Virus record (IMG/VR): IMGVR_UViG_3300020411_004289
Location: 42,088-106,087 of that record
Length of the DNA stretch: 64,000 bases
Source of the DNA: a virus
Reading direction: 5' to 3' (one strand)
The stretch's first letter is position 1; the number at the start of each line of letters is the position of its first letter. Of this stretch, positions 1 through 64,000 are shown one piece after another. The position numbers were made by a program, and so were the translations under genes. Under the pieces are notes generated by a model that saw nothing but the letters and a program-made list of their open reading frames with translations, was not told the DNA's origin and ran no database searches.

Positions 1-374
1 CTAGAGAGCCACTAATACAAATAACCAATCTGAACCATGAGTACAGTACATCAGACGAAGTATCTTTAAGAATATTTGGTAGAGATCTTGTAAATGAGCA
101 AAACCAGCCGGCAAAGATACCGATTAATTTAAAACCTGTAATATTTGATGAAGTCTATTATAGGGTACGAAATACCAAAGATGGCAAACTAATAATAGAC
201 TTTGGTGAAGACGACAATTCAACTAGAGTGTCTACAGATAATGAAGGCATGTTCTTCGATTTTCATATGGATACCCTATATGCTAACAATGCGTATGAAT
301 TTGAATTTCTAGTAATTGACAGAGGTCAGCGTCATGTCGTAGCCAACAGAAGCCTTCAGTTTGTTGTGAGGTAA
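1..374 (+). CDS. 3' end of a probable virion structural gene (partial)
   Basis: An open frame enters from outside the window, with its first full codon at base 3, and stops at TAA 372-374. The visible 123 residues are polar, with alternating hydrophobic residues that suggest beta structure (for example FEFLVIDRGQRHVVANRSLQ near the end). No cysteines and no recognisable catalytic motif are seen. The next gene starts only four bases after the stop, and its GAGGT ribosome site lies inside this gene's last codons, so the two are almost certainly co-transcribed and translationally linked. From context, a run of baseplate and fibre genes follows, so a structural role is likely, but the family is not recognised. 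The start lies outside the window. Confidence 0.7.
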   Translation, partial: REPLIQITNLNHEYSTSDEVSLRIFGRDLVNEQNQPAKIPINLKPVIFDEVYYRVRNTKDGKLIIDFGEDDNSTRVSTDNEGMFFDFHMDTLYANNAYEFEFLVIDRGQRHVVANRSLQFVVR

Positions 375-377
375 TTT

Positions 378-3300
378 GTGGCCAGAGACTCTAATACATT
401 TACCAAAACAATTCTTTTTAAACCTAGCTCACTAAGGTCGCTTAGGGATGGTTCAACTAGAGTTGAAAACATTACCTTGGGTGGAAATAAAGAAAAAACG
501 CAGGGTGAAGCAAACCTCATAAGCACTTCAAGCTTTAGGTATGATCCTGCAGGATTTCCTCTTAAAAGCACTCAGCAGCTAAACGTAGACTGGTCAAAGC
601 TAGAAAACCATACATTCTTTAATTCAGCCCAAGTAAAGGTTCAAACTGCGTTTGACAAGATCATAAATCGATTTCCATTTGACGGAACAAAGTCTGAGTA
701 TATAGAGTTTAGAGATAACTTAACTGGTTTTGACAAGTACATTCTAGATACATTTCCTAAAAACTTAGGAAGTCTTAAATTTGATAGGGCATATAATAAT
801 GCGCTTAGAGTACAAGACTATCAAGGTGCAGGGTTAATATCTGGCAAAAAAGGCTCGACAGGACAAGCTGTTCTAGACTTTTCATATATGCCATTTAGCA
901 TAGAAACCCATATTTTTATCCCATCCGGATCAATAAATGACAACGAGGTAGTTTTACAAAAGATATCTGGGTCAAGTAGCGGATTAACCTTAGCAGTAAC
1001 ATCTTCTGCATATGAAACTAGTCCGCATGGCGAAGCAACGCTATGGGCGTATTTAAGCTCAGGATCCACAGCAATAAGTGCTAGTCTAGGAATAAAAAAA
1101 GGTGTGTTCAATCATGTCGCATTAGTGTACGACAGAAATGACACAGGAAAACTATTTATTTATGGAAACGGCAATGTACCTAACGAGTCGTCGAAAGCGG
1201 CTGTATTTAATGACTATGATTTTATAGAATCTTTAACTACGATTGGTAGTGGGACTGTTCATCAAGTTGAAAATATTAATTTCACACCTGTACAAAATCT
1301 TTCAGGCGCTCTTGATGAATTAAGATGGTTTCATAAAACTAGGAATAGAAATCAAATACTAAGCTTTAAAGATCGAAGTATATTTGCTAACAATCAAGAC
1401 GATCTTCGACTATACTTTAGGTTTAACGAGCCGTCTGGCAGTTTTGGAACCAGCTCCACTACAGGAAATGAAGATCTTGTCTTAGACTATAGTGGAAACG
1501 GTCTTCATACTAAGATTTCAAATTTTAATATGTCACTAAGAGAGACAGGATCTCTTCCAGTTGCTATGTCTCAAGAAGATCCTGCCCTATCTCCTATTCT
1601 TTTTCCGTCGTATAGACAGGTCGCAGACTTAGGCGTAAAAATGCTTCTTTCCGGAAGCCAATACGACTATAATAATCCCAATCTGATAACAAAATTAATA
1701 CCCAAACATTATCTTCTGGAAGCCTCTGAAAGAGAAGGTATGGAAAATGAGTGGGGTGACATTGGTGAGTCTCCGGGATATTATACAGATCAACCCGGTG
1801 GCTCAAAAATGAGATCACCTCAAATAATTGCATCTCTTTTATACATGTGGGCAGAGTCATTTGATGAAATGAAAATGTTTATAGATGAATTTGGAAGAGC
1901 ACTTAATGTAGATTATCTCACAGATCAAACAATAAGCGATCAGCTTTTACCCTTTTTAGCAAGATATTACGGTCTAAATTTGCCAAACGCATACGCTGAT
2001 GCATCAATGGCACAGCTTTTGGATAGGCAAGATGTAAGAATGGATAATGTTTTGGCTGTCAAGGGATTACAGGGTGTCCAAAATGTAATTTGGAGGCGTG
2101 TACTGTCAGGATTGCCTGAAGTTATAAAATCAAAAGGCACGCGATACTCAATTGAAGCGCTTTTTAGAAACATGGGAATTAATCCTGACGGATCTTTTAG
2201 AATAAGAGAGTATGGGGGCTCCAGGACAAAGTCCATAAGTGATACATTTGAAAAAAGAAGTGAGATCGCATCTATCTTAGATTTCTCAGGGTCAAAGTCT
2301 TCAGGAGGTGTAATCGACGGTTCTGGAAAAAGCAGCAACAGACCTTTGATACAATCTTCTTACCTGTCTTCTTCAAGATTAGAGCCGGGTAAACCTTTAT
2401 CAAAAATCCGGTATGGTGACTATGTTTCTGGAGTATCACCCTATTCTGGAGACGGACTATATACTAGCGGCTCCTGGACTGTAGAGGGGACATTTAAGCT
2501 AGAAAATCCACTAAAAAATCCATTAACGCAAAGCTTAATGAGAATGCAAACAACAGGCTCTAGAGCTTCAGGTGTAGCAAACAATTGGCTGATTTTTAAT
2601 ACTGTAGCAACTGCTTTACTTACTTCTTCTAATTCTCCGGGAACATTATCTCTGTACGGTAGGGTAGGAAGTGGATCAAGCGAGACTTTAAAACTAACCA
2701 TGACCGGTGTGAATGTTTTCGATGGAAACAAGTGGCATGTATCATTTGGGCGCTTAAGAAATGATGAAATCGGATCATATGTTTCTTCAAGCTATTTTCT
2801 TAGAGCCGGTAGGATGGGAACAAACTCAGTTTTAGAATTTTATACAACGTCTTCTTACTATAACGATCAAGGCGATACTATTCTAAACAGAGTGTCATCA
2901 TCGAACAATGCTTCTGGGTCATTTATTACGATCGGAAGTCAAAGCCTCATGTATGATACATCTACTACCTCCGGAGGCGGTTTTCTAAATGAAGTCTCGG
3001 ACAGCAAAGTAAAATATGTTAACTTCACCGGAAAATGTGCAGGAATAAGATTCTTCTCAAAAGGTTTGAGTGAAAAAGAGACGCTGCAGCACGTAAGAAA
3101 CTTTAAATCTCTAGGAGTTGAAAACCCACATGTAAACTTCAACTTCAACACGTCAGATGCAGGTTCTTTTGAAAGACTAAGGTTGAATTTGTCAATTGAT
3201 CAACCTGTAACAAAATCAAATGCCGCCGGAAACGTACAGATATTTGACTTTAGTCAAAATAATAATCATGGTCTAGGTACCGGCTTTGAAACAAATGTAC

Positions 3301-3905
3301 AGATAATTCGTCCTGAAAGATATGATTATATGATTCTCTCCCCGAGGTTTGAACTAGCGACTGATCCTAATAAGATACGAATACGAAGCTTTATTCAGGC
3401 TGAAAATGTTAGATCAAACGGAATGAGTGATTCTTCTTACGCACCTCTATATAGAATTCCAGAAAACGAAAAACCAAAAGATGACAGGCGTTTAGCAATT
3501 GAAGTGTCGTCTGTACAAGCACTTAACGAAGACATCATGAATATATTCTCAACTCTAGATTCACTAGACAATGCTATTGGGAATCCTGAACTAGTGTTTT
3601 CACAAGAATATAAAAGCTTGCGCCATCTTAGAAAGATTTACTTCAATAGACTAGATGACAAAATGTCACTTAAGAAATTCTTTGAATTCTTCAAGTGGTT
3701 CGATCAAACAATTGGCGATATCTTAGAAGAAGTAATTCCAAGCACTACAAAATATATGGGAACTAATTTTGTGATAGAAAGTCACGCGCTAGAAAGAGCT
3801 AAGTTTCCTTATAAGTACAGCGACATGTATGTCGGGATTCTAGATAGAAGAGAAGCTTCTGTAATATTTTTACAGCAATTTCTAGGAAGACTAAGGAAGT
3901 TTTAA
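378..3905 (+). CDS. Large LamG-domain virion protein, probable baseplate/tail adhesin
   Basis: This 1175-residue protein carries two regions with the look of LamG/concanavalin-like jelly-roll domains, at about residues 160-320 and 690-905. Each has the pattern of an aromatic-rich first strand (FSIETHIFIP; GSWTVEGTFKLE), a central heavily Ser/Gly region and a final strand plus helix of the form 'DELRWFHKTRNRNQI'. Such domains in phage virions usually bind glycans or decorate fibres. The C-terminal 150 residues are different: helical and charged, rich in Phe/Trp/Lys (FFEFFKWFD), probably the part anchored in the particle. GTG is the start, chosen because GAGGT lies five bases upstream and it directly follows the previous stop. 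The gene abuts the next one with one base between. The virion role is inferred from domains and context; no enzyme motif is visible. Confidence 0.75.
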   Translation: MARDSNTFTKTILFKPSSLRSLRDGSTRVENITLGGNKEKTQGEANLISTSSFRYDPAGFPLKSTQQLNVDWSKLENHTFFNSAQVKVQTAFDKIINRFPFDGTKSEYIEFRDNLTGFDKYILDTFPKNLGSLKFDRAYNNALRVQDYQGAGLISGKKGSTGQAVLDFSYMPFSIETHIFIPSGSINDNEVVLQKISGSSSGLTLAVTSSAYETSPHGEATLWAYLSSGSTAISASLGIKKGVFNHVALVYDRNDTGKLFIYGNGNVPNESSKAAVFNDYDFIESLTTIGSGTVHQVENINFTPVQNLSGALDELRWFHKTRNRNQILSFKDRSIFANNQDDLRLYFRFNEPSGSFGTSSTTGNEDLVLDYSGNGLHTKISNFNMSLRETGSLPVAMSQEDPALSPILFPSYRQVADLGVKMLLSGSQYDYNNPNLITKLIPKHYLLEASEREGMENEWGDIGESPGYYTDQPGGSKMRSPQIIASLLYMWAESFDEMKMFIDEFGRALNVDYLTDQTISDQLLPFLARYYGLNLPNAYADASMAQLLDRQDVRMDNVLAVKGLQGVQNVIWRRVLSGLPEVIKSKGTRYSIEALFRNMGINPDGSFRIREYGGSRTKSISDTFEKRSEIASILDFSGSKSSGGVIDGSGKSSNRPLIQSSYLSSSRLEPGKPLSKIRYGDYVSGVSPYSGDGLYTSGSWTVEGTFKLENPLKNPLTQSLMRMQTTGSRASGVANNWLIFNTVATALLTSSNSPGTLSLYGRVGSGSSETLKLTMTGVNVFDGNKWHVSFGRLRNDEIGSYVSSSYFLRAGRMGTNSVLEFYTTSSYYNDQGDTILNRVSSSNNASGSFITIGSQSLMYDTSTTSGGGFLNEVSDSKVKYVNFTGKCAGIRFFSKGLSEKETLQHVRNFKSLGVENPHVNFNFNTSDAGSFERLRLNLSIDQPVTKSNAAGNVQIFDFSQNNNHGLGTGFETNVQIIRPERYDYMILSPRFELATDPNKIRIRSFIQAENVRSNGMSDSSYAPLYRIPENEKPKDDRRLAIEVSSVQALNEDIMNIFSTLDSLDNAIGNPELVFSQEYKSLRHLRKIYFNRLDDKMSLKKFFEFFKWFDQTIGDILEEVIPSTTKYMGTNFVIESHALERAKFPYKYSDMYVGILDRREASVIFLQQFLGRLRKF

Positions 3906-3906
3906 G

Positions 3907-5799
3907 ATGGGAAAATATCGATATGCAAGATCTAATGGGCAATTTTTAGATTCTCGGCTTAATAATTTTGCAAAAGAAAATACAATACAAAATTTTAGAT
4001 CTGACCAGTCTTATGACTTATCAAAAGATTTTGTAACAGGTACCAACCCTAGCGAAAACAGTTTCATTCTAGACAAAAAAAACTTAAATGGGTATGAATC
4101 AAAAGCAAGCCTGTTAGCTTGGTGGAGGCCAGGAAACAAAGATGACGACACATCAGCAGTCAAGGATAGCTCAGGGAATAATGCTATTCTCACCCCGCCT
4201 GCAGTATCAAAAACACCTACGCTTGATGTAGGGGACACACCTTCTAAGTTCATCTCTAATAATTCATTTCTTTTTGATGGGTCTGATGATTGTATTGCTT
4301 CTTCTGCATCAAGTCGCCTAGTCTTAAGCGACGGAACCAAGGATGAACCTTTTAGCGTTTCGATGTGGTTAAAAGCTAGTTCTTTCGGCTCAGGTCTCGG
4401 AGTCCCCATAGGATCGTGTGATGCTGATAACACTTCCAATAGACAGTGGCTTATTCAAGTCAACTCCTCCGGAAACTTGAAAGTGGTACTCTATGACAAC
4501 TCCGCCGGAGCTTATGTGTGGAAAACGACAAATTCAGGTGTCTTAAACATTGACACATGGGAACACGTCGTACTTACATATGATGGTCGCTCCGGTACAT
4601 CTGCGACAAACGGTGTAAAAGTATATGTGAATTTAGAGGAGTCCACGTATTACGCTCCCAGCGCAATTGGAACTTATTCTGCGATGGATGGAATAAGTCA
4701 AGCAAAAATAACAGTAGGTGCTCATATCCCGTCTTCTACATGGTGCTTTGCAGGCAGCATAGCAGATGTCGCCATATGGAACAAAGTGCTATCATCTAAT
4801 GAGATAGAAAACATCCATAATGTAAAGAGTGCCGGCGCTTATAGATTGGTAAGAGACTTTAGCAGAGTGTCTCCTGATAACGATACAAGAATTTTAGGTA
4901 TTGCAACTGAAAGAAAAGGTTTTAATACAACAGGGTTCAAACCTGACATAATGAATCAGTTCGTACAAGGGATTAACGTAAAAAGCTTTGATCAGCTGTT
5001 AAACTACACAGCGACCAGAATCAGACCCAATAGTAGCTTTGTCAAGACACTACGTGGCAAGGATATTTCTAGAACAACTTTTGACGAGACAGTCGCAACT
5101 ACAGCAATCACATCTGGGAGTCATACTTCACATGTTTTCCTGGGAGGCGAGGGAAGGCTGTCAGATAGACTTACGAACGAAAGAGAGTGGAGAGATTTAG
5201 GGCAGACAGCAATTTATGACACCCCGGGTGCATTTGAAGATACACTTGATCTAGATCCAACTGCCATTGTTTCCAGGCAACCAGAAGACTTAATTTTACC
5301 ATATCAGATGGTCGCCCAAACAAGTGCAGAACTCTTGGACGGAACCATAGAGCCATTAACCATCAGAAGTATTATCGATCGATCTTCAATAGAGGGCCCA
5401 TTTTACTCTCATACATTTAGAGCAGATCTAGGAGGCCAGACTGACGCGTTCAGGAGATCTTACGTAATTACTGACGGTGTAAGCATGCATGATATTAGAA
5501 CACCTGAAGGAGCATCTCCTTTTTTAGACTCGGTTGAAAATTTAGGTAAAACTGATATGCCCGGAGCGTTCTCTGACTATAAGTCTGTAATTGATCCTTA
5601 CGTTGATTATGCAAACGATAGAGATAAAGAGTACACAATTAACAGTGTTTCATCTACAATTTCTGCTGTACTAGTTCATAGCTCTTCTTGGAAAGATAGT
5701 GACGATCGAACACATGAAAAAATGGCCGCACACGGATTTCAGTATGACAATAACCCAATTGGAATTGACTCCATTGCATATGGAGGTTTAAAGAAGTAA
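3907..5799 (+). CDS. LamG-domain virion protein
   Basis: This 630-residue protein has one clear LamG/concanavalin-like domain at about residues 70-310. The order of features is typical: LLAWWRPG, DSSGNNA, FDGSDD, FSVSMWLKA, TWEHVVLTYDG, and the closing GSIADVAIWNKVLSSNEIENI. The last element (strand, Trp, helix with S-x-x-E-I) is highly characteristic of this fold. The C-terminal half is not recognised; it is rich in Asp, Ser and Thr. No catalytic residues are apparent, so a carbohydrate-binding or spacer role on the tail is the best guess. The gene begins one base after the preceding stop and ends one base before the next start, so it belongs to a tightly coupled structural operon. Confidence 0.78.
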   Translation: MGKYRYARSNGQFLDSRLNNFAKENTIQNFRSDQSYDLSKDFVTGTNPSENSFILDKKNLNGYESKASLLAWWRPGNKDDDTSAVKDSSGNNAILTPPAVSKTPTLDVGDTPSKFISNNSFLFDGSDDCIASSASSRLVLSDGTKDEPFSVSMWLKASSFGSGLGVPIGSCDADNTSNRQWLIQVNSSGNLKVVLYDNSAGAYVWKTTNSGVLNIDTWEHVVLTYDGRSGTSATNGVKVYVNLEESTYYAPSAIGTYSAMDGISQAKITVGAHIPSSTWCFAGSIADVAIWNKVLSSNEIENIHNVKSAGAYRLVRDFSRVSPDNDTRILGIATERKGFNTTGFKPDIMNQFVQGINVKSFDQLLNYTATRIRPNSSFVKTLRGKDISRTTFDETVATTAITSGSHTSHVFLGGEGRLSDRLTNEREWRDLGQTAIYDTPGAFEDTLDLDPTAIVSRQPEDLILPYQMVAQTSAELLDGTIEPLTIRSIIDRSSIEGPFYSHTFRADLGGQTDAFRRSYVITDGVSMHDIRTPEGASPFLDSVENLGKTDMPGAFSDYKSVIDPYVDYANDRDKEYTINSVSSTISAVLVHSSSWKDSDDRTHEKMAAHGFQYDNNPIGIDSIAYGGLKK

Positions 5800-5800
5800 C

Positions 5801-8800
5801 ATGCCGAGACTAGGAAAAAAGATCAAAGTATACGATTTAAACCTTCAGGCTCAGCGTAGTCCGATAGGTGTTTCTGCTATTCCTGGAATAACATTTCCAG
5901 CAACAACCATGAAGTGTGGTGTTGACTCTGACCTAAAATCCAATGTTATAGTTTTCTCTTTAGGCTCAAGCTCTCCTGCTTCTCCTGATCGTTGGATTCA
6001 GCTAGACGGTCCTTTCTTAGGTCCGGTAACACTGACATATACAGCAGTGAGAGGCGATTATCCTGGAAAAATAGCTGTAGACGGAGTCCCCGAGGATCTT
6101 GCAGCCCCTGAACAAGTCGGCGACGACGTTCTTTTAGTTCAAACTTCGAGAGACGGAATTTACTGGAAAACTGTGAGGACAGGAACGGTTGCCGAGTTAA
6201 GCAATGAAGTATACACGACTATTTCTGTTAATGTTTATGGAGATTCTGGATATAAAATAAGAATAGCTCAGAAAAATCAATTCAATGCTTCAGAGGATGA
6301 ATATGCCATTTCGGTGATAACAGTTTCACAAGGAGAGATTTCAGGCTATCTAAATAACCCGCCGCGAATTTTACTACAAGATAACGACAATAGAACTGGA
6401 AGCTATCCAACAGTAGCCCGCACAGGAGATCCCAACTTTACAGGCAGAGCAAATGTGAGGTTTAATGATCAACAAACAGTAGAATACTTTAGCTCATATC
6501 CAGAAGCTGAAATTACTTTTCTTGATATTCCCCTAGATGCTCATTCTATCTCTTTGACAGGTTCAGCAGAAGATCCATCAGAGAACGTAAAAAAGCTTTT
6601 TGAGTTTCAAAAAGGCGTACTTCAATATTATAACGAATCCATCCTCGTAGACATTAAAGGAAAACAAACACCACGATCAGTGGCATATGCTTTTGCTAAG
6701 ACAGTCAACAGCGCTTCTATGGGCATAAAGGCAACCCCAGTTGGAGAAAAAGTAAAACTAAGACAACACAGGCCTTTAATTCCAAGCAACGGGCTAAACA
6801 TAACAACATCCAGCTATCCTGCTTTCTTCCTCCCTGCTTCAATAAAACAATTTACACAGCACGGCCCGGAAAATTATGCGTACCCTATGATTTTACCTGT
6901 GCCCGGAAGAAATGACTATGCCAGTGGATCGACTCATGTAAATGCACTAGTCGCTTCACCTAATATCACTGGATCTTTAACTGCCCCGGCGATTATGGGC
7001 ACATCAAATAGCGGCCCGGGAATACATTTTACCCCGGGAGAAAACATAGGACCGTTTGATGAGTCCAGGATTTACATCGACAATGACCTAAGTTTCTATA
7101 CTGAAGGGACCACAGTCAATGGCACAACTTTGCCAGGATTTGGTGAAAGACTAGGTTCTAAGGTAAGTCTATCTTTTGACATATCAACTAATGAACCCTG
7201 TTCTGTGTATTTTTCAACTGGAACAGTTTCACCTGGAGGTACACATGCATCAAGGGCAGATGCTCTAGCCGCAGGGGTTAATTCCGGGATAGCGTATTAT
7301 AATTTTGCGGAAAGCAAGTGGGAAATTGTAGGAGATCTACTTACCGGCAGTAATGTAGATATTTTTAATTCAAATCCACAGACAGTTGCAGATTCAATGC
7401 TAGCGATAATGCCCTCTCAGTATGACTATTGGTCCTATCATACAGCACCCTTGACTAATATGCTTAAGCATCAAGGGTCACCCACTGAGTTCGCAGGATT
7501 CCCTCTAGCCAGCAAGTTTGACCCTTCAGAAGCTCAGCTACTTGATATGTCAGACTATATTACAGCTCCATTCTTATTAGAAAAATTAGAGCTGACAGTT
7601 TCTGCATCTTATGCTATGACACAGGTGATGACGGACATAAATGGTGTCCATAATGCTTCGTTTATGCTACTTTTACAAAGAGATGCAGTGCCTTCTGGTT
7701 CGTTTACTTCTGAGCTAACATTGCTAAAAAATAACGGGTCAAACACTCTGACAGATATGACGTGGCTCGCGCCTAAGAAAAAAACATTTGAGACTCATAA
7801 AGATAGAAAAATTATCTGGTATGGTAGAATAGGAAGATACCTCGAATTCGATCACCCAACCCAGACTTATAGCTCTTTAGAAGAATTTAGAATTAGGGCC
7901 CCACATGTTTTTGCAGCATGCGATTTGTGGATACCACAGCTTAATCCTTACGGCAATAATCAGTATCCTTCCACTGGTTCTTTCACACTAAGAGGTTCTC
8001 CTAATACACCTATCGGATGTGGTGTGTCAAATAATGTGGTGCGACCTAGAGGTACGCGTACCTCCGCGCACGCGGATATTCCGGAGTATGCAGTCATAGG
8101 AAGAAAGACAGGAGGAAGAGATCTTATAAATATTGCAGACGGACGTTCTTTTATAAGCTCTATTGCAGGCGCTAAAGAGGTCGGCACACATTATGTAGGC
8201 TATGAAGCTAATTCTGCCGGCAGCAGATTTGTACCACTCTATGAAAAGGATTCATCTGAATCTCCTTTTCTTTTGCTCCCAACAGACAAGTTAATGCTTG
8301 TGCATGTCAATCAAAAAATGCCTAATCCCAACGACGACGTACTTACCTGGTCGAAAGGCGAAGACCAAGTAGTTCAGAAAAGATCAACACTTCTCCCGGG
8401 CAAATCTAAACTAACTCTTTTTGGCTCAATGGTGCGTGAAGGAAAAGCAGCAAATACGACCACACTAAATCAGCCACTCACGTCTGACGCAATACACGAG
8501 GATGTTAGAGATGATATATCGCCCTTAGGTGAGTCTCTATGCCTAGATCAGTGGCAAGTAGAGCCTGTGTCTACATATTACAAGTCCTATCTAGACAATA
8601 TTGTCACGGGGTCAATGTATAATCGAAATAACCCTACTCAGTTTATAAACCCACACACACCGCACGTTAGAAAGTCCCAAGGAACCACCGCAGGAACTGG
8701 TATCGTTTCTGGCCGTGTAGGGAGCCTCCTTTCTTCCGGAAGCATACAAAGATTTGTAAGGGCTGTAGACACAGAGCAGATATTTTACGACTCCACAGTT

Positions 8801-10102
8801 CCAAATTTGCAGGAAGTTGTTGACTTCTATCAAATGATGACACTCAATATCCTCGGTGGGTTTAATTATTTATTAATGTCACTCGATACAGAAGAGTGGT
8901 CGCAAGGCTGGTACATCCACGAAGCCTCCGCTGGCAGCTTAAGATTTAATAGAAGCGGGATGTTCGAACATATAGGGCATTTAAAAAGATCTTTATCACC
9001 ATCTACTGCGATAAAAAGAACTGATGGTGTTTCCGGACAAAACGCAAGGATCGACGGCTTATATCTCTTTTCTTCAGGAACACTACCGATTTACCCGGCC
9101 TCCATGTGGACGGGTCTGATGGAGACAGGGGTCAATTCCCAATTCTTTTTAATCGACTTCAAAGACGGTCAACCATCTACGGCCCTTGCGGGCTCGAGCC
9201 CGGGTTACCGGCCGGTCATGACACCGCAGTCAAAATATGGCTCGTCCTACATGCTTAAAATGCTCTGTGGTATTGGAGATTTTCATGGTATGCCTTTAAA
9301 TCAAGCCGCTGAAGCATCACCTCGTCGAGGGCCGGCAGCGGCGACCAGTGTCAATTTTGGGCCCGACCCAGGAGATTGGCCTCTCGACGGCTCCGGAGCC
9401 TCAGACGTAACGTTTTATCTAGGACCCGGGTCAACGAACCCGGAAAAATATATATGTGCAGGATCTAATGAAGGCCCCGGTAGCGGCTATCAAGGTAAAT
9501 TTGCTTTCGACTCCGATCCATCTAAAACCGCACGCAATTTTAGAGAAGTTGTTAATACATACTCAGAGCACCTTCGCGTCTTTTACGGCAACGCAGGCGA
9601 AGGAATTACAGTAACCTTAGCTTCAGGTTCAGTTACAGATTCACTTTCTATGGTTGGGGAGAAGGCATGGGATCAGTCAGGTCCCTCAGGGACCTCTAAC
9701 TGGGCCGGCACATACGGCGGAGAAACCTTCAGTTTGGCTGCTGACACCCTCCTATTGAGAGGTTTTAAGTACGGCCTATATAACGCTGTTCCTTCATCAC
9801 CCACTGCTGTCTTTAGAAGCGATACATACGGACAATTTAGAGACATGTTAGAGCCCAGGCTTTTTAGTGCATTTTTCAATAAGAAGAAGCTAGAGCGTCC
9901 TCCAGTAGTGATAACTTTTACTAGTAGAGCAGGTGAAAGAGGTGTGGCACCTGAAGAAACAAACTCACAAAATTTATCAAATCATGCAACTTCTTCCGTA
10001 CCGTTTCGAGATGGTGTTTCCAGAGACAGAAAAGATATTCAGCCAGATCTATTACCTAGAGTTGAACTCGAGATGTTTGACTTGAAGCTCGGTAGCAGCT
10101 AG
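5801..10102 (+). CDS. Very large structural protein, probable baseplate or tail-fibre component
   Basis: This 1433-residue protein has no domain I can name with confidence. The first ~200 residues are beta-rich. The C-terminal ~400 residues contain a hydrophobic helix region (MMTLNILGGFNYLLM) and a charged end with the segment YGQFRDMLEPRLFSAFF, which looks like a conserved particle-binding element. Length, Ser/Gly/Pro content and absence of Cys-rich or catalytic motifs suit an extracellular virion protein. Base composition changes inside the gene: roughly 9050-9560 (residues ~1083-1253) is clearly richer in G+C than its surroundings, as is a short patch near 8040-8100. It lies one base after the LamG gene and is followed at short range by a gene with a strong AGGAGGT site. 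A receptor-binding role is possible but unproven. Confidence 0.7.
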   Translation: MPRLGKKIKVYDLNLQAQRSPIGVSAIPGITFPATTMKCGVDSDLKSNVIVFSLGSSSPASPDRWIQLDGPFLGPVTLTYTAVRGDYPGKIAVDGVPEDLAAPEQVGDDVLLVQTSRDGIYWKTVRTGTVAELSNEVYTTISVNVYGDSGYKIRIAQKNQFNASEDEYAISVITVSQGEISGYLNNPPRILLQDNDNRTGSYPTVARTGDPNFTGRANVRFNDQQTVEYFSSYPEAEITFLDIPLDAHSISLTGSAEDPSENVKKLFEFQKGVLQYYNESILVDIKGKQTPRSVAYAFAKTVNSASMGIKATPVGEKVKLRQHRPLIPSNGLNITTSSYPAFFLPASIKQFTQHGPENYAYPMILPVPGRNDYASGSTHVNALVASPNITGSLTAPAIMGTSNSGPGIHFTPGENIGPFDESRIYIDNDLSFYTEGTTVNGTTLPGFGERLGSKVSLSFDISTNEPCSVYFSTGTVSPGGTHASRADALAAGVNSGIAYYNFAESKWEIVGDLLTGSNVDIFNSNPQTVADSMLAIMPSQYDYWSYHTAPLTNMLKHQGSPTEFAGFPLASKFDPSEAQLLDMSDYITAPFLLEKLELTVSASYAMTQVMTDINGVHNASFMLLLQRDAVPSGSFTSELTLLKNNGSNTLTDMTWLAPKKKTFETHKDRKIIWYGRIGRYLEFDHPTQTYSSLEEFRIRAPHVFAACDLWIPQLNPYGNNQYPSTGSFTLRGSPNTPIGCGVSNNVVRPRGTRTSAHADIPEYAVIGRKTGGRDLINIADGRSFISSIAGAKEVGTHYVGYEANSAGSRFVPLYEKDSSESPFLLLPTDKLMLVHVNQKMPNPNDDVLTWSKGEDQVVQKRSTLLPGKSKLTLFGSMVREGKAANTTTLNQPLTSDAIHEDVRDDISPLGESLCLDQWQVEPVSTYYKSYLDNIVTGSMYNRNNPTQFINPHTPHVRKSQGTTAGTGIVSGRVGSLLSSGSIQRFVRAVDTEQIFYDSTVPNLQEVVDFYQMMTLNILGGFNYLLMSLDTEEWSQGWYIHEASAGSLRFNRSGMFEHIGHLKRSLSPSTAIKRTDGVSGQNARIDGLYLFSSGTLPIYPASMWTGLMETGVNSQFFLIDFKDGQPSTALAGSSPGYRPVMTPQSKYGSSYMLKMLCGIGDFHGMPLNQAAEASPRRGPAAATSVNFGPDPGDWPLDGSGASDVTFYLGPGSTNPEKYICAGSNEGPGSGYQGKFAFDSDPSKTARNFREVVNTYSEHLRVFYGNAGEGITVTLASGSVTDSLSMVGEKAWDQSGPSGTSNWAGTYGGETFSLAADTLLLRGFKYGLYNAVPSSPTAVFRSDTYGQFRDMLEPRLFSAFFNKKKLERPPVVITFTSRAGERGVAPEETNSQNLSNHATSSVPFRDGVSRDRKDIQPDLLPRVELEMFDLKLGSS

Positions 10103-10114
10103 CAGGAGGTAGAT

Positions 10115-10909
10115 GTGTCGTCTAAAAAGGTAAGTGTTAAAGATTTAAAAAGCACGCCATTTATTACTGCGTTCAACAATACCACACAACAAAATGAACC
10201 TGTAATATTTCCTAATGGAATAAAAGTCAATCTAGATTCCAGCCTGTTTAATAGAGGTATAGAAATAACACCTACAACTGCTCCTGATGTTACCACAAAT
10301 CGGTTGTATAATGAAAACGGTACATTAAAATTTAATGGAAGCCCAATCGGCTCAGGCGGCGGCGGTGCTTCAGGACCTTCCTTTTTTGACGAGCGTGTAG
10401 CAGATAAAATCTATACCACTGGATCCGTAACGATCAACAGCAATAGTACTGCAATGACTTCTCTCGATGTAATTCATGACTATACGACTCAGACTTTTGA
10501 AAATCAGCTAAGTAGTGGCGAAGGAGGAGGTACTGTCTTGCAGTATGGCACCGGTACGACTACAGCTGGATATTTGTACTATCTGGAGACGACAAAGGCG
10601 TGGACACAAAGTACTGCTACAAGTGTAGCATCAGGAGCTAGTCAAATATTAGGCATAGCACTAGGGACTAGTCCAACAAGTACAGGTATGCTGCTAAAAG
10701 GATTTATAAGAATAAGCTCGAGCAGAATCTCCGGAACGCCTCAAATTGGAAGCCCAGTGTACGTTTCTACAACTGCAGCAGCCTATACATTTACCGCACC
10801 TTCAAGTGTGAATCAATTTGTTAGAATTGTAGGATATTGTCTGGATACGCATTCTAGCGATATTTTACTCTGGTTCGACCCAGACTCAACTTGGGTGGAA
10901 ATATCGTAA
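10115..10909 (+). CDS. Probable tail-fibre protein
   Basis: This 264-residue protein has an N-terminal ~75 residues that appear to be a capping or attachment segment, a Gly-rich hinge (GSGGGGASG) near residue 85, and a long Ser/Thr/Gly beta-rich C-terminal part. The last ~90 residues (ILGIALG, GIVGYCLD-like turns, DILLWFDPDSTWVEIS) resemble the small terminal beta-domain found at the ends of phage fibres. I chose the GTG start because AGGAGGT at 10104-10110 lies four bases upstream; the ATG two bases earlier is in another frame. Its stop overlaps the start of the beta-helix gene (TAATG), so the two are translationally coupled and may form one fibre/spike assembly. Virion fibre assignment is inference from composition, context and fold-like pattern. 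Confidence 0.68.
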   Translation: MSSKKVSVKDLKSTPFITAFNNTTQQNEPVIFPNGIKVNLDSSLFNRGIEITPTTAPDVTTNRLYNENGTLKFNGSPIGSGGGGASGPSFFDERVADKIYTTGSVTINSNSTAMTSLDVIHDYTTQTFENQLSSGEGGGTVLQYGTGTTTAGYLYYLETTKAWTQSTATSVASGASQILGIALGTSPTSTGMLLKGFIRISSSRISGTPQIGSPVYVSTTAAAYTFTAPSSVNQFVRIVGYCLDTHSSDILLWFDPDSTWVEIS

Positions 10910-11922
10910 TGGCAACAATTACTGTAAAGAAAGATGGCACAGGCGACTATACATCACTAACTTCAGCATTCGCAGCTGCTAATACATACGACGTTATAGA
11001 AATACAAGATAGCGGAACTTATTATGAAGGCAACCTCTCGAGAATTGTTTCTCATCTCACCATACGTGCTGGAACTGATGCTAATGGAAATAAATACACA
11101 CCTACACTGAACGGTGGGGGAACAACTGATTGCGCAATAAAGTTTTACAACAACTGGGTTATAGATGGGTTGACGATTACCGATTATGATGGAACAGCAA
11201 CTTACGGTGCAGGTCTAGTTTCTGTATCAGGGAATCGGGTTGTCACAATAAAAAACTGTACGATTCACAACTTGGACGATACAGCCATATCAGGCTTGAA
11301 AAACTTTAGTACAGTTGAGAATTGTATTATATACGATATTCGAGGGTCAGCAGCAAGAGGTATAGACTCGGGTACTCAATCTGCGACAATTAACAATTGT
11401 TTAGTATACGATGTCGAGCATGATGGAATTCAGTCGACACCTTCAGCAACAGTTATTGAACACTGTACGCTGCACAACGTCGGGTATGGCGGCGGAACTG
11501 GCGGTTATGGAATTGCCGCAACATTAGGCTCAGTAAAGTTTTGCATTGTATCTGATCCAAACCATAATATCAACAGCGCCGGTATCAGAGCAGCTATTCA
11601 TATCTATAATTGTGTCTCAGGCAGCGAAGGCGCCACCAACGGAAATTATTATGGCGGCGCAGGCACAGGAGATATTGAAGTAAACCCAATGTTAGTCACA
11701 GGATCTTTTATGCCAAGCAGCCTATCCCCGTGTCTAGGCGCCGCAGTTGGTTCAACTAGAACCAGTGATATCACAGGTGATTCAGTTACATGGCAATACA
11801 CGCATAAAGTAAACGGTGTAAGTGCTTCAGCAACGCCGAACGACATGGGTGCATACGAATATTCATATGCATCAGTCGCAGGTATTAATACTAATAAAAT
11901 TGAAAAGATTTCGGGTGTTTAA
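10909..11922 (+). CDS. Right-handed parallel beta-helix protein, tailspike-like
   Basis: From the ATG at 10909 this is a 337-residue protein. Residues ~10-45 (KDGTGDYTSLTSAFAAA) match the usual opening of pectate-lyase-type beta-helix proteins, followed by about ten turns with regularly spaced N-C-x-I/V coil motifs (IKNCTIHN, VENCIIYD, INNCLVYD, IEHCTLHN). The C-terminus ends SPCLGAA ... NDMGAYEY, a common closing motif of such secreted or particle-bound beta-helices. Proteins of this fold on phages often bind or cut host polysaccharide, but no catalytic acid cluster can be assigned from sequence alone. An upstream in-frame ATG at 10891 exists; I prefer 10909 because it overlaps the previous stop as TAATG and gives the natural N-terminus MATITVKKDG. 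It also ends in TAATG. Confidence 0.8.
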   Translation: MATITVKKDGTGDYTSLTSAFAAANTYDVIEIQDSGTYYEGNLSRIVSHLTIRAGTDANGNKYTPTLNGGGTTDCAIKFYNNWVIDGLTITDYDGTATYGAGLVSVSGNRVVTIKNCTIHNLDDTAISGLKNFSTVENCIIYDIRGSAARGIDSGTQSATINNCLVYDVEHDGIQSTPSATVIEHCTLHNVGYGGGTGGYGIAATLGSVKFCIVSDPNHNINSAGIRAAIHIYNCVSGSEGATNGNYYGGAGTGDIEVNPMLVTGSFMPSSLSPCLGAAVGSTRTSDITGDSVTWQYTHKVNGVSASATPNDMGAYEYSYASVAGINTNKIEKISGV

Positions 11923-12008
11923 TGTTTGTCGCTAGAGAGATATATCAAAGCTTCACGAATAAAAGTCAAGAACTATACCATCGTCAGGCAGTAAGGGCAA
12001 ATAGTTAA
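11922..12008 (+). CDS. Possible 28-residue micro-ORF
   Basis: An ATG overlapping the preceding stop (TAATG, the same junction used by several genes here) opens a 28-codon frame ending at TAA 12006-12008, four bases before the next gene's ATG. The product would be basic and polar (MFVAREIYQSFTNKSQELYH...), with no signal peptide or hydrophobic segment. It fills the whole gap between two genes, which is why it is listed. It may be only a relay for coupled translation into the downstream gene rather than a functional peptide. No family is recognised and no independent ribosome site is seen. Confidence 0.3.
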   Translation: MFVAREIYQSFTNKSQELYHRQAVRANS

Positions 12009-12012
12009 AACC

Positions 12013-12966
12013 ATGGCTGGTATTCTAGACAACAAAGAAAGAATGATTGATTTCATAATGACTGAAGAAGGCAAGCGCCAGGCTGCCAGTGGTCAAATGA
12101 AAATAGAGTATGCTGCTTTTACTGACATGCATACTTTTTATGCAGCTTCTGGCACTCTAATGCCCAACATTGCTGAAGATGCCTCTGGTAGAATATTTTT
12201 TGAGGCTACAAATCGATTTCAAGATGTAATAGTTCCCGAACTGGAAGCAGGCATGTCGCTGCGACCGTTTAGGACAGCAGACTTTGACTTTGACGGAAAA
12301 GTAATAGCATCCGGTACGTTTAGGGTCGGTTATGAGAAAAAGGCAAATATCATAACCGGTTCAAAAATAACAAATATTTCTGACAGAAGCTTAAGTGGCA
12401 TTACTAGCAATTTTAATGATCTAAGGGTGTTGGGAACTAAAGATCCTTTTGCTACGACCTCCGGATTTGAAACTTCTATCACAACGGGTAGTTTTTATTT
12501 TTGGGACAAGATGCCGATGGGAAGATCATATGATGGATCACCAACTGCACTAGAAGATTGCGAAAGTCTTTTCGCAGATAGACGATTTTCACATTTTTCT
12601 AATTTCTCTTATTTGCCGCCTGTTAACAAACCATCAGAAGGCGCACCAAATGGAAAACCTTTGGGCATGTATCCAAAACTAAACGAAACTCCGATAATGA
12701 CATTTCAAGACTTGGAAAAGTCTTTAAAAGAAAAGCAAAAAGTAGAGATTGATTTTACTGATACATCTAGAGAAAATAATCTAATAGGGCAGATATTCGA
12801 ATATGATAGTACAGGAATAGACAAGCTCTCTATTATTGACTTTGGAGAGTTTGATGATGACGATCCTTTTAGTCGCGGCAAAAGAGTCTTTTTTGTTGGA
12901 AAAATTCTTAGAGATGCCAACGGCGCAGAAACGTTTATGAATATATTCACAGTGGTATTTGACTAA
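12013..12966 (+). CDS. Virion structural protein, paralogue of the gene at 21316
   Basis: This 317-residue protein begins MAGILDNKERMIDFIMTEEG, followed by K-R-x-A-A-S-G-Q-M-K-I-E-Y-A-A-F-T-D. The same plan (small hydrophobic start with L-D, then 'x-D-x-[IV]-[ML]-T-[ED]-x-G-[KR]-[KR]-x-[AML]', then a short G-x-[MF]-K-I-x-[YF] strand) is found in the product at 21316, so the two share an N-terminal domain. The rest is mixed alpha/beta with a central Ser/Gly region and no catalytic motif. Proteins with this opening occur in structural clusters of related phages, which supports a tail/baseplate assignment; the precise position in the particle is unknown. Its TAA overlaps the ATG of the next gene (TAATG), implying coupled synthesis. 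Confidence 0.65.
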   Translation: MAGILDNKERMIDFIMTEEGKRQAASGQMKIEYAAFTDMHTFYAASGTLMPNIAEDASGRIFFEATNRFQDVIVPELEAGMSLRPFRTADFDFDGKVIASGTFRVGYEKKANIITGSKITNISDRSLSGITSNFNDLRVLGTKDPFATTSGFETSITTGSFYFWDKMPMGRSYDGSPTALEDCESLFADRRFSHFSNFSYLPPVNKPSEGAPNGKPLGMYPKLNETPIMTFQDLEKSLKEKQKVEIDFTDTSRENNLIGQIFEYDSTGIDKLSIIDFGEFDDDDPFSRGKRVFFVGKILRDANGAETFMNIFTVVFD

Positions 12967-15818
12967 TGGCTAGATATGAACCAAGACAAGAACACGCGGT
13001 CGCCTTTAAAGACATTGCTGCATTTACAGAAGGCTCGTCTAATTTAGAGCTAATTGACATTATTAATGATGCGTCTAAAGAAAAGATATCTGACAACTAT
13101 ATTAATGCGCCAGGGGCTTATGTTTATGAGCTTGACATAACAGTTGATCAACAGAAGGTAATTGATCATGAAGTGCTAGGGTTTAAAGTTGAAATATTCT
13201 CAAAAAATCCTAACATAAGATTTAATGAAGATTACTCAGTATCAAGAGCTACAATGGCTAAAGAGCGAAAAAATAGGCTGAGGGAGTTTATAGAGACTAG
13301 ACAGCCTGACCCAGTTTTAGAGTTTGATATTGATCTAAATGTGCCATTGCCTCCACAAAACTTTAATTTTACCACAGCAGCATTAAAAGCTGTGCCAAAA
13401 ATATTGCCTGTTTTTCTTAATAGTGAACCTCAAACTAGTGGTAAAATGGTCACAGCCCCTATTGTAGCAATGCCCATAATCACGCCAGCCCTAGGAATTA
13501 AAGCAACACCTAAAAGCTCACCTAGCACAAATCTAATAAAAGGAAATACATTTGCAAATATTGCTAAGCTAAGCATTACACACGACAAAAAAGATCCGAT
13601 ATCATTGATGGCAACACCCAAGCCATTTTACCCGACACTTGCAGCTAAAACTAGTTTTGCATCTATCGATGTCTTTTCTCCACCCCCAAAAGATTATAGT
13701 CAAATTGAGCGAATTTCTTTGGACAATATATACACACGAAGATCGCTTATAGAAGAAAGACAGGCACTAAAACCACAACAAGAAGATGAAAGTAAAGGTG
13801 CATACAAACTGGCAAATATTGTCAGTAACAATACATTCTTAAAGCGTGAAATAACTTTAGGCCACAAAGCAGAGATAAAAACGACAGCGTTTACAGTTAA
13901 AAGAGAAATAGAGATTCCAAAGTTAGACTTAGGTATGAGATCTAGCTTTTATGTAAGCATTACACCTATCTTAAGAGAGAGTAACGCTATTGTAAGAGTA
14001 ATTAAGACACCAAAAAGTCATACTTTTTCTGTTTCTCATAGGCGTCAAGTCGAAGATATAATGCTTCCTGTTTATCCTCCAGAAATAAGTTTGGTAATGA
14101 ACAAGCGAGGAATAGTTGTATTAAAAATAAAACAGGCAGACCCTTCTGCTACATTAATAGATGTTTTTCGAAAAGTAGTGTCACCCAGAAAAGATGGAAT
14201 ATCTTCTTCTAGAGCCATAGCTTCAATAGAGTCAGAAGCATCGAGTCCTTCTCAAATTGTGTCTGATTTTGATTCAGAGAATATTTTCCCAAACTCAGTA
14301 ATATATCGAGCAACGACTAGGTCTCCTATAGGGTTAGATGGTCCATCTTCTTCTCTAGTTATTGATAGTCATCATAACATAAATGCTCCGACAGCAAAAG
14401 AAGACCCAAATGCATTATCAATAATTGCTGTTAACGAAAATGAACATATAAAAATAGATGTTGAAAGAATTCCACAAAATATCTTGGGATTAAAGCTTTT
14501 AAGAGAAGAAATTGATGAGAGTGGATCACTTTCTAAAAGAGTAACCACAGTTCCAATGTCAAATGGTAAAACTCTATATGATACTAAAAGAGGCATAAAA
14601 AAGCTAACCTATTTTGACAAAACAACAGATCTCAATAAGCGATATCGATATTTTTGCACGTTTAGGCCGCGCCTTGGAAATGAGTATCTTTCAGAAGAAG
14701 ATGAGCATATTATTAGAAAAATGCCTACCAAACCTCTTCCTGTAGAAGTTTCTATACAAAATCAACAGATTACTACCGACGACTCCGGACAGTTTATTAT
14801 GTCTATAGATTTGATTAGTATTCCTAAGGCAGAAGGGGTTGATTTTCTCTTGACATTACTAGAGCGCGCCGGCGTAAGCCAAGCATTTATATCATCAATT
14901 AAAGACCAAAGGGCAGAACTATCTCAGTTGGCTGCTTTTATTGTCGAAAGAGTTAATAGAAACACAGGGAAAAGAGTTTCTTTTGGTCAGGTAGGTCCTG
15001 GAACTTTTTCAGACGATCCAGAAACCAGAGAAAGGTTAGGTATCCCGGCGCCGTCCAGCAACAATAGATACACTTACTTTTTTAAGCTCTGCATGCGGCC
15101 ACCGCAAGCTTTCCTAAAGTCTTTGCTTACAAGTTTTCCTTCAGGTAAAATACCGGGTGTAGATGACACTACAGCATTGGCAAAAAAATTCCTAGGTGCA
15201 TTTGCTGCACAAACAGGTGCATTATATTCAGACAAGGAAATGTCAGACTTTTCTGTAGGCGATAACTTTAGAGCAGGGGAAACCGGTATAACACTGCATA
15301 CTGATATTCAAACCCCTAAACCTTTACCAAAACCTGTCGGTCTTAGAATTGCTAGAAGGTCTCGAAAGCGTGGCATTTTATTAAAGTGGGAATCTGATAC
15401 TAATGATATTCGACAAGTTGATCATGTTCTTGTGTTTGTTCTGATGCAGGATGGAACTGAGATTTTGTTGGGAACTAGGCCAGGCTCTTATTCCGGCGGC
15501 TGGTATTTTAAAGATACAAAGTATGCACCCCAAGTAGGAAAAAAGAAATACTATGTAAAGTTTGTATATAACGATCTCACAGTTTCAGCTCCCAGTAATT
15601 CAGTCGTTTTTGAAATATTTGCCTCTCTTCCGCCTGCTTTTTTTAATTTTAAATTTAAGCCAAGTATTTTAGGGGTAGTAAATCCAACCGCTAAAAAACA
15701 AGATCAGTTAAAAATGCCAGCGACCGGCTTAAAGCTTAAATTGCCTGATTTGTCTAAAAAAGTTAATGCATCCGGCTGGAACATAAACCCAGGCAAGTTT
15801 AAAAAGAAGCTTTATTAA
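12966..15818 (+). CDS. Large structural protein with C-terminal FN3-like domain
   Basis: This 950-residue protein is Lys/Ile/Pro-rich through residues ~100-350, where the chain looks extended. Residues ~785-890 read as a fibronectin-III-like beta sandwich: KPVGLRIARRSRKRGILLKW, then a central VDHVLVFVLM strand, WYFKDT, and KKYYVKFVYNDLTVSAPSN. FN3-like domains are common surface or spacer modules in phage tails. No enzymatic motif is visible. The start is fixed by the TAATG overlap with the preceding gene, and the next gene follows 15 bases downstream with an AAAGGTG site. A baseplate or tail-peripheral role is inferred from neighbours and domain content. It and the gene at 19475, which carries two FN3-like units, flank a helical protein and may form one subassembly. 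Confidence 0.65.
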   Translation: MARYEPRQEHAVAFKDIAAFTEGSSNLELIDIINDASKEKISDNYINAPGAYVYELDITVDQQKVIDHEVLGFKVEIFSKNPNIRFNEDYSVSRATMAKERKNRLREFIETRQPDPVLEFDIDLNVPLPPQNFNFTTAALKAVPKILPVFLNSEPQTSGKMVTAPIVAMPIITPALGIKATPKSSPSTNLIKGNTFANIAKLSITHDKKDPISLMATPKPFYPTLAAKTSFASIDVFSPPPKDYSQIERISLDNIYTRRSLIEERQALKPQQEDESKGAYKLANIVSNNTFLKREITLGHKAEIKTTAFTVKREIEIPKLDLGMRSSFYVSITPILRESNAIVRVIKTPKSHTFSVSHRRQVEDIMLPVYPPEISLVMNKRGIVVLKIKQADPSATLIDVFRKVVSPRKDGISSSRAIASIESEASSPSQIVSDFDSENIFPNSVIYRATTRSPIGLDGPSSSLVIDSHHNINAPTAKEDPNALSIIAVNENEHIKIDVERIPQNILGLKLLREEIDESGSLSKRVTTVPMSNGKTLYDTKRGIKKLTYFDKTTDLNKRYRYFCTFRPRLGNEYLSEEDEHIIRKMPTKPLPVEVSIQNQQITTDDSGQFIMSIDLISIPKAEGVDFLLTLLERAGVSQAFISSIKDQRAELSQLAAFIVERVNRNTGKRVSFGQVGPGTFSDDPETRERLGIPAPSSNNRYTYFFKLCMRPPQAFLKSLLTSFPSGKIPGVDDTTALAKKFLGAFAAQTGALYSDKEMSDFSVGDNFRAGETGITLHTDIQTPKPLPKPVGLRIARRSRKRGILLKWESDTNDIRQVDHVLVFVLMQDGTEILLGTRPGSYSGGWYFKDTKYAPQVGKKKYYVKFVYNDLTVSAPSNSVVFEIFASLPPAFFNFKFKPSILGVVNPTAKKQDQLKMPATGLKLKLPDLSKKVNASGWNINPGKFKKKLY

Positions 15819-15833
15819 AGGTGTAGAACTAAC

Positions 15834-18800
15834 ATGGGAATTAAGACAGCAAAAGAAAAATTATTAACATTTGCAACTCAGTTTGATCCTGATATTGTAG
15901 GTGTTGGAAAGACACCACCGGTGGTTGAAGCACCAGAACCAGAAGGCGACCTTCTATTGAGTGCTGTACCTACTAATAAAAATAATGCTGCAGCTCTAAC
16001 TCTAGAAAAAGGTACTTTACAGAATCTAAAAATAGAGAAGAAAAGAGTGGTACCTTTTGTAACTTCACATGTGTTTAATCATGATGTAAGCGGCTTATTA
16101 GATATGCTCACCGCTCGACAACTCGAAAAGCAACTAGACGATATTTTACTGGAGTCGTTGTATGAAGCGGCAAAAATAGATGAAAATGATGCAGCATTTA
16201 TAGTAGAAACTCTAGAAAATATCGACAGTGATTTAGAGACGATGGATACACTGCTAGCAGCCTTAAAAAGCATGCAAGATGCAATTAGCGATGCTGACAG
16301 TGCATTTGACAAAGAAGTTCAAGTTGAGAATATTACAGAAGAATTTAATAAAAGTTTACAAGAGGCAAAATTAGATGAAACAACCTACGATGCTGATTCG
16401 TCTGAAGGAGACTTTTTAGCAACGCTCGCCGATTTAACAGCATTATCACCAGAGGCACTATCTGAAATGACATTGACCGGTTGCTTTATACAAGCGCTGG
16501 CAGATGCTGAGTGGTCTCTTCGAGCAGGAGTCAGCCCTACTTTTTTCTTGCAAAAAGGAGAAAGAAACCTGGCAGCCAATGCTAAACCCCCTAGAGGTTT
16601 CTCTCGCCCGGGTCCAGCTGTTAAATCAGGTGTGGGAAAAACTATAAAAACACTGGAAGGGATCGGTATTGGAGATGATTCGACATATGATGGAATCTTT
16701 AATACAACTGCTGTTGCAAAACCACCAAAATATAGCAGCCTAGACCCTTTTAAGAGAGTTGCGTATTTGTGTTCACTTCTCTCTAGGGAGTATTTGCTTT
16801 CTGCAGGCCTAGGCAGTCAAATAGGGACTGAAGCAGGACAGGCATTCGGCGCATCTTCAGATCCAATGGCAAAGATTTTTGGGACTTCTAATATATCACA
16901 TGTAAAAAATGATCAATCAGTCTCAGACTCTTTGTCAGACTTTGCTGTTGTAGGCGAAGATGCCAGCATAAAAAGAAAGTCTTCATCTAAAAGAGTAATG
17001 ATGCTAGAAGCTTCATGGAATGAAAATACAAATCCGGATCTCTGGACAACAGCAAAAAAAGAGTGGCTAGACAGTGTTAAAGAAGATCCACTTAAAAATA
17101 AGGCAGACTTATTTGATCAAGTTATAACTCAAGCGACAAATCGGTTTGTAGATGCAGAGGCTTTTCTTAACAGTATTTTAGCAAAAGATAGTGAGCTAAG
17201 CTTGCTAACGCCTACTGGGCTTTTTTCTAGAGTTATTAAAGATTTTGCGACACTAATGCAAGGGTTGACTGTAGAGGCTGCGGAGGACGTGAGGCTAAAA
17301 AATGCATGTGAGCTAATGCTTCTTTCTGAGTCAGCAGCTTCTGGTACATATGGATTTAAGCTTAAGAGAAGAATGCTGATATTTGCTGCTAGACTAGCTA
17401 ACCTAAAAAAGAAAGGTTTAAGTGAGGAAGAACGAGATAATTTTGTACGCCTTACTGCTAGAGAGTTTTCAAATAAGTTTGAATCTGATATAACTGAGCT
17501 TAAAACGGATAAGGATCAAGTAGCATTTAACTTGATGTCAATTTGGGCCGGCCGAACATTCAAAATTCTAGAAAATGATGTGAGGATACAAGGTCAACAG
17601 ATAATAGATGCTGTTGTAGATAATGAAGAATCTGACGGACTAAACTCTCTTATTGTCGGGATATATGAAGATCTTCAAAAAGAAGCAATGGTCGTAGCCA
17701 AAGCAAATGACGAGTCCAAGTCATTTATGAGAGAAGGAAATACTACAAGGTATTCAGGTTTTGACGGTGCTATAACATTGTCTTTCATCTATGAATGTTT
17801 TGCCTTGCTAGCTTCAAACTTTACAACAGCTGACATAGAATTACAAGGTATGGCAAAGGTACATCTGATGTCATACGATCCACCACCGACAACTGGAGCT
17901 ATACGAGGCGAAGATAAAGATAAGCTAAAAAAAGCTACGAAAGAATTCATGAGACAAGAACAAAGTGTCAGATTTAATGGAGGGACACCAGACAGTTTAG
18001 TAAATAAGACAAGAAGGTTTTTACTAGAAATTGCTACTGCACTAGATACAGGTGATTTTTCTAATCTTTTAGACTCAAGCGGAGATGTGATTGCTGTTGA
18101 AGGCCTAAATGAATCTTCTGATTTAGGGAAAAATATATTTGTCTCCCAGGTAATTGATACATGCTTAGATCTTTCAAAAGATGGAGATATACCAACTAAG
18201 CTTTTTATTATTGCCAAGTCCATGATTAGTAACCTAAGAAATACAACAAAAGCATTGTGTCAAAGAGGAGCTGCACTTAAAGGAAATACACAAAACATTC
18301 CAGATGATATTGCCGTTTTAAAAATCTTGGGAGAAACTAAACTAGGAAAAGACTTTATCGAAGGCTTGACGCCCTCTCAGCTGAAGTATGCAAATAAAAG
18401 ATCTGCTATTCTTGCTGAATCTAAAGATGCGCCGTATATACTTGATAGCAAGCCGAGCGCACTTTTCAAAGCTATAAAAATGCTTTTTGAAAAAAAGAAA
18501 GGCGAGTTCAGCCATTCAGCTGTTTTATTTTTAGGCCTTCCGGCTGGTTCTTTGTCTGAAGAGCTCTCTTCTTCTGGCAGAAGCGAGGAAAACGCAAGAC
18601 TGAGTTTAAAAGTAGATAAGGTTGACGAATTAATAGGGTTACCTGACTATGAAGAGCAAGATTACAAGTTCTCTTTAAAGTACAGTATTACATCTCAAAG
18701 CATTGTTGATGCATTTGATGCTGAGGTAGCCCCTACGACTTTTGATGCGCTAATAACACTTTTAAATTATGACGCAGTAGGAGAAGATGAGCCGATCCTG

Positions 18801-19475
18801 GGAAGTGATATATTGTCTTCTGTGAATAACAAATCCGCGATGTTAAAAATGCTTAGTAACGAAGTTGAGTCTTTTTTACTAAAACAAACATTTGAAATTC
18901 TAGAAGGTTTCTCACTTTTTGAAGAAAAGATTCAATTCAACAATCTTTCTTCTAGAGGGGTTCCGGCAAAGGCTTTGACAGAAACTTTAGTAAAATCAAT
19001 GAACCTAGATGAAAATGTGCCCTTGTTTTTCTTTGAGCCTGTCAAGTCTTCTGATTTAAGTAATTCAAAAAAAGATCCTGTGCAAGGATGGCGTCTGCCA
19101 GGTGAAGAAAGAATATCAAAAATGATCCAACCTCAAACTCTGATTGTAAGCGGTATTGATGCTTGGAAAAAACCAATATCGACACCAACGCAAATAGATA
19201 CAATATTTGATCTGTTTACGACAAAACCATTTTATGTAGACAGAGTCAGAGAAACCATTCTAACTAGATCAATTTTTGACAAAGTATATGCTATCATGAT
19301 TGATCTAGACAGTTTTAATTTTGACAAAGACTTTAACAACACACTGCTTAAACAAAATGATCTCGGTATGGGTATCACTTTAAAAGATGCTGATGCATAT
19401 ATAAAAAATTCACTGTCTCCCGATCGTTTAAAAATTGAATCACTGTACATAACAGCAGAAATAGAAGGTGACTAA
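15834..19475 (+). CDS. Large alpha-helical structural protein of unknown function
   Basis: This 1213-residue protein is dominated by acidic, Leu/Ala/Ser-rich helices (for example residues ~85-190, with repeated DSDLETMDTLLAALKSMQDA-type heptad-like stretches). It contrasts sharply with the beta-rich neighbours on both sides. No Walker, lysozyme or peptidase motif was found. The AAAGGTG ribosome site 10 bases before ATG supports the start, and the stop overlaps the next ATG (TAATG). In T4-type baseplates, wedge and hub components include large helical proteins, but I cannot match this one to a specific T4 gene. The assignment as virion or assembly protein is from location only. Confidence 0.6.
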   Translation: MGIKTAKEKLLTFATQFDPDIVGVGKTPPVVEAPEPEGDLLLSAVPTNKNNAAALTLEKGTLQNLKIEKKRVVPFVTSHVFNHDVSGLLDMLTARQLEKQLDDILLESLYEAAKIDENDAAFIVETLENIDSDLETMDTLLAALKSMQDAISDADSAFDKEVQVENITEEFNKSLQEAKLDETTYDADSSEGDFLATLADLTALSPEALSEMTLTGCFIQALADAEWSLRAGVSPTFFLQKGERNLAANAKPPRGFSRPGPAVKSGVGKTIKTLEGIGIGDDSTYDGIFNTTAVAKPPKYSSLDPFKRVAYLCSLLSREYLLSAGLGSQIGTEAGQAFGASSDPMAKIFGTSNISHVKNDQSVSDSLSDFAVVGEDASIKRKSSSKRVMMLEASWNENTNPDLWTTAKKEWLDSVKEDPLKNKADLFDQVITQATNRFVDAEAFLNSILAKDSELSLLTPTGLFSRVIKDFATLMQGLTVEAAEDVRLKNACELMLLSESAASGTYGFKLKRRMLIFAARLANLKKKGLSEEERDNFVRLTAREFSNKFESDITELKTDKDQVAFNLMSIWAGRTFKILENDVRIQGQQIIDAVVDNEESDGLNSLIVGIYEDLQKEAMVVAKANDESKSFMREGNTTRYSGFDGAITLSFIYECFALLASNFTTADIELQGMAKVHLMSYDPPPTTGAIRGEDKDKLKKATKEFMRQEQSVRFNGGTPDSLVNKTRRFLLEIATALDTGDFSNLLDSSGDVIAVEGLNESSDLGKNIFVSQVIDTCLDLSKDGDIPTKLFIIAKSMISNLRNTTKALCQRGAALKGNTQNIPDDIAVLKILGETKLGKDFIEGLTPSQLKYANKRSAILAESKDAPYILDSKPSALFKAIKMLFEKKKGEFSHSAVLFLGLPAGSLSEELSSSGRSEENARLSLKVDKVDELIGLPDYEEQDYKFSLKYSITSQSIVDAFDAEVAPTTFDALITLLNYDAVGEDEPILGSDILSSVNNKSAMLKMLSNEVESFLLKQTFEILEGFSLFEEKIQFNNLSSRGVPAKALTETLVKSMNLDENVPLFFFEPVKSSDLSNSKKDPVQGWRLPGEERISKMIQPQTLIVSGIDAWKKPISTPTQIDTIFDLFTTKPFYVDRVRETILTRSIFDKVYAIMIDLDSFNFDKDFNNTLLKQNDLGMGITLKDADAYIKNSLSPDRLKIESLYITAEIEGD

Positions 19476-21262
19476 TGGCGTTATTAGATAGCAGATATAT
19501 TGGAATGGTAGACATTCCTGAGTCTAGAGAAATAACTGCACGTTTTGTATATAACTTTTTTGAACCTGACGAAAGAACCGATCGTTCCGGAAAACCCAGG
19601 TTTCATGGAATAAAAAATAATCAAACACAAAAACTAATAGACACTAGAATCATGGAGACTCGTTTACCAAGATTCATAGAGATTAACTTTGATCCTGTGG
19701 ACTGTGGCAGTGCAAACATAAATGATCTAGGCGATCAGCCGTCAGTATTGACAGACCCGGCTGTAAAAGGAAAAACATGTAATGAGGAAAGCCTTACGAC
19801 GTCAAGAGATACTTTGTACAGATATACAGACGGTTCTTTAAGAAAAAGACTGACTGACAAGGCGCGACAGGTTGCAAATATGCTAGGCGCAGAAAGCAGC
19901 AATGTTCGAGAGCAAATAAATGTGATTAAAGAAAAGAACGATGAAATTTCTGCAAACCACTTAGAGTCTATTTTAAGTCCTGAAAATACCCCGGGTGTGG
20001 AGTATGTAAATGATGTGGGAGATATCTCAGAACCGAAAGTATTTGAGCTAGCCTCGTCCTTAAAATTAGACTCTTTTTTGGATAGGCGACTGCTGAGATC
20101 TTCCTTGGCGGGAAACTTTACACATGAAAGCGTTCTCAAGACACACAATGCAAAAATTGCTGAAAAAGATGCGATTAGTTTTTTACCAAACTGCCCAAAT
20201 GATTCGGGCAAAGATTCGTTTGAACCTACCTTTGAAGTAATAAGAATGAAAAAAGTAGGAAAACCATCTGATCTCATAAAGACAGTTACTGTAGGTTATA
20301 TCATTGAAAGACATGAAGTAGATGCATTTGGTAACTTTATTGATACAAAAAAGTTTCTACTTGACGGTGCTGGTTCTACAAGCTTTATAGATACACAAAT
20401 AGTATACGGAAGTTCTTATACATACACAGTTAGGACTGTTGCTTTGATAGAGAGCACTATTGAAAAAAGAACAAAAACGTCATCGGGATATAAAAATGCA
20501 TACTATGAAGCATGGAGCTTAGTTTCGTCTAGGCCGTCTAAAAAAGCATTCGTCAAATCAATTGAACATCGCCCACCTCTAGAGCCCGACGGTGTGTTTT
20601 ATCGATACAATTATGATGACGGTAGAGGCTTGGTTATTAGATGGCAAATTCCAGTAGGGAAACAAAGAGACGTAAAATATTTTCAAATATTTCGGAGAAA
20701 AACTATATACGATCCATTTCAGTGCATAGCTGAGATTGACTTTGACGACTCTACAATAAAAACCACTAGAAGAGAAATGGTTGATAGTAGCAATATTTTT
20801 AAGTTCAAGGCTCCTACTACCACATGGATCGACCATGAGTTCAATAGAGACAGTTCTTATATCTATGCAGTCGTAGCTTTGGATGCCCATGGTCTAACTT
20901 CAGGATATAGCGCACAGACACTAGTAACTTTTAACGGACCCAAAAACACGATAGACTTAAAAAATATCTCTAGGCCTGGCGCGCCAAAACAATATCCTAA
21001 CTTTTATATAGACCCAGACTTAGATGATAATATATTTGTCGACAGCCTTACACAGGATGCAATGCTATCCAGTCATAAAAGAAAAATTAAAATTTACTTC
21101 GATCCAGACACAGTAGAATATACTAGTAGCAATGGAAATACCGGAAAAATAGTTAAGACAAAAAATAACGACAAAGGACTATATAAGATACACTTACTAA
21201 ACATCGACAGACAAAAGTCGTCCGTCGTTGAACTAGAGATAGAGAATCTAGGCTCTGCTTAA
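19475..21262 (+). CDS. Structural protein with two FN3-like domains
   Basis: This 595-residue protein has an N-terminal ~245 residues that are mixed and charged. Then come two beta-sandwich modules of FN3 appearance: one at about residues 250-355 (VGYIIERHEVDAFG, SFIDTQIVYGSSYTYTVRTV) and another at about 370-485 (GLVIRWQIP, VKYFQIFRRK, WIDHEF, SSYIYAVVALDAHG, TSGYSAQTLV). The second has the usual strand B Trp and the strand F Tyr-x-Tyr-x-Val pattern. Such repeats usually act as spacers or weak carbohydrate-binding surface modules on tails. The start overlaps the preceding stop as TAATG. No enzymatic motif is visible. It could be a baseplate-peripheral or fibre-connector protein. Confidence 0.68.
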   Translation: MALLDSRYIGMVDIPESREITARFVYNFFEPDERTDRSGKPRFHGIKNNQTQKLIDTRIMETRLPRFIEINFDPVDCGSANINDLGDQPSVLTDPAVKGKTCNEESLTTSRDTLYRYTDGSLRKRLTDKARQVANMLGAESSNVREQINVIKEKNDEISANHLESILSPENTPGVEYVNDVGDISEPKVFELASSLKLDSFLDRRLLRSSLAGNFTHESVLKTHNAKIAEKDAISFLPNCPNDSGKDSFEPTFEVIRMKKVGKPSDLIKTVTVGYIIERHEVDAFGNFIDTKKFLLDGAGSTSFIDTQIVYGSSYTYTVRTVALIESTIEKRTKTSSGYKNAYYEAWSLVSSRPSKKAFVKSIEHRPPLEPDGVFYRYNYDDGRGLVIRWQIPVGKQRDVKYFQIFRRKTIYDPFQCIAEIDFDDSTIKTTRREMVDSSNIFKFKAPTTTWIDHEFNRDSSYIYAVVALDAHGLTSGYSAQTLVTFNGPKNTIDLKNISRPGAPKQYPNFYIDPDLDDNIFVDSLTQDAMLSSHKRKIKIYFDPDTVEYTSSNGNTGKIVKTKNNDKGLYKIHLLNIDRQKSSVVELEIENLGSA

Positions 21263-21315
21263 AATGCAATTTACGGCGAGCGATGTAAGCGTATATTTAA
21301 CAGCAGAGGTGAGCT

Positions 21316-22029
21316 ATGGGATTTTTAGACCATTCAACAAATAATATAATAATCGACGCAGTCCTGACAGATACAGGGCGAAAAATGTTAGCTGATAACA
21401 GAGGAAGATTTAAAATCGCATTCTTTTCTCTTTCAGACGATGAAGTAGACTATCAAATCATTGAAAAGTTTGGTAGAGCTGTGGGTAAAGAAAAGATATC
21501 TAAAAACACACCTATCTTTGAAGCACAGACAAAAGCTAGTTTGGCATTGAAACACAGACTTCTTACTCTACCAGACCCAACTGTAATTAGGCTTCCTAGT
21601 TTGTCACTGTCATCGACTAACCTTTCTAGTAATTTGTTGACGTTTAATACGTCAACATCATCCACAAATACTGTAAGTGTAGAACAGGTAATTGAAGGCG
21701 AGACTATGATACCTGACGGTGTTTCAGATACGACATTTACAATTTTGGTACCAGATAGATTTCTATCTGTGCAAGGAAGATCAGAAATATCAGTTGAATC
21801 AACTACAAGAATTGCATCTTATAGCATTACAAGATCTGATACTAATAGTAAAAACGGCGCAAAGGCAGATTTTACATTGATAATTCAGCCAGGCCTGGAC
21901 GATACGATGTTCAATATTTACGGTGATTCCGACAATAAAAACAATATTTCAAGTGTAGTATCGATTGTTGGTGATCAGTCGGGAATTAGAAAAGACTTTG
22001 CAATTGCGATAAGTCGCCCGGCAGCATAA
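21316..22029 (+). CDS. Virion structural protein, paralogue of the gene at 12013
   Basis: This 237-residue protein opens MGFLDHSTNNIIIDAVLTDT, then G-R-K-M-L-A-D-N-R-G-R-F-K-I-A-F-F-S-L-S-D-D-E-V-D-Y. This 'LD...ID.VLTDTGR...G.FKI.FF.L.DDEVDY' plan is a recurrent N-terminal domain of structural-cluster proteins in distant T4-like phages, and a diverged copy occurs at 12013. The C-terminal part (residues ~90-237) is Ser/Thr-rich and beta-like. The ribosome site AGAGGTGA precedes the ATG by four bases. The 53-base spacer upstream contains an ATG at 21264 with a 26-codon frame that overlaps this start, but I do not think it is a gene. No catalytic motif. Tail or baseplate location is inferred. 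Confidence 0.65.
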   Translation: MGFLDHSTNNIIIDAVLTDTGRKMLADNRGRFKIAFFSLSDDEVDYQIIEKFGRAVGKEKISKNTPIFEAQTKASLALKHRLLTLPDPTVIRLPSLSLSSTNLSSNLLTFNTSTSSTNTVSVEQVIEGETMIPDGVSDTTFTILVPDRFLSVQGRSEISVESTTRIASYSITRSDTNSKNGAKADFTLIIQPGLDDTMFNIYGDSDNKNNISSVVSIVGDQSGIRKDFAIAISRPAA

Positions 22030-22043
22030 TAAAAGAGGAATAA

Positions 22044-23327
22044 ATGGCACAGTTAACAGGTGGAAGTTTTAAAAGAATTAGTCCAGAAGATATTAAGGTT
22101 CGCAGATCGACCCTTAATCAGTTAGTTGACGTAATTCAAGAAGATGTTTCCGGATCAGCAACTAGAAGAAAATATCAAGTTTTTGTAACAGGTGGCGTCG
22201 GCCCTGGGATTACGTCTTCGTTGTTCCAGACAGTTTATGACCAAGACTTTAGCTTACAGACAGCTAATGCAATGTGTGATATGACTGTAGGTCTGTATTC
22301 CAGCGGATCAACAGTAACTAATGCCAGTACAGGTGAAGATTCTGCTGGTAAGCTTTTGTTTCCGTCACAGTCTCTAATGATGAGAGAAAAAGTTGATGTT
22401 TACAAGCAGTATGCTGCAAATCTTTTAGGTGATGCTGACGCTGCTTTCTTTTCACCTTTTGGAAGTACAAGAACTAGCTCAACAGATCGTCACTCTAACG
22501 ACAGGATCGAAGAGGCTCTTTTTATCTCTTATAAACGTCTTTTTGCGAGAGACAAAATAAAAAGAGAAACTTTTGCTACAAGATTTTATAGAAGCGGCGC
22601 GCTGGATGGATCCGATGGTTCATCATATCCAAACAGCATGACAGGATCAAACATTGCTGTGACTTCAACATCCGGAAGTGCAATCTTTAGTGATATAGGT
22701 GCAGCTTCTAATATTAGAAGAACATTCGGTGGTGAGGTAGGTAATATTGTAAATGCAGCCAATACAGCTGAAAATGTAGGGCTTATTTTCTATGATCAAG
22801 GAACAGTTGTTTTGGACTTGGGCAAAGCCACCTTCGCCGACCAGCATATGAGCGGCGCGATCCAAGCAATGGCTAGAGCAACTACTATTGATGGAGCAGT
22901 AATTCCGTCAGGATTAACAGTTCTAGGGTCTTCAGGTGGAAATCCACATGCTAAATTTGTTCCTGACTTTATGGTATCCGGATCAATTGATCAAATCGTT
23001 GATCATGTTGCCAGCACCCGATTTCAATCGGGCTCTCTGACTTCAGCAACATTTCAAAATGTTACAAATATTAATTCGACCCTGATATTTTGTAGAGCTA
23101 CAGCAGATGAGTTTAACTACTCTACAAACCCAACATTCACAGATTCAGCTGGTCGAATTCGTGTGGTAGACCAAGGACAAGAAGACACACAGCGGACATT
23201 TGCTTTTCCTACAACTGTAGGGCTTCATGATGAGTTCGGTAATCTGCTAGCTGTCGCAAAAATGTCACGTCCAATTGAAAAGAACGACGAAAAGGATATC
23301 ACATTTAGGATTCGACTGGACTTCTAA
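22044..23327 (+). CDS. Structural protein sharing a C-terminal module with its neighbour
   Basis: This 427-residue Ser/Gly/Thr-rich protein has an N-terminal segment (~1-60) that looks like an attachment domain and a helical central part around residues 140-190. The last ~40 residues (TTVGLHDEFGNLLAVAKMSR, then P-I-E-K-N-D-E-K-D-I-T-F-R-I-R-L-D-F) closely parallel the last 40 residues of the next protein (ITGITLHDNNMNVIGRANLA, then Q-P-V-V-K-R-E-A-D-K-F-V-F-K-L-R-M-D-Y). This shared terminal strand-rich module suggests that both proteins dock on the same partner or on each other. The AGAGGA site eight bases upstream supports the start. It probably belongs to the baseplate or fibre; no enzyme motif is visible. 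Confidence 0.65.
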   Translation: MAQLTGGSFKRISPEDIKVRRSTLNQLVDVIQEDVSGSATRRKYQVFVTGGVGPGITSSLFQTVYDQDFSLQTANAMCDMTVGLYSSGSTVTNASTGEDSAGKLLFPSQSLMMREKVDVYKQYAANLLGDADAAFFSPFGSTRTSSTDRHSNDRIEEALFISYKRLFARDKIKRETFATRFYRSGALDGSDGSSYPNSMTGSNIAVTSTSGSAIFSDIGAASNIRRTFGGEVGNIVNAANTAENVGLIFYDQGTVVLDLGKATFADQHMSGAIQAMARATTIDGAVIPSGLTVLGSSGGNPHAKFVPDFMVSGSIDQIVDHVASTRFQSGSLTSATFQNVTNINSTLIFCRATADEFNYSTNPTFTDSAGRIRVVDQGQEDTQRTFAFPTTVGLHDEFGNLLAVAKMSRPIEKNDEKDITFRIRLDF

Positions 23328-23339
23328 AGAGGCCCAGGT

Positions 23340-25811
23340 ATGTCCATATTCAGGCTCAATAAAGAAAATTTTGAGAATTTTGAGCTAATAGCCAATCCGC
23401 GAAGACAATTTATTTCTTCGTCCGCAGAAGGTATTACAGGATCCGTTGCTCTTTTTGCAGATGCATCAACTTCTTTAAAAGAGTTAGCGTCAACATTTGG
23501 AGATGCATCAGGTAGTGTCAAGGACAATTCTCTAGACCTACACAGAGAAAGCCTTTCCGACACAATAGCTAATGCAATCACAAACGGAAATTCAATTAAT
23601 GCATATGAATCTGCTAATGAGTACCTAAACCTGGTTAATAATCAAAAATCTTCGCCTATGATGAATAAGCGTCAGGAGGTTTTAAGATATACACCAGGAG
23701 TAAGATTTGAGAAAAACTATCTTACAAAAAAGACAATACAGAATTCTGTTTTTCCTTTCTATAGAAATGAAGTGCCGACTGCACAGTGGTCTTATACAAA
23801 CTATCATAGTTTAAACTTTGTAACAGGCGGGCTTCCAGGGTATGATTTGCCGCGACAGTCCGTGTTAATATATCCAGCGGGGACAGGATCAGTAACCTCA
23901 GAAAACTGGAATCCTTTAGCACCAAAAAACAGATTTACATTTGACTTCTGGATTAATCCACGCTATACAACAGATCGGCCTGGAGACGAGTTTCACGCCG
24001 GGACAGTCTTGCATATGTCTTCGTGCTATGCTGTGAGCCTGGTATCAGGAAGCAGAGTAGGCATAGATGGTCGTCCGTCAGGCTATCGAATGATGTTGCA
24101 GCTAAGTCATAGTGCAGACGTTAGCCCATCTAGTGTTAATCTAGATATTGCAAACAACTCAAGGTCACACCCAAAAGATTTAATTTTTCTATCTAGCGAC
24201 AACGCGCTGACTAGAAATACATGGCATCATGTAGCTATTAGGTGGGACCCGTCAATTAATAACGGGTATGGTACGTTTCACATAGACGGAAAAGACCAAG
24301 GCGCTTTTATTATAAACTCATCTTCAGTAATGCAAGTTACTTCTGCAAACACAAACCTGCTAGATCCCGACGCCTTGTTTGTAGGCAACTATTATTCCGG
24401 AGACAATAATGGCGGCAATGCCATTGCGAAATTTTTTAATGTAAATGCGCATAGACAAGAAGGCGTGGCGCTTTTTAGTCATCATCTTGAGTCAGACCCG
24501 TTAGTATTTAATTTTTCAAATCCACTAAACGCTGAAGTCCATGACTTGAAAATATTTGATCGCTACAGAAACGATCAAAAGACAATCACAGGGTCGATGG
24601 TAGGTGTAGGCTTAGACGAGCCAGGCCTATTATTTTACGTACCGCCATTTTTTACCAAAGACTCTAGAACCCGGTTGGTTCTACAGACACCATTTTTTGA
24701 TGCTGCCGGCTCTACAGAAGATCCTTTTAATGTAGCAATGTCATTCGGACTAGGTGCCTTAGATATAAATTTAGAAAACTTTACAAAAGACTTTGTAACA
24801 AACCAGTTTCCAAGACTTTTAAACTTGACAGCTTCAAGAATTGACACGCAGATAAATGTACCGAAAACAGCGAATTATTTGCTTTATGAGTCTGGATCGT
24901 CTAGAAAAAGAAACTTGACTATTTTGCCGTGTGATAATGGCAAGTTTTTTCCTAACTTTAATATGCTCAAGGCAAAACCAGTACATGGCATCACAGACAT
25001 TCAAAGTGGCACTTACGATTCTGCATATTATTCTGGCTCATTTAACGATAGGTTTGTTGATGATTTTGGAAACAAGAATTATTCTTTTATAAGCCTAAGA
25101 AACCTGGTAGATACAGGATCAGCCGGGAGCTACAATGTAATGCCAGGTAGAATTCCTGACACACAAGAATCCTCAGGGTCTCTTTTGGCTCCTTTACTTG
25201 GGCCCTCTCCTGAAGATCCAGGAGTGTCGCCTGGAAATATCTTGACAGTTTTACAGAGATTTCAAGATTCTTCGTCTAACGAAGTTGTATTTTTTGATAT
25301 ATCAAATATGTTTTATGGAGATGAAATTAAGCGAGGTACGTTTGTCCTAGAAGATTTAAACGTATCTGGTTCTGGTGGAAGAATGAGCTTTAAGCTTAAG
25401 GATAACGGATACGGAAATCTCTATAGAGCAGACTGTTCGGGATCACATGCCAGCTGGGCTAGTGTTGGAAATGTTTTCTATGAAGAGGGTTTAGCTGTAA
25501 TTAAAACTCCGCATATGCCACACTTTGGTAGAGACTCTTTTAAGGTGTCCTTTGAGGGTACTAGAAGTGTCTATGTCTTAGAAGTATTAGTGCCAGCTAA
25601 CCAGTCTTTACATAACTCTTCTAGTAATCCTGCATACAAAGCCTTAGCCCCAACAGATTATCCTAACGAGTTGGCAAATGATTTCTCTTATATCACCGGG
25701 ATCACGTTGCATGACAACAACATGAATGTAATTGGAAGAGCGAACTTGGCACAACCGGTTGTTAAAAGAGAAGCTGATAAATTTGTATTCAAGCTAAGAA
25801 TGGATTACTAA
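23340..25811 (+). CDS. LamG-domain structural protein
   Basis: This 823-residue protein has a LamG/concanavalin-like domain spanning about residues 195-400: FTFDFWINPRY as the first strand, NTWHHVAIRWDPS with the typical W-H-H-V, GTFHIDGKDQG, LFVGNYYSGD and AEVHDLKIFDRYRNDQ as the closing strand and helix. The very C-terminus shares a module with the preceding protein. The remaining parts are Ser/Asn/Gly-rich. It probably forms part of the adsorption apparatus and may bind surface glycans; binding residues cannot be assigned. Its stop overlaps the RuvC-type resolvase ATG (TAATG), so a structural gene and a DNA-processing gene are translationally linked here. Confidence 0.75.
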   Translation: MSIFRLNKENFENFELIANPRRQFISSSAEGITGSVALFADASTSLKELASTFGDASGSVKDNSLDLHRESLSDTIANAITNGNSINAYESANEYLNLVNNQKSSPMMNKRQEVLRYTPGVRFEKNYLTKKTIQNSVFPFYRNEVPTAQWSYTNYHSLNFVTGGLPGYDLPRQSVLIYPAGTGSVTSENWNPLAPKNRFTFDFWINPRYTTDRPGDEFHAGTVLHMSSCYAVSLVSGSRVGIDGRPSGYRMMLQLSHSADVSPSSVNLDIANNSRSHPKDLIFLSSDNALTRNTWHHVAIRWDPSINNGYGTFHIDGKDQGAFIINSSSVMQVTSANTNLLDPDALFVGNYYSGDNNGGNAIAKFFNVNAHRQEGVALFSHHLESDPLVFNFSNPLNAEVHDLKIFDRYRNDQKTITGSMVGVGLDEPGLLFYVPPFFTKDSRTRLVLQTPFFDAAGSTEDPFNVAMSFGLGALDINLENFTKDFVTNQFPRLLNLTASRIDTQINVPKTANYLLYESGSSRKRNLTILPCDNGKFFPNFNMLKAKPVHGITDIQSGTYDSAYYSGSFNDRFVDDFGNKNYSFISLRNLVDTGSAGSYNVMPGRIPDTQESSGSLLAPLLGPSPEDPGVSPGNILTVLQRFQDSSSNEVVFFDISNMFYGDEIKRGTFVLEDLNVSGSGGRMSFKLKDNGYGNLYRADCSGSHASWASVGNVFYEEGLAVIKTPHMPHFGRDSFKVSFEGTRSVYVLEVLVPANQSLHNSSSNPAYKALAPTDYPNELANDFSYITGITLHDNNMNVIGRANLAQPVVKREADKFVFKLRMDY

Positions 25812-26362
25812 TGTTAGTTTTAGGTCTAGACATATCAACATCAATCACAGGATACTGTCTAATAAACACAGAGGTACCTCAGAGACATCGTTTAGTCAAA
25901 GCTGATGGAATAATCATATCACATATAAAAGACACATACACTAAATCTCTGGCCATTAGAAATGAATTTAATAATATAGCTAATGAGTTCAAGCCAGACA
26001 AAATAGTAATAGAAGAAAACTTACAAGCATTTCGTAGAGGCCTATCTTCAGCAAAAACACTGTCAACTTTAGCAAGATTTAACGGTATTGTTTCTTTTTT
26101 GGCTCAGGATATATTTCAAATTCCAGTAGAGATGGTTAATGTCAATAGCGCCAGGGCCAAAGTAGGTCTTAAAATAGATAGAAAAAGTGAAGAGCCTATC
26201 AAAGAACAGATTTTAGAGTGGGTCAAAAGTCAAGAAGAATTTTCGCAATTTGTGTGGCCTACTAAGACTTTAAAGTCCGGCCCAAGAAAAGGCTTGACAA
26301 TACCTGCACCACAATGTTTTGACATAGCAGATGCTGCAGTAGTTTGCCTTTCAGGAATGTAA
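25811..26362 (+). CDS. ruvC: RuvC-type Holliday junction resolvase
   Basis: This 183-residue RNase H-fold nuclease would cut four-way DNA junctions. The family's acidic residues are visible in order: D7 in the opening strand LGLDISTSITGY, E68/E69 in IVIEEN, and D171/D174 in CFDIADAAVV. Length equals that of bacterial RuvC (~170-185). T4 resolves junctions with the unrelated endonuclease VII (gp49), so a RuvC-type enzyme upstream of the packaging genes is a plausible functional replacement, removing branches before DNA enters the head. Start: TAATG overlap with the LamG gene. Catalytic residues look intact. A related phage RNase H-fold nuclease with a somewhat different substrate cannot be excluded. 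Confidence 0.85.
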   Translation: MLVLGLDISTSITGYCLINTEVPQRHRLVKADGIIISHIKDTYTKSLAIRNEFNNIANEFKPDKIVIEENLQAFRRGLSSAKTLSTLARFNGIVSFLAQDIFQIPVEMVNVNSARAKVGLKIDRKSEEPIKEQILEWVKSQEEFSQFVWPTKTLKSGPRKGLTIPAPQCFDIADAAVVCLSGM

Positions 26363-26404
26363 ACGTAGCTTGAACATTAGGCAGTAAATTTCTACACTTG
26401 TTTT

Positions 26405-27358
26405 ATGAGTGTACACAGGAACATCAAAGATATTCTTACACGTGCGTTTGGGCAAGGATCAATGTCTAGAGACGGCATCAACTATGCTGTGTGTTGTCCT
26501 GCATGTGACTCTAATAAACGAAATAAGCGAAAATTAGAAGTAAGATTAGACGATGCCAGATATCACTGTTGGGTCTGTGGAATTAAAGGGTCAGATGTAC
26601 GCTATCTTATAAGAAAATATAGACCTGACTTAGCTGATAAAGTATCAACACTTAAAACATCCAAGACTTTAGAAGACCCTACTTCGGAAGAAATTAAAAT
26701 TTCTCTACCGAAAAGAGCATCGCTATTAGGGTGTTCCAATTCTAAAGACCCAGATATAATTGCAACTAAAAAATATCTTCTCCGACGCGGCGTTTCTCTT
26801 GTAGATATGATGAGGTGGCGGATCTTAGCTAGTCCTACCGGTGACTTTAGAAGAAAAGCAATTATACCTTCTTTTGATTCATCTGGAAATCTAAATTATT
26901 ATGTAGCAAGATCTATAGATGATTTAGGTGGCTTTAGATACAAAAATGCGAAAGTACCTAAAGAAAATGTTATCTTTAACGAAATTGATATTGATTGGAA
27001 ACGACCACTAATACTAGTAGAGGGTGTTTTTGATGCCATCAAGTGTCCAGAAAATACTATACCAATATTAGGATCAAGCATTTCTACAAGGTCTCTGATT
27101 TACAGAGAAATTGCTAAAAATCAGACAAAGTGCATTGTAGCACTAGATCCTGACTTAAAAACAAAGGCTTATAAGTTGGCAAAAATGATTAAAAAAATAG
27201 GGTGTGAAGTAGATATCGCTTTCGCCCCTGAAGGGAAAGATATGGGCGACTTAAGCAAACTTCAAGCAAGGCAAGTAATAGACTCAGCCGCTCCGTATAC
27301 AGACATTATGCATTTATCTTACAAGATAAATGAGATTCAAAGCGGATCTATTATATAG
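26405..27358 (+). CDS. DnaG-type DNA primase
   Basis: This 317-residue primase is comparable in length to T4 gp61. The N-terminal zinc ribbon is C31-P-A-C34 and C55-W-V-C58, preceded by the typical CCPAC context and followed by GIKGSD. The Toprim catalytic fold begins at LILVEGVFDA (E206), continues with VALDPD (D248, D250) and ends with the acidic GKDMGD (D279, D282). It would make RNA primers for lagging-strand synthesis, usually bound to a replicative helicase, which is not in this window. No good ribosome site precedes ATG 26405. An alternative ATG at residue 20 has AAGGA four bases upstream, but that would cut into the conserved region before the zinc ribbon, so I keep the longer form. 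A six-base gap separates it from the next gene. Confidence 0.85.
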   Translation: MSVHRNIKDILTRAFGQGSMSRDGINYAVCCPACDSNKRNKRKLEVRLDDARYHCWVCGIKGSDVRYLIRKYRPDLADKVSTLKTSKTLEDPTSEEIKISLPKRASLLGCSNSKDPDIIATKKYLLRRGVSLVDMMRWRILASPTGDFRRKAIIPSFDSSGNLNYYVARSIDDLGGFRYKNAKVPKENVIFNEIDIDWKRPLILVEGVFDAIKCPENTIPILGSSISTRSLIYREIAKNQTKCIVALDPDLKTKAYKLAKMIKKIGCEVDIAFAPEGKDMGDLSKLQARQVIDSAAPYTDIMHLSYKINEIQSGSII

Positions 27359-27363
27359 GGAAA

Positions 27364-30300
27364 ATGATGTATAAATTTGCACACTTTGCTGATGTACACT
27401 GGCGAGGCCTTAGTCGACATGATGAGTACAAAAGAGCATTTACAAAAGCGTTTCAAACACTTAAGGAACAAAATGTAGACGCAATTTTTATAGCCGGCGA
27501 CATTGTCCACTCAAAAACACAGGGAATCTCTCCTGAGCTAATAGACAGTCTTTGCTGGTGGTTTAGAGAATTCTCCGAAATTGCGCCCACATATGTGACC
27601 TTAGGAAATCATGATGGTCTGATCTTGAACAAAGATAGAGAAGATGCAATTAGTCCAATTATTAGAGCACTTAACTTGCCTAATCTTCACCTGATTAAAA
27701 TGACTGAAAAATTATCATTTGATGATAATGTTGACATTGTTAATTTTTCATGTTTTGATGAAGAGTCGTGGGATGAGATGACTCCTACACCTGAAAAAAT
27801 AAATATTGCTGTTTTTCACGGTGCAGTTAGAGGGAGCAAAACTGATATTGACTGGGAAATGGAAGGCGAAGTAGAGTCAAGCATGTTCGCTGGTTATGAC
27901 TTTGTATTTCTAGGCGATATTCACAAGCATCAATATCTTGAGCCCACTAAGAGAATTGCATATTGCGGAAGTACAATACAACAAAATTTTGGAGAAACTC
28001 CGGGCAAAGGCTATTTGTTGTGGGAAATTGAAAGCAAAGATAAATTTAAGTCAACACATATACAGGTCCCGCACGACAGGCCTTTCATTACAATCGAGTG
28101 GAAAGGCACAGTTTCCGAGACATTAGATGAGGCAGAACAGTACCCAGATTTCTCCAGATTTAGAATTAAAACAACCATTGCAATAAGTCAAGGAGAAATA
28201 AAACAGCTGTATTCTTCGCTAAAGGAATTTAAAAATGCTTCAGAAATTGTAATGAAGCACGATATACCGAAGTCTGACTTAATATTAGAGAACATAGAAG
28301 GTTCGGGTGCACTTAACCTCCATGACACTAAAACAGTTGCTGATATGATTGTCAACTATTACTCTCGTGCAGGCCTGAGTGATAGGATGAACTCTCGATT
28401 AGAAGAGTTAGTTTACAGACTGTGGAAAAGTGCAGTCAAGGCAGACTATGGATCTGGTGGAAAATGGTCTCTAAAGCGCCTTGAGTTTGATAATACATTC
28501 GGATACGGAAAAGATAACATTGTAAACTTTGAAAAATGTGAAGGAATCACAGGTATATTTGGAAAAAATAGGTCTGGAAAGTCTTCTATTTGCGGAAGTA
28601 TTATGTACAATCTTTTTAATGCTACTGATCGAGGAGCAATATCTAACCTTCACGTCATCAATTCTAGAAAAGGGCATTGCAAAGCTAAGGCTCTCATAAG
28701 CAAGAGGGGTAAAAACTACGTAGTAGAAAGACAGACGATCAAGAAGCAGGCAAGATCGGGAAAGCTTAGTGCAACTACACACCTAAATCTTTTAGAAGTT
28801 GATGATAACGAAAATGTAATTAGGGATTTGTGCGGAGAGCAAAGAAGAGAAACAGAGAAATCTCTCAAACAAATTGTAGGTACATCTGAAGATTTTTTGT
28901 TGACATCATTAGCATCTCAAGGAGAGATGAACTCCTTTCTAAAACAGAAGGCATCTGCTAGAAAGTCTGTATTGTCAAAGTTTTTGGAGCTTGATGTTTT
29001 TGATAGGCTACACGAATCAGCAAGAGAAGAATCTGCAGGTGTAAAGCACTTGTTAAAGGCAGCTCCTGAAAGAGACTTTGATATTTCTATCTTAGATGCT
29101 AGAAGTAAATTGCGCGCAAGAGAAATCGACAGAGAGTCCTTATGGGATGACCTAGAGGCCTTAAGGGTAAAGTCCAGAGAGTTAGAACTAACTTTGGCCA
29201 CTAGAAGTGACAATAATCTAGTAACTCAACAAGACATAACTGAGCAAAACGAAAAGATAGAAAATCTACAGAACCAGATTCTAACTAGAGAAGAAAAAAT
29301 AGAAGAGTTAAATCAGACTTTTGACAGCTTGCTAACTAAAACTTCAAAACTAGAAGATTTTAAATCCGAGTTTCCAATAGACAACCTTAAGTCTTCTATA
29401 GAAGAGCAGCGAGCGCTAGAGAATACTGTGTCTACACTAAAGCATTCTGTAGATAAGGAAAAACAAAAAACCAAGTCATATGAAAAAGAAGTCGCAAAAC
29501 TAGATGAAGTACCGTGCGGAGACAGTTTTCCAACATGTCAGTATATAGTAAGTGCGCACAAAGCAAAAAAAGAAGTACAAAAACAAAGTATAAAAATTGA
29601 AGAGTTAAAAGATGATCTCAAGATAACTCGGCAAAGTCTTAGGAAGCTATTAAATCTAGGTCTAGAAGAAAAACTAGAAAAATACAACGATCTACTGACT
29701 AAACATAACGATTATTCGGTCCAAAAAAGCAGAGTGGAGCTAGACTTAGTAGCAGAAAAAAATAAGCTACAAAAGGTAAAAGATCAGCTTCGAATTGAAG
29801 AGCAGATGCTAGATGAGATGAAAGCAAATCTTTCTACAGATGATGCTGCATCTCAAATAAGATCGCTTAGAAACAAGCTAAGAGCATATAAGATCGGCAT
29901 TGCAGATAAGGAAACAAAGCACGCAGCACTTTCAGAGTCAATAGGACTGCTGCAGTCAGAAATAAAAAAGCTCATGAAGGAAAAAGATGAGTTCGAGAGC
30001 TTGAACGAGCAGTGGCGTGTTTTTGAACTCTTTCTGCAAGCAACGTCGAAAAATGGTGTACCGCTAGAAGTCATTAGGTCCAGGCTTCCAGAGATCAATG
30101 CAGAAATTGCCAGTATTTTGCAAGGCGTTACCGGTTTTACTGTAGAGCTTGAGTCTGATGAAGGCTCTAATGAGATGTCTGTTTATATAAATTATGGTGA
30201 CTCTAGAAGAATAATAGAGTGCTGCAGCGGCATGGAAAAAATGATGTCTGCACTTGCCATAAGAGTAGCCTTAATTAATGTTTCAGCTTTACCAAAGTCT

Positions 30301-30498
30301 GACATTCTTATTATTGATGAAGGTTTTGGTGCGCTAGATAGTGGAAATGTGGAGGCATGCGGTAGATTCTTAGAGTCACTTAAAAAGTGGTTTAAGACGA
30401 TATTGGTAATTTCTCACGTCGATGCAGTCAAAGACGGTGTTGATAGCATACTTGAGATTAGGAGAAAAGGCACAGATGCGAAAATTCAATTTACATAG
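27364..30498 (+). CDS. Single-chain Mre11-Rad50 (SbcD-SbcC; T4 gp47-gp46) recombination nuclease
   Basis: This 1044-residue protein combines what are normally two subunits. Residues 1-~360 are an Mre11/SbcD metallophosphoesterase: D10/H12 in FADVHW, D46 in AGDIVHSK, N82/H83 in GNHDG, H152 in VFHGA and H187/H189 in GDIHKHQ. Residues ~368-1044 are a Rad50/SbcC ATPase: Walker A GKNRSGKSS at 400-408, long coiled coil ~575-890 interrupted at its apex by a probable zinc hook C718-x6-C725, signature CSGMEKM at 954-960, Walker B ILIIDEGFGALD at 981-992 and switch H1018. T4 makes these as gp47 (339 aa) and gp46 (560 aa). The enzyme would open and resect DNA ends for recombination-dependent replication and repair. 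Two adjacent ATGs (27364, 27367) are possible starts. The zinc-ribbon gene overlaps its 3' end. Confidence 0.92.
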   Translation: MMYKFAHFADVHWRGLSRHDEYKRAFTKAFQTLKEQNVDAIFIAGDIVHSKTQGISPELIDSLCWWFREFSEIAPTYVTLGNHDGLILNKDREDAISPIIRALNLPNLHLIKMTEKLSFDDNVDIVNFSCFDEESWDEMTPTPEKINIAVFHGAVRGSKTDIDWEMEGEVESSMFAGYDFVFLGDIHKHQYLEPTKRIAYCGSTIQQNFGETPGKGYLLWEIESKDKFKSTHIQVPHDRPFITIEWKGTVSETLDEAEQYPDFSRFRIKTTIAISQGEIKQLYSSLKEFKNASEIVMKHDIPKSDLILENIEGSGALNLHDTKTVADMIVNYYSRAGLSDRMNSRLEELVYRLWKSAVKADYGSGGKWSLKRLEFDNTFGYGKDNIVNFEKCEGITGIFGKNRSGKSSICGSIMYNLFNATDRGAISNLHVINSRKGHCKAKALISKRGKNYVVERQTIKKQARSGKLSATTHLNLLEVDDNENVIRDLCGEQRRETEKSLKQIVGTSEDFLLTSLASQGEMNSFLKQKASARKSVLSKFLELDVFDRLHESAREESAGVKHLLKAAPERDFDISILDARSKLRAREIDRESLWDDLEALRVKSRELELTLATRSDNNLVTQQDITEQNEKIENLQNQILTREEKIEELNQTFDSLLTKTSKLEDFKSEFPIDNLKSSIEEQRALENTVSTLKHSVDKEKQKTKSYEKEVAKLDEVPCGDSFPTCQYIVSAHKAKKEVQKQSIKIEELKDDLKITRQSLRKLLNLGLEEKLEKYNDLLTKHNDYSVQKSRVELDLVAEKNKLQKVKDQLRIEEQMLDEMKANLSTDDAASQIRSLRNKLRAYKIGIADKETKHAALSESIGLLQSEIKKLMKEKDEFESLNEQWRVFELFLQATSKNGVPLEVIRSRLPEINAEIASILQGVTGFTVELESDEGSNEMSVYINYGDSRRIIECCSGMEKMMSALAIRVALINVSALPKSDILIIDEGFGALDSGNVEACGRFLESLKKWFKTILVISHVDAVKDGVDSILEIRRKGTDAKIQFT

Positions 30499-30706
30499 TA
30501 CACAAATTATAGTAAAAGGAAGTCAGGCTCCTCTAGAGTGCCCTGTATGCAAATTTGTCTTGAGAGACTCTAAAGATGTAGAGTCTGTAAAAAAAGAAAG
30601 AGCATGTACGGAGTGCACGCTTAATTTCAAACACGTAAATTTAGAGCAATGGCAAGATGGATGGCGACCTTCAATTGATGAAGCTAGATCGAAAATGCAT
30701 ATTTAA
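30476..30706 (+). CDS. Small zinc-ribbon protein
   Basis: This 76-residue protein is read from the ATG at 30476, which has GGAGAAAAGG just upstream; the longer frame from 30422 lies inside the preceding gene and lacks a site. Cysteines C22-P-V-C25 and C44-T-E-C47 form two C-x2-C knuckles, 18 residues apart, as in a zinc ribbon. The C-terminal half (NFKHVNLEQWQDGWRPSIDE) is conserved-looking but unassigned. It overlaps the Mre11-Rad50 gene by 23 bases in another frame, so the two are probably translated together. That suggests a partner or accessory of DNA processing, or a late regulatory factor; this is inference from position and the metal-binding pattern. No enzyme motif. Confidence 0.7.
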   Translation: MRKFNLHSTQIIVKGSQAPLECPVCKFVLRDSKDVESVKKERACTECTLNFKHVNLEQWQDGWRPSIDEARSKMHI

Positions 30707-30721
30707 CACAGAGGTGATGCA

Positions 30722-31093
30722 ATGAATACAAATACTGCAAGAATTATTGGACAAGTCTTAGAGAATTATTGGGGTACCCAATCAAGTTCTGACGGAACTT
30801 TCTCCTTGACTTATGACCTATCAGGTGATCAACTTACGCTTAAGTACAAGGCTGTTGTACACTTTGCTTCAGAAAGATCTCTACAGCCGCAAATATCTGA
30901 AGCAAATCGAAGAGCAGTGACAATGGTGAATGAAAAACTTAAAGAACTAAAGTCAGCTTATAAGTCTACTGCAGAAGAATCTCTTAAGACAGAAGATTTA
31001 GGCGGCGGCGACGATATAGAGCTTTTGCAGCCAAACGGACCTAGAAAAGTCGCATATTATAGATACAACCATAAGTTTAAAATTCAAGACTAG
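30722..31093 (+). CDS. Hypothetical protein
   Basis: This 123-residue protein is not recognised. The N-terminal half has a Ser/Thr-rich beta-like stretch (SLTYDLSGDQLTLKYKAVVH). It is followed by a helix (EANRRAVTMVNEKLKELKSA), an acidic Gly-rich linker (LGGGDDIE) and a basic aromatic tail (VAYYRYNHKFKI). The AGAGGTGA site five bases upstream supports the start. It sits directly before the terminase large-subunit gene, with five bases between. That is where a small terminase subunit or packaging accessory might lie, but no DNA-binding motif is visible and the length is on the short side, so I leave the function open. Confidence 0.6.
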   Translation: MNTNTARIIGQVLENYWGTQSSSDGTFSLTYDLSGDQLTLKYKAVVHFASERSLQPQISEANRRAVTMVNEKLKELKSAYKSTAEESLKTEDLGGGDDIELLQPNGPRKVAYYRYNHKFKIQD

Positions 31094-31098
31094 ATCAA

Positions 31099-32688
31099 GT
31101 GGCCAAGACTTCGAAACAGAGACAAGTCAAAGAGATAATAAAGTGCGGAAAGGATCCGTCATACTTCATAAACAAGTATGTTAAGATACAGCATCCGACT
31201 CGCGGCTTAGTACCTTTTGACACATACCCATTTCAAGATGATTGTGTCAAAGATTTTGTAGACCATAGATTTAATATTATTCTAAAGTCTAGACAGCTAG
31301 GAATATCTACACTTTCTGCTTGTTATGCTGTGTGGCTAGCAACTTTCTACAAAGACAAAAACATATTGGTTATTGCAACCAAGCTAGCAGTTGCTCAAAA
31401 CTTTATCAAAAAAGTAAAAACAGCTTTGCGGAGTATGCCGGCATGGCTAATGCTACCTGAAATTACATCTGCAAATAAGCAAGGTGTTGAGTTTAGTAAT
31501 GGATCTGCAATAAAGGCAGTGCCAACTTCTGATGACGCCGGTAGATCAGAAGCACTTTCTTTGCTTATTGTTGATGAGGCTGCATTTATTAGAAACTTTG
31601 ATGAATTGTGGATGGGGCTTTATTCTACACTTTCAACAGGTGGTCGTGCTATCGTCTTATCAACACCAAACGGTGTAGGAGACAAGTACCATGAGTTGTG
31701 CATGGGTGCAGAGAACGGCGAAAATGTCTTTAATTTTATAAAGCTAATGTGGGATGTCCACCCTGAAAGAGATGATGAATGGTTTGAAACAGAAACCAAG
31801 AACATGAGCCGAAAACAAATTGCACAAGAGTTAATGTGCGATTTTGCAGCATCAGGTGACACCTTTTTAACTGCAGCAGACTTAGAAAAAGTATCAATGC
31901 AAATTCAGCAGCCTCTAGAAAAATGGGGGCCCGACATGGGTGTGTGGGTCTGGAAATACAGGTTGTCTGAGCACAAATATGTAATATCAGCTGATGTTTC
32001 TAGAGGCGACGCAGCAGACTACTCTGCTTTTCATGTTTTTGACATAACCACTTCAGAACAAGTTGCAGAATACAAAGGAAAACTTCCACCAGATCAGTTT
32101 GCAGTACTTTTGGCTGAAGCTGGAAATAGATACGGCGAAGCATTAATATGTCCAGAAAATAACACATATGGCTACGCAACAATAATGAAACTAGTTGATA
32201 TCGGCTATAAGAACCTTTACTTTAAAAATGAAAAAGACAAGTACGCTGCACTGTATGGCATGGGCACACCTGAAACAGCTAAAATAGGTTTTCAGACAAA
32301 CTCACAATCTAGAGGTCAGATCTTGACAAAACTAGAAGAAACAGTCAGAACTGGAGCAGTAAGGTTTTATTCTTCTAGATTTTATGATGAGCTTAAAACT
32401 TTTATCTGGAAAGGTAATAAGGCACAAGCTCAAAAAGGTAAAAATGATGACCTGGTGATAGCATCAGCGATTGGAGTCTGGCTTTTTGACACTGATCCAA
32501 ACAATCACAAGCAAACACATGATCTCAACAAGGCGATGTTAGCCGGGTTTAATGTAAACTCAAACAAAGCAGACAAGATTTCAAACCCATGGAACAAAGT
32601 GGCGTACAATCCGTTTAAGGCGTATGCAATGCCAAATATGCCACAATCAGGTTCAATGGACGGAATCGATTACAGTTGGCTTTTATAG
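31099..32688 (+). CDS. Terminase large subunit (T4 gp17-like)
   Basis: This 529-residue DNA-packaging motor and headful nuclease has an ATPase part with Walker A-like KSRQLGIST (residues ~63-71), Walker B LLIVDE (155-160) and the coupling motif LSTPNG (187-192). The C-terminal RNase H-fold nuclease shows D299 in ISADVSRGDAADYSA, E353 in CPENN and D450/D451 in KNDDLVIAS. It docks on the portal, whose gene follows 57 bases on, and pumps DNA into the prohead. The GTG at 31099 is the only start upstream of the conserved region, although no convincing ribosome site precedes it. It is shorter than T4 gp17 (610 aa), mainly at the N-terminus. The small subunit is not identified in the window. Confidence 0.93.
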   Translation: MAKTSKQRQVKEIIKCGKDPSYFINKYVKIQHPTRGLVPFDTYPFQDDCVKDFVDHRFNIILKSRQLGISTLSACYAVWLATFYKDKNILVIATKLAVAQNFIKKVKTALRSMPAWLMLPEITSANKQGVEFSNGSAIKAVPTSDDAGRSEALSLLIVDEAAFIRNFDELWMGLYSTLSTGGRAIVLSTPNGVGDKYHELCMGAENGENVFNFIKLMWDVHPERDDEWFETETKNMSRKQIAQELMCDFAASGDTFLTAADLEKVSMQIQQPLEKWGPDMGVWVWKYRLSEHKYVISADVSRGDAADYSAFHVFDITTSEQVAEYKGKLPPDQFAVLLAEAGNRYGEALICPENNTYGYATIMKLVDIGYKNLYFKNEKDKYAALYGMGTPETAKIGFQTNSQSRGQILTKLEETVRTGAVRFYSSRFYDELKTFIWKGNKAQAQKGKNDDLVIASAIGVWLFDTDPNNHKQTHDLNKAMLAGFNVNSNKADKISNPWNKVAYNPFKAYAMPNMPQSGSMDGIDYSWLL

Positions 32689-32745
32689 TATAAGGTTAGA
32701 ATAACAAACGATGTTAGTTTACCTACATAGTAGAGAGGTGTATTG

Positions 32746-34692
32746 ATGGCTGAAGGATCAAGTCTTTTTAGCAGACTTACAAAACTTTTTAGATCAGGCC
32801 CAGTTGTCAAAAGAAGGGTAAAAAACTTTAGACAGCCTGGTGCGAGTTCTGCTGTTGAAGTATTCAAGAGGGCACACAGTGATGTTTATAGCAACACACT
32901 CAGTGCATATGGCTCCTATGATAGAATGTCTAGATACAGTGACTTCTCAGAAATGGAAGCAACACCTGAAATCGCCGCCGCACTAGATATCTACTCTGAA
33001 GAAACAGTCTCTCCCGATGAGCATCACAGAGTATTACACATTTATTCAGACAACAGAAAAATTCAAGAACACCTAGAACATTTGTTTTATGACATCTTAA
33101 ATGTAGAATTTAACCTTGTCATGTGGGTCCGAAATCTTTGTAAGTACGGTGACTTTTTTCTTTTTAATGATGTCAACCCTGAGTATGGGATTGTTGCTGC
33201 ATACCCAATTGCAATTTCTGAAATGGAACGAGAAGAAGGTTTTGACCCTGACGATCCTTTGGCTGCAAGATTTAGATGGGTAACGCAAGGAAACCAAATG
33301 TTAGAGAATTGGCAGGTTTCTCATTTTCGCTTGCTAGGAAATGATGCTTTCTTACCGTATGGCTCGTCTGTTTTAGAGTCAGCGCGCAGAATTTGGAGGC
33401 AGCTCATTCTTATGGAAGACGCGATGCTTGTCTATAGAGTGATTCGTGCGCCTGAGCGAAGAGTATTCTACATAGATGTGGGTAATGTGCCTCCTGAAGA
33501 TGTTTCAAACTATCTGGAACAAGCCCAGTCTTCACTAAAAAGAAGTCAAGTAGTCAATAAAGATACAGGACAGGTCGACCTAAGATATAATCCACTTTCT
33601 GTGGATGAAGATTATTTCTTACCTGTTCGAGGCGGGGAATCAGGCACTAAGATTGATACTCTCGCCGGAGGTCAAAATACAGCTGCAATTGAAGATGTTG
33701 AGTACATTCAAAAGAAATTATTTGCAGCACTTAAAATACCGAGAGCATATCTTGGATATGACGAAGAAGTTGGTGCCAAGGCAACGTTAGCACAGGAAGA
33801 TATCAGATTTTCTAGGACAATTCAAAGAATTCAAAAGACTGTAATTTCTGAAATGAACAAGTTAGCTATGATCCATCTTTACTGTCATGGGTATGACGGT
33901 GAAGAGTTAGCTGATTTTGAACTAAGACTATCTAATCCATCAACAATAGCACAGCAGCAAAAATTAGAATTAATTAGGGCCCGATTTGAAATTGCAGGAA
34001 CAGTACCTGAAGGAGCAGTAAATAGAGCCTGGGTGCAAAAGCATGTACTGGGACTTTCTGATGAAGAGGTTCTCGGTGTCAAAGAAGGAAGAATTCAAGA
34101 TAAAATAGACGACGCAGAAGTAGAGGCTGCCCAGCCGCCTGGAGCTGAAGATGAAGGAGGCGGTGATGCAGGAGGCGGCGACGACGCCGGAGCAGGAGGA
34201 GATGAAGGCGGCGGAGGACTTTTCTCAGGTGATAAGCCAGAGGGAGATCTTTTGACAGCTTACCCTGCAGATGATGATGAAGAAGAAGAGCAGTACGAAG
34301 AAGATGAGTTTGTGCTAAATCTTTCTATTGAAGACGAAGATGCACCCATCAAAGCGCAAAATAAAATTATGAATGCTTTTGGCGAGCCAGTCAAGACACG
34401 AAGAGTTACAAGAGGCGGCCCATCAGATACACACGCTCCTGATTTTGCAAAAATGGTTTCAGTTGGAAAGCGCGGTCGAGGTCAAGATTCTCTAAACAAG
34501 CCTTTTGATGAGGACTTTTTAAATAATCCAGTTGGAGAATCCCTAGATAGTATTACGACCGCCGCACCGCCAAGATTGACATTTGACTTAGTTAAAACTC
34601 TCGATAAGATGTCCAGCAGGATAGGTATATCTAAGGTAGGCTTGCTATCTGAATCTGATGTAAGCGAAGATGAGAGTATAGATGAAGAATAA
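32746..34692 (+). CDS. Portal protein (T4 gp20-like) with acidic C-terminal tail
   Basis: This 648-residue protein would form the dodecameric ring at the head vertex through which DNA passes. The core (residues ~40-440) follows the gp20 pattern, including ATPEIAAALDIYSEE, the conserved WVRNLCKYGDFFLF, the crown/stem region DAMLVYRVIRAPERRVFYID and the GAKATLAQEDIRFSRTIQRI helix. It exceeds T4 gp20 (524 aa) by a C-terminal extension: residues ~460-520 are a low-complexity Gly/Asp/Glu tract (repeated GGGDD, EGGGG), followed by DDDEEEEQYEEDE. I chose ATG 32746, five bases after GAGAGGTG, rather than the in-frame TTG three bases earlier. Next downstream is the gene for a helical probable prohead protein. 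Confidence 0.92.
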   Translation: MAEGSSLFSRLTKLFRSGPVVKRRVKNFRQPGASSAVEVFKRAHSDVYSNTLSAYGSYDRMSRYSDFSEMEATPEIAAALDIYSEETVSPDEHHRVLHIYSDNRKIQEHLEHLFYDILNVEFNLVMWVRNLCKYGDFFLFNDVNPEYGIVAAYPIAISEMEREEGFDPDDPLAARFRWVTQGNQMLENWQVSHFRLLGNDAFLPYGSSVLESARRIWRQLILMEDAMLVYRVIRAPERRVFYIDVGNVPPEDVSNYLEQAQSSLKRSQVVNKDTGQVDLRYNPLSVDEDYFLPVRGGESGTKIDTLAGGQNTAAIEDVEYIQKKLFAALKIPRAYLGYDEEVGAKATLAQEDIRFSRTIQRIQKTVISEMNKLAMIHLYCHGYDGEELADFELRLSNPSTIAQQQKLELIRARFEIAGTVPEGAVNRAWVQKHVLGLSDEEVLGVKEGRIQDKIDDAEVEAAQPPGAEDEGGGDAGGGDDAGAGGDEGGGGLFSGDKPEGDLLTAYPADDDEEEEQYEEDEFVLNLSIEDEDAPIKAQNKIMNAFGEPVKTRRVTRGGPSDTHAPDFAKMVSVGKRGRGQDSLNKPFDEDFLNNPVGESLDSITTAAPPRLTFDLVKTLDKMSSRIGISKVGLLSESDVSEDESIDEE

Positions 34693-34706
34693 TAAGAGGG
34701 GCCAAA

Positions 34707-35531
34707 ATGGCGAAGCATAATAAAAAGCGCAACGTCGGTCTCATTCACGAGCAATTAGTAAGATATGCAAGTGAAAAGATCGTCGAAGGAAAAGAAGAGG
34801 CTGCTGAGCACGCAATAGAAATTTTAAATGAACATTTTAAAGAAGGTACACAGCTTTGCAGAGAATTTCTGTTATTTAACGCACTTGTTCATACAAAAGT
34901 TCAAAGTAGAGATATTGCTAGAAGAATAATTGAAGAGAGTAAACATGCATGCAAAAATCATGATGATGGTTTATTAAGAACAGAAAAGTCTAGACTTATA
35001 AAATCAATCAACCATGATATCGATAATGCAGGTTTTTACGCTAGAAGAATTCCGGAATACAAAGTATTTGCTACTGTTCAAACACTCTTAAATGAGTGGC
35101 GCGGCGATAATCGACTTTCACCGGTTGAAAGAGTAAAATACGAAGATCTCTTAGAAGAGTGGCTTACTAGAGAAAGCAAAGGGAATAACCTAGAGAAAAA
35201 CCCTGATGCAAATCCGTTAACACTTAAAATAATGATGAAAAAGTTCAATAAAAAATATTCTTCATTTAATAGTGAGCAGACACAGCTCTTAGAGTATAAG
35301 CTTTTAGGAAACGATTCTGCAGTAAAGAGTCATGTAGCAAAAATAAAACAAAAAGCACATGAAGCTCTAAATGAATTTTACAGCACATGTGACAATAAAA
35401 TTCTTTTAGAAAAAAGAGAAACAGTTAAAAATAGAATAGACGCTGTGTCTATTGATGCAAATGATAGGTCAATAGCACAAGCTTTGATGCTATCTGCATT
35501 AGTTCACGAAATGGAGGAAGGAAATGAGTAA
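34707..35531 (+). CDS. Probable prohead/head assembly protein of unknown family
   Basis: This 274-residue, strongly helical and charged protein starts with a basic segment (MAKHNKKRNVGLIHEQLVRY) and ends with a helix (SIAQALMLSALVHEMEE). In T4 the small prohead core proteins gp67 and gp68 lie between portal gp20 and protease gp21. This gene has the same position, so a core or assembly role is plausible, but I see no sequence similarity I could assert. The ribosome site AGAGGGG precedes ATG by six bases. It overlaps the protease gene by eight bases in another frame, pointing to coupled translation. No catalytic motif. Confidence 0.65.
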   Translation: MAKHNKKRNVGLIHEQLVRYASEKIVEGKEEAAEHAIEILNEHFKEGTQLCREFLLFNALVHTKVQSRDIARRIIEESKHACKNHDDGLLRTEKSRLIKSINHDIDNAGFYARRIPEYKVFATVQTLLNEWRGDNRLSPVERVKYEDLLEEWLTRESKGNNLEKNPDANPLTLKIMMKKFNKKYSSFNSEQTQLLEYKLLGNDSAVKSHVAKIKQKAHEALNEFYSTCDNKILLEKRETVKNRIDAVSIDANDRSIAQALMLSALVHEMEEGNE

Positions 35532-36135
35532 ACGCACATTGTTAACTGAGTGGTTAGCATTTGATTATTCTCCTGAGCTTATTAAAGAGTCACGTGAGAA
35601 CAATAATGGTAAAGTTATAATGAAGGGGATTCTTCAAAAAGCTGATACACTAAATCAAAACGGAAGAATCTATCCAGAGCCAATTTTGTCTCGTGAAGTA
35701 AGAAATTATCAAAAGTTTATTCAAGAAAACAGAGCTTTAGGCGAGTGCGATCACCCAGATAGCTCAGTTGTTGAATTAAAAAACGCATCTCACATTGTAA
35801 GAGAAGCGTATATGGAAGGTGATGTTTGTTATGGCACTGTCGAGTTATTAGACACACCATCAGGCAAGATTCTACAGAGCTTAGTTGAGTCTGGAGTAAC
35901 ACTGGGTATATCATCTAGAGGTGTAGGTTCTACAACTAGACAAGGCGATCATGATATAGTGCAAGATGATTTTCAACTCATCTGTTGGGACTTCGTTTCT
36001 GAGCCTTCTACTCCTGGTGCTTTTGTTATGAGAGAAGGGAGAGACTTTAGTGATAGCGATCTAAGAAGACATTTCACAAAGTCAGATAGAATTGATAGAA
36101 TAATGAATGACATCATTGATTGGGAGAATGAATAA
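35524..36135 (+). CDS. Prohead maturation protease (T4 gp21-like)
   Basis: This 203-residue serine protease of the gp21 / herpesvirus-assemblin-like fold is almost the same length as T4 gp21 (212 aa). The likely catalytic His is H77 in GECDHPD, and the nucleophile lies in GISSRG (S130 or S131), with the substrate-fold element QNGRIYPEPIL at 45-55. It would degrade the scaffold and trim capsid proteins inside the prohead, typically after Glu in (L/I)-x-E sites. The start overlaps the preceding gene, with GGAGGAAGGAA just upstream. The stop overlaps the next ATG as TAATG. A run of small head genes and the scaffold follow, as expected for the module. Confidence 0.9.
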   Translation: MSKRTLLTEWLAFDYSPELIKESRENNNGKVIMKGILQKADTLNQNGRIYPEPILSREVRNYQKFIQENRALGECDHPDSSVVELKNASHIVREAYMEGDVCYGTVELLDTPSGKILQSLVESGVTLGISSRGVGSTTRQGDHDIVQDDFQLICWDFVSEPSTPGAFVMREGRDFSDSDLRRHFTKSDRIDRIMNDIIDWENE

Positions 36136-36533
36136 TGGGACATTGGGTTGGAGATAACTGGAATTCAGTTGATGCCTATGGCACTTCCGGAACTCCGTGG
36201 ACAGAAACAGTGACTTTAGCAGCCGGTTCAGTGACAACAATTTCATTTCCAGCGGTCACTCGATGGATTCAGATAATCAATACAGATGCCACTGCTGCGA
36301 ATAGTGCAAAGGTAGGCTTTACAGTAAACGGTGTCAATGGTAACCCGGATGACAATTTTTTCCTAGTGCCAGGCGGTACAAATTCGGGAAGACTAGAGGT
36401 TAGGTGCATAAAGATTTACTTAAAAGCAAGCCAGAATACACCGACTGTAAGCATTGTGGCAGGTATAACTCAAATTCCTACCAATCGTATGTTTGATGTA
36501 ACAGGATCGAATGGAGTAGAGGGCGTAGGTTAA
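36135..36533 (+). CDS. Small beta-rich probable head/virion protein
   Basis: This 132-residue protein is almost entirely Gly/Thr/Ser/Val-rich with alternating hydrophobics (VTLAAGSVTTISFPAVTRWI, then VGFTVNGVNG), which suggests a compact beta sandwich. It has no cysteine pair beyond a single Cys and no catalytic motif. Coupling to the protease gene by TAATG and its location inside the head module point to a capsid decoration or head-vertex protein. T4 has comparable small outer-capsid proteins, but I cannot show homology. The next gene begins two bases after its stop. Confidence 0.6.
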   Translation: MGHWVGDNWNSVDAYGTSGTPWTETVTLAAGSVTTISFPAVTRWIQIINTDATAANSAKVGFTVNGVNGNPDDNFFLVPGGTNSGRLEVRCIKIYLKASQNTPTVSIVAGITQIPTNRMFDVTGSNGVEGVG

Positions 36534-36534
36534 A

Positions 36535-36963
36535 ATGGCAAAGATAACGAGAGCAACTTTAAAAGGCATAGTCAAAGAATGTTTAGTAGAATTACTAGCA
36601 GAAGGCCTGGATTCTTCTCCTGAGCGCACTCAGATTTCAGAAAGCAAAAGAAAAGAAAAAAGAAAGCAAGCACTCTTAAAAGAAGAGGCAAGGTTAGCTG
36701 CAAATAGAAAAAAATTGGAAAATCGAGTGACTGATACTGTCGCGACAGTAACAGATGATCCTATAATGCAGAGCATTCTTTCACACACAGCAACAACAAC
36801 ACTGCAGGAGCAGCTAAATAATGAACCAGCTTCAAATGCGGGAAATATGAATTTTTCTGATATTAGTTCAGATGCTGCTGGCATTAATCTAGATTCAATA
36901 TTTAGTTCGCCACAAGAGAATTGGTCGGCTTTAGCATTTGCGGACAAGAAAACAGGCCAGTAA
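36535..36963 (+). CDS. Small helical probable prohead core protein
   Basis: This 142-residue protein has a basic N-terminal helix (MAKITRATLKGIVKECLVEL) followed by a very charged coiled-coil-like segment (residues ~35-65, rich in Lys/Glu/Arg) and a disordered, Ser/Asn-rich C-terminus. Residues ~20-25 contain LLAEG, which fits the (L/I)-x-E cleavage pattern of gp21-type proteases, so trimming during maturation is possible. The next gene's product also begins with a short basic 'T-x-x-x-L-K-x-(I/M)-(V/I)' helix, suggesting a related N-terminal signal, perhaps for incorporation into the core. Function is inferred from composition and location. Confidence 0.58.
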   Translation: MAKITRATLKGIVKECLVELLAEGLDSSPERTQISESKRKEKRKQALLKEEARLAANRKKLENRVTDTVATVTDDPIMQSILSHTATTTLQEQLNNEPASNAGNMNFSDISSDAAGINLDSIFSSPQENWSALAFADKKTGQ

Positions 36964-37014
36964 TAAAGTCGCGGAACGACATAAGTAGATTAGTAGGAGA
37001 CGGAGGTTTTTACA

Positions 37015-37299
37015 ATGTCAAGACGAGTCAAAAAAATGACACCTAACATGCTTAAGAGAATGATTGTACAAGAAGCAAGAAAGCTTCGAATGGAAGTTTT
37101 GGAAACAGGCGAAGAAAGTTCTGAAAAAGTTGCTGACAAGGCACCTGAAGTTGACGCCGATGAATATGCTGACTCAATTGAGCAGGATATTGATTGGATG
37201 AAGGCACTAAAGATTCATGAACGACGCCTCGCAAGAAAACTACAGGAAGTACGATCTGCTAAGCGTCGCATCGGTCGTCGTTTATCTAAAAAGATATAG
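37015..37299 (+). CDS. Small highly charged helical protein of the head module
   Basis: This 94-residue protein has a basic N-terminus (MSRRVKKMTPNMLKRMIVQE), an acidic middle (residues ~30-57) and a strongly basic C-terminal helix (HERRLARKLQEVRSAKRRIG...). The charge pattern suits an internal head or core protein that contacts DNA or the acidic scaffold. GGAGGT seven bases upstream gives a strong start. The N-terminal helix resembles that of the preceding gene's product. No known domain. It could be an internal DNA-packaging-associated protein or a core component; neither can be decided from sequence. Confidence 0.58.
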   Translation: MSRRVKKMTPNMLKRMIVQEARKLRMEVLETGEESSEKVADKAPEVDADEYADSIEQDIDWMKALKIHERRLARKLQEVRSAKRRIGRRLSKKI

Positions 37300-37308
37300 G
37301 AGAGTAAG

Positions 37309-37785
37309 ATGCCAACACATACACAGGGAACAGTTGACGCACCAGTAACAAAGAGATCTGCTGGAAAAACTGACACGAATGATCTAAAGGCAATTTATAG
37401 CCAGAGCCCAATGTACAAAGGTGAAGTAACGCCGGAGTCAATTAAAGCACAGTTTCAGAATGAAGTAATCGACGCTGTTATTAATGATCAAGGTCATACT
37501 TTCGGTACATTTGACACAAATTATGTAGATGCGCCTAACTTAGAAGATGTCGAGACAGGCGGTGGCGGCCTCCCGGCTTCGCCATACGTACCAAACCCAT
37601 CTTCTCCAGGGCCTGGAAGTATTAATCCAACAGATCAGCCTGAGGCACCAGACGGATATGGTCAAAATGCACCGACCCAATGGGGTTCGGGTGTAGGCCA
37701 TGCTTTACAGCCTGCTGATTCTTCTGCCAAGATTTCAGGGCAGAAGCTCGGTGATTATGTAATGGGCAAGTCATCTAAGGAGTAA
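37309..37785 (+). CDS. Pro/Gly-rich head-module protein, paralogue of the next gene
   Basis: This 158-residue protein appears largely unstructured. Landmarks are NDLKAIYSQSPMY near residue 25, a Gly run at ~85, LPASPYVPNPSSPGPGSINP at ~88-107 and GQKLGDYVMGKSS at the end. The following gene encodes LQAAYPSSPIW, APN and IASPYMPNLLPPNSFNPT in the same order, so the two are diverged duplicates. The KLGDY element also recurs at about residue 60 of the partial gene at 62210 (KRLGDYLVDNS), hinting at a shared short binding motif. No catalytic motif. It is probably a virion or assembly protein. AGGAG ten bases before the ATG supports the start. Confidence 0.6.
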   Translation: MPTHTQGTVDAPVTKRSAGKTDTNDLKAIYSQSPMYKGEVTPESIKAQFQNEVIDAVINDQGHTFGTFDTNYVDAPNLEDVETGGGGLPASPYVPNPSSPGPGSINPTDQPEAPDGYGQNAPTQWGSGVGHALQPADSSAKISGQKLGDYVMGKSSKE

Positions 37786-37791
37786 ATCTAA

Positions 37792-38421
37792 ATGGCTGTT
37801 ACACAAGACGGCGGTCATCTGCATACTAGTACAGTTGAGAACATAGGTCCTCAACCTTCCGAAGCCTTAACTAGAACAGGCGGAGAGTTAGCAAAGTCAG
37901 ATCCTGCAAGATTGCAAGCAGCCTATCCAAGCTCTCCAATATGGTCAACTGACCCGGGCTTAGGTGGTTATACTGCATCAGCTGTGGCCGGCCTAAAAGG
38001 TAACTTGGTAAGAAATACAGTGAGACCTGGCGACATTTCAGCTGCACAATCTTACTATGGTTTTCCTGCTGCAGTGTCTGAAGATGAAAATACACCATCT
38101 ACAGGTGATTTGTCGTATAACGGAGCACCAAACGTAACAGCAGTTACGGTTGACACAAACGGCAAGCCTATTGCTAGTCCTTATATGCCTAACTTATTAC
38201 CTCCAAACTCTTTCAATCCTACAGCAGATAACCCGACGCCTGTTGTTCTTACTCCAGAACAGTCACACTCTGCAACAACTCCGTTTCACGGCGACGGGTT
38301 AATGAGTCCGCATGGAGGAAGTGCAAAAGTTCAAGAAAGCCTCAAACCGGAAGAAGGCGCCGGATCTGATGCTGGTGCAAATCCGCCCCCTGTTGATGGC
38401 GGCTCAGGCGGCGGCGCTTAA
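37792..38421 (+). CDS. Pro/Gly-rich head-module protein, paralogue of the previous gene
   Basis: This 209-residue protein is low in predicted secondary structure and rich in Pro, Gly, Ser and Asn. It repeats the landmarks of its neighbour (L-x-A-x-Y-x-x-S-P-(I/M)-(W/Y); the ASPY(M/V)PN segment followed by NPT) but has an extra ~60 residues between them and ends in an acidic/Gly tail (PPPVDGGSGGGA). It may coat or line the head or act as an assembly linker; no enzyme motif is seen. Its stop overlaps the ATG of the next gene (TAATG). Function unknown. Confidence 0.6.
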   Translation: MAVTQDGGHLHTSTVENIGPQPSEALTRTGGELAKSDPARLQAAYPSSPIWSTDPGLGGYTASAVAGLKGNLVRNTVRPGDISAAQSYYGFPAAVSEDENTPSTGDLSYNGAPNVTAVTVDTNGKPIASPYMPNLLPPNSFNPTADNPTPVVLTPEQSHSATTPFHGDGLMSPHGGSAKVQESLKPEEGAGSDAGANPPPVDGGSGGGA

Positions 38422-39005
38422 TGCAATCAAATACACAGATTCCGAAAAATGTAGGCGCTTCGATATCTTCAAGGTATGATGATAGAAAAGGTTTGGGCTA
38501 CGGCCAGCTAGATCAAAAATTTCAAAAATCTCGCCCTGCTGGAAACTCCTTTCCATACAAAGACTTAGACAATTATGAAGAGTCTGATGATGTAAATGAT
38601 GAGTCCCACGATGCAGTAAGTAGCAAGGTTTATGACTACCCTAAAACAGATGCTGCTGGTGATGCTAAGGCAACAGATCCACTTTATTTTGTAGGTGCAG
38701 CAACAAAGTTGCACGCGTGCTTTGAAAAATCAGACGAAATATTATGTGAGATAGAAAAAGCCTCCAAAATGATACCAGTTTTCGATATCATAGAAACAAT
38801 TGGAGGTTATGATACCTCTAAGGCATTCGACATACGTTCTTATAGAAGGACAGGAACTAAAAAAGGTTGGTCAGAAAGACCTCCGGTAGGAAAAGATGAG
38901 TACGAAAAAGAAATAGAAGAGGATGAATTTTACAATTTGAAAGATTTGTCTGCAATTCAAAGGCCAACTTTGGGTGAATGTTTCGATTTTCTTAGACATA
39001 CTTAA
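38421..39005 (+). CDS. Hypothetical head-module protein
   Basis: This 194-residue protein is not recognised. The N-terminal ~85 residues are polar and acidic with many Asp/Tyr (DLDNYEESDDVNDESHDA), probably flexible. The following part (PLYFVGAATKLHACFEKSDE...) looks like a small helical domain with two cysteines, and the C-terminus is charged. The start overlaps the previous stop (TAATG), and the scaffold gene follows nine bases later, so it is expressed with scaffold and capsid. A minor core, vertex or assembly role is plausible but unsupported by motifs. Confidence 0.6.
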   Translation: MQSNTQIPKNVGASISSRYDDRKGLGYGQLDQKFQKSRPAGNSFPYKDLDNYEESDDVNDESHDAVSSKVYDYPKTDAAGDAKATDPLYFVGAATKLHACFEKSDEILCEIEKASKMIPVFDIIETIGGYDTSKAFDIRSYRRTGTKKGWSERPPVGKDEYEKEIEEDEFYNLKDLSAIQRPTLGECFDFLRHT

Positions 39006-39014
39006 TCAGGAAAC

Positions 39015-40616
39015 ATGGTGGGTGGAATGAGTAAAACACTTTATGAAGAAGCCATTGCTGATGCTAAGCAACTTAGGGAGCTAGCAGAAGATTCTGCAAA
39101 AAATCGAGTTATTGAGGCAGTCATGCCTCAAATTAGAGACTTGGTCAATAGAAGAATCTTAGGCGAGCAAATCGAAGATGGAGCTGCAGCTCTAGGTCTA
39201 GAAGACGAAACAGAATTAAACAGCACTGAAGAAGATCTACCAGGAATCGACGCCGGCGACGAATCTTCTTCTAGTGGGTCAGTTATTAATGTAACAGCCC
39301 AGGGCGATGTCAATATCGAGGTCGAATCGGAAGAGCCAGAAGGCGATGAAGAAGACGTCGTTTTGACAGATACAATGGCCGAAGCGTTAGGTCGACTAAT
39401 TCGAGGAGACGTAGTCGTTGAAAATTCAATTGAGGAAAAGCTAGCTCTATTAGAATCTAGAGTTACCAAACTTAAGATGATTAACGACTATGTTTTTGAG
39501 GGTGATTTATCGACCTCGCAAAAGTCTAGATTAAACCTTTCTTTCATTCATTGTTTAAGAGAGGCATTAAATTTACGTGGTAAAGTAATACTTAACGAAC
39601 ATGACACTCAAGATAAGCTTGAGCGGAGACTATCAGCAATAATCAAGGAGATGAAACAGATGTCAAAGTCAAACCGTCGTAATATCTTCGATTTCCTTTT
39701 CGAGGAAGAGGATAAGGAGAAAATGAGCGAGCTCGAGGAGGCTGAACTCTCGCTTGAGCTTGAGGATGAAGAGCTTGATTCGCTCGCAGGTGCCGAAGAT
39801 GTAGATGCAGTAGATGCAGCATTAGCGGACATCCTCGGAGACGTCGAGGTAGCCCTCGGCGATGGAGGCGGCGAAGAAGCCGCTGAAGAGGAAGAAGGCG
39901 AAGAGCTCGAAATGGGAGCAGAAGAAGAAGAATTGGCCGCAGATGAAGAAGCAGGCGAAGATGAGGTTCTCGAAATTGATGAGGGAATGCTTCGCCGAGA
40001 GATTCACCGCATGCGTCGACTTCGTGAGCAAGAGGAAGGACGAGCTGCAGAAGCAGATCCTTATCTAGCACATGACGGAGAAGAAGTAGGCGATGTGGTT
40101 CTGGACGTCGATGAGGACGATCTGATTAACGCACTGGCAGATGAGCTAGGCGATTCAGAGCATACACCTCCCGCGCCAGGCGCTTCCGGAACAGTTGCAG
40201 AGATGCGTAGACGTAGAGCGCGCCGCTCAAGATCACAACGTGTTAATGAGACACGTCAAGTAAAGCAGTATCGTACTGCAGTTGCTGGTCTTAAGAAGCA
40301 GCTTGTTGAGATGAATCTCTTCAATGCAAAACTTCTTTATGCTAACAAGCTAATGCAAAACAAGAATTTAACAACTAAGCAGCAGAGAGCAATTGTTGAG
40401 GCCCTTGATAATGCCAAGACGCTCCGCGAGGCGAAGTTGCTTTACAAGAGCTTGTCGGAGTCCCTCACCCGACGCGCTCGTGGTAAGAAGCTAAATGAGG
40501 GATCTTTACGGACGCTCGGATCGTCTTCCAGATCAACCCGGTCAGGTCAGCCTGCCAAGAATGGTGTTGAGGCGGATCGATGGGCAGTCCTCGCCGGCAT
40601 TAACGGCAATGACTAA
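39015..40616 (+). CDS. Prohead core scaffolding protein (T4 gp22-like), long form
   Basis: This 533-residue, very acidic protein lies directly upstream of the major capsid gene, the position of T4 gp22. Residues 1-50 form a charged helix (MSKTLYEEAIADAKQLRELA); ~140-215 is a second helical unit; ~220-340 is extremely Glu/Asp-rich (long runs of E); and ~410-490 contains the element YRTAVAGLKKQLVEMNLFNA with KLLYANKLMQ and EAKLLYKSLSESL, typical of gp22-type scaffolds. It is about twice the length of T4 gp22 (269 aa). Codon usage changes at about base 39660: upstream uses AGA/AAA-type codons, downstream prefers CGT/CGC, CTC, GAG, ATC, as in the capsid gene. ATG 39015 or ATG 39027 may be the start. 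See the internal-start entry. Confidence 0.8.
   Translation: MVGGMSKTLYEEAIADAKQLRELAEDSAKNRVIEAVMPQIRDLVNRRILGEQIEDGAAALGLEDETELNSTEEDLPGIDAGDESSSSGSVINVTAQGDVNIEVESEEPEGDEEDVVLTDTMAEALGRLIRGDVVVENSIEEKLALLESRVTKLKMINDYVFEGDLSTSQKSRLNLSFIHCLREALNLRGKVILNEHDTQDKLERRLSAIIKEMKQMSKSNRRNIFDFLFEEEDKEKMSELEEAELSLELEDEELDSLAGAEDVDAVDAALADILGDVEVALGDGGGEEAAEEEEGEELEMGAEEEELAADEEAGEDEVLEIDEGMLRREIHRMRRLREQEEGRAAEADPYLAHDGEEVGDVVLDVDEDDLINALADELGDSEHTPPAPGASGTVAEMRRRRARRSRSQRVNETRQVKQYRTAVAGLKKQLVEMNLFNAKLLYANKLMQNKNLTTKQQRAIVEALDNAKTLREAKLLYKSLSESLTRRARGKKLNEGSLRTLGSSSRSTRSGQPAKNGVEADRWAVLAGINGND
39645..39650 (+). promoter_or_regulatory. Internal ribosome binding site within the scaffold gene
   Basis: AAGGAG is followed, with nine bases between, by the in-frame ATG at 39660. 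It matches the AAGGAG used eight bases before the major capsid gene at 40645. Codon usage of the reading frame shifts at this point, which supports real use as a start. A second AAGGAG at 39714-39719 lies three bases before another in-frame ATG at 39723, a less favourable spacing. Confidence 0.5.
39660..40616 (+). CDS. Predicted short-form scaffold from an internal start
   Basis: Translation from ATG 39660 (residue 216 of the long form) would give a 318-residue acidic protein starting MSKSNRRNIFDFLFEEED, close in size to T4 gp22 (269 aa) and containing the whole acidic tract and the gp22-like helical C-terminus. Support: AAGGAG nine bases upstream, and a marked switch in codon choice from this ATG on, matching the highly expressed capsid gene that follows. 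Known precedents include lambda Nu3, the scaffold made from an internal start within gene C. The long form may then be a minor component. This is inference from sequence; protein evidence is needed to confirm that both forms exist. Confidence 0.5.
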   Translation: MSKSNRRNIFDFLFEEEDKEKMSELEEAELSLELEDEELDSLAGAEDVDAVDAALADILGDVEVALGDGGGEEAAEEEEGEELEMGAEEEELAADEEAGEDEVLEIDEGMLRREIHRMRRLREQEEGRAAEADPYLAHDGEEVGDVVLDVDEDDLINALADELGDSEHTPPAPGASGTVAEMRRRRARRSRSQRVNETRQVKQYRTAVAGLKKQLVEMNLFNAKLLYANKLMQNKNLTTKQQRAIVEALDNAKTLREAKLLYKSLSESLTRRARGKKLNEGSLRTLGSSSRSTRSGQPAKNGVEADRWAVLAGINGND

Positions 40617-40644
40617 CCATCTTTTAACCTAAGGAGAAATTAAA

Positions 40645-42549
40645 ATGTCTAAGTCATTTTCATTGAACCAGCTGACCGAAGGTATTCGCCAGAGAAATCT
40701 GGGAGGCCAGAACAAGCAGTTGGTAGAGAAGTGGTCCCGAACAGGACTTCTTCGTGGTTTGAACGGTGTTCACCGTGAGAACATGGCACGTCTCCTGGAA
40801 AACCAGGCAGGCCAGGTTCTTAAGGAGGCATCTTCAGTTTCAACCGGTGGCGGAAACCTGGCATCGTCAGGCGACCTTCGCGGTTTTACTAATATTGCTT
40901 TCCCAATCGTTCGCCGAGTTTTCGGTGGATTGATTGCAAACGAGCTTGTATCGATCCAGCCGATGAGCCTTCCTTCCGGACTGCTCTTCTACTTGGATTA
41001 CACATACGGATCACAGGTGGGTGGAGTAAATGATTCACGTCCATACACCACCGGATCATCAATTTATAATGCACCTACTGGTAAGGGTGTACGCTCTGGT
41101 TCACTAGCAGTTGGCGGTCAGTATGACCTAGCTGGTACGGGCTATACACGTGTACACGACTCAGTTGCATTCACTGCAACCTCACAGCTACTTCTTTCTG
41201 GTGCGGTTCGTGGAACGAACAACGCAATGACAGCCGGTTCGGTCGCTGAAGCAACAGGATCTGATGGTAAACTTCTACAGTTCGACCCACAGATTGCAGG
41301 CGCGATTGAAGGGAATACAACCCCGGGTGGCAACGCCGGCCCTGGAGTTTACTCTTTTGTTGTTATCGAGACTGACTCTCTTACTAACATCGACAAGACG
41401 ATGATTAAGGAAGTTGCTCTTGTTCCAGACGTAGCAGGAACTCTTCCTTCTGGATTGGCCGTTATCGGAGACGATACCAATGGAAACAAGATCCAGGATG
41501 GAGACAACCTTCTTAACGTGCGACGCCTTAACAGACTAGGTACTGTTTCAGGTAACTCATGGACGTCAGCTCCGCTTGCAGACATCAGCGATGCCAATAC
41601 AGGAATTCTGATGGTTGTTTCAGGTGCAATCGAAGGCTCGACTGCTGAAGTAGCGAAATTAACAGTTTCGTTCCCAGTAGAGGCTAGCCTCAACAGTGGA
41701 ACTGGAGATACTCTTGTAATTCCGGCTTTCGAATCGGATTTTGCAACGTCACCATCGCCGAATATTCCAGAAATCGACATCAAGATCGAGGCCATTGCGG
41801 TCGTAGCCAATACTCGTAAGCTACGTGCCAAGTGGTCACCAGAACTCGCTCAGGATCTTAACGCTTATCACAGCTTGGACGCTGAGGTGGAGCTCACACA
41901 GATCCTCTCCGAGCAGATTGCTCTAGAGATTGACCGCGAGATTCTTAACGATCTTCTCATGCAGGGTAACGCTGCTAACTACTTCTGGTCACGTGCACCT
42001 GGTAAGTTCGTCAACAAGGAGACGGGATCTGAGGTTCTAGCTTCGGGTACCAACGCTCCTGGACCTGCTTTCCGTGGAACAGTTCGTGAGTGGTATGAGA
42101 CTCTTGTTGAGACTTGCATCGATGTGGGTAACCAGATCCATCGCAAGACGCTGAGAGGATCAGCTAACTTCGTCGTGGTAGGACCTGACGTTGCTACGAT
42201 TCTTGAAGCTTCAGTCTTCTACAAGCCTTCCTACACTCTCGATGGTGATGGACAGGTTGGCGCTCCGATGGTTATCGGTGCCGAGAAGGTTGGAACTCTC
42301 AGCAACCGCTTTACGGTTTACAAGGATCCTTACTTCCCAAGAAATAAGGTTCTTGTTGGCTACAAGGGCGGAAGCTACCTTGAGACAGGATACGTCTACG
42401 CACCTTACGTGCCGCTGATCGTAACACCTACTATCTTCGCTCCTGAGGACTTCACCCCGAGAAAGGGTGTCATGACTCGCTACGGAAAGAAGATGGTTCG
42501 TTCCGACTTCTACGGTACAGTTACATGCTTGGACATGAACGTCATCTAA
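40645..42549 (+). CDS. Major capsid protein (T4 gp23-like)
   Basis: This 634-residue HK97-fold shell protein is related to T4 gp23 (521 aa). N-terminal marks are VEKWSRTGLLRGL and the FTNIAFPIVRRVF segment; the C-terminal domain shows LRAKWSPELAQDLNAYHSLD, then AEVELTQILSEQIALEIDREIL. The extra length lies mostly in a Thr/Gly/Ser-rich beta region around residues 150-380, possibly an inserted surface domain. Residues 59-62 read L-K-E-A, fitting the (L/I)-x-E cleavage rule of the gp21-like protease, so the mature shell protein may start at A62. AAGGAG eight bases before ATG is a strong site. Codon choice (CGT/CGC Arg, AAG Lys, GAG Glu) differs from most neighbours and suits very high expression. 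A strong terminator follows. Confidence 0.93.
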   Translation: MSKSFSLNQLTEGIRQRNLGGQNKQLVEKWSRTGLLRGLNGVHRENMARLLENQAGQVLKEASSVSTGGGNLASSGDLRGFTNIAFPIVRRVFGGLIANELVSIQPMSLPSGLLFYLDYTYGSQVGGVNDSRPYTTGSSIYNAPTGKGVRSGSLAVGGQYDLAGTGYTRVHDSVAFTATSQLLLSGAVRGTNNAMTAGSVAEATGSDGKLLQFDPQIAGAIEGNTTPGGNAGPGVYSFVVIETDSLTNIDKTMIKEVALVPDVAGTLPSGLAVIGDDTNGNKIQDGDNLLNVRRLNRLGTVSGNSWTSAPLADISDANTGILMVVSGAIEGSTAEVAKLTVSFPVEASLNSGTGDTLVIPAFESDFATSPSPNIPEIDIKIEAIAVVANTRKLRAKWSPELAQDLNAYHSLDAEVELTQILSEQIALEIDREILNDLLMQGNAANYFWSRAPGKFVNKETGSEVLASGTNAPGPAFRGTVREWYETLVETCIDVGNQIHRKTLRGSANFVVVGPDVATILEASVFYKPSYTLDGDGQVGAPMVIGAEKVGTLSNRFTVYKDPYFPRNKVLVGYKGGSYLETGYVYAPYVPLIVTPTIFAPEDFTPRKGVMTRYGKKMVRSDFYGTVTCLDMNVI

Positions 42550-42580
42550 TCACTTGATTAGCCGATCTTAGGATCAAACT

Positions 42581-42613
42581 AAGGCGCCTTGGATTTTCCA
42601 AGGCGCCTTTTTT
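42581..42613 (+). terminator. Rho-independent terminator after the major capsid gene
   Basis: A perfect 13-base inverted repeat (AAGGCGCCTTGGA / TCCAAGGCGCCTT) with a three-base TTT loop ends in a run of six T, 32 bases after the capsid stop. It should end the very abundant capsid transcript. The 163 bases that follow it before the next gene hold no clear promoter, RNA or ORF that I can support. Confidence 0.92.
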
Positions 42614-42776
42614 ATTTTCAAATAACTTTTTTTTGTGTCTTTGAATCAATCTGTGTATTCATCTGTGGACTTGTGCATACATCTTTAAGGGATTGCCTAA
42701 GCAAACAACTTAAATGCTTTAGAAGTTATGTAGATAATCTCTTCGATTATATACTTGTGAGACATATTTATAGATC

Positions 42777-43328
42777 ATGAGTAATAGAAGTTCCCGAGAA
42801 AGTATGACTAGACTCAAAGCTTTAGTTAATGAACTAAGCGATCGAGATGTGCAGCTCAAAAAAGATTTTGAGTTATTCGAAGAGTTTTTTGAAAACTTTC
42901 CAATTCCTGTTACCATGTGGTCAATCACAAAGGAAAAGACGGTTTTATCTCAAAGAGGGAATGGTTTTGCATGTCACAAGGCCAAAGACCTAGAATCCTT
43001 GTTTTTGTGCCCTACAGTTAAGTCTCTCTCCATGGAAAACCATGAAAAAGCTCTTATGGGTGAAAAAGTAGACTACTTCATCAAAACAGATAAAAATGTA
43101 TACTTTGCGAAACTAGTCCCAAGGCTAGATGATAAGGGCGAGATATCAGGAGTATCGGGAATTGCGTGGGATGTAACAAGCAATGCAATCATGTTGGCAT
43201 GTATTGAAAGCATTCATGAATCTACAGTTGGACGAAGAGGTCAGTATAAAGAAATCCATCAGGCTGCAGATAAAGCTCTAGAAGCAAGTCGTCTCCGACG
43301 ATTGCTTGATGAGCACGGAGAAGACTAA
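42777..43328 (+). CDS. PAS-domain protein
   Basis: In this 183-residue protein, residues ~30-136 follow the PAS/PAC pattern. A helix LFEEFFENFPIPVTMWSITK leads in, a strand VLSQRGNGFA follows, then helices, NHEKALMGEKVDYFIK (the 'h..al.G..v' step), strand NVYFAKLVPRLDD, and KGEISGVSGIAWDVTSN, the classic PAC ending with G-x-x-G-x-x-G-x-x-x-D-(V/I)-T. There is no kinase, HTH or enzyme domain; an N-terminal helix (1-29) and a C-terminal basic/acidic helical tail (137-183) flank the PAS core. PAS domains sense ligands or mediate dimerisation in cellular regulators, so a virion-region copy is unexpected. It begins a three-gene cassette after the capsid terminator, and its stop overlaps the next gene's ATG. 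The ligand is unknown. Confidence 0.72.
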   Translation: MSNRSSRESMTRLKALVNELSDRDVQLKKDFELFEEFFENFPIPVTMWSITKEKTVLSQRGNGFACHKAKDLESLFLCPTVKSLSMENHEKALMGEKVDYFIKTDKNVYFAKLVPRLDDKGEISGVSGIAWDVTSNAIMLACIESIHESTVGRRGQYKEIHQAADKALEASRLRRLLDEHGED

Positions 43329-43657
43329 TGTCAAATGATGGCCAAAATGGCTGGAATGAATATTCTAGGTTGGTTCTCAAAGAGCTAGAGTCACTCAACG
43401 ACAGCATTGAAGGACTCAAGTCAGAGCTTCAAGATGTTAAGCAAGAATTAACAAAGCTTCAAGCTAAAGAAGACAAAGTTGATGAACTGCGGCAATGGAA
43501 AGAAAGAATAGATGATGTTGCTTCACCAACACAAATGCGCGACTTAATAGTTAGTGTAGAAGAGCTTAAAGTTTTTAAAACAAAAGCAATTACGATCTTT
43601 GCAGTTGTTCAATTTGGAATGGCTGCGGCGATGTGGTTGATGAAAATAATGGAGTAA
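43328..43657 (+). CDS. Coiled-coil protein with C-terminal membrane segment
   Basis: In this 109-residue protein, residues ~18-75 form a heptad-like coiled coil (LKELESLNDSIEGLKSELQD, then VKQELTKLQAKE). Residues ~85-108 (AITIFAVVQFGMAAAMWLMKI) are a single membrane-spanning stretch near the C-terminus. This layout resembles small phage XhlA-type or holin-associated proteins, though one transmembrane helix and a long coiled coil are not proof of a lysis role. Its ATG overlaps the PAS gene's stop, so the two are co-translated, and the coiled coil could pair with the PAS protein's helices. Lysis, membrane anchoring or signalling are all possible. Confidence 0.65.
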   Translation: MSNDGQNGWNEYSRLVLKELESLNDSIEGLKSELQDVKQELTKLQAKEDKVDELRQWKERIDDVASPTQMRDLIVSVEELKVFKTKAITIFAVVQFGMAAAMWLMKIME

Positions 43658-43661
43658 AAAA

Positions 43662-43865
43662 ATGCCAGAAGAAAAAAAGACAACAACAAAAAAGACAACT
43701 AAGACATCTGCAGCAAAAAAAGCCACGCCGAAGTCAACTAAGACAGCTGCTTCTGCTCCTAAGGCTGCAGCACCGGCGCAACCACCTGCTGCTGAGGCAG
43801 TGCCTGTGGCAAAAGCACCGGCCCCTGCTAAAGAAACTCGAGTGCGCAGCCGACGCCGATCTTAG
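43662..43865 (+). CDS. Histone H1-like Lys/Ala/Pro-rich basic protein
   Basis: This 67-residue protein is built of Lys, Ala, Thr and Pro: the first half is Thr/Lys-rich (KKTTTKKTTKTSAAKK), the second an Ala/Pro tract with spaced Lys, ending in an Arg cluster (RSRRRS). Composition is that of bacterial and eukaryotic H1-type tails and of small DNA-condensing proteins, with no folded domain expected. GGAG lies about seven bases upstream of ATG. Another frame from 43633 crosses the same DNA, but its product is an artefact of this repetitive composition. It probably binds DNA or RNA non-specifically, perhaps packaged with the genome or used in infection. Confidence 0.68.
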   Translation: MPEEKKTTTKKTTKTSAAKKATPKSTKTAASAPKAAAPAQPPAAEAVPVAKAPAPAKETRVRSRRRS

Positions 43866-43929
43866 TCAAGCATCATATGATGTTTATGACAAGATCTAAG
43901 TCGATATTTAGTCATGTTGGAGATTAAGC

Positions 43930-45105
43930 ATGGCTACATTTGCAAATACAACGAGTCCTACACCATTCGGGTTTTTTGACTCTGACGCAGACTTTCAAAC
44001 TGAAGCTGACTCATTAGTCACGTTTGTAAAGAGAAAGTTGGGTGATGATATCCTGAGTGTCGAGTTGACAAAAAAACAGGTCTGGGCATCTTTTGAAGAA
44101 GCATTCTGTGAGTATGGTTCGATAATAAATCAATATCAAGCAAAGTCACAGTTAGCAAATCTTCTAGGTGCAGCAACTGGTTCATTGACCGGAAGTGAAC
44201 AAAGATTTCCTAGAGAGAATTTTGAGTTCATGCTCCGCAGAGCAGAGCCGTATGCAATGGATGCAGGATTAGGAGGGTCATACAATACATTGTCAGGATC
44301 AATTACTGTAAGTAAAAATGTCCAAGACTATGATTTGTATACTGACTTAAAAGATTCCGACGGCAACGCTTTGTTTGATAACGCGGCAAATTCACCAAAG
44401 TCTAGGATGAAAATTTTAGAAGTATTTCACTTTACTCCTTCTAATTCATATAGATTTTTTGATACGTCGAGTGCTATAAACTATCTTGCAAATGAGTTTG
44501 CTTTTGAGTCATACACACCCGAGACTATATTTTATGTTCTTCCTGTATTTGAAGACGTTTTAAGGGGTGGGATGCTAGACATGTCCTCTCGGGTAAGAAG
44601 AAGTAACTATTCGTACAAGATATCTGGCACAAAAATCAGATTCTTTCCAAAACCGACAGGAGATCCAGTTCGCCCAAAAGAGATATGGATACGGGTGGGA
44701 TTCTCACCTGACCCAATGAACCCTGCATATAAAGATGAGTCAATCTACGGTGTGAGTAATCTTTCAAATATCCCGTACGGGAGGCTAACTTATGCCAAGA
44801 TAAACTCTATAGGCCGACAGTGGATTCGACAATATGCACTAGCACTTTCTAAAGAGCTTTTAGGGCAGATTAGGTCAAAATTTAGCAGTGTACCTATCCC
44901 AGGTGCTGATTTGACTCTTAACGGTGCTGACCTAATATCACAAGGCAGAGAAGATCAAACTTCTTTAAAAGAAAAACTAACTACAATGTTAGAAGAGCTA
45001 ACTTACAGCAAAATGTTAGAAGACGAAGCTTCAGCCAGTGAAAATTTAACACGTATTCTCAAGAATATTCCTGTGCCTAACGGCAAAGCGATTGTGATGG
45101 GCTAA
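43930..45105 (+). CDS. Probable neck / head completion protein
   Basis: This 391-residue protein follows the capsid region and precedes the tail-completion and sheath genes, the place of the T4 neck proteins gp13/gp14. Features include an N-terminal helix DFQTEADSLVTFVKRKLGDD, an aromatic segment MKILEVFHFTPSNSYRFFDT, the conserved-looking IRQYALALSKELLGQIRSKF and a helical C-terminus (LKEKLTTMLEELTYSKMLED). No catalytic motif. GGAGAT lies upstream of the ATG. It probably seals the filled head or joins it to the tail. Assignment is from gene order and general appearance, and homology to gp13 is not demonstrated. Confidence 0.65.
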   Translation: MATFANTTSPTPFGFFDSDADFQTEADSLVTFVKRKLGDDILSVELTKKQVWASFEEAFCEYGSIINQYQAKSQLANLLGAATGSLTGSEQRFPRENFEFMLRRAEPYAMDAGLGGSYNTLSGSITVSKNVQDYDLYTDLKDSDGNALFDNAANSPKSRMKILEVFHFTPSNSYRFFDTSSAINYLANEFAFESYTPETIFYVLPVFEDVLRGGMLDMSSRVRRSNYSYKISGTKIRFFPKPTGDPVRPKEIWIRVGFSPDPMNPAYKDESIYGVSNLSNIPYGRLTYAKINSIGRQWIRQYALALSKELLGQIRSKFSSVPIPGADLTLNGADLISQGREDQTSLKEKLTTMLEELTYSKMLEDEASASENLTRILKNIPVPNGKAIVMG

Positions 45106-45106
45106 A

Positions 45107-45790
45107 ATGGCAAGACTATTTATAACCCCTAGAGAGATAGACTTTATTTCAGACATCACTAAAGAAGTGATAAAAGATGTTGTAGGACAAAAGATCTTTT
45201 ATTATCGTGTTAGAGAAGACTTGACAGATATTCATGACGTCTATGAAGAAGCAGAAAACAAAGTTTTTGATCCTCCTGTAGAGATAGAAGCCCGAATCGA
45301 ATGGGAACCTGAAGTAATCACTACTAACAGGTTCGGTGGTGATGAAGCATATACTGTAAATGTTTTTCTCCATGAAAGAGACTTGCTAGATAGAGATATT
45401 AATCCACAAGATGGTGACTTTTTTAGCTATGGCGATACGTTTTTTGAAATAACTAGTGCAGTAATTGAAAGCACTGTGTACGGTCAAATAGAGCACAGTG
45501 TAGGTTTAAAATTAGTAGGAAAGCAGGCAAGAATGGGTCTTATTGATCGCACACCGAACGGACCTACTAGTGAGTCTTATTCTGATCCAGACGCTGTGCA
45601 AGATACTTTTGTACAACAGCGAGGGTTTGAGAGCAATAGATTGGGCGAAACAGGAGATACACGATCTCTGCAAGAAAAGGGAGTACTGACTGAGCCTATA
45701 TCAGGGCCTGCAGAAGTATCTCCAAAGGACGGCTCCGGTCAAAAAAATGAAGTAGGAATTATTGATTCTTCATTCTACGGCGATTCTTAG
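45107..45790 (+). CDS. Probable neck protein, T4 gp14-like by position
   Basis: This 227-residue protein begins two bases after the previous stop. The N-terminal half is a beta-rich domain (IFYYRVREDLTDIHDVYEEA ... VEIEARIEWEPEVI; VNVFLHERDLLDRDINPQDG), the sort of small barrel used by head-tail connectors and neck proteins. The last ~80 residues are polar and probably extended (SYSDPDAVQDTFVQQRGFES). T4 gp14 is 256 aa and lies in the same neighbourhood, but I can only claim positional and architectural resemblance. It would help to close the head or connect it to the tail top. Confidence 0.65.
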   Translation: MARLFITPREIDFISDITKEVIKDVVGQKIFYYRVREDLTDIHDVYEEAENKVFDPPVEIEARIEWEPEVITTNRFGGDEAYTVNVFLHERDLLDRDINPQDGDFFSYGDTFFEITSAVIESTVYGQIEHSVGLKLVGKQARMGLIDRTPNGPTSESYSDPDAVQDTFVQQRGFESNRLGETGDTRSLQEKGVLTEPISGPAEVSPKDGSGQKNEVGIIDSSFYGDS

Positions 45791-45802
45791 AAGGGAAACT
45801 AA

Positions 45803-46993
45803 ATGTCTATAAGAGAAAACAAAGGAAACGCGCCTGAGAATTTTGAAATTCCCAACTGCACCATTGAGGATGTTGACAGGTCTGTGTTTACTTTGTTTGA
45901 TAAACAATTGCCTTTCAATTATAAACACAAAGAGGGTATTAAAAAAGCCCCTGTAATATTTGCAACAGGTGAAAGATTTGCTGTTCTGAGAAGAAAAGAG
46001 CCGTTAAGAGATAAGTCCGGTGCCCTAGTATTACCCTTGATATCAATAATGAGGACAGGCATTAGTCAAGCACCAACAATGGGCGCCGGCACTTCTCAAA
46101 ATGTGCCAATGACAATTAGAAAAAGGCTTTCACCAGAAGATCCAGTCTATCAGAGATTAATCAATAAGTCAGGTATAAAAAACTCTGATGATTTGGTTTC
46201 TAATCTTGCTAAAACAACAGACATAACAGGAAGTATGCCGGGCCGCGTCGCTACCCGACGTGCTAGTCCACCAACCCCTTTATCTACTAGAGAAGGAGAA
46301 GTACTTAATACAACTCTAGGAAATAATATATTTGAAGTTATTACGATGCCTCCTCCAAAGTATTACACAGCAACATATGAGGTTACTTTTTGGGCGCAGT
46401 ATACAACACAAATGAACGATATGATCATGGCAATGATGTCTCTATATCAATCATACTCACAACGATCTTTTAAACTAGAGACACCTAAAGGGTATTGGTT
46501 TGTAGGATATGTTGCCGAGGCACTAACGCCTGGAAATAACTTCGATGACTTTACTGACAGTGAAAGGCTAGTTAGATACTCTTTTGAACTAACAGTACCA
46601 GCCTATATTGTTGGTTCTGCGTATAGAGGTGCAGAAAATAGATTAAGAAAATTTATCTCTGCACCACAGATATCTTTTGATTCTGATGTTTTTACAGATA
46701 GTTATGTACAACAGGCGCCGGCAAACATAGCCTCAGGCGACCCAAAAAGCTATATTTTAGATGATATGAGAACAATAGATAGAAACCTCCCAGGACAAGC
46801 AATCGCAAACACACAAGGAAAAATTGGTGGTATGTCAATTGCAAATGTTGGAGGTACGACAACTGATTCCGACACGGAAGTTTTTGAAATTACAAAAGAT
46901 CCGTTTACGGGAAAGACTATTAGAAAGAAGGTTTTGGTTAAAACAAGACTCCGCCGAAGTGGTGAAACTGTTTTGAAAGAAACCATTGGCTAA
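45803..46993 (+). CDS. Tail sheath stabiliser / completion protein (T4 gp15-like)
   Basis: This 396-residue protein carries a central region FEVITMPPPKYYTATYEVTF, then W-A-Q-Y-T-T-Q-M-N-D-M-I-M-A-M-M-S. This PPP-x-Y-Y-T-x-T-Y-E-V-x-F-W-x-Q-Y-T pattern is what gp15-type tail-terminator proteins show. It is followed by KLETPKGYWFVGYVAEAL and LTVPAYIVG. It lies just before the sheath genes, as expected for the protein that caps the finished tail and joins it to the neck. It is longer than T4 gp15 (272 aa), with an extended N-terminus and a basic C-terminal tail. GAAGGGAAAC upstream of ATG serves as a weak ribosome site. Confidence 0.75.
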   Translation: MSIRENKGNAPENFEIPNCTIEDVDRSVFTLFDKQLPFNYKHKEGIKKAPVIFATGERFAVLRRKEPLRDKSGALVLPLISIMRTGISQAPTMGAGTSQNVPMTIRKRLSPEDPVYQRLINKSGIKNSDDLVSNLAKTTDITGSMPGRVATRRASPPTPLSTREGEVLNTTLGNNIFEVITMPPPKYYTATYEVTFWAQYTTQMNDMIMAMMSLYQSYSQRSFKLETPKGYWFVGYVAEALTPGNNFDDFTDSERLVRYSFELTVPAYIVGSAYRGAENRLRKFISAPQISFDSDVFTDSYVQQAPANIASGDPKSYILDDMRTIDRNLPGQAIANTQGKIGGMSIANVGGTTTDSDTEVFEITKDPFTGKTIRKKVLVKTRLRRSGETVLKETIG

Positions 46994-47048
46994 CTTTTGA
47001 CTTTGAACTGGATACTTAAACAAGGGATAAATCGCTCTAGGAGATATG

Positions 47049-50000
47049 ATGGCTGAGCAAACATTTAGATCACCTGGCTTTTTTGAGCAGGAAATTGACT
47101 TATCGGCCCGCAAGGTGTCACCGTCCGGAACTCCGGCAGGTGTCATTGGAACAGCGGAAAGGGGACCAGCGTTTGTCCCTGTAACTGTCGGATCATTTGC
47201 CGACTTTGAAACAAAATTTGGATCACTAGATACAAATAGATTCGGACCTTATGCGGTTCGAGAATTCTTAAAACATAGAACGTCGCTAACGTACATGCGT
47301 GTTTTGGGTGCTGGATCAAATGAGACAGCAGCCGAGATTTCAACTACGAATACAGAAGGTACTGTTAAAAATGCAGGCTTTGTTGTAACGGGCTCTGTCA
47401 AGACAGCAGGGACCGACTTAAGAGGACAGGGATGTGTGCAAATACTTGTTGCAGCACATAAGCCGCCGGCTCGCGAAGCTTCAGGTTTCCCATCCTTTAC
47501 AGACAATGATAGCTTCTTTTCTAATAGAGACGCAACATCTGATCAAGTCAATGTGGTCCGGGCCGTCATTCTTACAGCATCTGGAACACAGGTTCAGCTT
47601 CTAGAGCCTAACAAGGCATATAGCTACGACAATACTGTGCTGGATACTGTTGGTGTTGATAGCATTGGAAGGTCACCTCTAACTAGCGCAAAATACTTCA
47701 AGTTATGCATAAGTTCTTCCGCCGGCGCGGCTTTCGGCAACGATGATAACAGCCCGGGCATTAGAATTCTTTCTGCTTCTCTAGATCCTGAAGATGGCAA
47801 CTACATCTCAAAGGTTCTAAACACAGACCCACTCAAGTTTCAGAAAGAGGAGCATCTTCTCTATCTTGACTACGCAGTTGAGCATGACTTAGCACCTGTC
47901 GTTTCTAGTAGTGTGGGTGGATGCGTTGCTTTGCTTTCAGGGTCAGCTAACACTAGCGCAGGCACAAACTCGACGCAAAACTTCAATGCATTGTTCGGAA
48001 GATTTGACACAAGATACACTACGCCTAGAACAACCAGCTTTATCTCGCAGCCATATGGTTTCAAAGAGTTTGATCTATTCCACTTTGAGTCTCTTTCCGA
48101 TGGATCATATGCGAACGATAAGTTTAAGGTTTCAATTGCAAACTTGCGTGCATCAACAGATCCAAACAACAAGTATGGAACTTTTGAAGTACAGATCAGA
48201 TCGTTCTCTGACACAGACACTAATACACAGATTTTAGAGAGGTATCCAGAATGCTCCCTAGATCCTAAGTCTGATCGATACATTGCACGTCAGATTGGTG
48301 ATAAAAAAGTATCATATGATTTCGATCAGGAGGATCCGGACGAGAGACGATTGGTCATTCAGGGCAAGTACCCGAATGTTTCACAGCGTGTTAGAATTAG
48401 AATGAATTCTGCTGTTGAAGATAGAGATATTCCTCAAGATGCGCTTCCGTTTGGTTTCCGGGGTATACCGGTCTTGAAGACATCTGATACATTAACAGAT
48501 AAGACAACGTCAGCACTGGTTGCTGCAAATGGAACCACACTAGGTACAGGCGCAGAACGACGACTCGGCGGTGGCCTAGGCACAGCTCCTGCTGCAGCTC
48601 TTGGAGCGCTCTCTGGTTCTATTGTGCCTCCTCTTCCCTTTAGATTTAAGGTTACACGAGGTGCCATAAGTACTTCTACTGCTCCTTCATTTGTAGGAGA
48701 AGTAGGTACGAACGAAAGAGTAGATGGACGTTTTTACTGGGGTGTTAAGGGAACGAGGGTTCCTCTTACTGGATCACTTTCTAAATCGATTCTGAATACC
48801 AATGTAAGCTCTGTTGCCAATCCTTTGGTAGCTGCTTATACAAAATTCCAAGGAATCGAAAAACTAGACATGCTGGTTTCCGGCTCTGCGCAAGATGAGT
48901 TCAACAATAATAAGTTTACACTAGCTCGCGTAGCTTTCTACAACAAAGACCAAGGAAACGGCCTCTCAGATGTCTTCACAGAGTTTACAGGAAGCTCGCG
49001 TGAGCATATGAAGGAAGCATCTTATATCCGCAACGGAGACCCAGATAAGACGACATACACAGTCGATGACGGGACTTCGTACGGAGATACCAGATTTACA
49101 CTAGCTTCCCTGATCCAGACAAGTTCTGTAATATTCAACAGATTTACAGACTTCGCCAAGTTTACAAACATATTCTATGGCGGTTTCGACGGTGTCAATA
49201 TTCTTGATGAAAATGCTAACTTCTTCAAGGACAAAGCATTGTCAGCTGATGTCGGCGGAGGTGCTCTTGAAGGTGACCCGGATTTAGGACTATCACAGAT
49301 CGGGAGCAAGAATCAGCAGGGTGAAGGAAGAAGAAATAATGCAGTTGCTTCTGTAAGAAGAGCAGCAGAAATTATGACTGATCCAATGTCAGTTAATATT
49401 AATATCCTTGCGATCCCAGGAATCAGAGATACATTCGTATCAGATCATGCGATTGATTTAACAAAAAAATACTCGCAAGCGATCTATCTAATGGATCTCA
49501 TCAAATATGATGAAGACGGAAATCGACTATACGATGACTCTACAGCTCGAGTCGACGTAAGAGAGACTTCTGAAAACTTTGAAGGACGAGCAATTGACAA
49601 TAACTACGGTGCAACGTTCTTCCCAGATGTTTTCATCAATGATCAGGTAAATAATCAAATCGTAAAGGTCCCAGCATCAGTCGCCGCACTAGCTACTCTG
49701 GCGTTTAATGATAAGGTTGCATTCCCATGGTTTGCACCCGCCGGATTTAATCGAGGCGCGCTGGACTTTGTTGTCAATGTTGAAAATAGACTTACGTCAG
49801 GCGACAGAGACACACTTTATGATGCACGAATTAATCCAATTGCTGTTTTCCCACGTGCAGGATTTGTGATCTTCGGACAGAAGACACTACAGATGGCAAA
49901 ATCAGCCCTTGATAGAGTTAATGTTCGCCGCTTGCTTCTAGAAGTAAAGAGGCAGGTTGTTAGAGTAGCGGACAAGATTTTATTTGAACCTAATACATCT

Positions 50001-50225
50001 CAAACACGAGCTCGTTTCGTGTCTCAGGTGACACCTCTCTTAGCTTTGATTCAAGCCCAGGCCGGAATCGAACAATTTAAGGTGGTATGTGACGATACAA
50101 ACAATTCAGTTCGGGATGTTGAAGAAAATAAACTAAACGGACGTATCGTTGTGGTCCCAACAAGGGCTGTTGAATTCATCGCTGTAGATTTTATTATCAC
50201 AAACAGTGGTGTGAGCTTTGAATAA
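47049..50225 (+). CDS. Tail sheath protein 1 (T4 gp18-like)
   Basis: This 1058-residue sheath subunit is far longer than T4 gp18 (659 aa). The N-terminal arm (MAEQTFRSPGFFEQEIDLSA) and the domain PAGVIGTAERGPAFVPVTVG, together with FGPYAVREFLKHRTSLTYMR, are typical of contractile sheaths. The C-terminal inner domain shows FPWFAPAGFNRG, LDRVNVRRLLLEVKRQVVRV, FEPNTSQTRARF and the end strand VPTRAVEFIAVDFIITNSG. Sheath subunits form the helical outer tube that contracts at infection. AGGAGAT at 47039-47045 favours ATG 47049 over the adjacent ATG 47046, and the resulting MAEQTF matches the paralogue's MAELTF. The extra length lies in the central outward domains. Confidence 0.95.
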   Translation: MAEQTFRSPGFFEQEIDLSARKVSPSGTPAGVIGTAERGPAFVPVTVGSFADFETKFGSLDTNRFGPYAVREFLKHRTSLTYMRVLGAGSNETAAEISTTNTEGTVKNAGFVVTGSVKTAGTDLRGQGCVQILVAAHKPPAREASGFPSFTDNDSFFSNRDATSDQVNVVRAVILTASGTQVQLLEPNKAYSYDNTVLDTVGVDSIGRSPLTSAKYFKLCISSSAGAAFGNDDNSPGIRILSASLDPEDGNYISKVLNTDPLKFQKEEHLLYLDYAVEHDLAPVVSSSVGGCVALLSGSANTSAGTNSTQNFNALFGRFDTRYTTPRTTSFISQPYGFKEFDLFHFESLSDGSYANDKFKVSIANLRASTDPNNKYGTFEVQIRSFSDTDTNTQILERYPECSLDPKSDRYIARQIGDKKVSYDFDQEDPDERRLVIQGKYPNVSQRVRIRMNSAVEDRDIPQDALPFGFRGIPVLKTSDTLTDKTTSALVAANGTTLGTGAERRLGGGLGTAPAAALGALSGSIVPPLPFRFKVTRGAISTSTAPSFVGEVGTNERVDGRFYWGVKGTRVPLTGSLSKSILNTNVSSVANPLVAAYTKFQGIEKLDMLVSGSAQDEFNNNKFTLARVAFYNKDQGNGLSDVFTEFTGSSREHMKEASYIRNGDPDKTTYTVDDGTSYGDTRFTLASLIQTSSVIFNRFTDFAKFTNIFYGGFDGVNILDENANFFKDKALSADVGGGALEGDPDLGLSQIGSKNQQGEGRRNNAVASVRRAAEIMTDPMSVNINILAIPGIRDTFVSDHAIDLTKKYSQAIYLMDLIKYDEDGNRLYDDSTARVDVRETSENFEGRAIDNNYGATFFPDVFINDQVNNQIVKVPASVAALATLAFNDKVAFPWFAPAGFNRGALDFVVNVENRLTSGDRDTLYDARINPIAVFPRAGFVIFGQKTLQMAKSALDRVNVRRLLLEVKRQVVRVADKILFEPNTSQTRARFVSQVTPLLALIQAQAGIEQFKVVCDDTNNSVRDVEENKLNGRIVVVPTRAVEFIAVDFIITNSGVSFE

Positions 50226-50266
50226 ATGATAAGTAGTATTAGAGGAAAAATCCAGGAGATGACTCA

Positions 50267-53200
50267 ATGGCAGAGCTAACTTTTAAGAGCCCAGGTGTTA
50301 GCACACGGGAAATTGATTTAAGCGGACCAACTGCAATACAGCCCAGAGGAATTCCAGCGGGCATCGTTGGAACATCAATAAGAGGGCCGGCATTTGTCCC
50401 TATTACATTCGCAACTTTTCAAGATTTTGTCTCGACGTTTGGTAACACAGACGGCGACAAATTTGGACCGTTAGCAGTACATGAATGGATGCGAAACGCA
50501 GGTGCAGGAACTTATGTAAGAGTCCTAGGCATCGGAGACGGCAAAGCTAGAAATACAGGAGGTTCCAACCCAGGTAACGTAACTAACGCTGGATACGTTG
50601 TTGGTGATCGCCTTCCGAAAGCAAACGGCATGGTGGGTGATAATCCTTACACTCACACCGCCGGCCGCGGCCCTCTAGGAAGAACCTATGCACTAGGTTG
50701 TTTTATGTCTCAGGCTAATGGAAGCACAGTCTTTACAGATGCAGGATTAGGCCAGCTAGCTGCTGGTTCTGATAGAGCTAGGCCTATTCTTCGCGGTGTG
50801 GTCATGGCACCTTCTGGGGTTGTAATCTCCCTAAGTTCTTCAAACGCAAATACTACAAACAACGTACCCTCAACTACGAACAGAGCATTTGGTAATTTCG
50901 CTGCAGCAGCCGACGCCGGAAATCCATTCGGCGATGTTGTTACGAGTAGCGGTAAATCACAGTTTGTGATGCTACTAAACGGTCACAAAGTTTCTGATTC
51001 GTACGGCAATATCGTAACAGCATCTTTTGATCCGAAATCACCTTCTTATTTCGCAAACGTCTTTAATACAGACCCAACTAAGATTCAAGAAGCTGGTCAT
51101 TATCTTTATGCACACTGGGACATAGATCCAGTTTTGGCAGTACCTTCTGCTGCAGGGATGGGTCTCTCAGAGCGTTACAGCGATAGAACAACAATCGGCT
51201 TTATGCTCTCAGGGTCAAAAGGAAGAAATACTGGCGAAGCTTCTTCAGCTACTAACGCCGGCGCTCCAAACTGGGAAAGTTGGGAAGATAGGTACAGCGC
51301 TGCTTTCTCTCCTGCAGTTATTTCTCAAAAGTTTGGAGGTTCAAACCTCAATCTGTTTAAGGTGCACTCCAGAGACGATGGAGTAGTAGGTTCCCGAGCA
51401 TTTAAGATTACAATTGAAAATGTTCAAGCTTCAACTAATGAAAATAATAAGTTTGGAACATTTGACTTGTTGGTAAGAAGACTGGACGACAACGATATGA
51501 ATCCTGTCGTTCTTGAGAGTTTTCGAGGCCTGGATTTAAATCCTGGATCTGATCGATATGTTGCTAGAGTGATTGGTGATACAAACACATTCTATGACTT
51601 TGACAAAAAAGCCGGCGGACAAAAGCTGGTAATCGAAGGAAAATATCCAAACAGTTCACAGTTTATTAGAATTGAAGCAGATAATGATCTAGACCTAGGC
51701 AGATTGGACGACACAGCATTGCCTTGTGGTTTCCGTGGATTACATCACTTAGTAACTTCCGGATCAACCGTGGGCGATCTGGCAGCATTCACAGGATCTA
51801 TCGACGGTAGCTCAGAATTCGATTCTTTGCTAACTTGTAAGAACATAACTCAGTTACCTGTTCCGATGAGAGAAACTGTTGCTGTAGGGGTTGCGCCAAA
51901 GAAAACACCTGAAGCTGCACTTACTTGGGGCGTTCAGTTTGAGCTAAAAGACAGCACAACTCAACCTAACCAGAATCAAAAGCTAGATCCTTCTATATAC
52001 GGATTTACAAAGTGGTTCCCAAATTTTCACACTTCATTCCAGAACCCATGGGTTGGTGATAATGAAGGAACAGTTGATCTAAATGGGTGTGTCTTAGATG
52101 CAGACAGATATCTTAACAATCTATTCTCTTTAGAGCAGGTTGAGGTGATCACGTCTTCAAACAATAAGCCAGATGCACAGCAATGGTCAGCTGCAACCTA
52201 TAGAAGAAATGGAACATCAGTAGGATCACTTACAGATCGAGACGGCAACACGGGTATTGGCTCTAGATTCCTAGATGCTTCGATTGACTTTAGTCACTTA
52301 CCAACACGAAAATATCTTAAGTTTTCATTCCCTCTACAGGGAGGCTTTGATGGCGTAAATATTTTCGACAAAGACAAGTCCAAGCTAACAGACAATGCAG
52401 CTCGTCGAGAAATGGACGATTCATCAGCACAGGGAGGGACTTCAGGACCGACGGTTGCTGCATACAGAAAAGCAATTGACGTAATGGAAGAGAAATCAGA
52501 CGTCGATATTCAGCTGTTAGCAATCCCAGGACTTCGTCATGAATCCGTGACTGACTATGCTGTCGAATCAACAGAAAGAAGATTCGACGCGCTCTTTATT
52601 ATGGACATTGAAGAGAAAGATACAGTTGATGCTTACGTCACTGCTTCACTTGATCAAAATGTCAACGTAACAAACACAGTAAATAGATTCGGTGGGCGCT
52701 CGATGGATTCTTCGTTTGCGGCTGCGTACTTCCCAGACGTTGTAATAACAGATCCTTCGACTGCTACAAACGTACAATGCCCACCATCAGTTGCTGTTTT
52801 AGGTGCATTTTCACTAAATGACGCTGTTGCTCACCCATGGTTTGCACCAGCTGGATTTACACGCGGTGCACTATCATCTGTTGTAGAGTCACAAGTAAAA
52901 TTCAATAGAACAAACTTAGATGAACTATACACAGTTGATGTGAACCCGCTAACTTCTTTCCCACACACTCCGGGTGTAGTGGTCTTCGGCCAGAAAACAC
53001 TTTTGGCTGCACAAAGTGCCCTTGATAGAGTCAACGTAAGAAGACTTTTGATTGATGTGAGGAGAAAAGTTAAGAGAGTTGCTAATTCTCTCTTGTTCGA
53101 GCCAAACAGAACAGAGACGTTAGCTAGATTTAGTGCTGCTGTGACACCAATTTTAACACAAATTCAGCAGCAGCAAGGACTAGATCGATTTAAGGTACAG

Positions 53201-53335
53201 ATTGATACTACTACGACTACGCAGGCAGATGTTGAAAACAACACAATACGAGGCAAGATTTTCTTGCAGCCTACACGCTCCGTCGAATTCATCAGTCTAG
53301 ATTTCGTGGTGACAAATGCTGGCGCCGACGTATAA
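50267..53335 (+). CDS. Tail sheath protein 2 (T4 gp18-like paralogue)
   Basis: This 1022-residue second sheath gene lies directly downstream of the first. It keeps the same N-terminal arm (MAELTFKSPGVSTREIDLSG), PAGIVGTSIRGPAFVPITFA, FGPLAVHEWMRNAGAGTYVR, and C-terminal HPWFAPAGFTRG, LDRVNVRRLLIDVRRKVKRV, LFEPNRTETLARF and QPTRSVEFISLDFVVTNAG. The central regions diverge strongly. AGGAGAT seven bases before ATG gives a good start. Two full-length, intact paralogues suggest that both are made, perhaps forming a mixed sheath or different tail segments, or one serving at the ends. Which is the major subunit cannot be told from sequence. Confidence 0.95.
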   Translation: MAELTFKSPGVSTREIDLSGPTAIQPRGIPAGIVGTSIRGPAFVPITFATFQDFVSTFGNTDGDKFGPLAVHEWMRNAGAGTYVRVLGIGDGKARNTGGSNPGNVTNAGYVVGDRLPKANGMVGDNPYTHTAGRGPLGRTYALGCFMSQANGSTVFTDAGLGQLAAGSDRARPILRGVVMAPSGVVISLSSSNANTTNNVPSTTNRAFGNFAAAADAGNPFGDVVTSSGKSQFVMLLNGHKVSDSYGNIVTASFDPKSPSYFANVFNTDPTKIQEAGHYLYAHWDIDPVLAVPSAAGMGLSERYSDRTTIGFMLSGSKGRNTGEASSATNAGAPNWESWEDRYSAAFSPAVISQKFGGSNLNLFKVHSRDDGVVGSRAFKITIENVQASTNENNKFGTFDLLVRRLDDNDMNPVVLESFRGLDLNPGSDRYVARVIGDTNTFYDFDKKAGGQKLVIEGKYPNSSQFIRIEADNDLDLGRLDDTALPCGFRGLHHLVTSGSTVGDLAAFTGSIDGSSEFDSLLTCKNITQLPVPMRETVAVGVAPKKTPEAALTWGVQFELKDSTTQPNQNQKLDPSIYGFTKWFPNFHTSFQNPWVGDNEGTVDLNGCVLDADRYLNNLFSLEQVEVITSSNNKPDAQQWSAATYRRNGTSVGSLTDRDGNTGIGSRFLDASIDFSHLPTRKYLKFSFPLQGGFDGVNIFDKDKSKLTDNAARREMDDSSAQGGTSGPTVAAYRKAIDVMEEKSDVDIQLLAIPGLRHESVTDYAVESTERRFDALFIMDIEEKDTVDAYVTASLDQNVNVTNTVNRFGGRSMDSSFAAAYFPDVVITDPSTATNVQCPPSVAVLGAFSLNDAVAHPWFAPAGFTRGALSSVVESQVKFNRTNLDELYTVDVNPLTSFPHTPGVVVFGQKTLLAAQSALDRVNVRRLLIDVRRKVKRVANSLLFEPNRTETLARFSAAVTPILTQIQQQQGLDRFKVQIDTTTTTQADVENNTIRGKIFLQPTRSVEFISLDFVVTNAGADV

Positions 53336-53387
53336 GTACTAATTGAATGACATATTTAATAAGGACCCATTAAGGAGATAACAGAAA

Positions 53388-53876
53388 ATGGCAGAAACAC
53401 TTCCAGTCACAGATATGCTACCCAATAAGTTTGAACCCAAACGAAAATTTAGATGGGTATTTGCAATTGAAGGGATTGATGCTTTTTTGATGAAGACGGC
53501 GGCCCGGCCTAACGTCACAATTGAGGAGACAGAAGTATCCTTCATTAACTCTACGCGTTACCTTGCCGGTAAGTCAAAATTCGAGGCAATTACTGTCACG
53601 CTACATGATCCAATTGCACCTTCGGGAGCACAGCAGGTAATGGAGTGGTGCAGAACACACTTTGAATCAGTTTCAGGTCGTGCAGGATATGCCGACTTCT
53701 ACAAGAGAGACTGCCAGCTCAAGCTTCTTGATCCAGTTGGAACAGTAGTTGAGCTTTGGGATATCAAAGGAGCGTTCCTCACTAACGCCACATTTGGTGA
53801 TCTAGACTACGGCGGCTCTGACCCAGCAGAAATTTCTCTGACAATCAGATTTGATAATTGCGTACTGCAATACTAA
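53388..53876 (+). CDS. Tail tube protein (T4 gp19-like)
   Basis: This 162-residue protein is essentially the length of T4 gp19 (163 aa). Recognisable features: FEPKRKFRWVFAIEGIDAFL, ARPNVTIEETEVSFINSTRY, ITVTLHDPIAPSGAQQVMEW, and the DFYKRDCQLKLLDPVG strand pair followed by WDIKGAFLTNATFGDLDYGG. It polymerises into the inner tube around the tape measure. AAGGAG lies 11 bases before ATG. Codon choice leans to the highly expressed set (CGT, CTC, AAG) like the capsid gene. A strong terminator lies 69 bases downstream, so the sheath-tube transcript probably ends here. Confidence 0.93.
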   Translation: MAETLPVTDMLPNKFEPKRKFRWVFAIEGIDAFLMKTAARPNVTIEETEVSFINSTRYLAGKSKFEAITVTLHDPIAPSGAQQVMEWCRTHFESVSGRAGYADFYKRDCQLKLLDPVGTVVELWDIKGAFLTNATFGDLDYGGSDPAEISLTIRFDNCVLQY

Positions 53877-53944
53877 ACTCTAGAGTCAAAATACTAAAGA
53901 TCAGTAGTTTTTAAACTGTTAAAAGCTGTTATTTTAGCATATCT

Positions 53945-53978
53945 AAACCCAACCAAATAATTTTGGTTGGGTTTTTTT
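53945..53978 (+). terminator. Rho-independent terminator after the tail tube gene
   Basis: A perfect 13-base inverted repeat (AAACCCAACCAAA / TTTGGTTGGGTTT) with a TAAT loop passes directly into a run of seven T (72-78 of this line, 53972-53978). It separates the sheath-tube unit from the hub and tape-measure genes. The 56 bases after it before the next start carry no promoter I can support. Confidence 0.9.
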
Positions 53979-54034
53979 ATTAACATGTGTGTGCACATTG
54001 CTAATTTTAGTACTATAGATTGCGAGGTATAACA

Positions 54035-54889
54035 GTGAGCAACGACGCAAGAGAGAATAACGAAGTTTTTTCCGCTAATCAGGCAAGAGCGGCAGGTTTC
54101 CAAACAAGAAACGTAATGGCAGATGATTTTGGGTTTGAAATCCCAGTTGAAGCTGTTCCACTTCCTTCTAATGGGAGAATCTATCCAGTAGATAGTCCAC
54201 TCCATAACCTGGAGACATTAGAGATCAGAGCGATGACTGCTAAGGAAGAAGATATTCTTACTTCTAGAGCGCTAATCAAGAAAGGCACAGTCATTACGCA
54301 CCTAATCAAGTCTTGTCTAGTTAACAAGGCCATTGATGTTGATGCAATGACAGTAGGCGATCGAAATGCGATCATGACTGCTCTCAGAGTTACAGGTTAT
54401 GGATCTGAATATACTGCTGAGGTTCAATGTCCAGCATGTGGAGAACAGTCTAAGCAAGATTTCCAGCTAACTGAGTTACCCATTAAGCGTTTGGACTCTG
54501 ATCCTGTTGCAGAAGGCGCGAACCTTTTTGAATTTAAACTACCTGTAACTAAGAAGACAGTGCATTTTAAGTTTCTAACAGGTGCGGATGAGACAAACCT
54601 TACAGTTATGATGGAGCGCCGCAAGAAGCAGGGTGGAGAAAGCGAGAATCTGGTGACGACTCGACTACAACATCAGATTGTAGCCATTGAAGGCATTAAA
54701 GATAGAAATAAGATTAATACCTTCGTGAGAAATATGCCGGCCAGAGACTCTTTGGCGCTAAGAAAGCACATCGATGGCTCAGAGCCCGGCCTAGACATGA
54801 AGACGTGGATGGACTGTCCTCACTGCATGGAAACATCGGAGGTACGGCTCCCGATGGGTGCCTCGTTTTTTTGGCCTGACACCGAGTGA
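54035..54889 (+). CDS. Baseplate hub assembly protein (T4 gp26-like) with zinc ribbon
   Basis: From GTG 54035 this is a 284-residue protein; GAGGT six bases upstream and the loss of any site before the in-frame TTG at 54020 decide the start. The core (residues ~35-130: FEIPVEAVPLPSNGRIYP, LEIRAMTAKEEDILTSRALI) follows the phage baseplate/hub family to which T4 gp26 belongs. C-P-A-C near residue 135 and C-P-H-C near residue 268 form a split zinc ribbon. It would help to assemble the hub from which the tape measure and tube extend. The 3' end overlaps the next gene by 32 bases and contains a T7 run. It is longer than T4 gp26 (208 aa). Confidence 0.8.
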   Translation: MSNDARENNEVFSANQARAAGFQTRNVMADDFGFEIPVEAVPLPSNGRIYPVDSPLHNLETLEIRAMTAKEEDILTSRALIKKGTVITHLIKSCLVNKAIDVDAMTVGDRNAIMTALRVTGYGSEYTAEVQCPACGEQSKQDFQLTELPIKRLDSDPVAEGANLFEFKLPVTKKTVHFKFLTGADETNLTVMMERRKKQGGESENLVTTRLQHQIVAIEGIKDRNKINTFVRNMPARDSLALRKHIDGSEPGLDMKTWMDCPHCMETSEVRLPMGASFFWPDTE

Positions 54890-55142
54890 TAAAGAAATAT
54901 TTCTTCAGCAAATATTTTTGCTGATGTATTACATGGGCTTCACATACACAGAAGCATATCACTTGCCTGTATGGCAGCGCATTTGGTTCATTAACAGAAC
55001 CAATGAAGAGATAAAAGAGTCTGCCAAAGCAAATGACGGCCAGGCGCAGTCTAGAGCTGCGCATATGAATCATCCAGAAGCCAGATCGATGATGAATCGT
55101 GCACGGTCACAAGTTCCTGCAAGATTAAGAAGATTTACTTAA
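54858..55142 (+). CDS. Small tail-assembly protein overlapping the hub gene
   Basis: This 94-residue protein is read from GTG 54858, overlapping the hub gene in another frame. Its N-terminal half is a helical, aromatic domain (DKEIFLQQIFLLMYYMGFTY, then T-E-A-Y-H-L-P-V-W-Q-R-I-W-F); the C-terminus is basic and polar (MMNRARSQVPARLRRF). GGAGGT at 54838-54843 lies 14 bases upstream, a long spacing, so independent initiation would be weak. Frame +1 relative to the hub gene and a slippery TTT TTT T within the overlap make a frameshift fusion possible. Its place just before the tape measure matches small tail-assembly chaperones in many phages. Function inferred. Confidence 0.65.
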   Translation: MPRFFGLTPSDKEIFLQQIFLLMYYMGFTYTEAYHLPVWQRIWFINRTNEEIKESAKANDGQAQSRAAHMNHPEARSMMNRARSQVPARLRRFT

Positions 55143-55204
55143 TACCATCTGTAGTTCACTAGTGGCAATAGATAATTACCATATGTGAGAACAGGATTTT
55201 ATAG

Positions 55205-58200
55205 ATGGCAAAAAACGATCTCGGCGATCAACTAGCAGTTCAACAGCAGATAAATAAGGTTCTGGCACAGCGCCAGGCATTAATGGCTAAGTCTACCCAA
55301 GTCTTGGGTGCTCAAGTCAAGATGGCTGCTGAGCTTTGCAAAGCCCTAGAGTGCAAAGGCCTCGATGGGATGAATGATCGTCTTAAAGAGATAAATGATT
55401 CTCTTAATGAGGTTGCTGACACTGCCGAAGAGGCCGCAGAAAAAACAGAAGGCTTAGCCGATGCAGCTGGAAAAGCTAGCGCTAAAGTAGGTGATAATTC
55501 AAAATCATTAATGAAGCTTGGTGCAGGTATCGGACTTCTTAAAGGTGTCCAGGCAGGCTTCAGCGGCATTATGTCAACTCTATCGGGTCTAGGCAAGGGT
55601 TTAGTAAGTGTTGTAGGGTCTGTATTTAAGCTAGGCAAGACATTACTCTCTGTTCCTATTAAAATCTGGTCAGGCCTTATTGGCATGGCCCAGGGCGGCG
55701 GAGGTGGCCCTAATCCTATCAAAGTCGCGCTCGAAGAAGTTCGCAAGGAGATGGGTAGTCTAAACTCCGGAGAAGGTAAGGTCTTTAAGGAAGGTCTCAA
55801 GACCATGCGTGCCGAGTCAAAAAGTCTCGGAGGTTCGGGGCTGAGGCTCAGTAAAATTTTCGGAAAAGGACCAGGTGGTTTTGCTGAAGCAATCAAATAT
55901 AACTTAGAGACCGCGAAAGCACTAGGCAGTGCCTTTACCGCATTAAGAGGAGAATTTGCAAAATCAGCCGGCGCCCTTGCAGTATATCGTAAAGGCTTAG
56001 GGTTTTCAGCTGAAGAGATGGGTGCTTTAGGAAAGCGCGCCTTGGCACAAGGTAAATCCATGACTGAGCTCTCTCGAGAGACAGCAAGTTATGCCATTCA
56101 AATGGGCAAAGACTTTGGAATGAACTCTAAGGTTATCTCTAAAGATATGGGCAAGATGATGGCTGATTTTGATAATTTCGGCACATTAGGCCCCAAGGTT
56201 ATGTCTCAAGTTGCGGTATATACGCGCAAGTTAGGTATCGAGGTAAAAGAATTAACAGGCCTCGTAGATAAGTTTGACAACTTTGAAGATGCAGCTAAGG
56301 GCGCAGCACAATTGGCACAGTCGTTCGGAATGAATGTTGACGCCATGAAGATGATGAAAGAGCAAGACCCAGCTGCTCGCCTCTCCATGTTACAGAAAGC
56401 ATTTAAAGCCACAGGAAAATCTGTGGAAAGTATGAGTCGTCAAGAGCTCAAGATGCTGTCGACACAGGCTGGAATGAGTGCTGAGGCAACGAAGCTAGCC
56501 TTCAGTCAAAAAGGTTTGTCGATGTCATACGATGACGTCCAAAAAGCTGGCAGTAAAAACGAAAAGAAGCAGTTATCTCAAGCTGAAGCAATGAGCAAGT
56601 TGGCTGATTCCATAGAGCGAGTCTTTGGCGGTGGAGGCGGAAGCAAGTTTAAAGGCTTTTTTGATGCTTTTGCAAAAGGTTTTGGAAAAGGAATAAAGCG
56701 GTCCAAAGTCTTCAGGCAGGTGATGCGAAACATTAGAAAGTCGTTACGCGTTGTCTATAAGGCAGGTAAGCAAGTAGGAAAAGCATTTGTTAAATTCTTC
56801 CCAGGCGTCAAAAAAATGCTGAAAGGTCTAAGAGACCTTTTTAATCCTAAAGATGTAAAAAATCTAATGAAAGGCGTCGTCGCAGAGTTTAAGAACTTTT
56901 TCAAAACAGTTCAGGATGACCCACAAGCAGGTGTCGCCACACTCATCGAAAAACTAAAAGAAAAGTTTAAGGAATTTTTTGGAAAAAAGGGTAAAGCAGC
57001 AAGTGATGTAGCTGAAGGCGGAAAAACGTTTCTGAAGGTACTCGGAGGTATCTTTAAGGGACTTTTGATGATAGTCATACCGTTAATTACAAAGGGGATT
57101 AAAAAGCTCACAGAGATTATTAAGAATCCTCCTGGCATACCGGGCGCATTGAGTGAAATGTTCAAAGGCCTTTGGGCTGCTGTCAGCGATCTTTTTGGTG
57201 TTTTGTTCACCAAGCTTTTGCCACCGCTGCTGGCAGCGCTTAAAGGTCTATTCTTAGCAATATATGAAAAAATGAAGCCATTTTTGGCGAAGTACTGGCC
57301 TGTCTTGGTAGGTGCTCTTCTTGCAAAAGGCCTGGTCGTCGCGATTCTTTCGATGCTTAAAGGCGGCGCGGTCGCCGGCGCATTTGGTCTGCTGTTTAAA
57401 GGCTTGGCCAAGATGATGGGAAAAGAGGTCAGCAAAAAGAAAAAAGAGAAAGAGGCTGAAAGAAGCGGCCGAGTTATGGTTGCACCCTTGAGAGGCGCAA
57501 TTAAAGGCCTTAAGAAAATAGGCGGTGGAGATATCGCTAAGGCAGCTGGAAAATTAATGCTGCTAACATTCTTGTTTTTACCAGCATTTATTTCTTTTGT
57601 AACAACTTTAGTAGGAGGAATGGCCGGCCCCATTGCAGCAATGGGTAACCCGTTAAAATTTGTTTTAGCTGCCATCGGTATATCAAAAATAATATTCGCA
57701 TTTCAGTCAGTCTTCCATGCTGCTAAAACTACTAGTTCAAAAGACATCATGATGGCTACACTAAAGCTTGTGCTACTAGCAGGTGCATTTCTTGTTGGTG
57801 GCGTTGCTTTTGTGGGTGCACTTGGTCTAATTTCAGGCATGGCTTCCGGATTAGATTGGGTAGGGATTGCTCTGATGATGGTAGGATTAGGCACCGCCAT
57901 GATTGCTGTATCATTTGTAATAATGGCAACCCGATTGGTTACTGCAAAAGAAGTTGCAAAGTCTGCTCTTGTCGTCGCTGCAGCTTCACTTGTCGTCGCT
58001 GCCATGATTCCCTTTTCTATAGCAATGAAAATGGCTGCCCCCATATTAAACGGGATAGGCGTAGGTGAAGCTCTTAACGCTGGACTAACAATGATGGGTC
58101 TGGCTGTTGCAGTTTTAGGGGTTGCTGCTATAGCTTGGGCTGCTAAGCTCCTAAAACCTGCAATGATAAAACCAGCTGCTATGGGCTTAATTACCGCTAT

Positions 58201-61200
58201 ACCACTCGTTATTCTAATAGGGCTTTTTGGTGCTATTATATACGGTATGGCAACTGCTTCCGGCTTTATGGACCTAGACTGGGAAAAACTAGGCGGCGCA
58301 TTTAAAAGTATCGCTTTTATTTTTGGCTCATTGTTGATCGTGGCGATATCAGCCGCCTTAATGAATCCTGCAACAATGGTCATGGGCATGATTGGTCTAG
58401 TGATGGCTACGCTGTTTGTTGTTGTGTTTGCAAAATTATTCTTGCCTCAATTGCGAAAATTTGCAAACAGCAAGATTGATTTTGTTAAGACAGCTGTCAA
58501 CATGATTAAATTAGTGCCAATAATGGTAGGTCTTTTAGTCATGGCTGCGATGATGATACCGCTAGGCGCAATCGCATTCGTCGCATCATTCTTTACACTT
58601 GGCGCTGCACTCTTTGTCAAAACCATCGTGAAGTCCGGACTTATAAAGAATTTAGGTGTAATGGCTGGAAAGGCTGACAAATTAACAAATTCAAAAAAAG
58701 CGTTCGAAGCAATTTCAGTTGCTATGGACGCATTAAAAGACATTGCATTCACAGCTTTAGCGCTAATGATCTTTAAGCTGCCTTTCTTTCCAAGTTTCAA
58801 ACAGCTAGCTGGCACAATTTCACAATTCATTGATGCACTTACAAAAAAAGACGGTGTAACGGACAAGATAGGCACCATGATCGGTGCGATCAAAAACCCT
58901 AAAGACGCAAAAAATGCTGCATCAGCTATCGTTATGGCAGTAGATGCGATTAAAGACTTGGCCAAAATTGCAGTAAAGCTAGGCAAGATGGAGCTTGAAG
59001 CAGTTGACGAAGGACACACATCAGGTATCCTGGACAAAGTAAAAGGGCTGATGGATGTTATTATTAAAGGCGTCGCAGGTCCAGAAGGTGTCATGGCGCA
59101 AATGATAAAGCTGGTAGCACTGACACCGCCAGGAGGTGAAGAGCAGACAAAGGCAGTCGCTTCTGTTCTCTCTGCTATCGGAGGCCTGTTTGGTGGAATG
59201 CTAGGCCCGATGGCTGAAGTGTTTGAAATGGCACTAAAATATACTGATGAAGGAATGCTCAGCAATGATGTAGACACTGCTAAACTAGACGCAGTCATGA
59301 CTACAATGAAAACATTCATTCAAGACCTGATGGCGACAATTCAAAATCAATTAACGCCGATGATCACAACTTTACTGACGATAGAAGTTAAAGGAGATCC
59401 GAGAGATGTAGAGTCGAAGCTCAAGATAATGGCAGGCGCAATTGATATCATGACAAAGATCACAAGTTCCATGGCAGATCAAGCAGGAACACTTAGTGAA
59501 CTTCATACTGCTGCAAACAAAGCAAAAGGAACATTTCAGAGCAATGATTCGTTAGGGAAGACCATGAACACCATGACCTCCATGATGAATAGCATGTTCA
59601 GCATGCTTCGTCGTCATGTCCCACAAATGATTATGGGGATCTTGGGTGTTTTAAATCTACCTGCTCTAAAAGAAGATCCTAAAAAGCTTAAGCCGAAGCT
59701 TGAGGCCATCGGCGTCGCAATGAAAGCTATGGTAGACACGATGGAGATGGTCAAGGGAGTTTCTGATCTAGCTGAGAAGACAGACATTAAAATTATTGTT
59801 AAAAAAGGAAGAGTGATAATCAAGGAGACAGGCCCACTCCAGACTGGAATGAGGCTAATTCCAAAGATAGGAAAATCCATTCAAAAAGCGATAACAGCAA
59901 TATTGGCAATTAATGTCCCAGATCCTGGAATGGCAGTTAAAAAAATCAATGTAATTTCAAAGGGTCTTAAAGTTGTTACTGAGTTTATGAAAGCGATTGG
60001 AAGCATTCTAGGAATAACTAGCAAAAAACCAAAAAGTAATATATTTGGTAATCTTTTTAAAGGAGGACTCTTCGGTGGTAAGTCTGAAAAGCCTCCTTCT
60101 AAGCCAAAGATGACAGAGGCTGAAAAAAGAATTAAAGAGTTGACTGATAGTATCGATGCAATAGTTGGAGCATTAACTAGAAAAGGCGGCGGCATTGAAA
60201 AGGCAATCGGTGCAATAGTAAAAATTGCTCAAGGGCAAGCATTTTCTGACCCTGAGACAATGAAAATGAAAATGGAAACAATCATTAAAGCGATTCAGGT
60301 TGTTTCAAAGTTTATGAATTCCATGGGCAGCGCTATGAAAATCGGCGGAGGTCGAAGTCCGTCAGAAATAACGCGTGACGTGAACGCGCTATTCGGACCA
60401 GGCGGTGTGGCTGCCACGATTATCATGAGAGTCGTTGGTGGCGCGAACGGAGAGCTTTGGGGGCTTCCAGACATAATTAAGTCAGTTAAAAAATCCGCGG
60501 AGGGAATTAAAGATCCGGCATCTCTTGAAAAGAGGATGAATATTGTCGTTGCTGCAATGGGCGCTGTGTCTAAGTTTGCTAACATGTTGGGTAGCTTCAT
60601 GAAGCTCGCTGGGCCGAATGTAAAGAATCCAGGAGAGCTGAGAGAAGCCATCCAGAAAATGTTTGGCGCCAAAGGTCCAATTTATCAAATCATTAAAAGA
60701 ATTTCGGGCGACGAAGACGGAACTATTGGTCTACCCCATCTTATTGGCAAGATTCAAGCAGTGGCAGAAAAAGTACCGGCCGGCAAATCAGGAATTGCAA
60801 AGAAAGTCAAGCTGTTGAACGAAATGCTAGGTGCTGTTGCAACCTTTGCTTCTGTAATAAAAGACATGATGGGATTGATGCCCAAGGGCAAGATAACCAA
60901 GGACGACGCCGATAATTTCTTTGGTAATTTTGGTATTTTGGAGACGATGCTTGAAGGGTTTATGGGCAAAAATGCACTAAACGGTTATGGCCTACCTCAA
61001 GTCGCTTCTGATCTTGTTGGATTATTTGAAAAGGGAGGCGACCTTAATAAAATACACAAATACTCCAAGCAGATTTCGTCGCTAGGTAAAGTCTTTGATG
61101 CAATCGGAAAATTCACTACAGCACTTACAAATATTAAGGGCTTGGGTACAAAAGGTGCAAAGGGAGGCCAGGCAGCCTCTGCCAACGAATCCATGAAAAC

Positions 61201-61846
61201 ACTGGCGAAAGTCTTTGATACAAGCTCAGGCAAAGAAGGCGGATTTGCAAAGCTAGTAAAAGCTATTGGTAAATTCTCTGAGGATATTCTGAAACCGAAC
61301 ATAAAAGGTCTCAGGAAGGCAGCAGCTCGCTTCCCTTATCTAGTCAAGGCGATGAAAGGTGCCGCCGACGTTGCTGCATTCGGTTCAGAAGGTGGATACG
61401 GAAAGAGAAAGGCTAAGCTCTCTTCAACTGACGTTGATGCAATCGTCCTGTCCTTACAGAAGATCAACAAGGGAAAACTAGTCCACAATATTAACGAGGC
61501 ACTCGGCAAAGGCAAAGGCATGGACAAGAGTACTGTTACCAATGCGGCAAACTTAAGAAGAGTTCTAGTCCAACTAGACGCCGCACTTAAGCTTAAGTAC
61601 CTTAAAGACACAGTGCAAGTGACCAGAATTAAGAACAATATTGCTACTGTTGGTGGAATGCTTGATGGTAAGGTAGCTGGCGTCACTGCGACATTTAAGG
61701 CAGGAAAACTTGAAGTTTCTCATAACCTGAAGAAAGCCACTGTTGAAATCACAGTTAACCTAAACAAGAAAGAGCTGGCGAAGCAGCTCGTCGGCGTGAA
61801 GTTCGATGGCTCCAAGCAAATTGCTACTACTGGCGGAACCCAATAG
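55205..61846 (+). CDS. Tape measure protein
   Basis: This 2213-residue protein fixes tail length and is threaded through the tube. The N-terminal ~250 residues are helical. Residues ~250-480 (LSRETASYAIQMGKDFGMNS, then ELTGLVDKFDNFEDAAKG) are a conserved helical domain. From ~615 to ~1145 there are about ten strongly hydrophobic segments (for example LMLLTFLFLPAFISFVTTLV; LVLLAGAFLVGGVAFVGALG), and from ~1160 to ~1980 roughly ten degenerate helical repeats (see repeat entry). The C-terminus (residues ~2060-2213) is basic and folded-looking. At about 1.5 A per residue such a protein would imply a very long tail, close to 330 nm (estimate from the usual relation, not measured). No lysozyme or peptidase motif was found. 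ATG has no strong ribosome site. Confidence 0.9.
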   Translation: MAKNDLGDQLAVQQQINKVLAQRQALMAKSTQVLGAQVKMAAELCKALECKGLDGMNDRLKEINDSLNEVADTAEEAAEKTEGLADAAGKASAKVGDNSKSLMKLGAGIGLLKGVQAGFSGIMSTLSGLGKGLVSVVGSVFKLGKTLLSVPIKIWSGLIGMAQGGGGGPNPIKVALEEVRKEMGSLNSGEGKVFKEGLKTMRAESKSLGGSGLRLSKIFGKGPGGFAEAIKYNLETAKALGSAFTALRGEFAKSAGALAVYRKGLGFSAEEMGALGKRALAQGKSMTELSRETASYAIQMGKDFGMNSKVISKDMGKMMADFDNFGTLGPKVMSQVAVYTRKLGIEVKELTGLVDKFDNFEDAAKGAAQLAQSFGMNVDAMKMMKEQDPAARLSMLQKAFKATGKSVESMSRQELKMLSTQAGMSAEATKLAFSQKGLSMSYDDVQKAGSKNEKKQLSQAEAMSKLADSIERVFGGGGGSKFKGFFDAFAKGFGKGIKRSKVFRQVMRNIRKSLRVVYKAGKQVGKAFVKFFPGVKKMLKGLRDLFNPKDVKNLMKGVVAEFKNFFKTVQDDPQAGVATLIEKLKEKFKEFFGKKGKAASDVAEGGKTFLKVLGGIFKGLLMIVIPLITKGIKKLTEIIKNPPGIPGALSEMFKGLWAAVSDLFGVLFTKLLPPLLAALKGLFLAIYEKMKPFLAKYWPVLVGALLAKGLVVAILSMLKGGAVAGAFGLLFKGLAKMMGKEVSKKKKEKEAERSGRVMVAPLRGAIKGLKKIGGGDIAKAAGKLMLLTFLFLPAFISFVTTLVGGMAGPIAAMGNPLKFVLAAIGISKIIFAFQSVFHAAKTTSSKDIMMATLKLVLLAGAFLVGGVAFVGALGLISGMASGLDWVGIALMMVGLGTAMIAVSFVIMATRLVTAKEVAKSALVVAAASLVVAAMIPFSIAMKMAAPILNGIGVGEALNAGLTMMGLAVAVLGVAAIAWAAKLLKPAMIKPAAMGLITAIPLVILIGLFGAIIYGMATASGFMDLDWEKLGGAFKSIAFIFGSLLIVAISAALMNPATMVMGMIGLVMATLFVVVFAKLFLPQLRKFANSKIDFVKTAVNMIKLVPIMVGLLVMAAMMIPLGAIAFVASFFTLGAALFVKTIVKSGLIKNLGVMAGKADKLTNSKKAFEAISVAMDALKDIAFTALALMIFKLPFFPSFKQLAGTISQFIDALTKKDGVTDKIGTMIGAIKNPKDAKNAASAIVMAVDAIKDLAKIAVKLGKMELEAVDEGHTSGILDKVKGLMDVIIKGVAGPEGVMAQMIKLVALTPPGGEEQTKAVASVLSAIGGLFGGMLGPMAEVFEMALKYTDEGMLSNDVDTAKLDAVMTTMKTFIQDLMATIQNQLTPMITTLLTIEVKGDPRDVESKLKIMAGAIDIMTKITSSMADQAGTLSELHTAANKAKGTFQSNDSLGKTMNTMTSMMNSMFSMLRRHVPQMIMGILGVLNLPALKEDPKKLKPKLEAIGVAMKAMVDTMEMVKGVSDLAEKTDIKIIVKKGRVIIKETGPLQTGMRLIPKIGKSIQKAITAILAINVPDPGMAVKKINVISKGLKVVTEFMKAIGSILGITSKKPKSNIFGNLFKGGLFGGKSEKPPSKPKMTEAEKRIKELTDSIDAIVGALTRKGGGIEKAIGAIVKIAQGQAFSDPETMKMKMETIIKAIQVVSKFMNSMGSAMKIGGGRSPSEITRDVNALFGPGGVAATIIMRVVGGANGELWGLPDIIKSVKKSAEGIKDPASLEKRMNIVVAAMGAVSKFANMLGSFMKLAGPNVKNPGELREAIQKMFGAKGPIYQIIKRISGDEDGTIGLPHLIGKIQAVAEKVPAGKSGIAKKVKLLNEMLGAVATFASVIKDMMGLMPKGKITKDDADNFFGNFGILETMLEGFMGKNALNGYGLPQVASDLVGLFEKGGDLNKIHKYSKQISSLGKVFDAIGKFTTALTNIKGLGTKGAKGGQAASANESMKTLAKVFDTSSGKEGGFAKLVKAIGKFSEDILKPNIKGLRKAAARFPYLVKAMKGAADVAAFGSEGGYGKRKAKLSSTDVDAIVLSLQKINKGKLVHNINEALGKGKGMDKSTVTNAANLRRVLVQLDAALKLKYLKDTVQVTRIKNNIATVGGMLDGKVAGVTATFKAGKLEVSHNLKKATVEITVNLNKKELAKQLVGVKFDGSKQIATTGGTQ
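58692..61146 (+). repeat. Degenerate repeats in the tape measure
   Basis: About ten diverged copies of a helical unit recur at roughly 58692, 58908, 59148, 59410, 59694, 59934, 60264, 60525, 60801 and 61050, spaced 216-330 bases. Each carries a helix like 'I-x-x-A-(M/I)-x-x-V-x-K-F-x-x-x-(M/I)-(G/K)-x-(M/I)', for example VVSKFMNSMGSAM, AVSKFANMLGSFM and VFDAIGKFTTALT. In the later units the stretch between them carries G-L-P-x-(I/L/V). Similarity is at protein level; no DNA repeats are obvious. Copy boundaries are approximate. Confidence 0.55.
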
Positions 61847-61886
61847 AAAATTTTAAGCTATTTAAACAAGAGATAGAGTTACTACT

Positions 61887-62210
61887 ATGGACGAACTAAC
61901 AAAAGAACAAAAAGAAGCACTAGAAAGATTTAAGTCTACTAAAGACGACCCTGAGACGCTTGCTGGTCTCTTTTACAAGATCTTAGAACAGGCTGATCCA
62001 TTATTTAAAGATGCTATGGAAAGAAAAGCTGCAGTTTTAATGAATGCTGGGTATGCCATAGGAAAAGAGATGGCTGCAGCTGAAGACGATCCAGAAAAAA
62101 AGAAAGAGATGGAGTTTCGATTGAGAAAGACTGCCAGCAACATCCATTCAAAGGTTCGATCACAACACGAAAAGTCAAACAAAGAGAAGGCTGAGAAGGA
62201 AAATAACTAA
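61887..62210 (+). CDS. Small helical protein downstream of the tape measure
   Basis: This 107-residue, almost purely helical and highly charged protein (MDELTKEQKEALERFKSTKD ... DDPEKKKEMEFRLRKTASNI) has a less charged centre (LFYKILEQADPLFKDAMERK). It has no cysteine and no known motif. It lies 40 bases after the tape measure, and its stop overlaps the next ATG (TAATG). A chaperone-like or minor tail role is possible from position and size; the family is not recognised. Confidence 0.6.
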   Translation: MDELTKEQKEALERFKSTKDDPETLAGLFYKILEQADPLFKDAMERKAAVLMNAGYAIGKEMAAAEDDPEKKKEMEFRLRKTASNIHSKVRSQHEKSNKEKAEKENN

Positions 62211-64000
62211 TGCCATCGTTTGATCTCCCAAGCCCATCAGATATCTTGAGCGGTGACGCCGAAGCCCCGGGCGCAGCCCCGGATGCTACTGCAACTAACG
62301 AGCAGCTTTTCGGCGGAGGAGTCGCCTTTGAGAAACCTGTTGTTATCTCTTCTCGAATCGATCCGATGCCGAAAAGATTGGGAGACTATCTTGTTGACAA
62401 CTCCGCAGTTCCGGAAGGAGCTGAGGCAAATGTCTTGGCACACGAGACATCTGCAGGAGCAGCAGCTTTCATTCCAGGTTATCCGACCTCAGAGCCGAAC
62501 ACTGACTTACCAAGAGACCCAACCGATCCTGTAAGACCCACAGATGGATTACATGACCTTTCTGCTGCATCACGAAGATCGTTAGCAAACTATGCTGCAG
62601 AAAATCAAAATGCTGTCAATCGGTACTCTCCAGACCCCAAAACTACACAAGAGACGGTAGGGCATCAAAGAGGGCATGCATTATCTAAAGTAACAGACGA
62701 TTCTGCATTTTCTCCAAGTCCAACTAAGCATTTTGATGATATAAGCGGGGGCACTGCAGCAAATGCTACCCTAGGGTCTTTCTTCGGTGCACCTAGACTT
62801 TCTCAAATAATCTCTAAGGATGGGACAGTCCCACCAGCACCAGCTGCAGGAGGGCCGTATGCAGGTGACGATGTCTTAAGGAAAGGCATACAACATTCTG
62901 ACAGTACTGGACAATTAGTCACTACTAATTTAACAGAAGCTATCAAAGGTGTGCTCGACGATTCAAATCGCTTTTCTCCTAACCCGGACTCCTCACCCTA
63001 TATAAAAAATGCCAATACAGAAAACGAGCTAGAAGCTTACAGTAAGGGACTCTGGTCAGTACAGACAGGCACCGGAATCTTAGGTCAGTACGATAAAGAT
63101 GCACCGAAAGTAACGATTGAAGATCTAAGGGCGATGGCTTTACAAACAATGATCTCAGCCGGCGGTCATGAAAACTTAGCAGATGCTAACATGTTAAATT
63201 TTGGTGCCATCGCCGACATGGCCGCGCTCATACCGAGCTTAACACAAATCGGTGCAGGAACAATCGCAACATCTGTTCTTCGAATTAAAAATTCACCGAC
63301 TGCTGAATTTGGAGGCAACACTTTAGCACAAGGCGGAGACGCTGCTTTCAGCGCCGCAGTGGATGCGCTAGGGTTGCCAGAAGACGCTCAACCTTCGTTA
63401 GGTGCTAGTCGTCTGTTTAATTCCATGGGTGCAGATGATATCATCATGGTGCAGTCTAAAGGTGAGCTTTTCGGTGTAGGCGCCGGCGGTCTAATTGAGG
63501 GCCTGTCAGCTCCTAGAAATGCATCTTCTTACGGTCAAATGAACTCTTTTATTGAGCCTTTTGATGGTGCTTTACCCATGGGGATGTTTCTAATATCTCT
63601 TTATGGCCTACTGGCAACTGCACTGATAGGCGGTATCATGGAAGGCGCGCTAGCTGCTGGCGAGGGCGCTGATGATCCTACTACGAGCAAGCAATCAGAG
63701 CATCAAAGAACAGCACAGGCCCCAGGAACTCTTTCTATGGGTAGAAGAGTTCCAAAAAGCTCAAGTCTTGCTCAAATGTTTTTAGAGCTATTTGGAATAT
63801 ATCGAACTGACGGCAATTGGGCTGCCTGTGTTATTAGAGGAACAATGGCCTTTTATGGGATTCAAGGGCCGATCAAAGATTTGACTCTAGAGAAGGCTAT
63901 CGGTGTAGCACTAAATCTTGCCCTAGCACCAGGATACTATGCATCTATAACAAAGCAAGTTTTGCGGGACGTCGAGCAGATCACAGAGGCTGCTGTAGGG
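62210..64000 (+). CDS. Large probable structural protein with membrane-like segment (partial, 3' truncated)
   Basis: The frame opens at ATG 62210 by TAATG overlap and stays open for 597 codons to the window edge. The N-terminal ~290 residues are Pro/Ser/Asp-rich and probably extended, including KRLGDYLVDNS near residue 50-60, a motif similar to the end of the 37309 product. The later part is more folded (ADMAALIPSLTQIGAGTIAT), with one strongly hydrophobic stretch at about 459-480 (MFLISLYGLLATALIGGIME) that could span or enter a membrane. Its place after the tape measure suggests a tail, hub or DNA-ejection protein. No lysozyme or peptidase motif seen in the visible part. The end lies outside the window. 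Confidence 0.7.
   Translation, partial: MPSFDLPSPSDILSGDAEAPGAAPDATATNEQLFGGGVAFEKPVVISSRIDPMPKRLGDYLVDNSAVPEGAEANVLAHETSAGAAAFIPGYPTSEPNTDLPRDPTDPVRPTDGLHDLSAASRRSLANYAAENQNAVNRYSPDPKTTQETVGHQRGHALSKVTDDSAFSPSPTKHFDDISGGTAANATLGSFFGAPRLSQIISKDGTVPPAPAAGGPYAGDDVLRKGIQHSDSTGQLVTTNLTEAIKGVLDDSNRFSPNPDSSPYIKNANTENELEAYSKGLWSVQTGTGILGQYDKDAPKVTIEDLRAMALQTMISAGGHENLADANMLNFGAIADMAALIPSLTQIGAGTIATSVLRIKNSPTAEFGGNTLAQGGDAAFSAAVDALGLPEDAQPSLGASRLFNSMGADDIIMVQSKGELFGVGAGGLIEGLSAPRNASSYGQMNSFIEPFDGALPMGMFLISLYGLLATALIGGIMEGALAAGEGADDPTTSKQSEHQRTAQAPGTLSMGRRVPKSSSLAQMFLELFGIYRTDGNWAACVIRGTMAFYGIQGPIKDLTLEKAIGVALNLALAPGYYASITKQVLRDVEQITEAAVG

Follow-up and report, generated by a model that had tools for sequence, protein, structure and literature searches.

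A scaffold gene of a T4-related phage, found in a 64,000-nucleotide stretch of viral DNA (the window; positions 42,088 to 106,087 of IMG/VR record IMGVR_UViG_3300020411_004289), is best explained as a single gene that yields two co-terminal forms of the prohead core scaffold from two ribosome sites, a reading that the sequence makes highly probable. The same arrangement is kept in a large group of T4-related phages, and two products very probably arise from the gene. The evidence for the internal start and for its conservation is strong; that this start is used, and that the short form is made in excess, we infer from the strength of the internal Shine-Dalgarno (SD) sequence and from codon usage, which both point that way. 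SD conservation and codon usage are two different analyses in agreement, and both bear on translation, not on assembly function.

The scaffold gene lies between the gp21-type protease and gp23-type capsid genes (Table 1), directly upstream of the latter and separated from the former by six small genes. Its open reading frame (ORF), 39015-40616, stops 28 bases ahead of the capsid gene; for the long form, it is ATG 39027 (MSKTLYEE) and not ATG 39015 that is conserved as the start. An AlphaFold model of the scaffold (overall pTM 0.29) contains an N-terminal helix, a beta hairpin, a helical middle region and a confident helical C-terminal domain, linked by disordered acidic stretches. PHROG and Pfam searches gave no match to a protease family in the long form, and no homology of the scaffold to PHROGs, Pfam or PDB sequences was found. 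Searched by structure, the full model had no informative match in the PDB; BFVD likewise returned nothing informative, the two phage proteins below E 0.001 having a TM of about 0.15-0.2. The preliminary description had called the scaffold gp22-type, which holds for position and general make-up: like T4 gp22, it sits between the protease and gp23 genes and is acidic and helical; it has LxE sites and would be a candidate substrate of an LxE protease. Homology to gp22 is undetectable (hhalign probability 0.1-0.4% against seven gp22 proteins; T4 gp22 itself matches phrog_237 at 1.6e-92), and the internal SD-ATG is absent from seven T4 or cyanophage gp22 genes.

Table 1. Features of the scaffold gene and of neighbouring head genes (window coordinates)
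Feature	Position	Strand	Remarks
Prohead protease, gp21-like, separate gene	35524..36135	+	phrog_207 E 1.2e-49
Long scaffold ORF	39027..40616	+	529 aa from conserved ATG 39027; 533 aa from ATG 39015
N-terminal helix	39030..39158	+	long form only; helix 2-44 of AlphaFold model
Beta hairpin and helical middle region	39282..39704	+	up to 39659 long form only; AlphaFold model
Internal Shine-Dalgarno AAGGAG	39645..39650	+	codons AAG GAG = K211 E212
Short scaffold ORF, putative abundant form	39660..40616	+	318 aa
Basic N-terminal peptide MSKSNRRNIFDFLFE of short form	39660..39704	+	ends in prohead-protease-type LxE; predicted cleavage
Acidic core	39705..40214	+	common to both forms
Conserved helical C-terminal domain	40224..40484	+	common to both forms; pLDDT about 90
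Capsid-gene ribosome site AAGGAG	40631..40636	+	hexamer identical to internal site
Major capsid protein, gp23 type	40645..42549	+	PF07068 Gp23 E 4e-74; phrog_138 E 5.6e-69

The internal ribosome site is where the preliminary description had placed it: AAGGAG (39645-39650) precedes ATG 39660 by a spacer of nine bases (39651-39659), and this ATG is in frame with 39015 (offset 645, or 215 codons), so that the short product of 318 residues ends at the common stop, 40616. Across the 41 ORFs and 17,776 codons of the window, the in-frame pattern AAGGAG/AGGAGG N4-10 ATG occurs once, in the scaffold gene. The same type of site precedes only three of the 41 ORF starts: 37792, the capsid gene at 40645, and 53388. 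The gene at 53388-53876 has codon usage near that of the capsid gene, and probably encodes another abundant structural protein. Anti-SD duplex energies in this phage are -10.6 kcal/mol for the internal site, -9.1 for the capsid gene and -8.5 for the long start, which is not weak in every phage; in relatives, the internal duplex is usually stronger than that of the long start and similar to that of the capsid gene. ATG 39660 is a better start than ATG 39651, because the latter is less conserved (23/28 relatives) and touches the SD. The remaining ATGs inside the gene, namely 39651, 39723 and some present in individual relatives, were rejected as starts, being unconserved or badly spaced. Around the internal start, RNA folding gave no signal (z 0.04).

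Conservation of the site was followed in two sets of relatives. A first IMG/VR search gave 61 loci, with 28 distinct alignable members whose identity goes down to about a third; since the alignment was built on protein, the conservation of AAG GAG ATG in these relatives was not selected at the DNA level. At K211, all 23 lysines are encoded by AAG (background 51%), and the remaining codons are CAG or AGG; at E212, GAG is found in 27 of the 28 (background 43%) and GGG in the last. An ATG follows in 28/28, at a spacing of 9 nt or, in three, 6 nt. The internal AAGGAG-ATG is thus present as (A/C)AG GAG or a close variant plus ATG in every aligned relative. Synonymous sites are near random over about codons 29-183, and conservation is up at codons 183-223. 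Diverged members (e.g., L040, L042, L044, L126 and L131) keep AAGGAG and ATG amid unrelated flanks, with a very different downstream peptide. A profile search with the C-terminal domain extended the set to at least 600 stretches, of which at least 578 were confirmed, with at least 16 loci in genome assemblies. Among the matches listed, 114 ORFs were complete and distinct, and for 87 of these the capsid gene of the locus is preceded by an SD. A strong internal site between the N-terminal helix and the C-terminal domain occurs in 74 of these 87 complete SD-using relatives among the matches listed, compared with a mean of 31 and a maximum of 41 in synonymous shuffles of the 87, the relatives being metagenomic and not independent of one another and the permutation tests ignoring phylogeny. 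In other ORFs of at least 300 residues from the same loci, such a site was found in 3/141. Among the exceptions, weaker versions (AGGGAG, AAGGGG, AAGGA or CGGAG) stand at the homologous place in L020, L022, L047, L118, L144 and L147, and L121 has a GTG start. Since shuffling yields a chance site in about one-third of such KE-rich genes, single cases are weak, and it is the conserved position that carries the weight. In the complete relatives examined, one continuous frame spans the N-terminal helix and the C-terminal domain, which indicates that the long form is maintained as well.

SD-like sequences within genes have been proposed to slow ribosomes, and the site sits at a domain junction in the model. 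The conserved AAGGAG could then be a pause site in a gene that makes only the long protein, giving the N-terminal part time to fold ahead of translation of the acidic core. We regard this as very improbable: a pause has no need of an ATG at 6-9 nt, yet the ATG is kept along with the SD, and pausing leaves unexplained both the downstream rise in capsid-like codons and the new, basic N-terminus with its LxE motif, two features described below.

Codon usage changes along the gene in step with an internal start. Scored as within-amino-acid log-odds of capsid-gene versus background usage, codons 1-215 average -0.40 bits and codons 216-533 +0.14. The best change point falls after codon 209 (nt 39642), six codons ahead of ATG 39660, with a z of 5.58 and none of 2000 permutations as strong. 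The profile across 39015-40616 is not smooth and steps just before 39660. A switch to capsid-like codons at the internal ATG, as proposed in the preliminary description, is real as a step, but the downstream part is not uniform: the glutamate-rich acidic core (about codons 260-320) reverts to GAA. The downstream part is more capsid-like in 67/68 relatives with the site and in 12/20 without it (Mann-Whitney p 2e-9). In some relatives (L003, L009, L010 and L028), over 100 codons separate the ATG from a change point downstream of it, and in L018-L020 and L041 the change point is weak.

A separate transcript would also account for the codon step, and the short product might come mainly from a promoter inside the long gene, with the SD serving that transcript. 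This would refine the two-form reading rather than negate it. Synonymous conservation is indeed also raised upstream of the SD, over about codons 183-214, including a recurring ATA CTT at 39588. On the other hand, a search limited to sigma-70-like promoters, from which phage-specific ones may differ, found none on the plus strand; ATACTTA is not enriched before other genes (three occurrences in the window) and is missing from the L017-L022 group, which retains the internal start. On balance, an internal promoter as the main source of the short form seems unlikely. The ATA CTT codons themselves, at 39588-39593 and some 70 nt ahead of the internal ATG, are found again in many relatives, with ATA ATT in others, and are a possible regulatory element.

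In a tree of 94 capsid proteins, all 72 sequences with the internal site fall within one 75-member clade (support 99), and 19 outgroup sequences, including Flavobacterium phage immuto, Microcystis phage Mel-JY01 and LR756508, were scored as lacking it; the SD-ATG matches that do occur in immuto and LR756508 are chance-like and sit at non-homologous places. For many outgroup members, the absence of an internal SD is uninformative because they use no SD at all, but L064, L149, L157, L167 and L168 have an SD before the capsid gene, yet none internally. Outgroup scaffolds without the internal start carry the same N-terminal helix and C-terminal domain, which makes the long form ancestral and the short form the innovation. 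The 215-residue N-terminal part, presented in the preliminary description as something that the long form adds, is on this evidence not the addition; the short form is. In a phage collection of deposited genomes, only outgroup records matched the clade scaffolds, and no clade member was found there. One of the outgroup genes, at 5092-6333 in locus L063 (immuto, MW353176.1), is annotated as a ‘DNA polymerase phi-like protein’ and is the homologous head scaffold, directly upstream of the immuto capsid gene.

These outgroup scaffolds, with N-terminal helix and C-terminal domain in one gene, also speak against a history in which two once-separate scaffold genes were fused in frame, leaving the inner ribosome site as a relic. 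The middle region and the C-terminal domain have a similar helix order in the model, a point in favour of a fusion, but comparison of their profiles gave P 0.0098, against 0.0091 for a control pair. Nor would a relic keep AAG GAG ATG where the synonymous sites of the N-terminal part are otherwise near random, and two separate genes at the scaffold position were found in none of the 114 complete loci among the matches listed. We consider such a fusion extremely improbable. The idea that the middle region is a duplicated C-terminal domain was dropped, as the profile score did not exceed that of the control pair. The preliminary description proposed a gene within a gene, in which an internal SD start leads to strong expression of a 3′ product; this is supported by the codon-level conservation of SD and ATG, by the codon step recurring in relatives and by the absence of both from the outgroup.

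Initiation at 39660 would give the short form an N-terminus of its own. Its mean net charge is +1.9 over ten residues, compared with -2.0 for the region, and LxE or IxE occurs within residues 5-20 of the internal Met in 72/79 relatives, compared with 38% of random 16-mers. T4 gp21 cleaves after L/I-x-E (PMC9026906), and the N-terminal targeting peptides of T4 core proteins are removed by the prohead protease (PMC9026906, PMC9958956). The predicted peptide resembles the capsid-targeting sequence of T4 internal proteins in being a short N-terminal peptide of the kind that, in T4, the prohead protease removes; it differs in belonging to the scaffold and in being created by an internal start, and its targeting role is putative. 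The N-terminus of the protease, MSKRTLLTE, also has an LxE, and the capsid protein starts in like style (MSKSFSLNQLTE). More broadly, the head-region proteins starting at 34707, 35524, 36535, 39027, 39660 and 40645 have short, often basic N-terminal peptides, with an L/I-x-E after them inside the first 20 residues, a pattern suggesting that these proteins have a propeptide code in common that the prohead protease would recognise.

Nested scaffold genes are known from other viruses. In lambda C/Nu3, an in-frame internal start produces the short scaffold, according to a passage in PMC8508860 that cites Shaw and Murialdo 1980; Mu has a nested scaffold start, and in PaMx73 the start is preceded by an SD (PMC4378225). 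The likeness to lambda and Mu lies in a short scaffold from an in-frame internal start, a C-terminal part common with a longer protein, and a place in the head gene cluster. The parallel with C/Nu3 drawn in the preliminary description thus extends to the internal start with its ribosome site, but not to the protease: the N-terminal part of the long form is a protease in lambda and Mu, whereas here it is the ancestral scaffold helix and middle domain, the shell protein is of gp23 type and the protease is encoded by a separate gp21-like gene. In herpesviruses, UL26.5 has its own promoter within UL26, and its abundant short scaffold is 3′ co-terminal with a scarcer long form (PMC2949831). The two forms considered here are likewise 3′ co-terminal, but they would depend on a bacterial-type internal ribosome site in place of a promoter, and the long form has no protease domain. 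T4 itself has a head gene with an in-frame internal start, gene 21 (the start is annotated in NC_000866), whose short product, gp21s, is reported to be essential (PMC9026906); unlike the present gene, it encodes a protease, not a scaffold. Searches of the open-access literature turned up no two-start scaffold described for gp23-type phages. In the nested scaffold genes known previously (lambda, Mu and herpesviruses), the long form is the protease; the occurrence of the device in gp23-type phages with a separate protease indicates that it is independent of protease fusion, and it seems to have arisen at least once more.

The proposed scheme is as follows. Ribosomes entering at 39027 would make the long form, with N-terminal helix, beta hairpin, helical middle, acidic core and C-terminal domain; those entering at the internal AAGGAG and ATG 39660 would make, in larger amount, the short form, with its basic LxE peptide, acidic core and C-terminal domain. 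Both would co-assemble through the common acidic core and C-terminal domain. By analogy with lambda and herpesviruses, most of the core may consist of the short form, with the long form as a minority species that would use its N-terminal part to nucleate the core or tie it to the portal, protease or shell. The N-terminal peptide of the short form would serve as a propeptide of the T4 capsid-targeting kind; during maturation, the separate protease would cleave after LFE (residue 230), at the boundary between the two forms. For the division of labour and the propeptide role, we put the chances at about even. The wider proposition is equally balanced between true and false: a large clade of the T4 superfamily would have independently evolved a protease-free nested scaffold, in which an internal ribosome site turns one ancestral gene into a nucleating long form and an abundant short one. 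The short form would bear a cleavable head-targeting peptide only through the second start, and the make-up of the head core would be set by the ratio between the two ribosome sites. The two-form reading predicts a second scaffold protein, missed by annotation, in a large phage group known only from metagenomes, and it opens a simple route to the role of the N-terminal scaffold domain. It also illustrates that conserved internal ribosome sites can be detected from metagenomes by combining codon-level conservation with a step in codon usage.

Two further signals lie nearby. At the 3′ end of the scaffold gene, synonymous sites in two blocks, 40503-40544 (CGGACGCTCGGATCGTCTTCCAGATCAACCCGG) and 40566-40595 (GATCGATGGGCAGTCCTCGCCGG), hardly vary among relatives and are conserved far more than elsewhere in the gene; no RNA structure signal (z -0.77), Rfam family or second copy was found for them. 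Just past the capsid gene, at 42581-42609, a hairpin resembling an intrinsic terminator (AAGGCGCCTTGGATTTTCCAAGGCGCCTT) is followed by a T-run.
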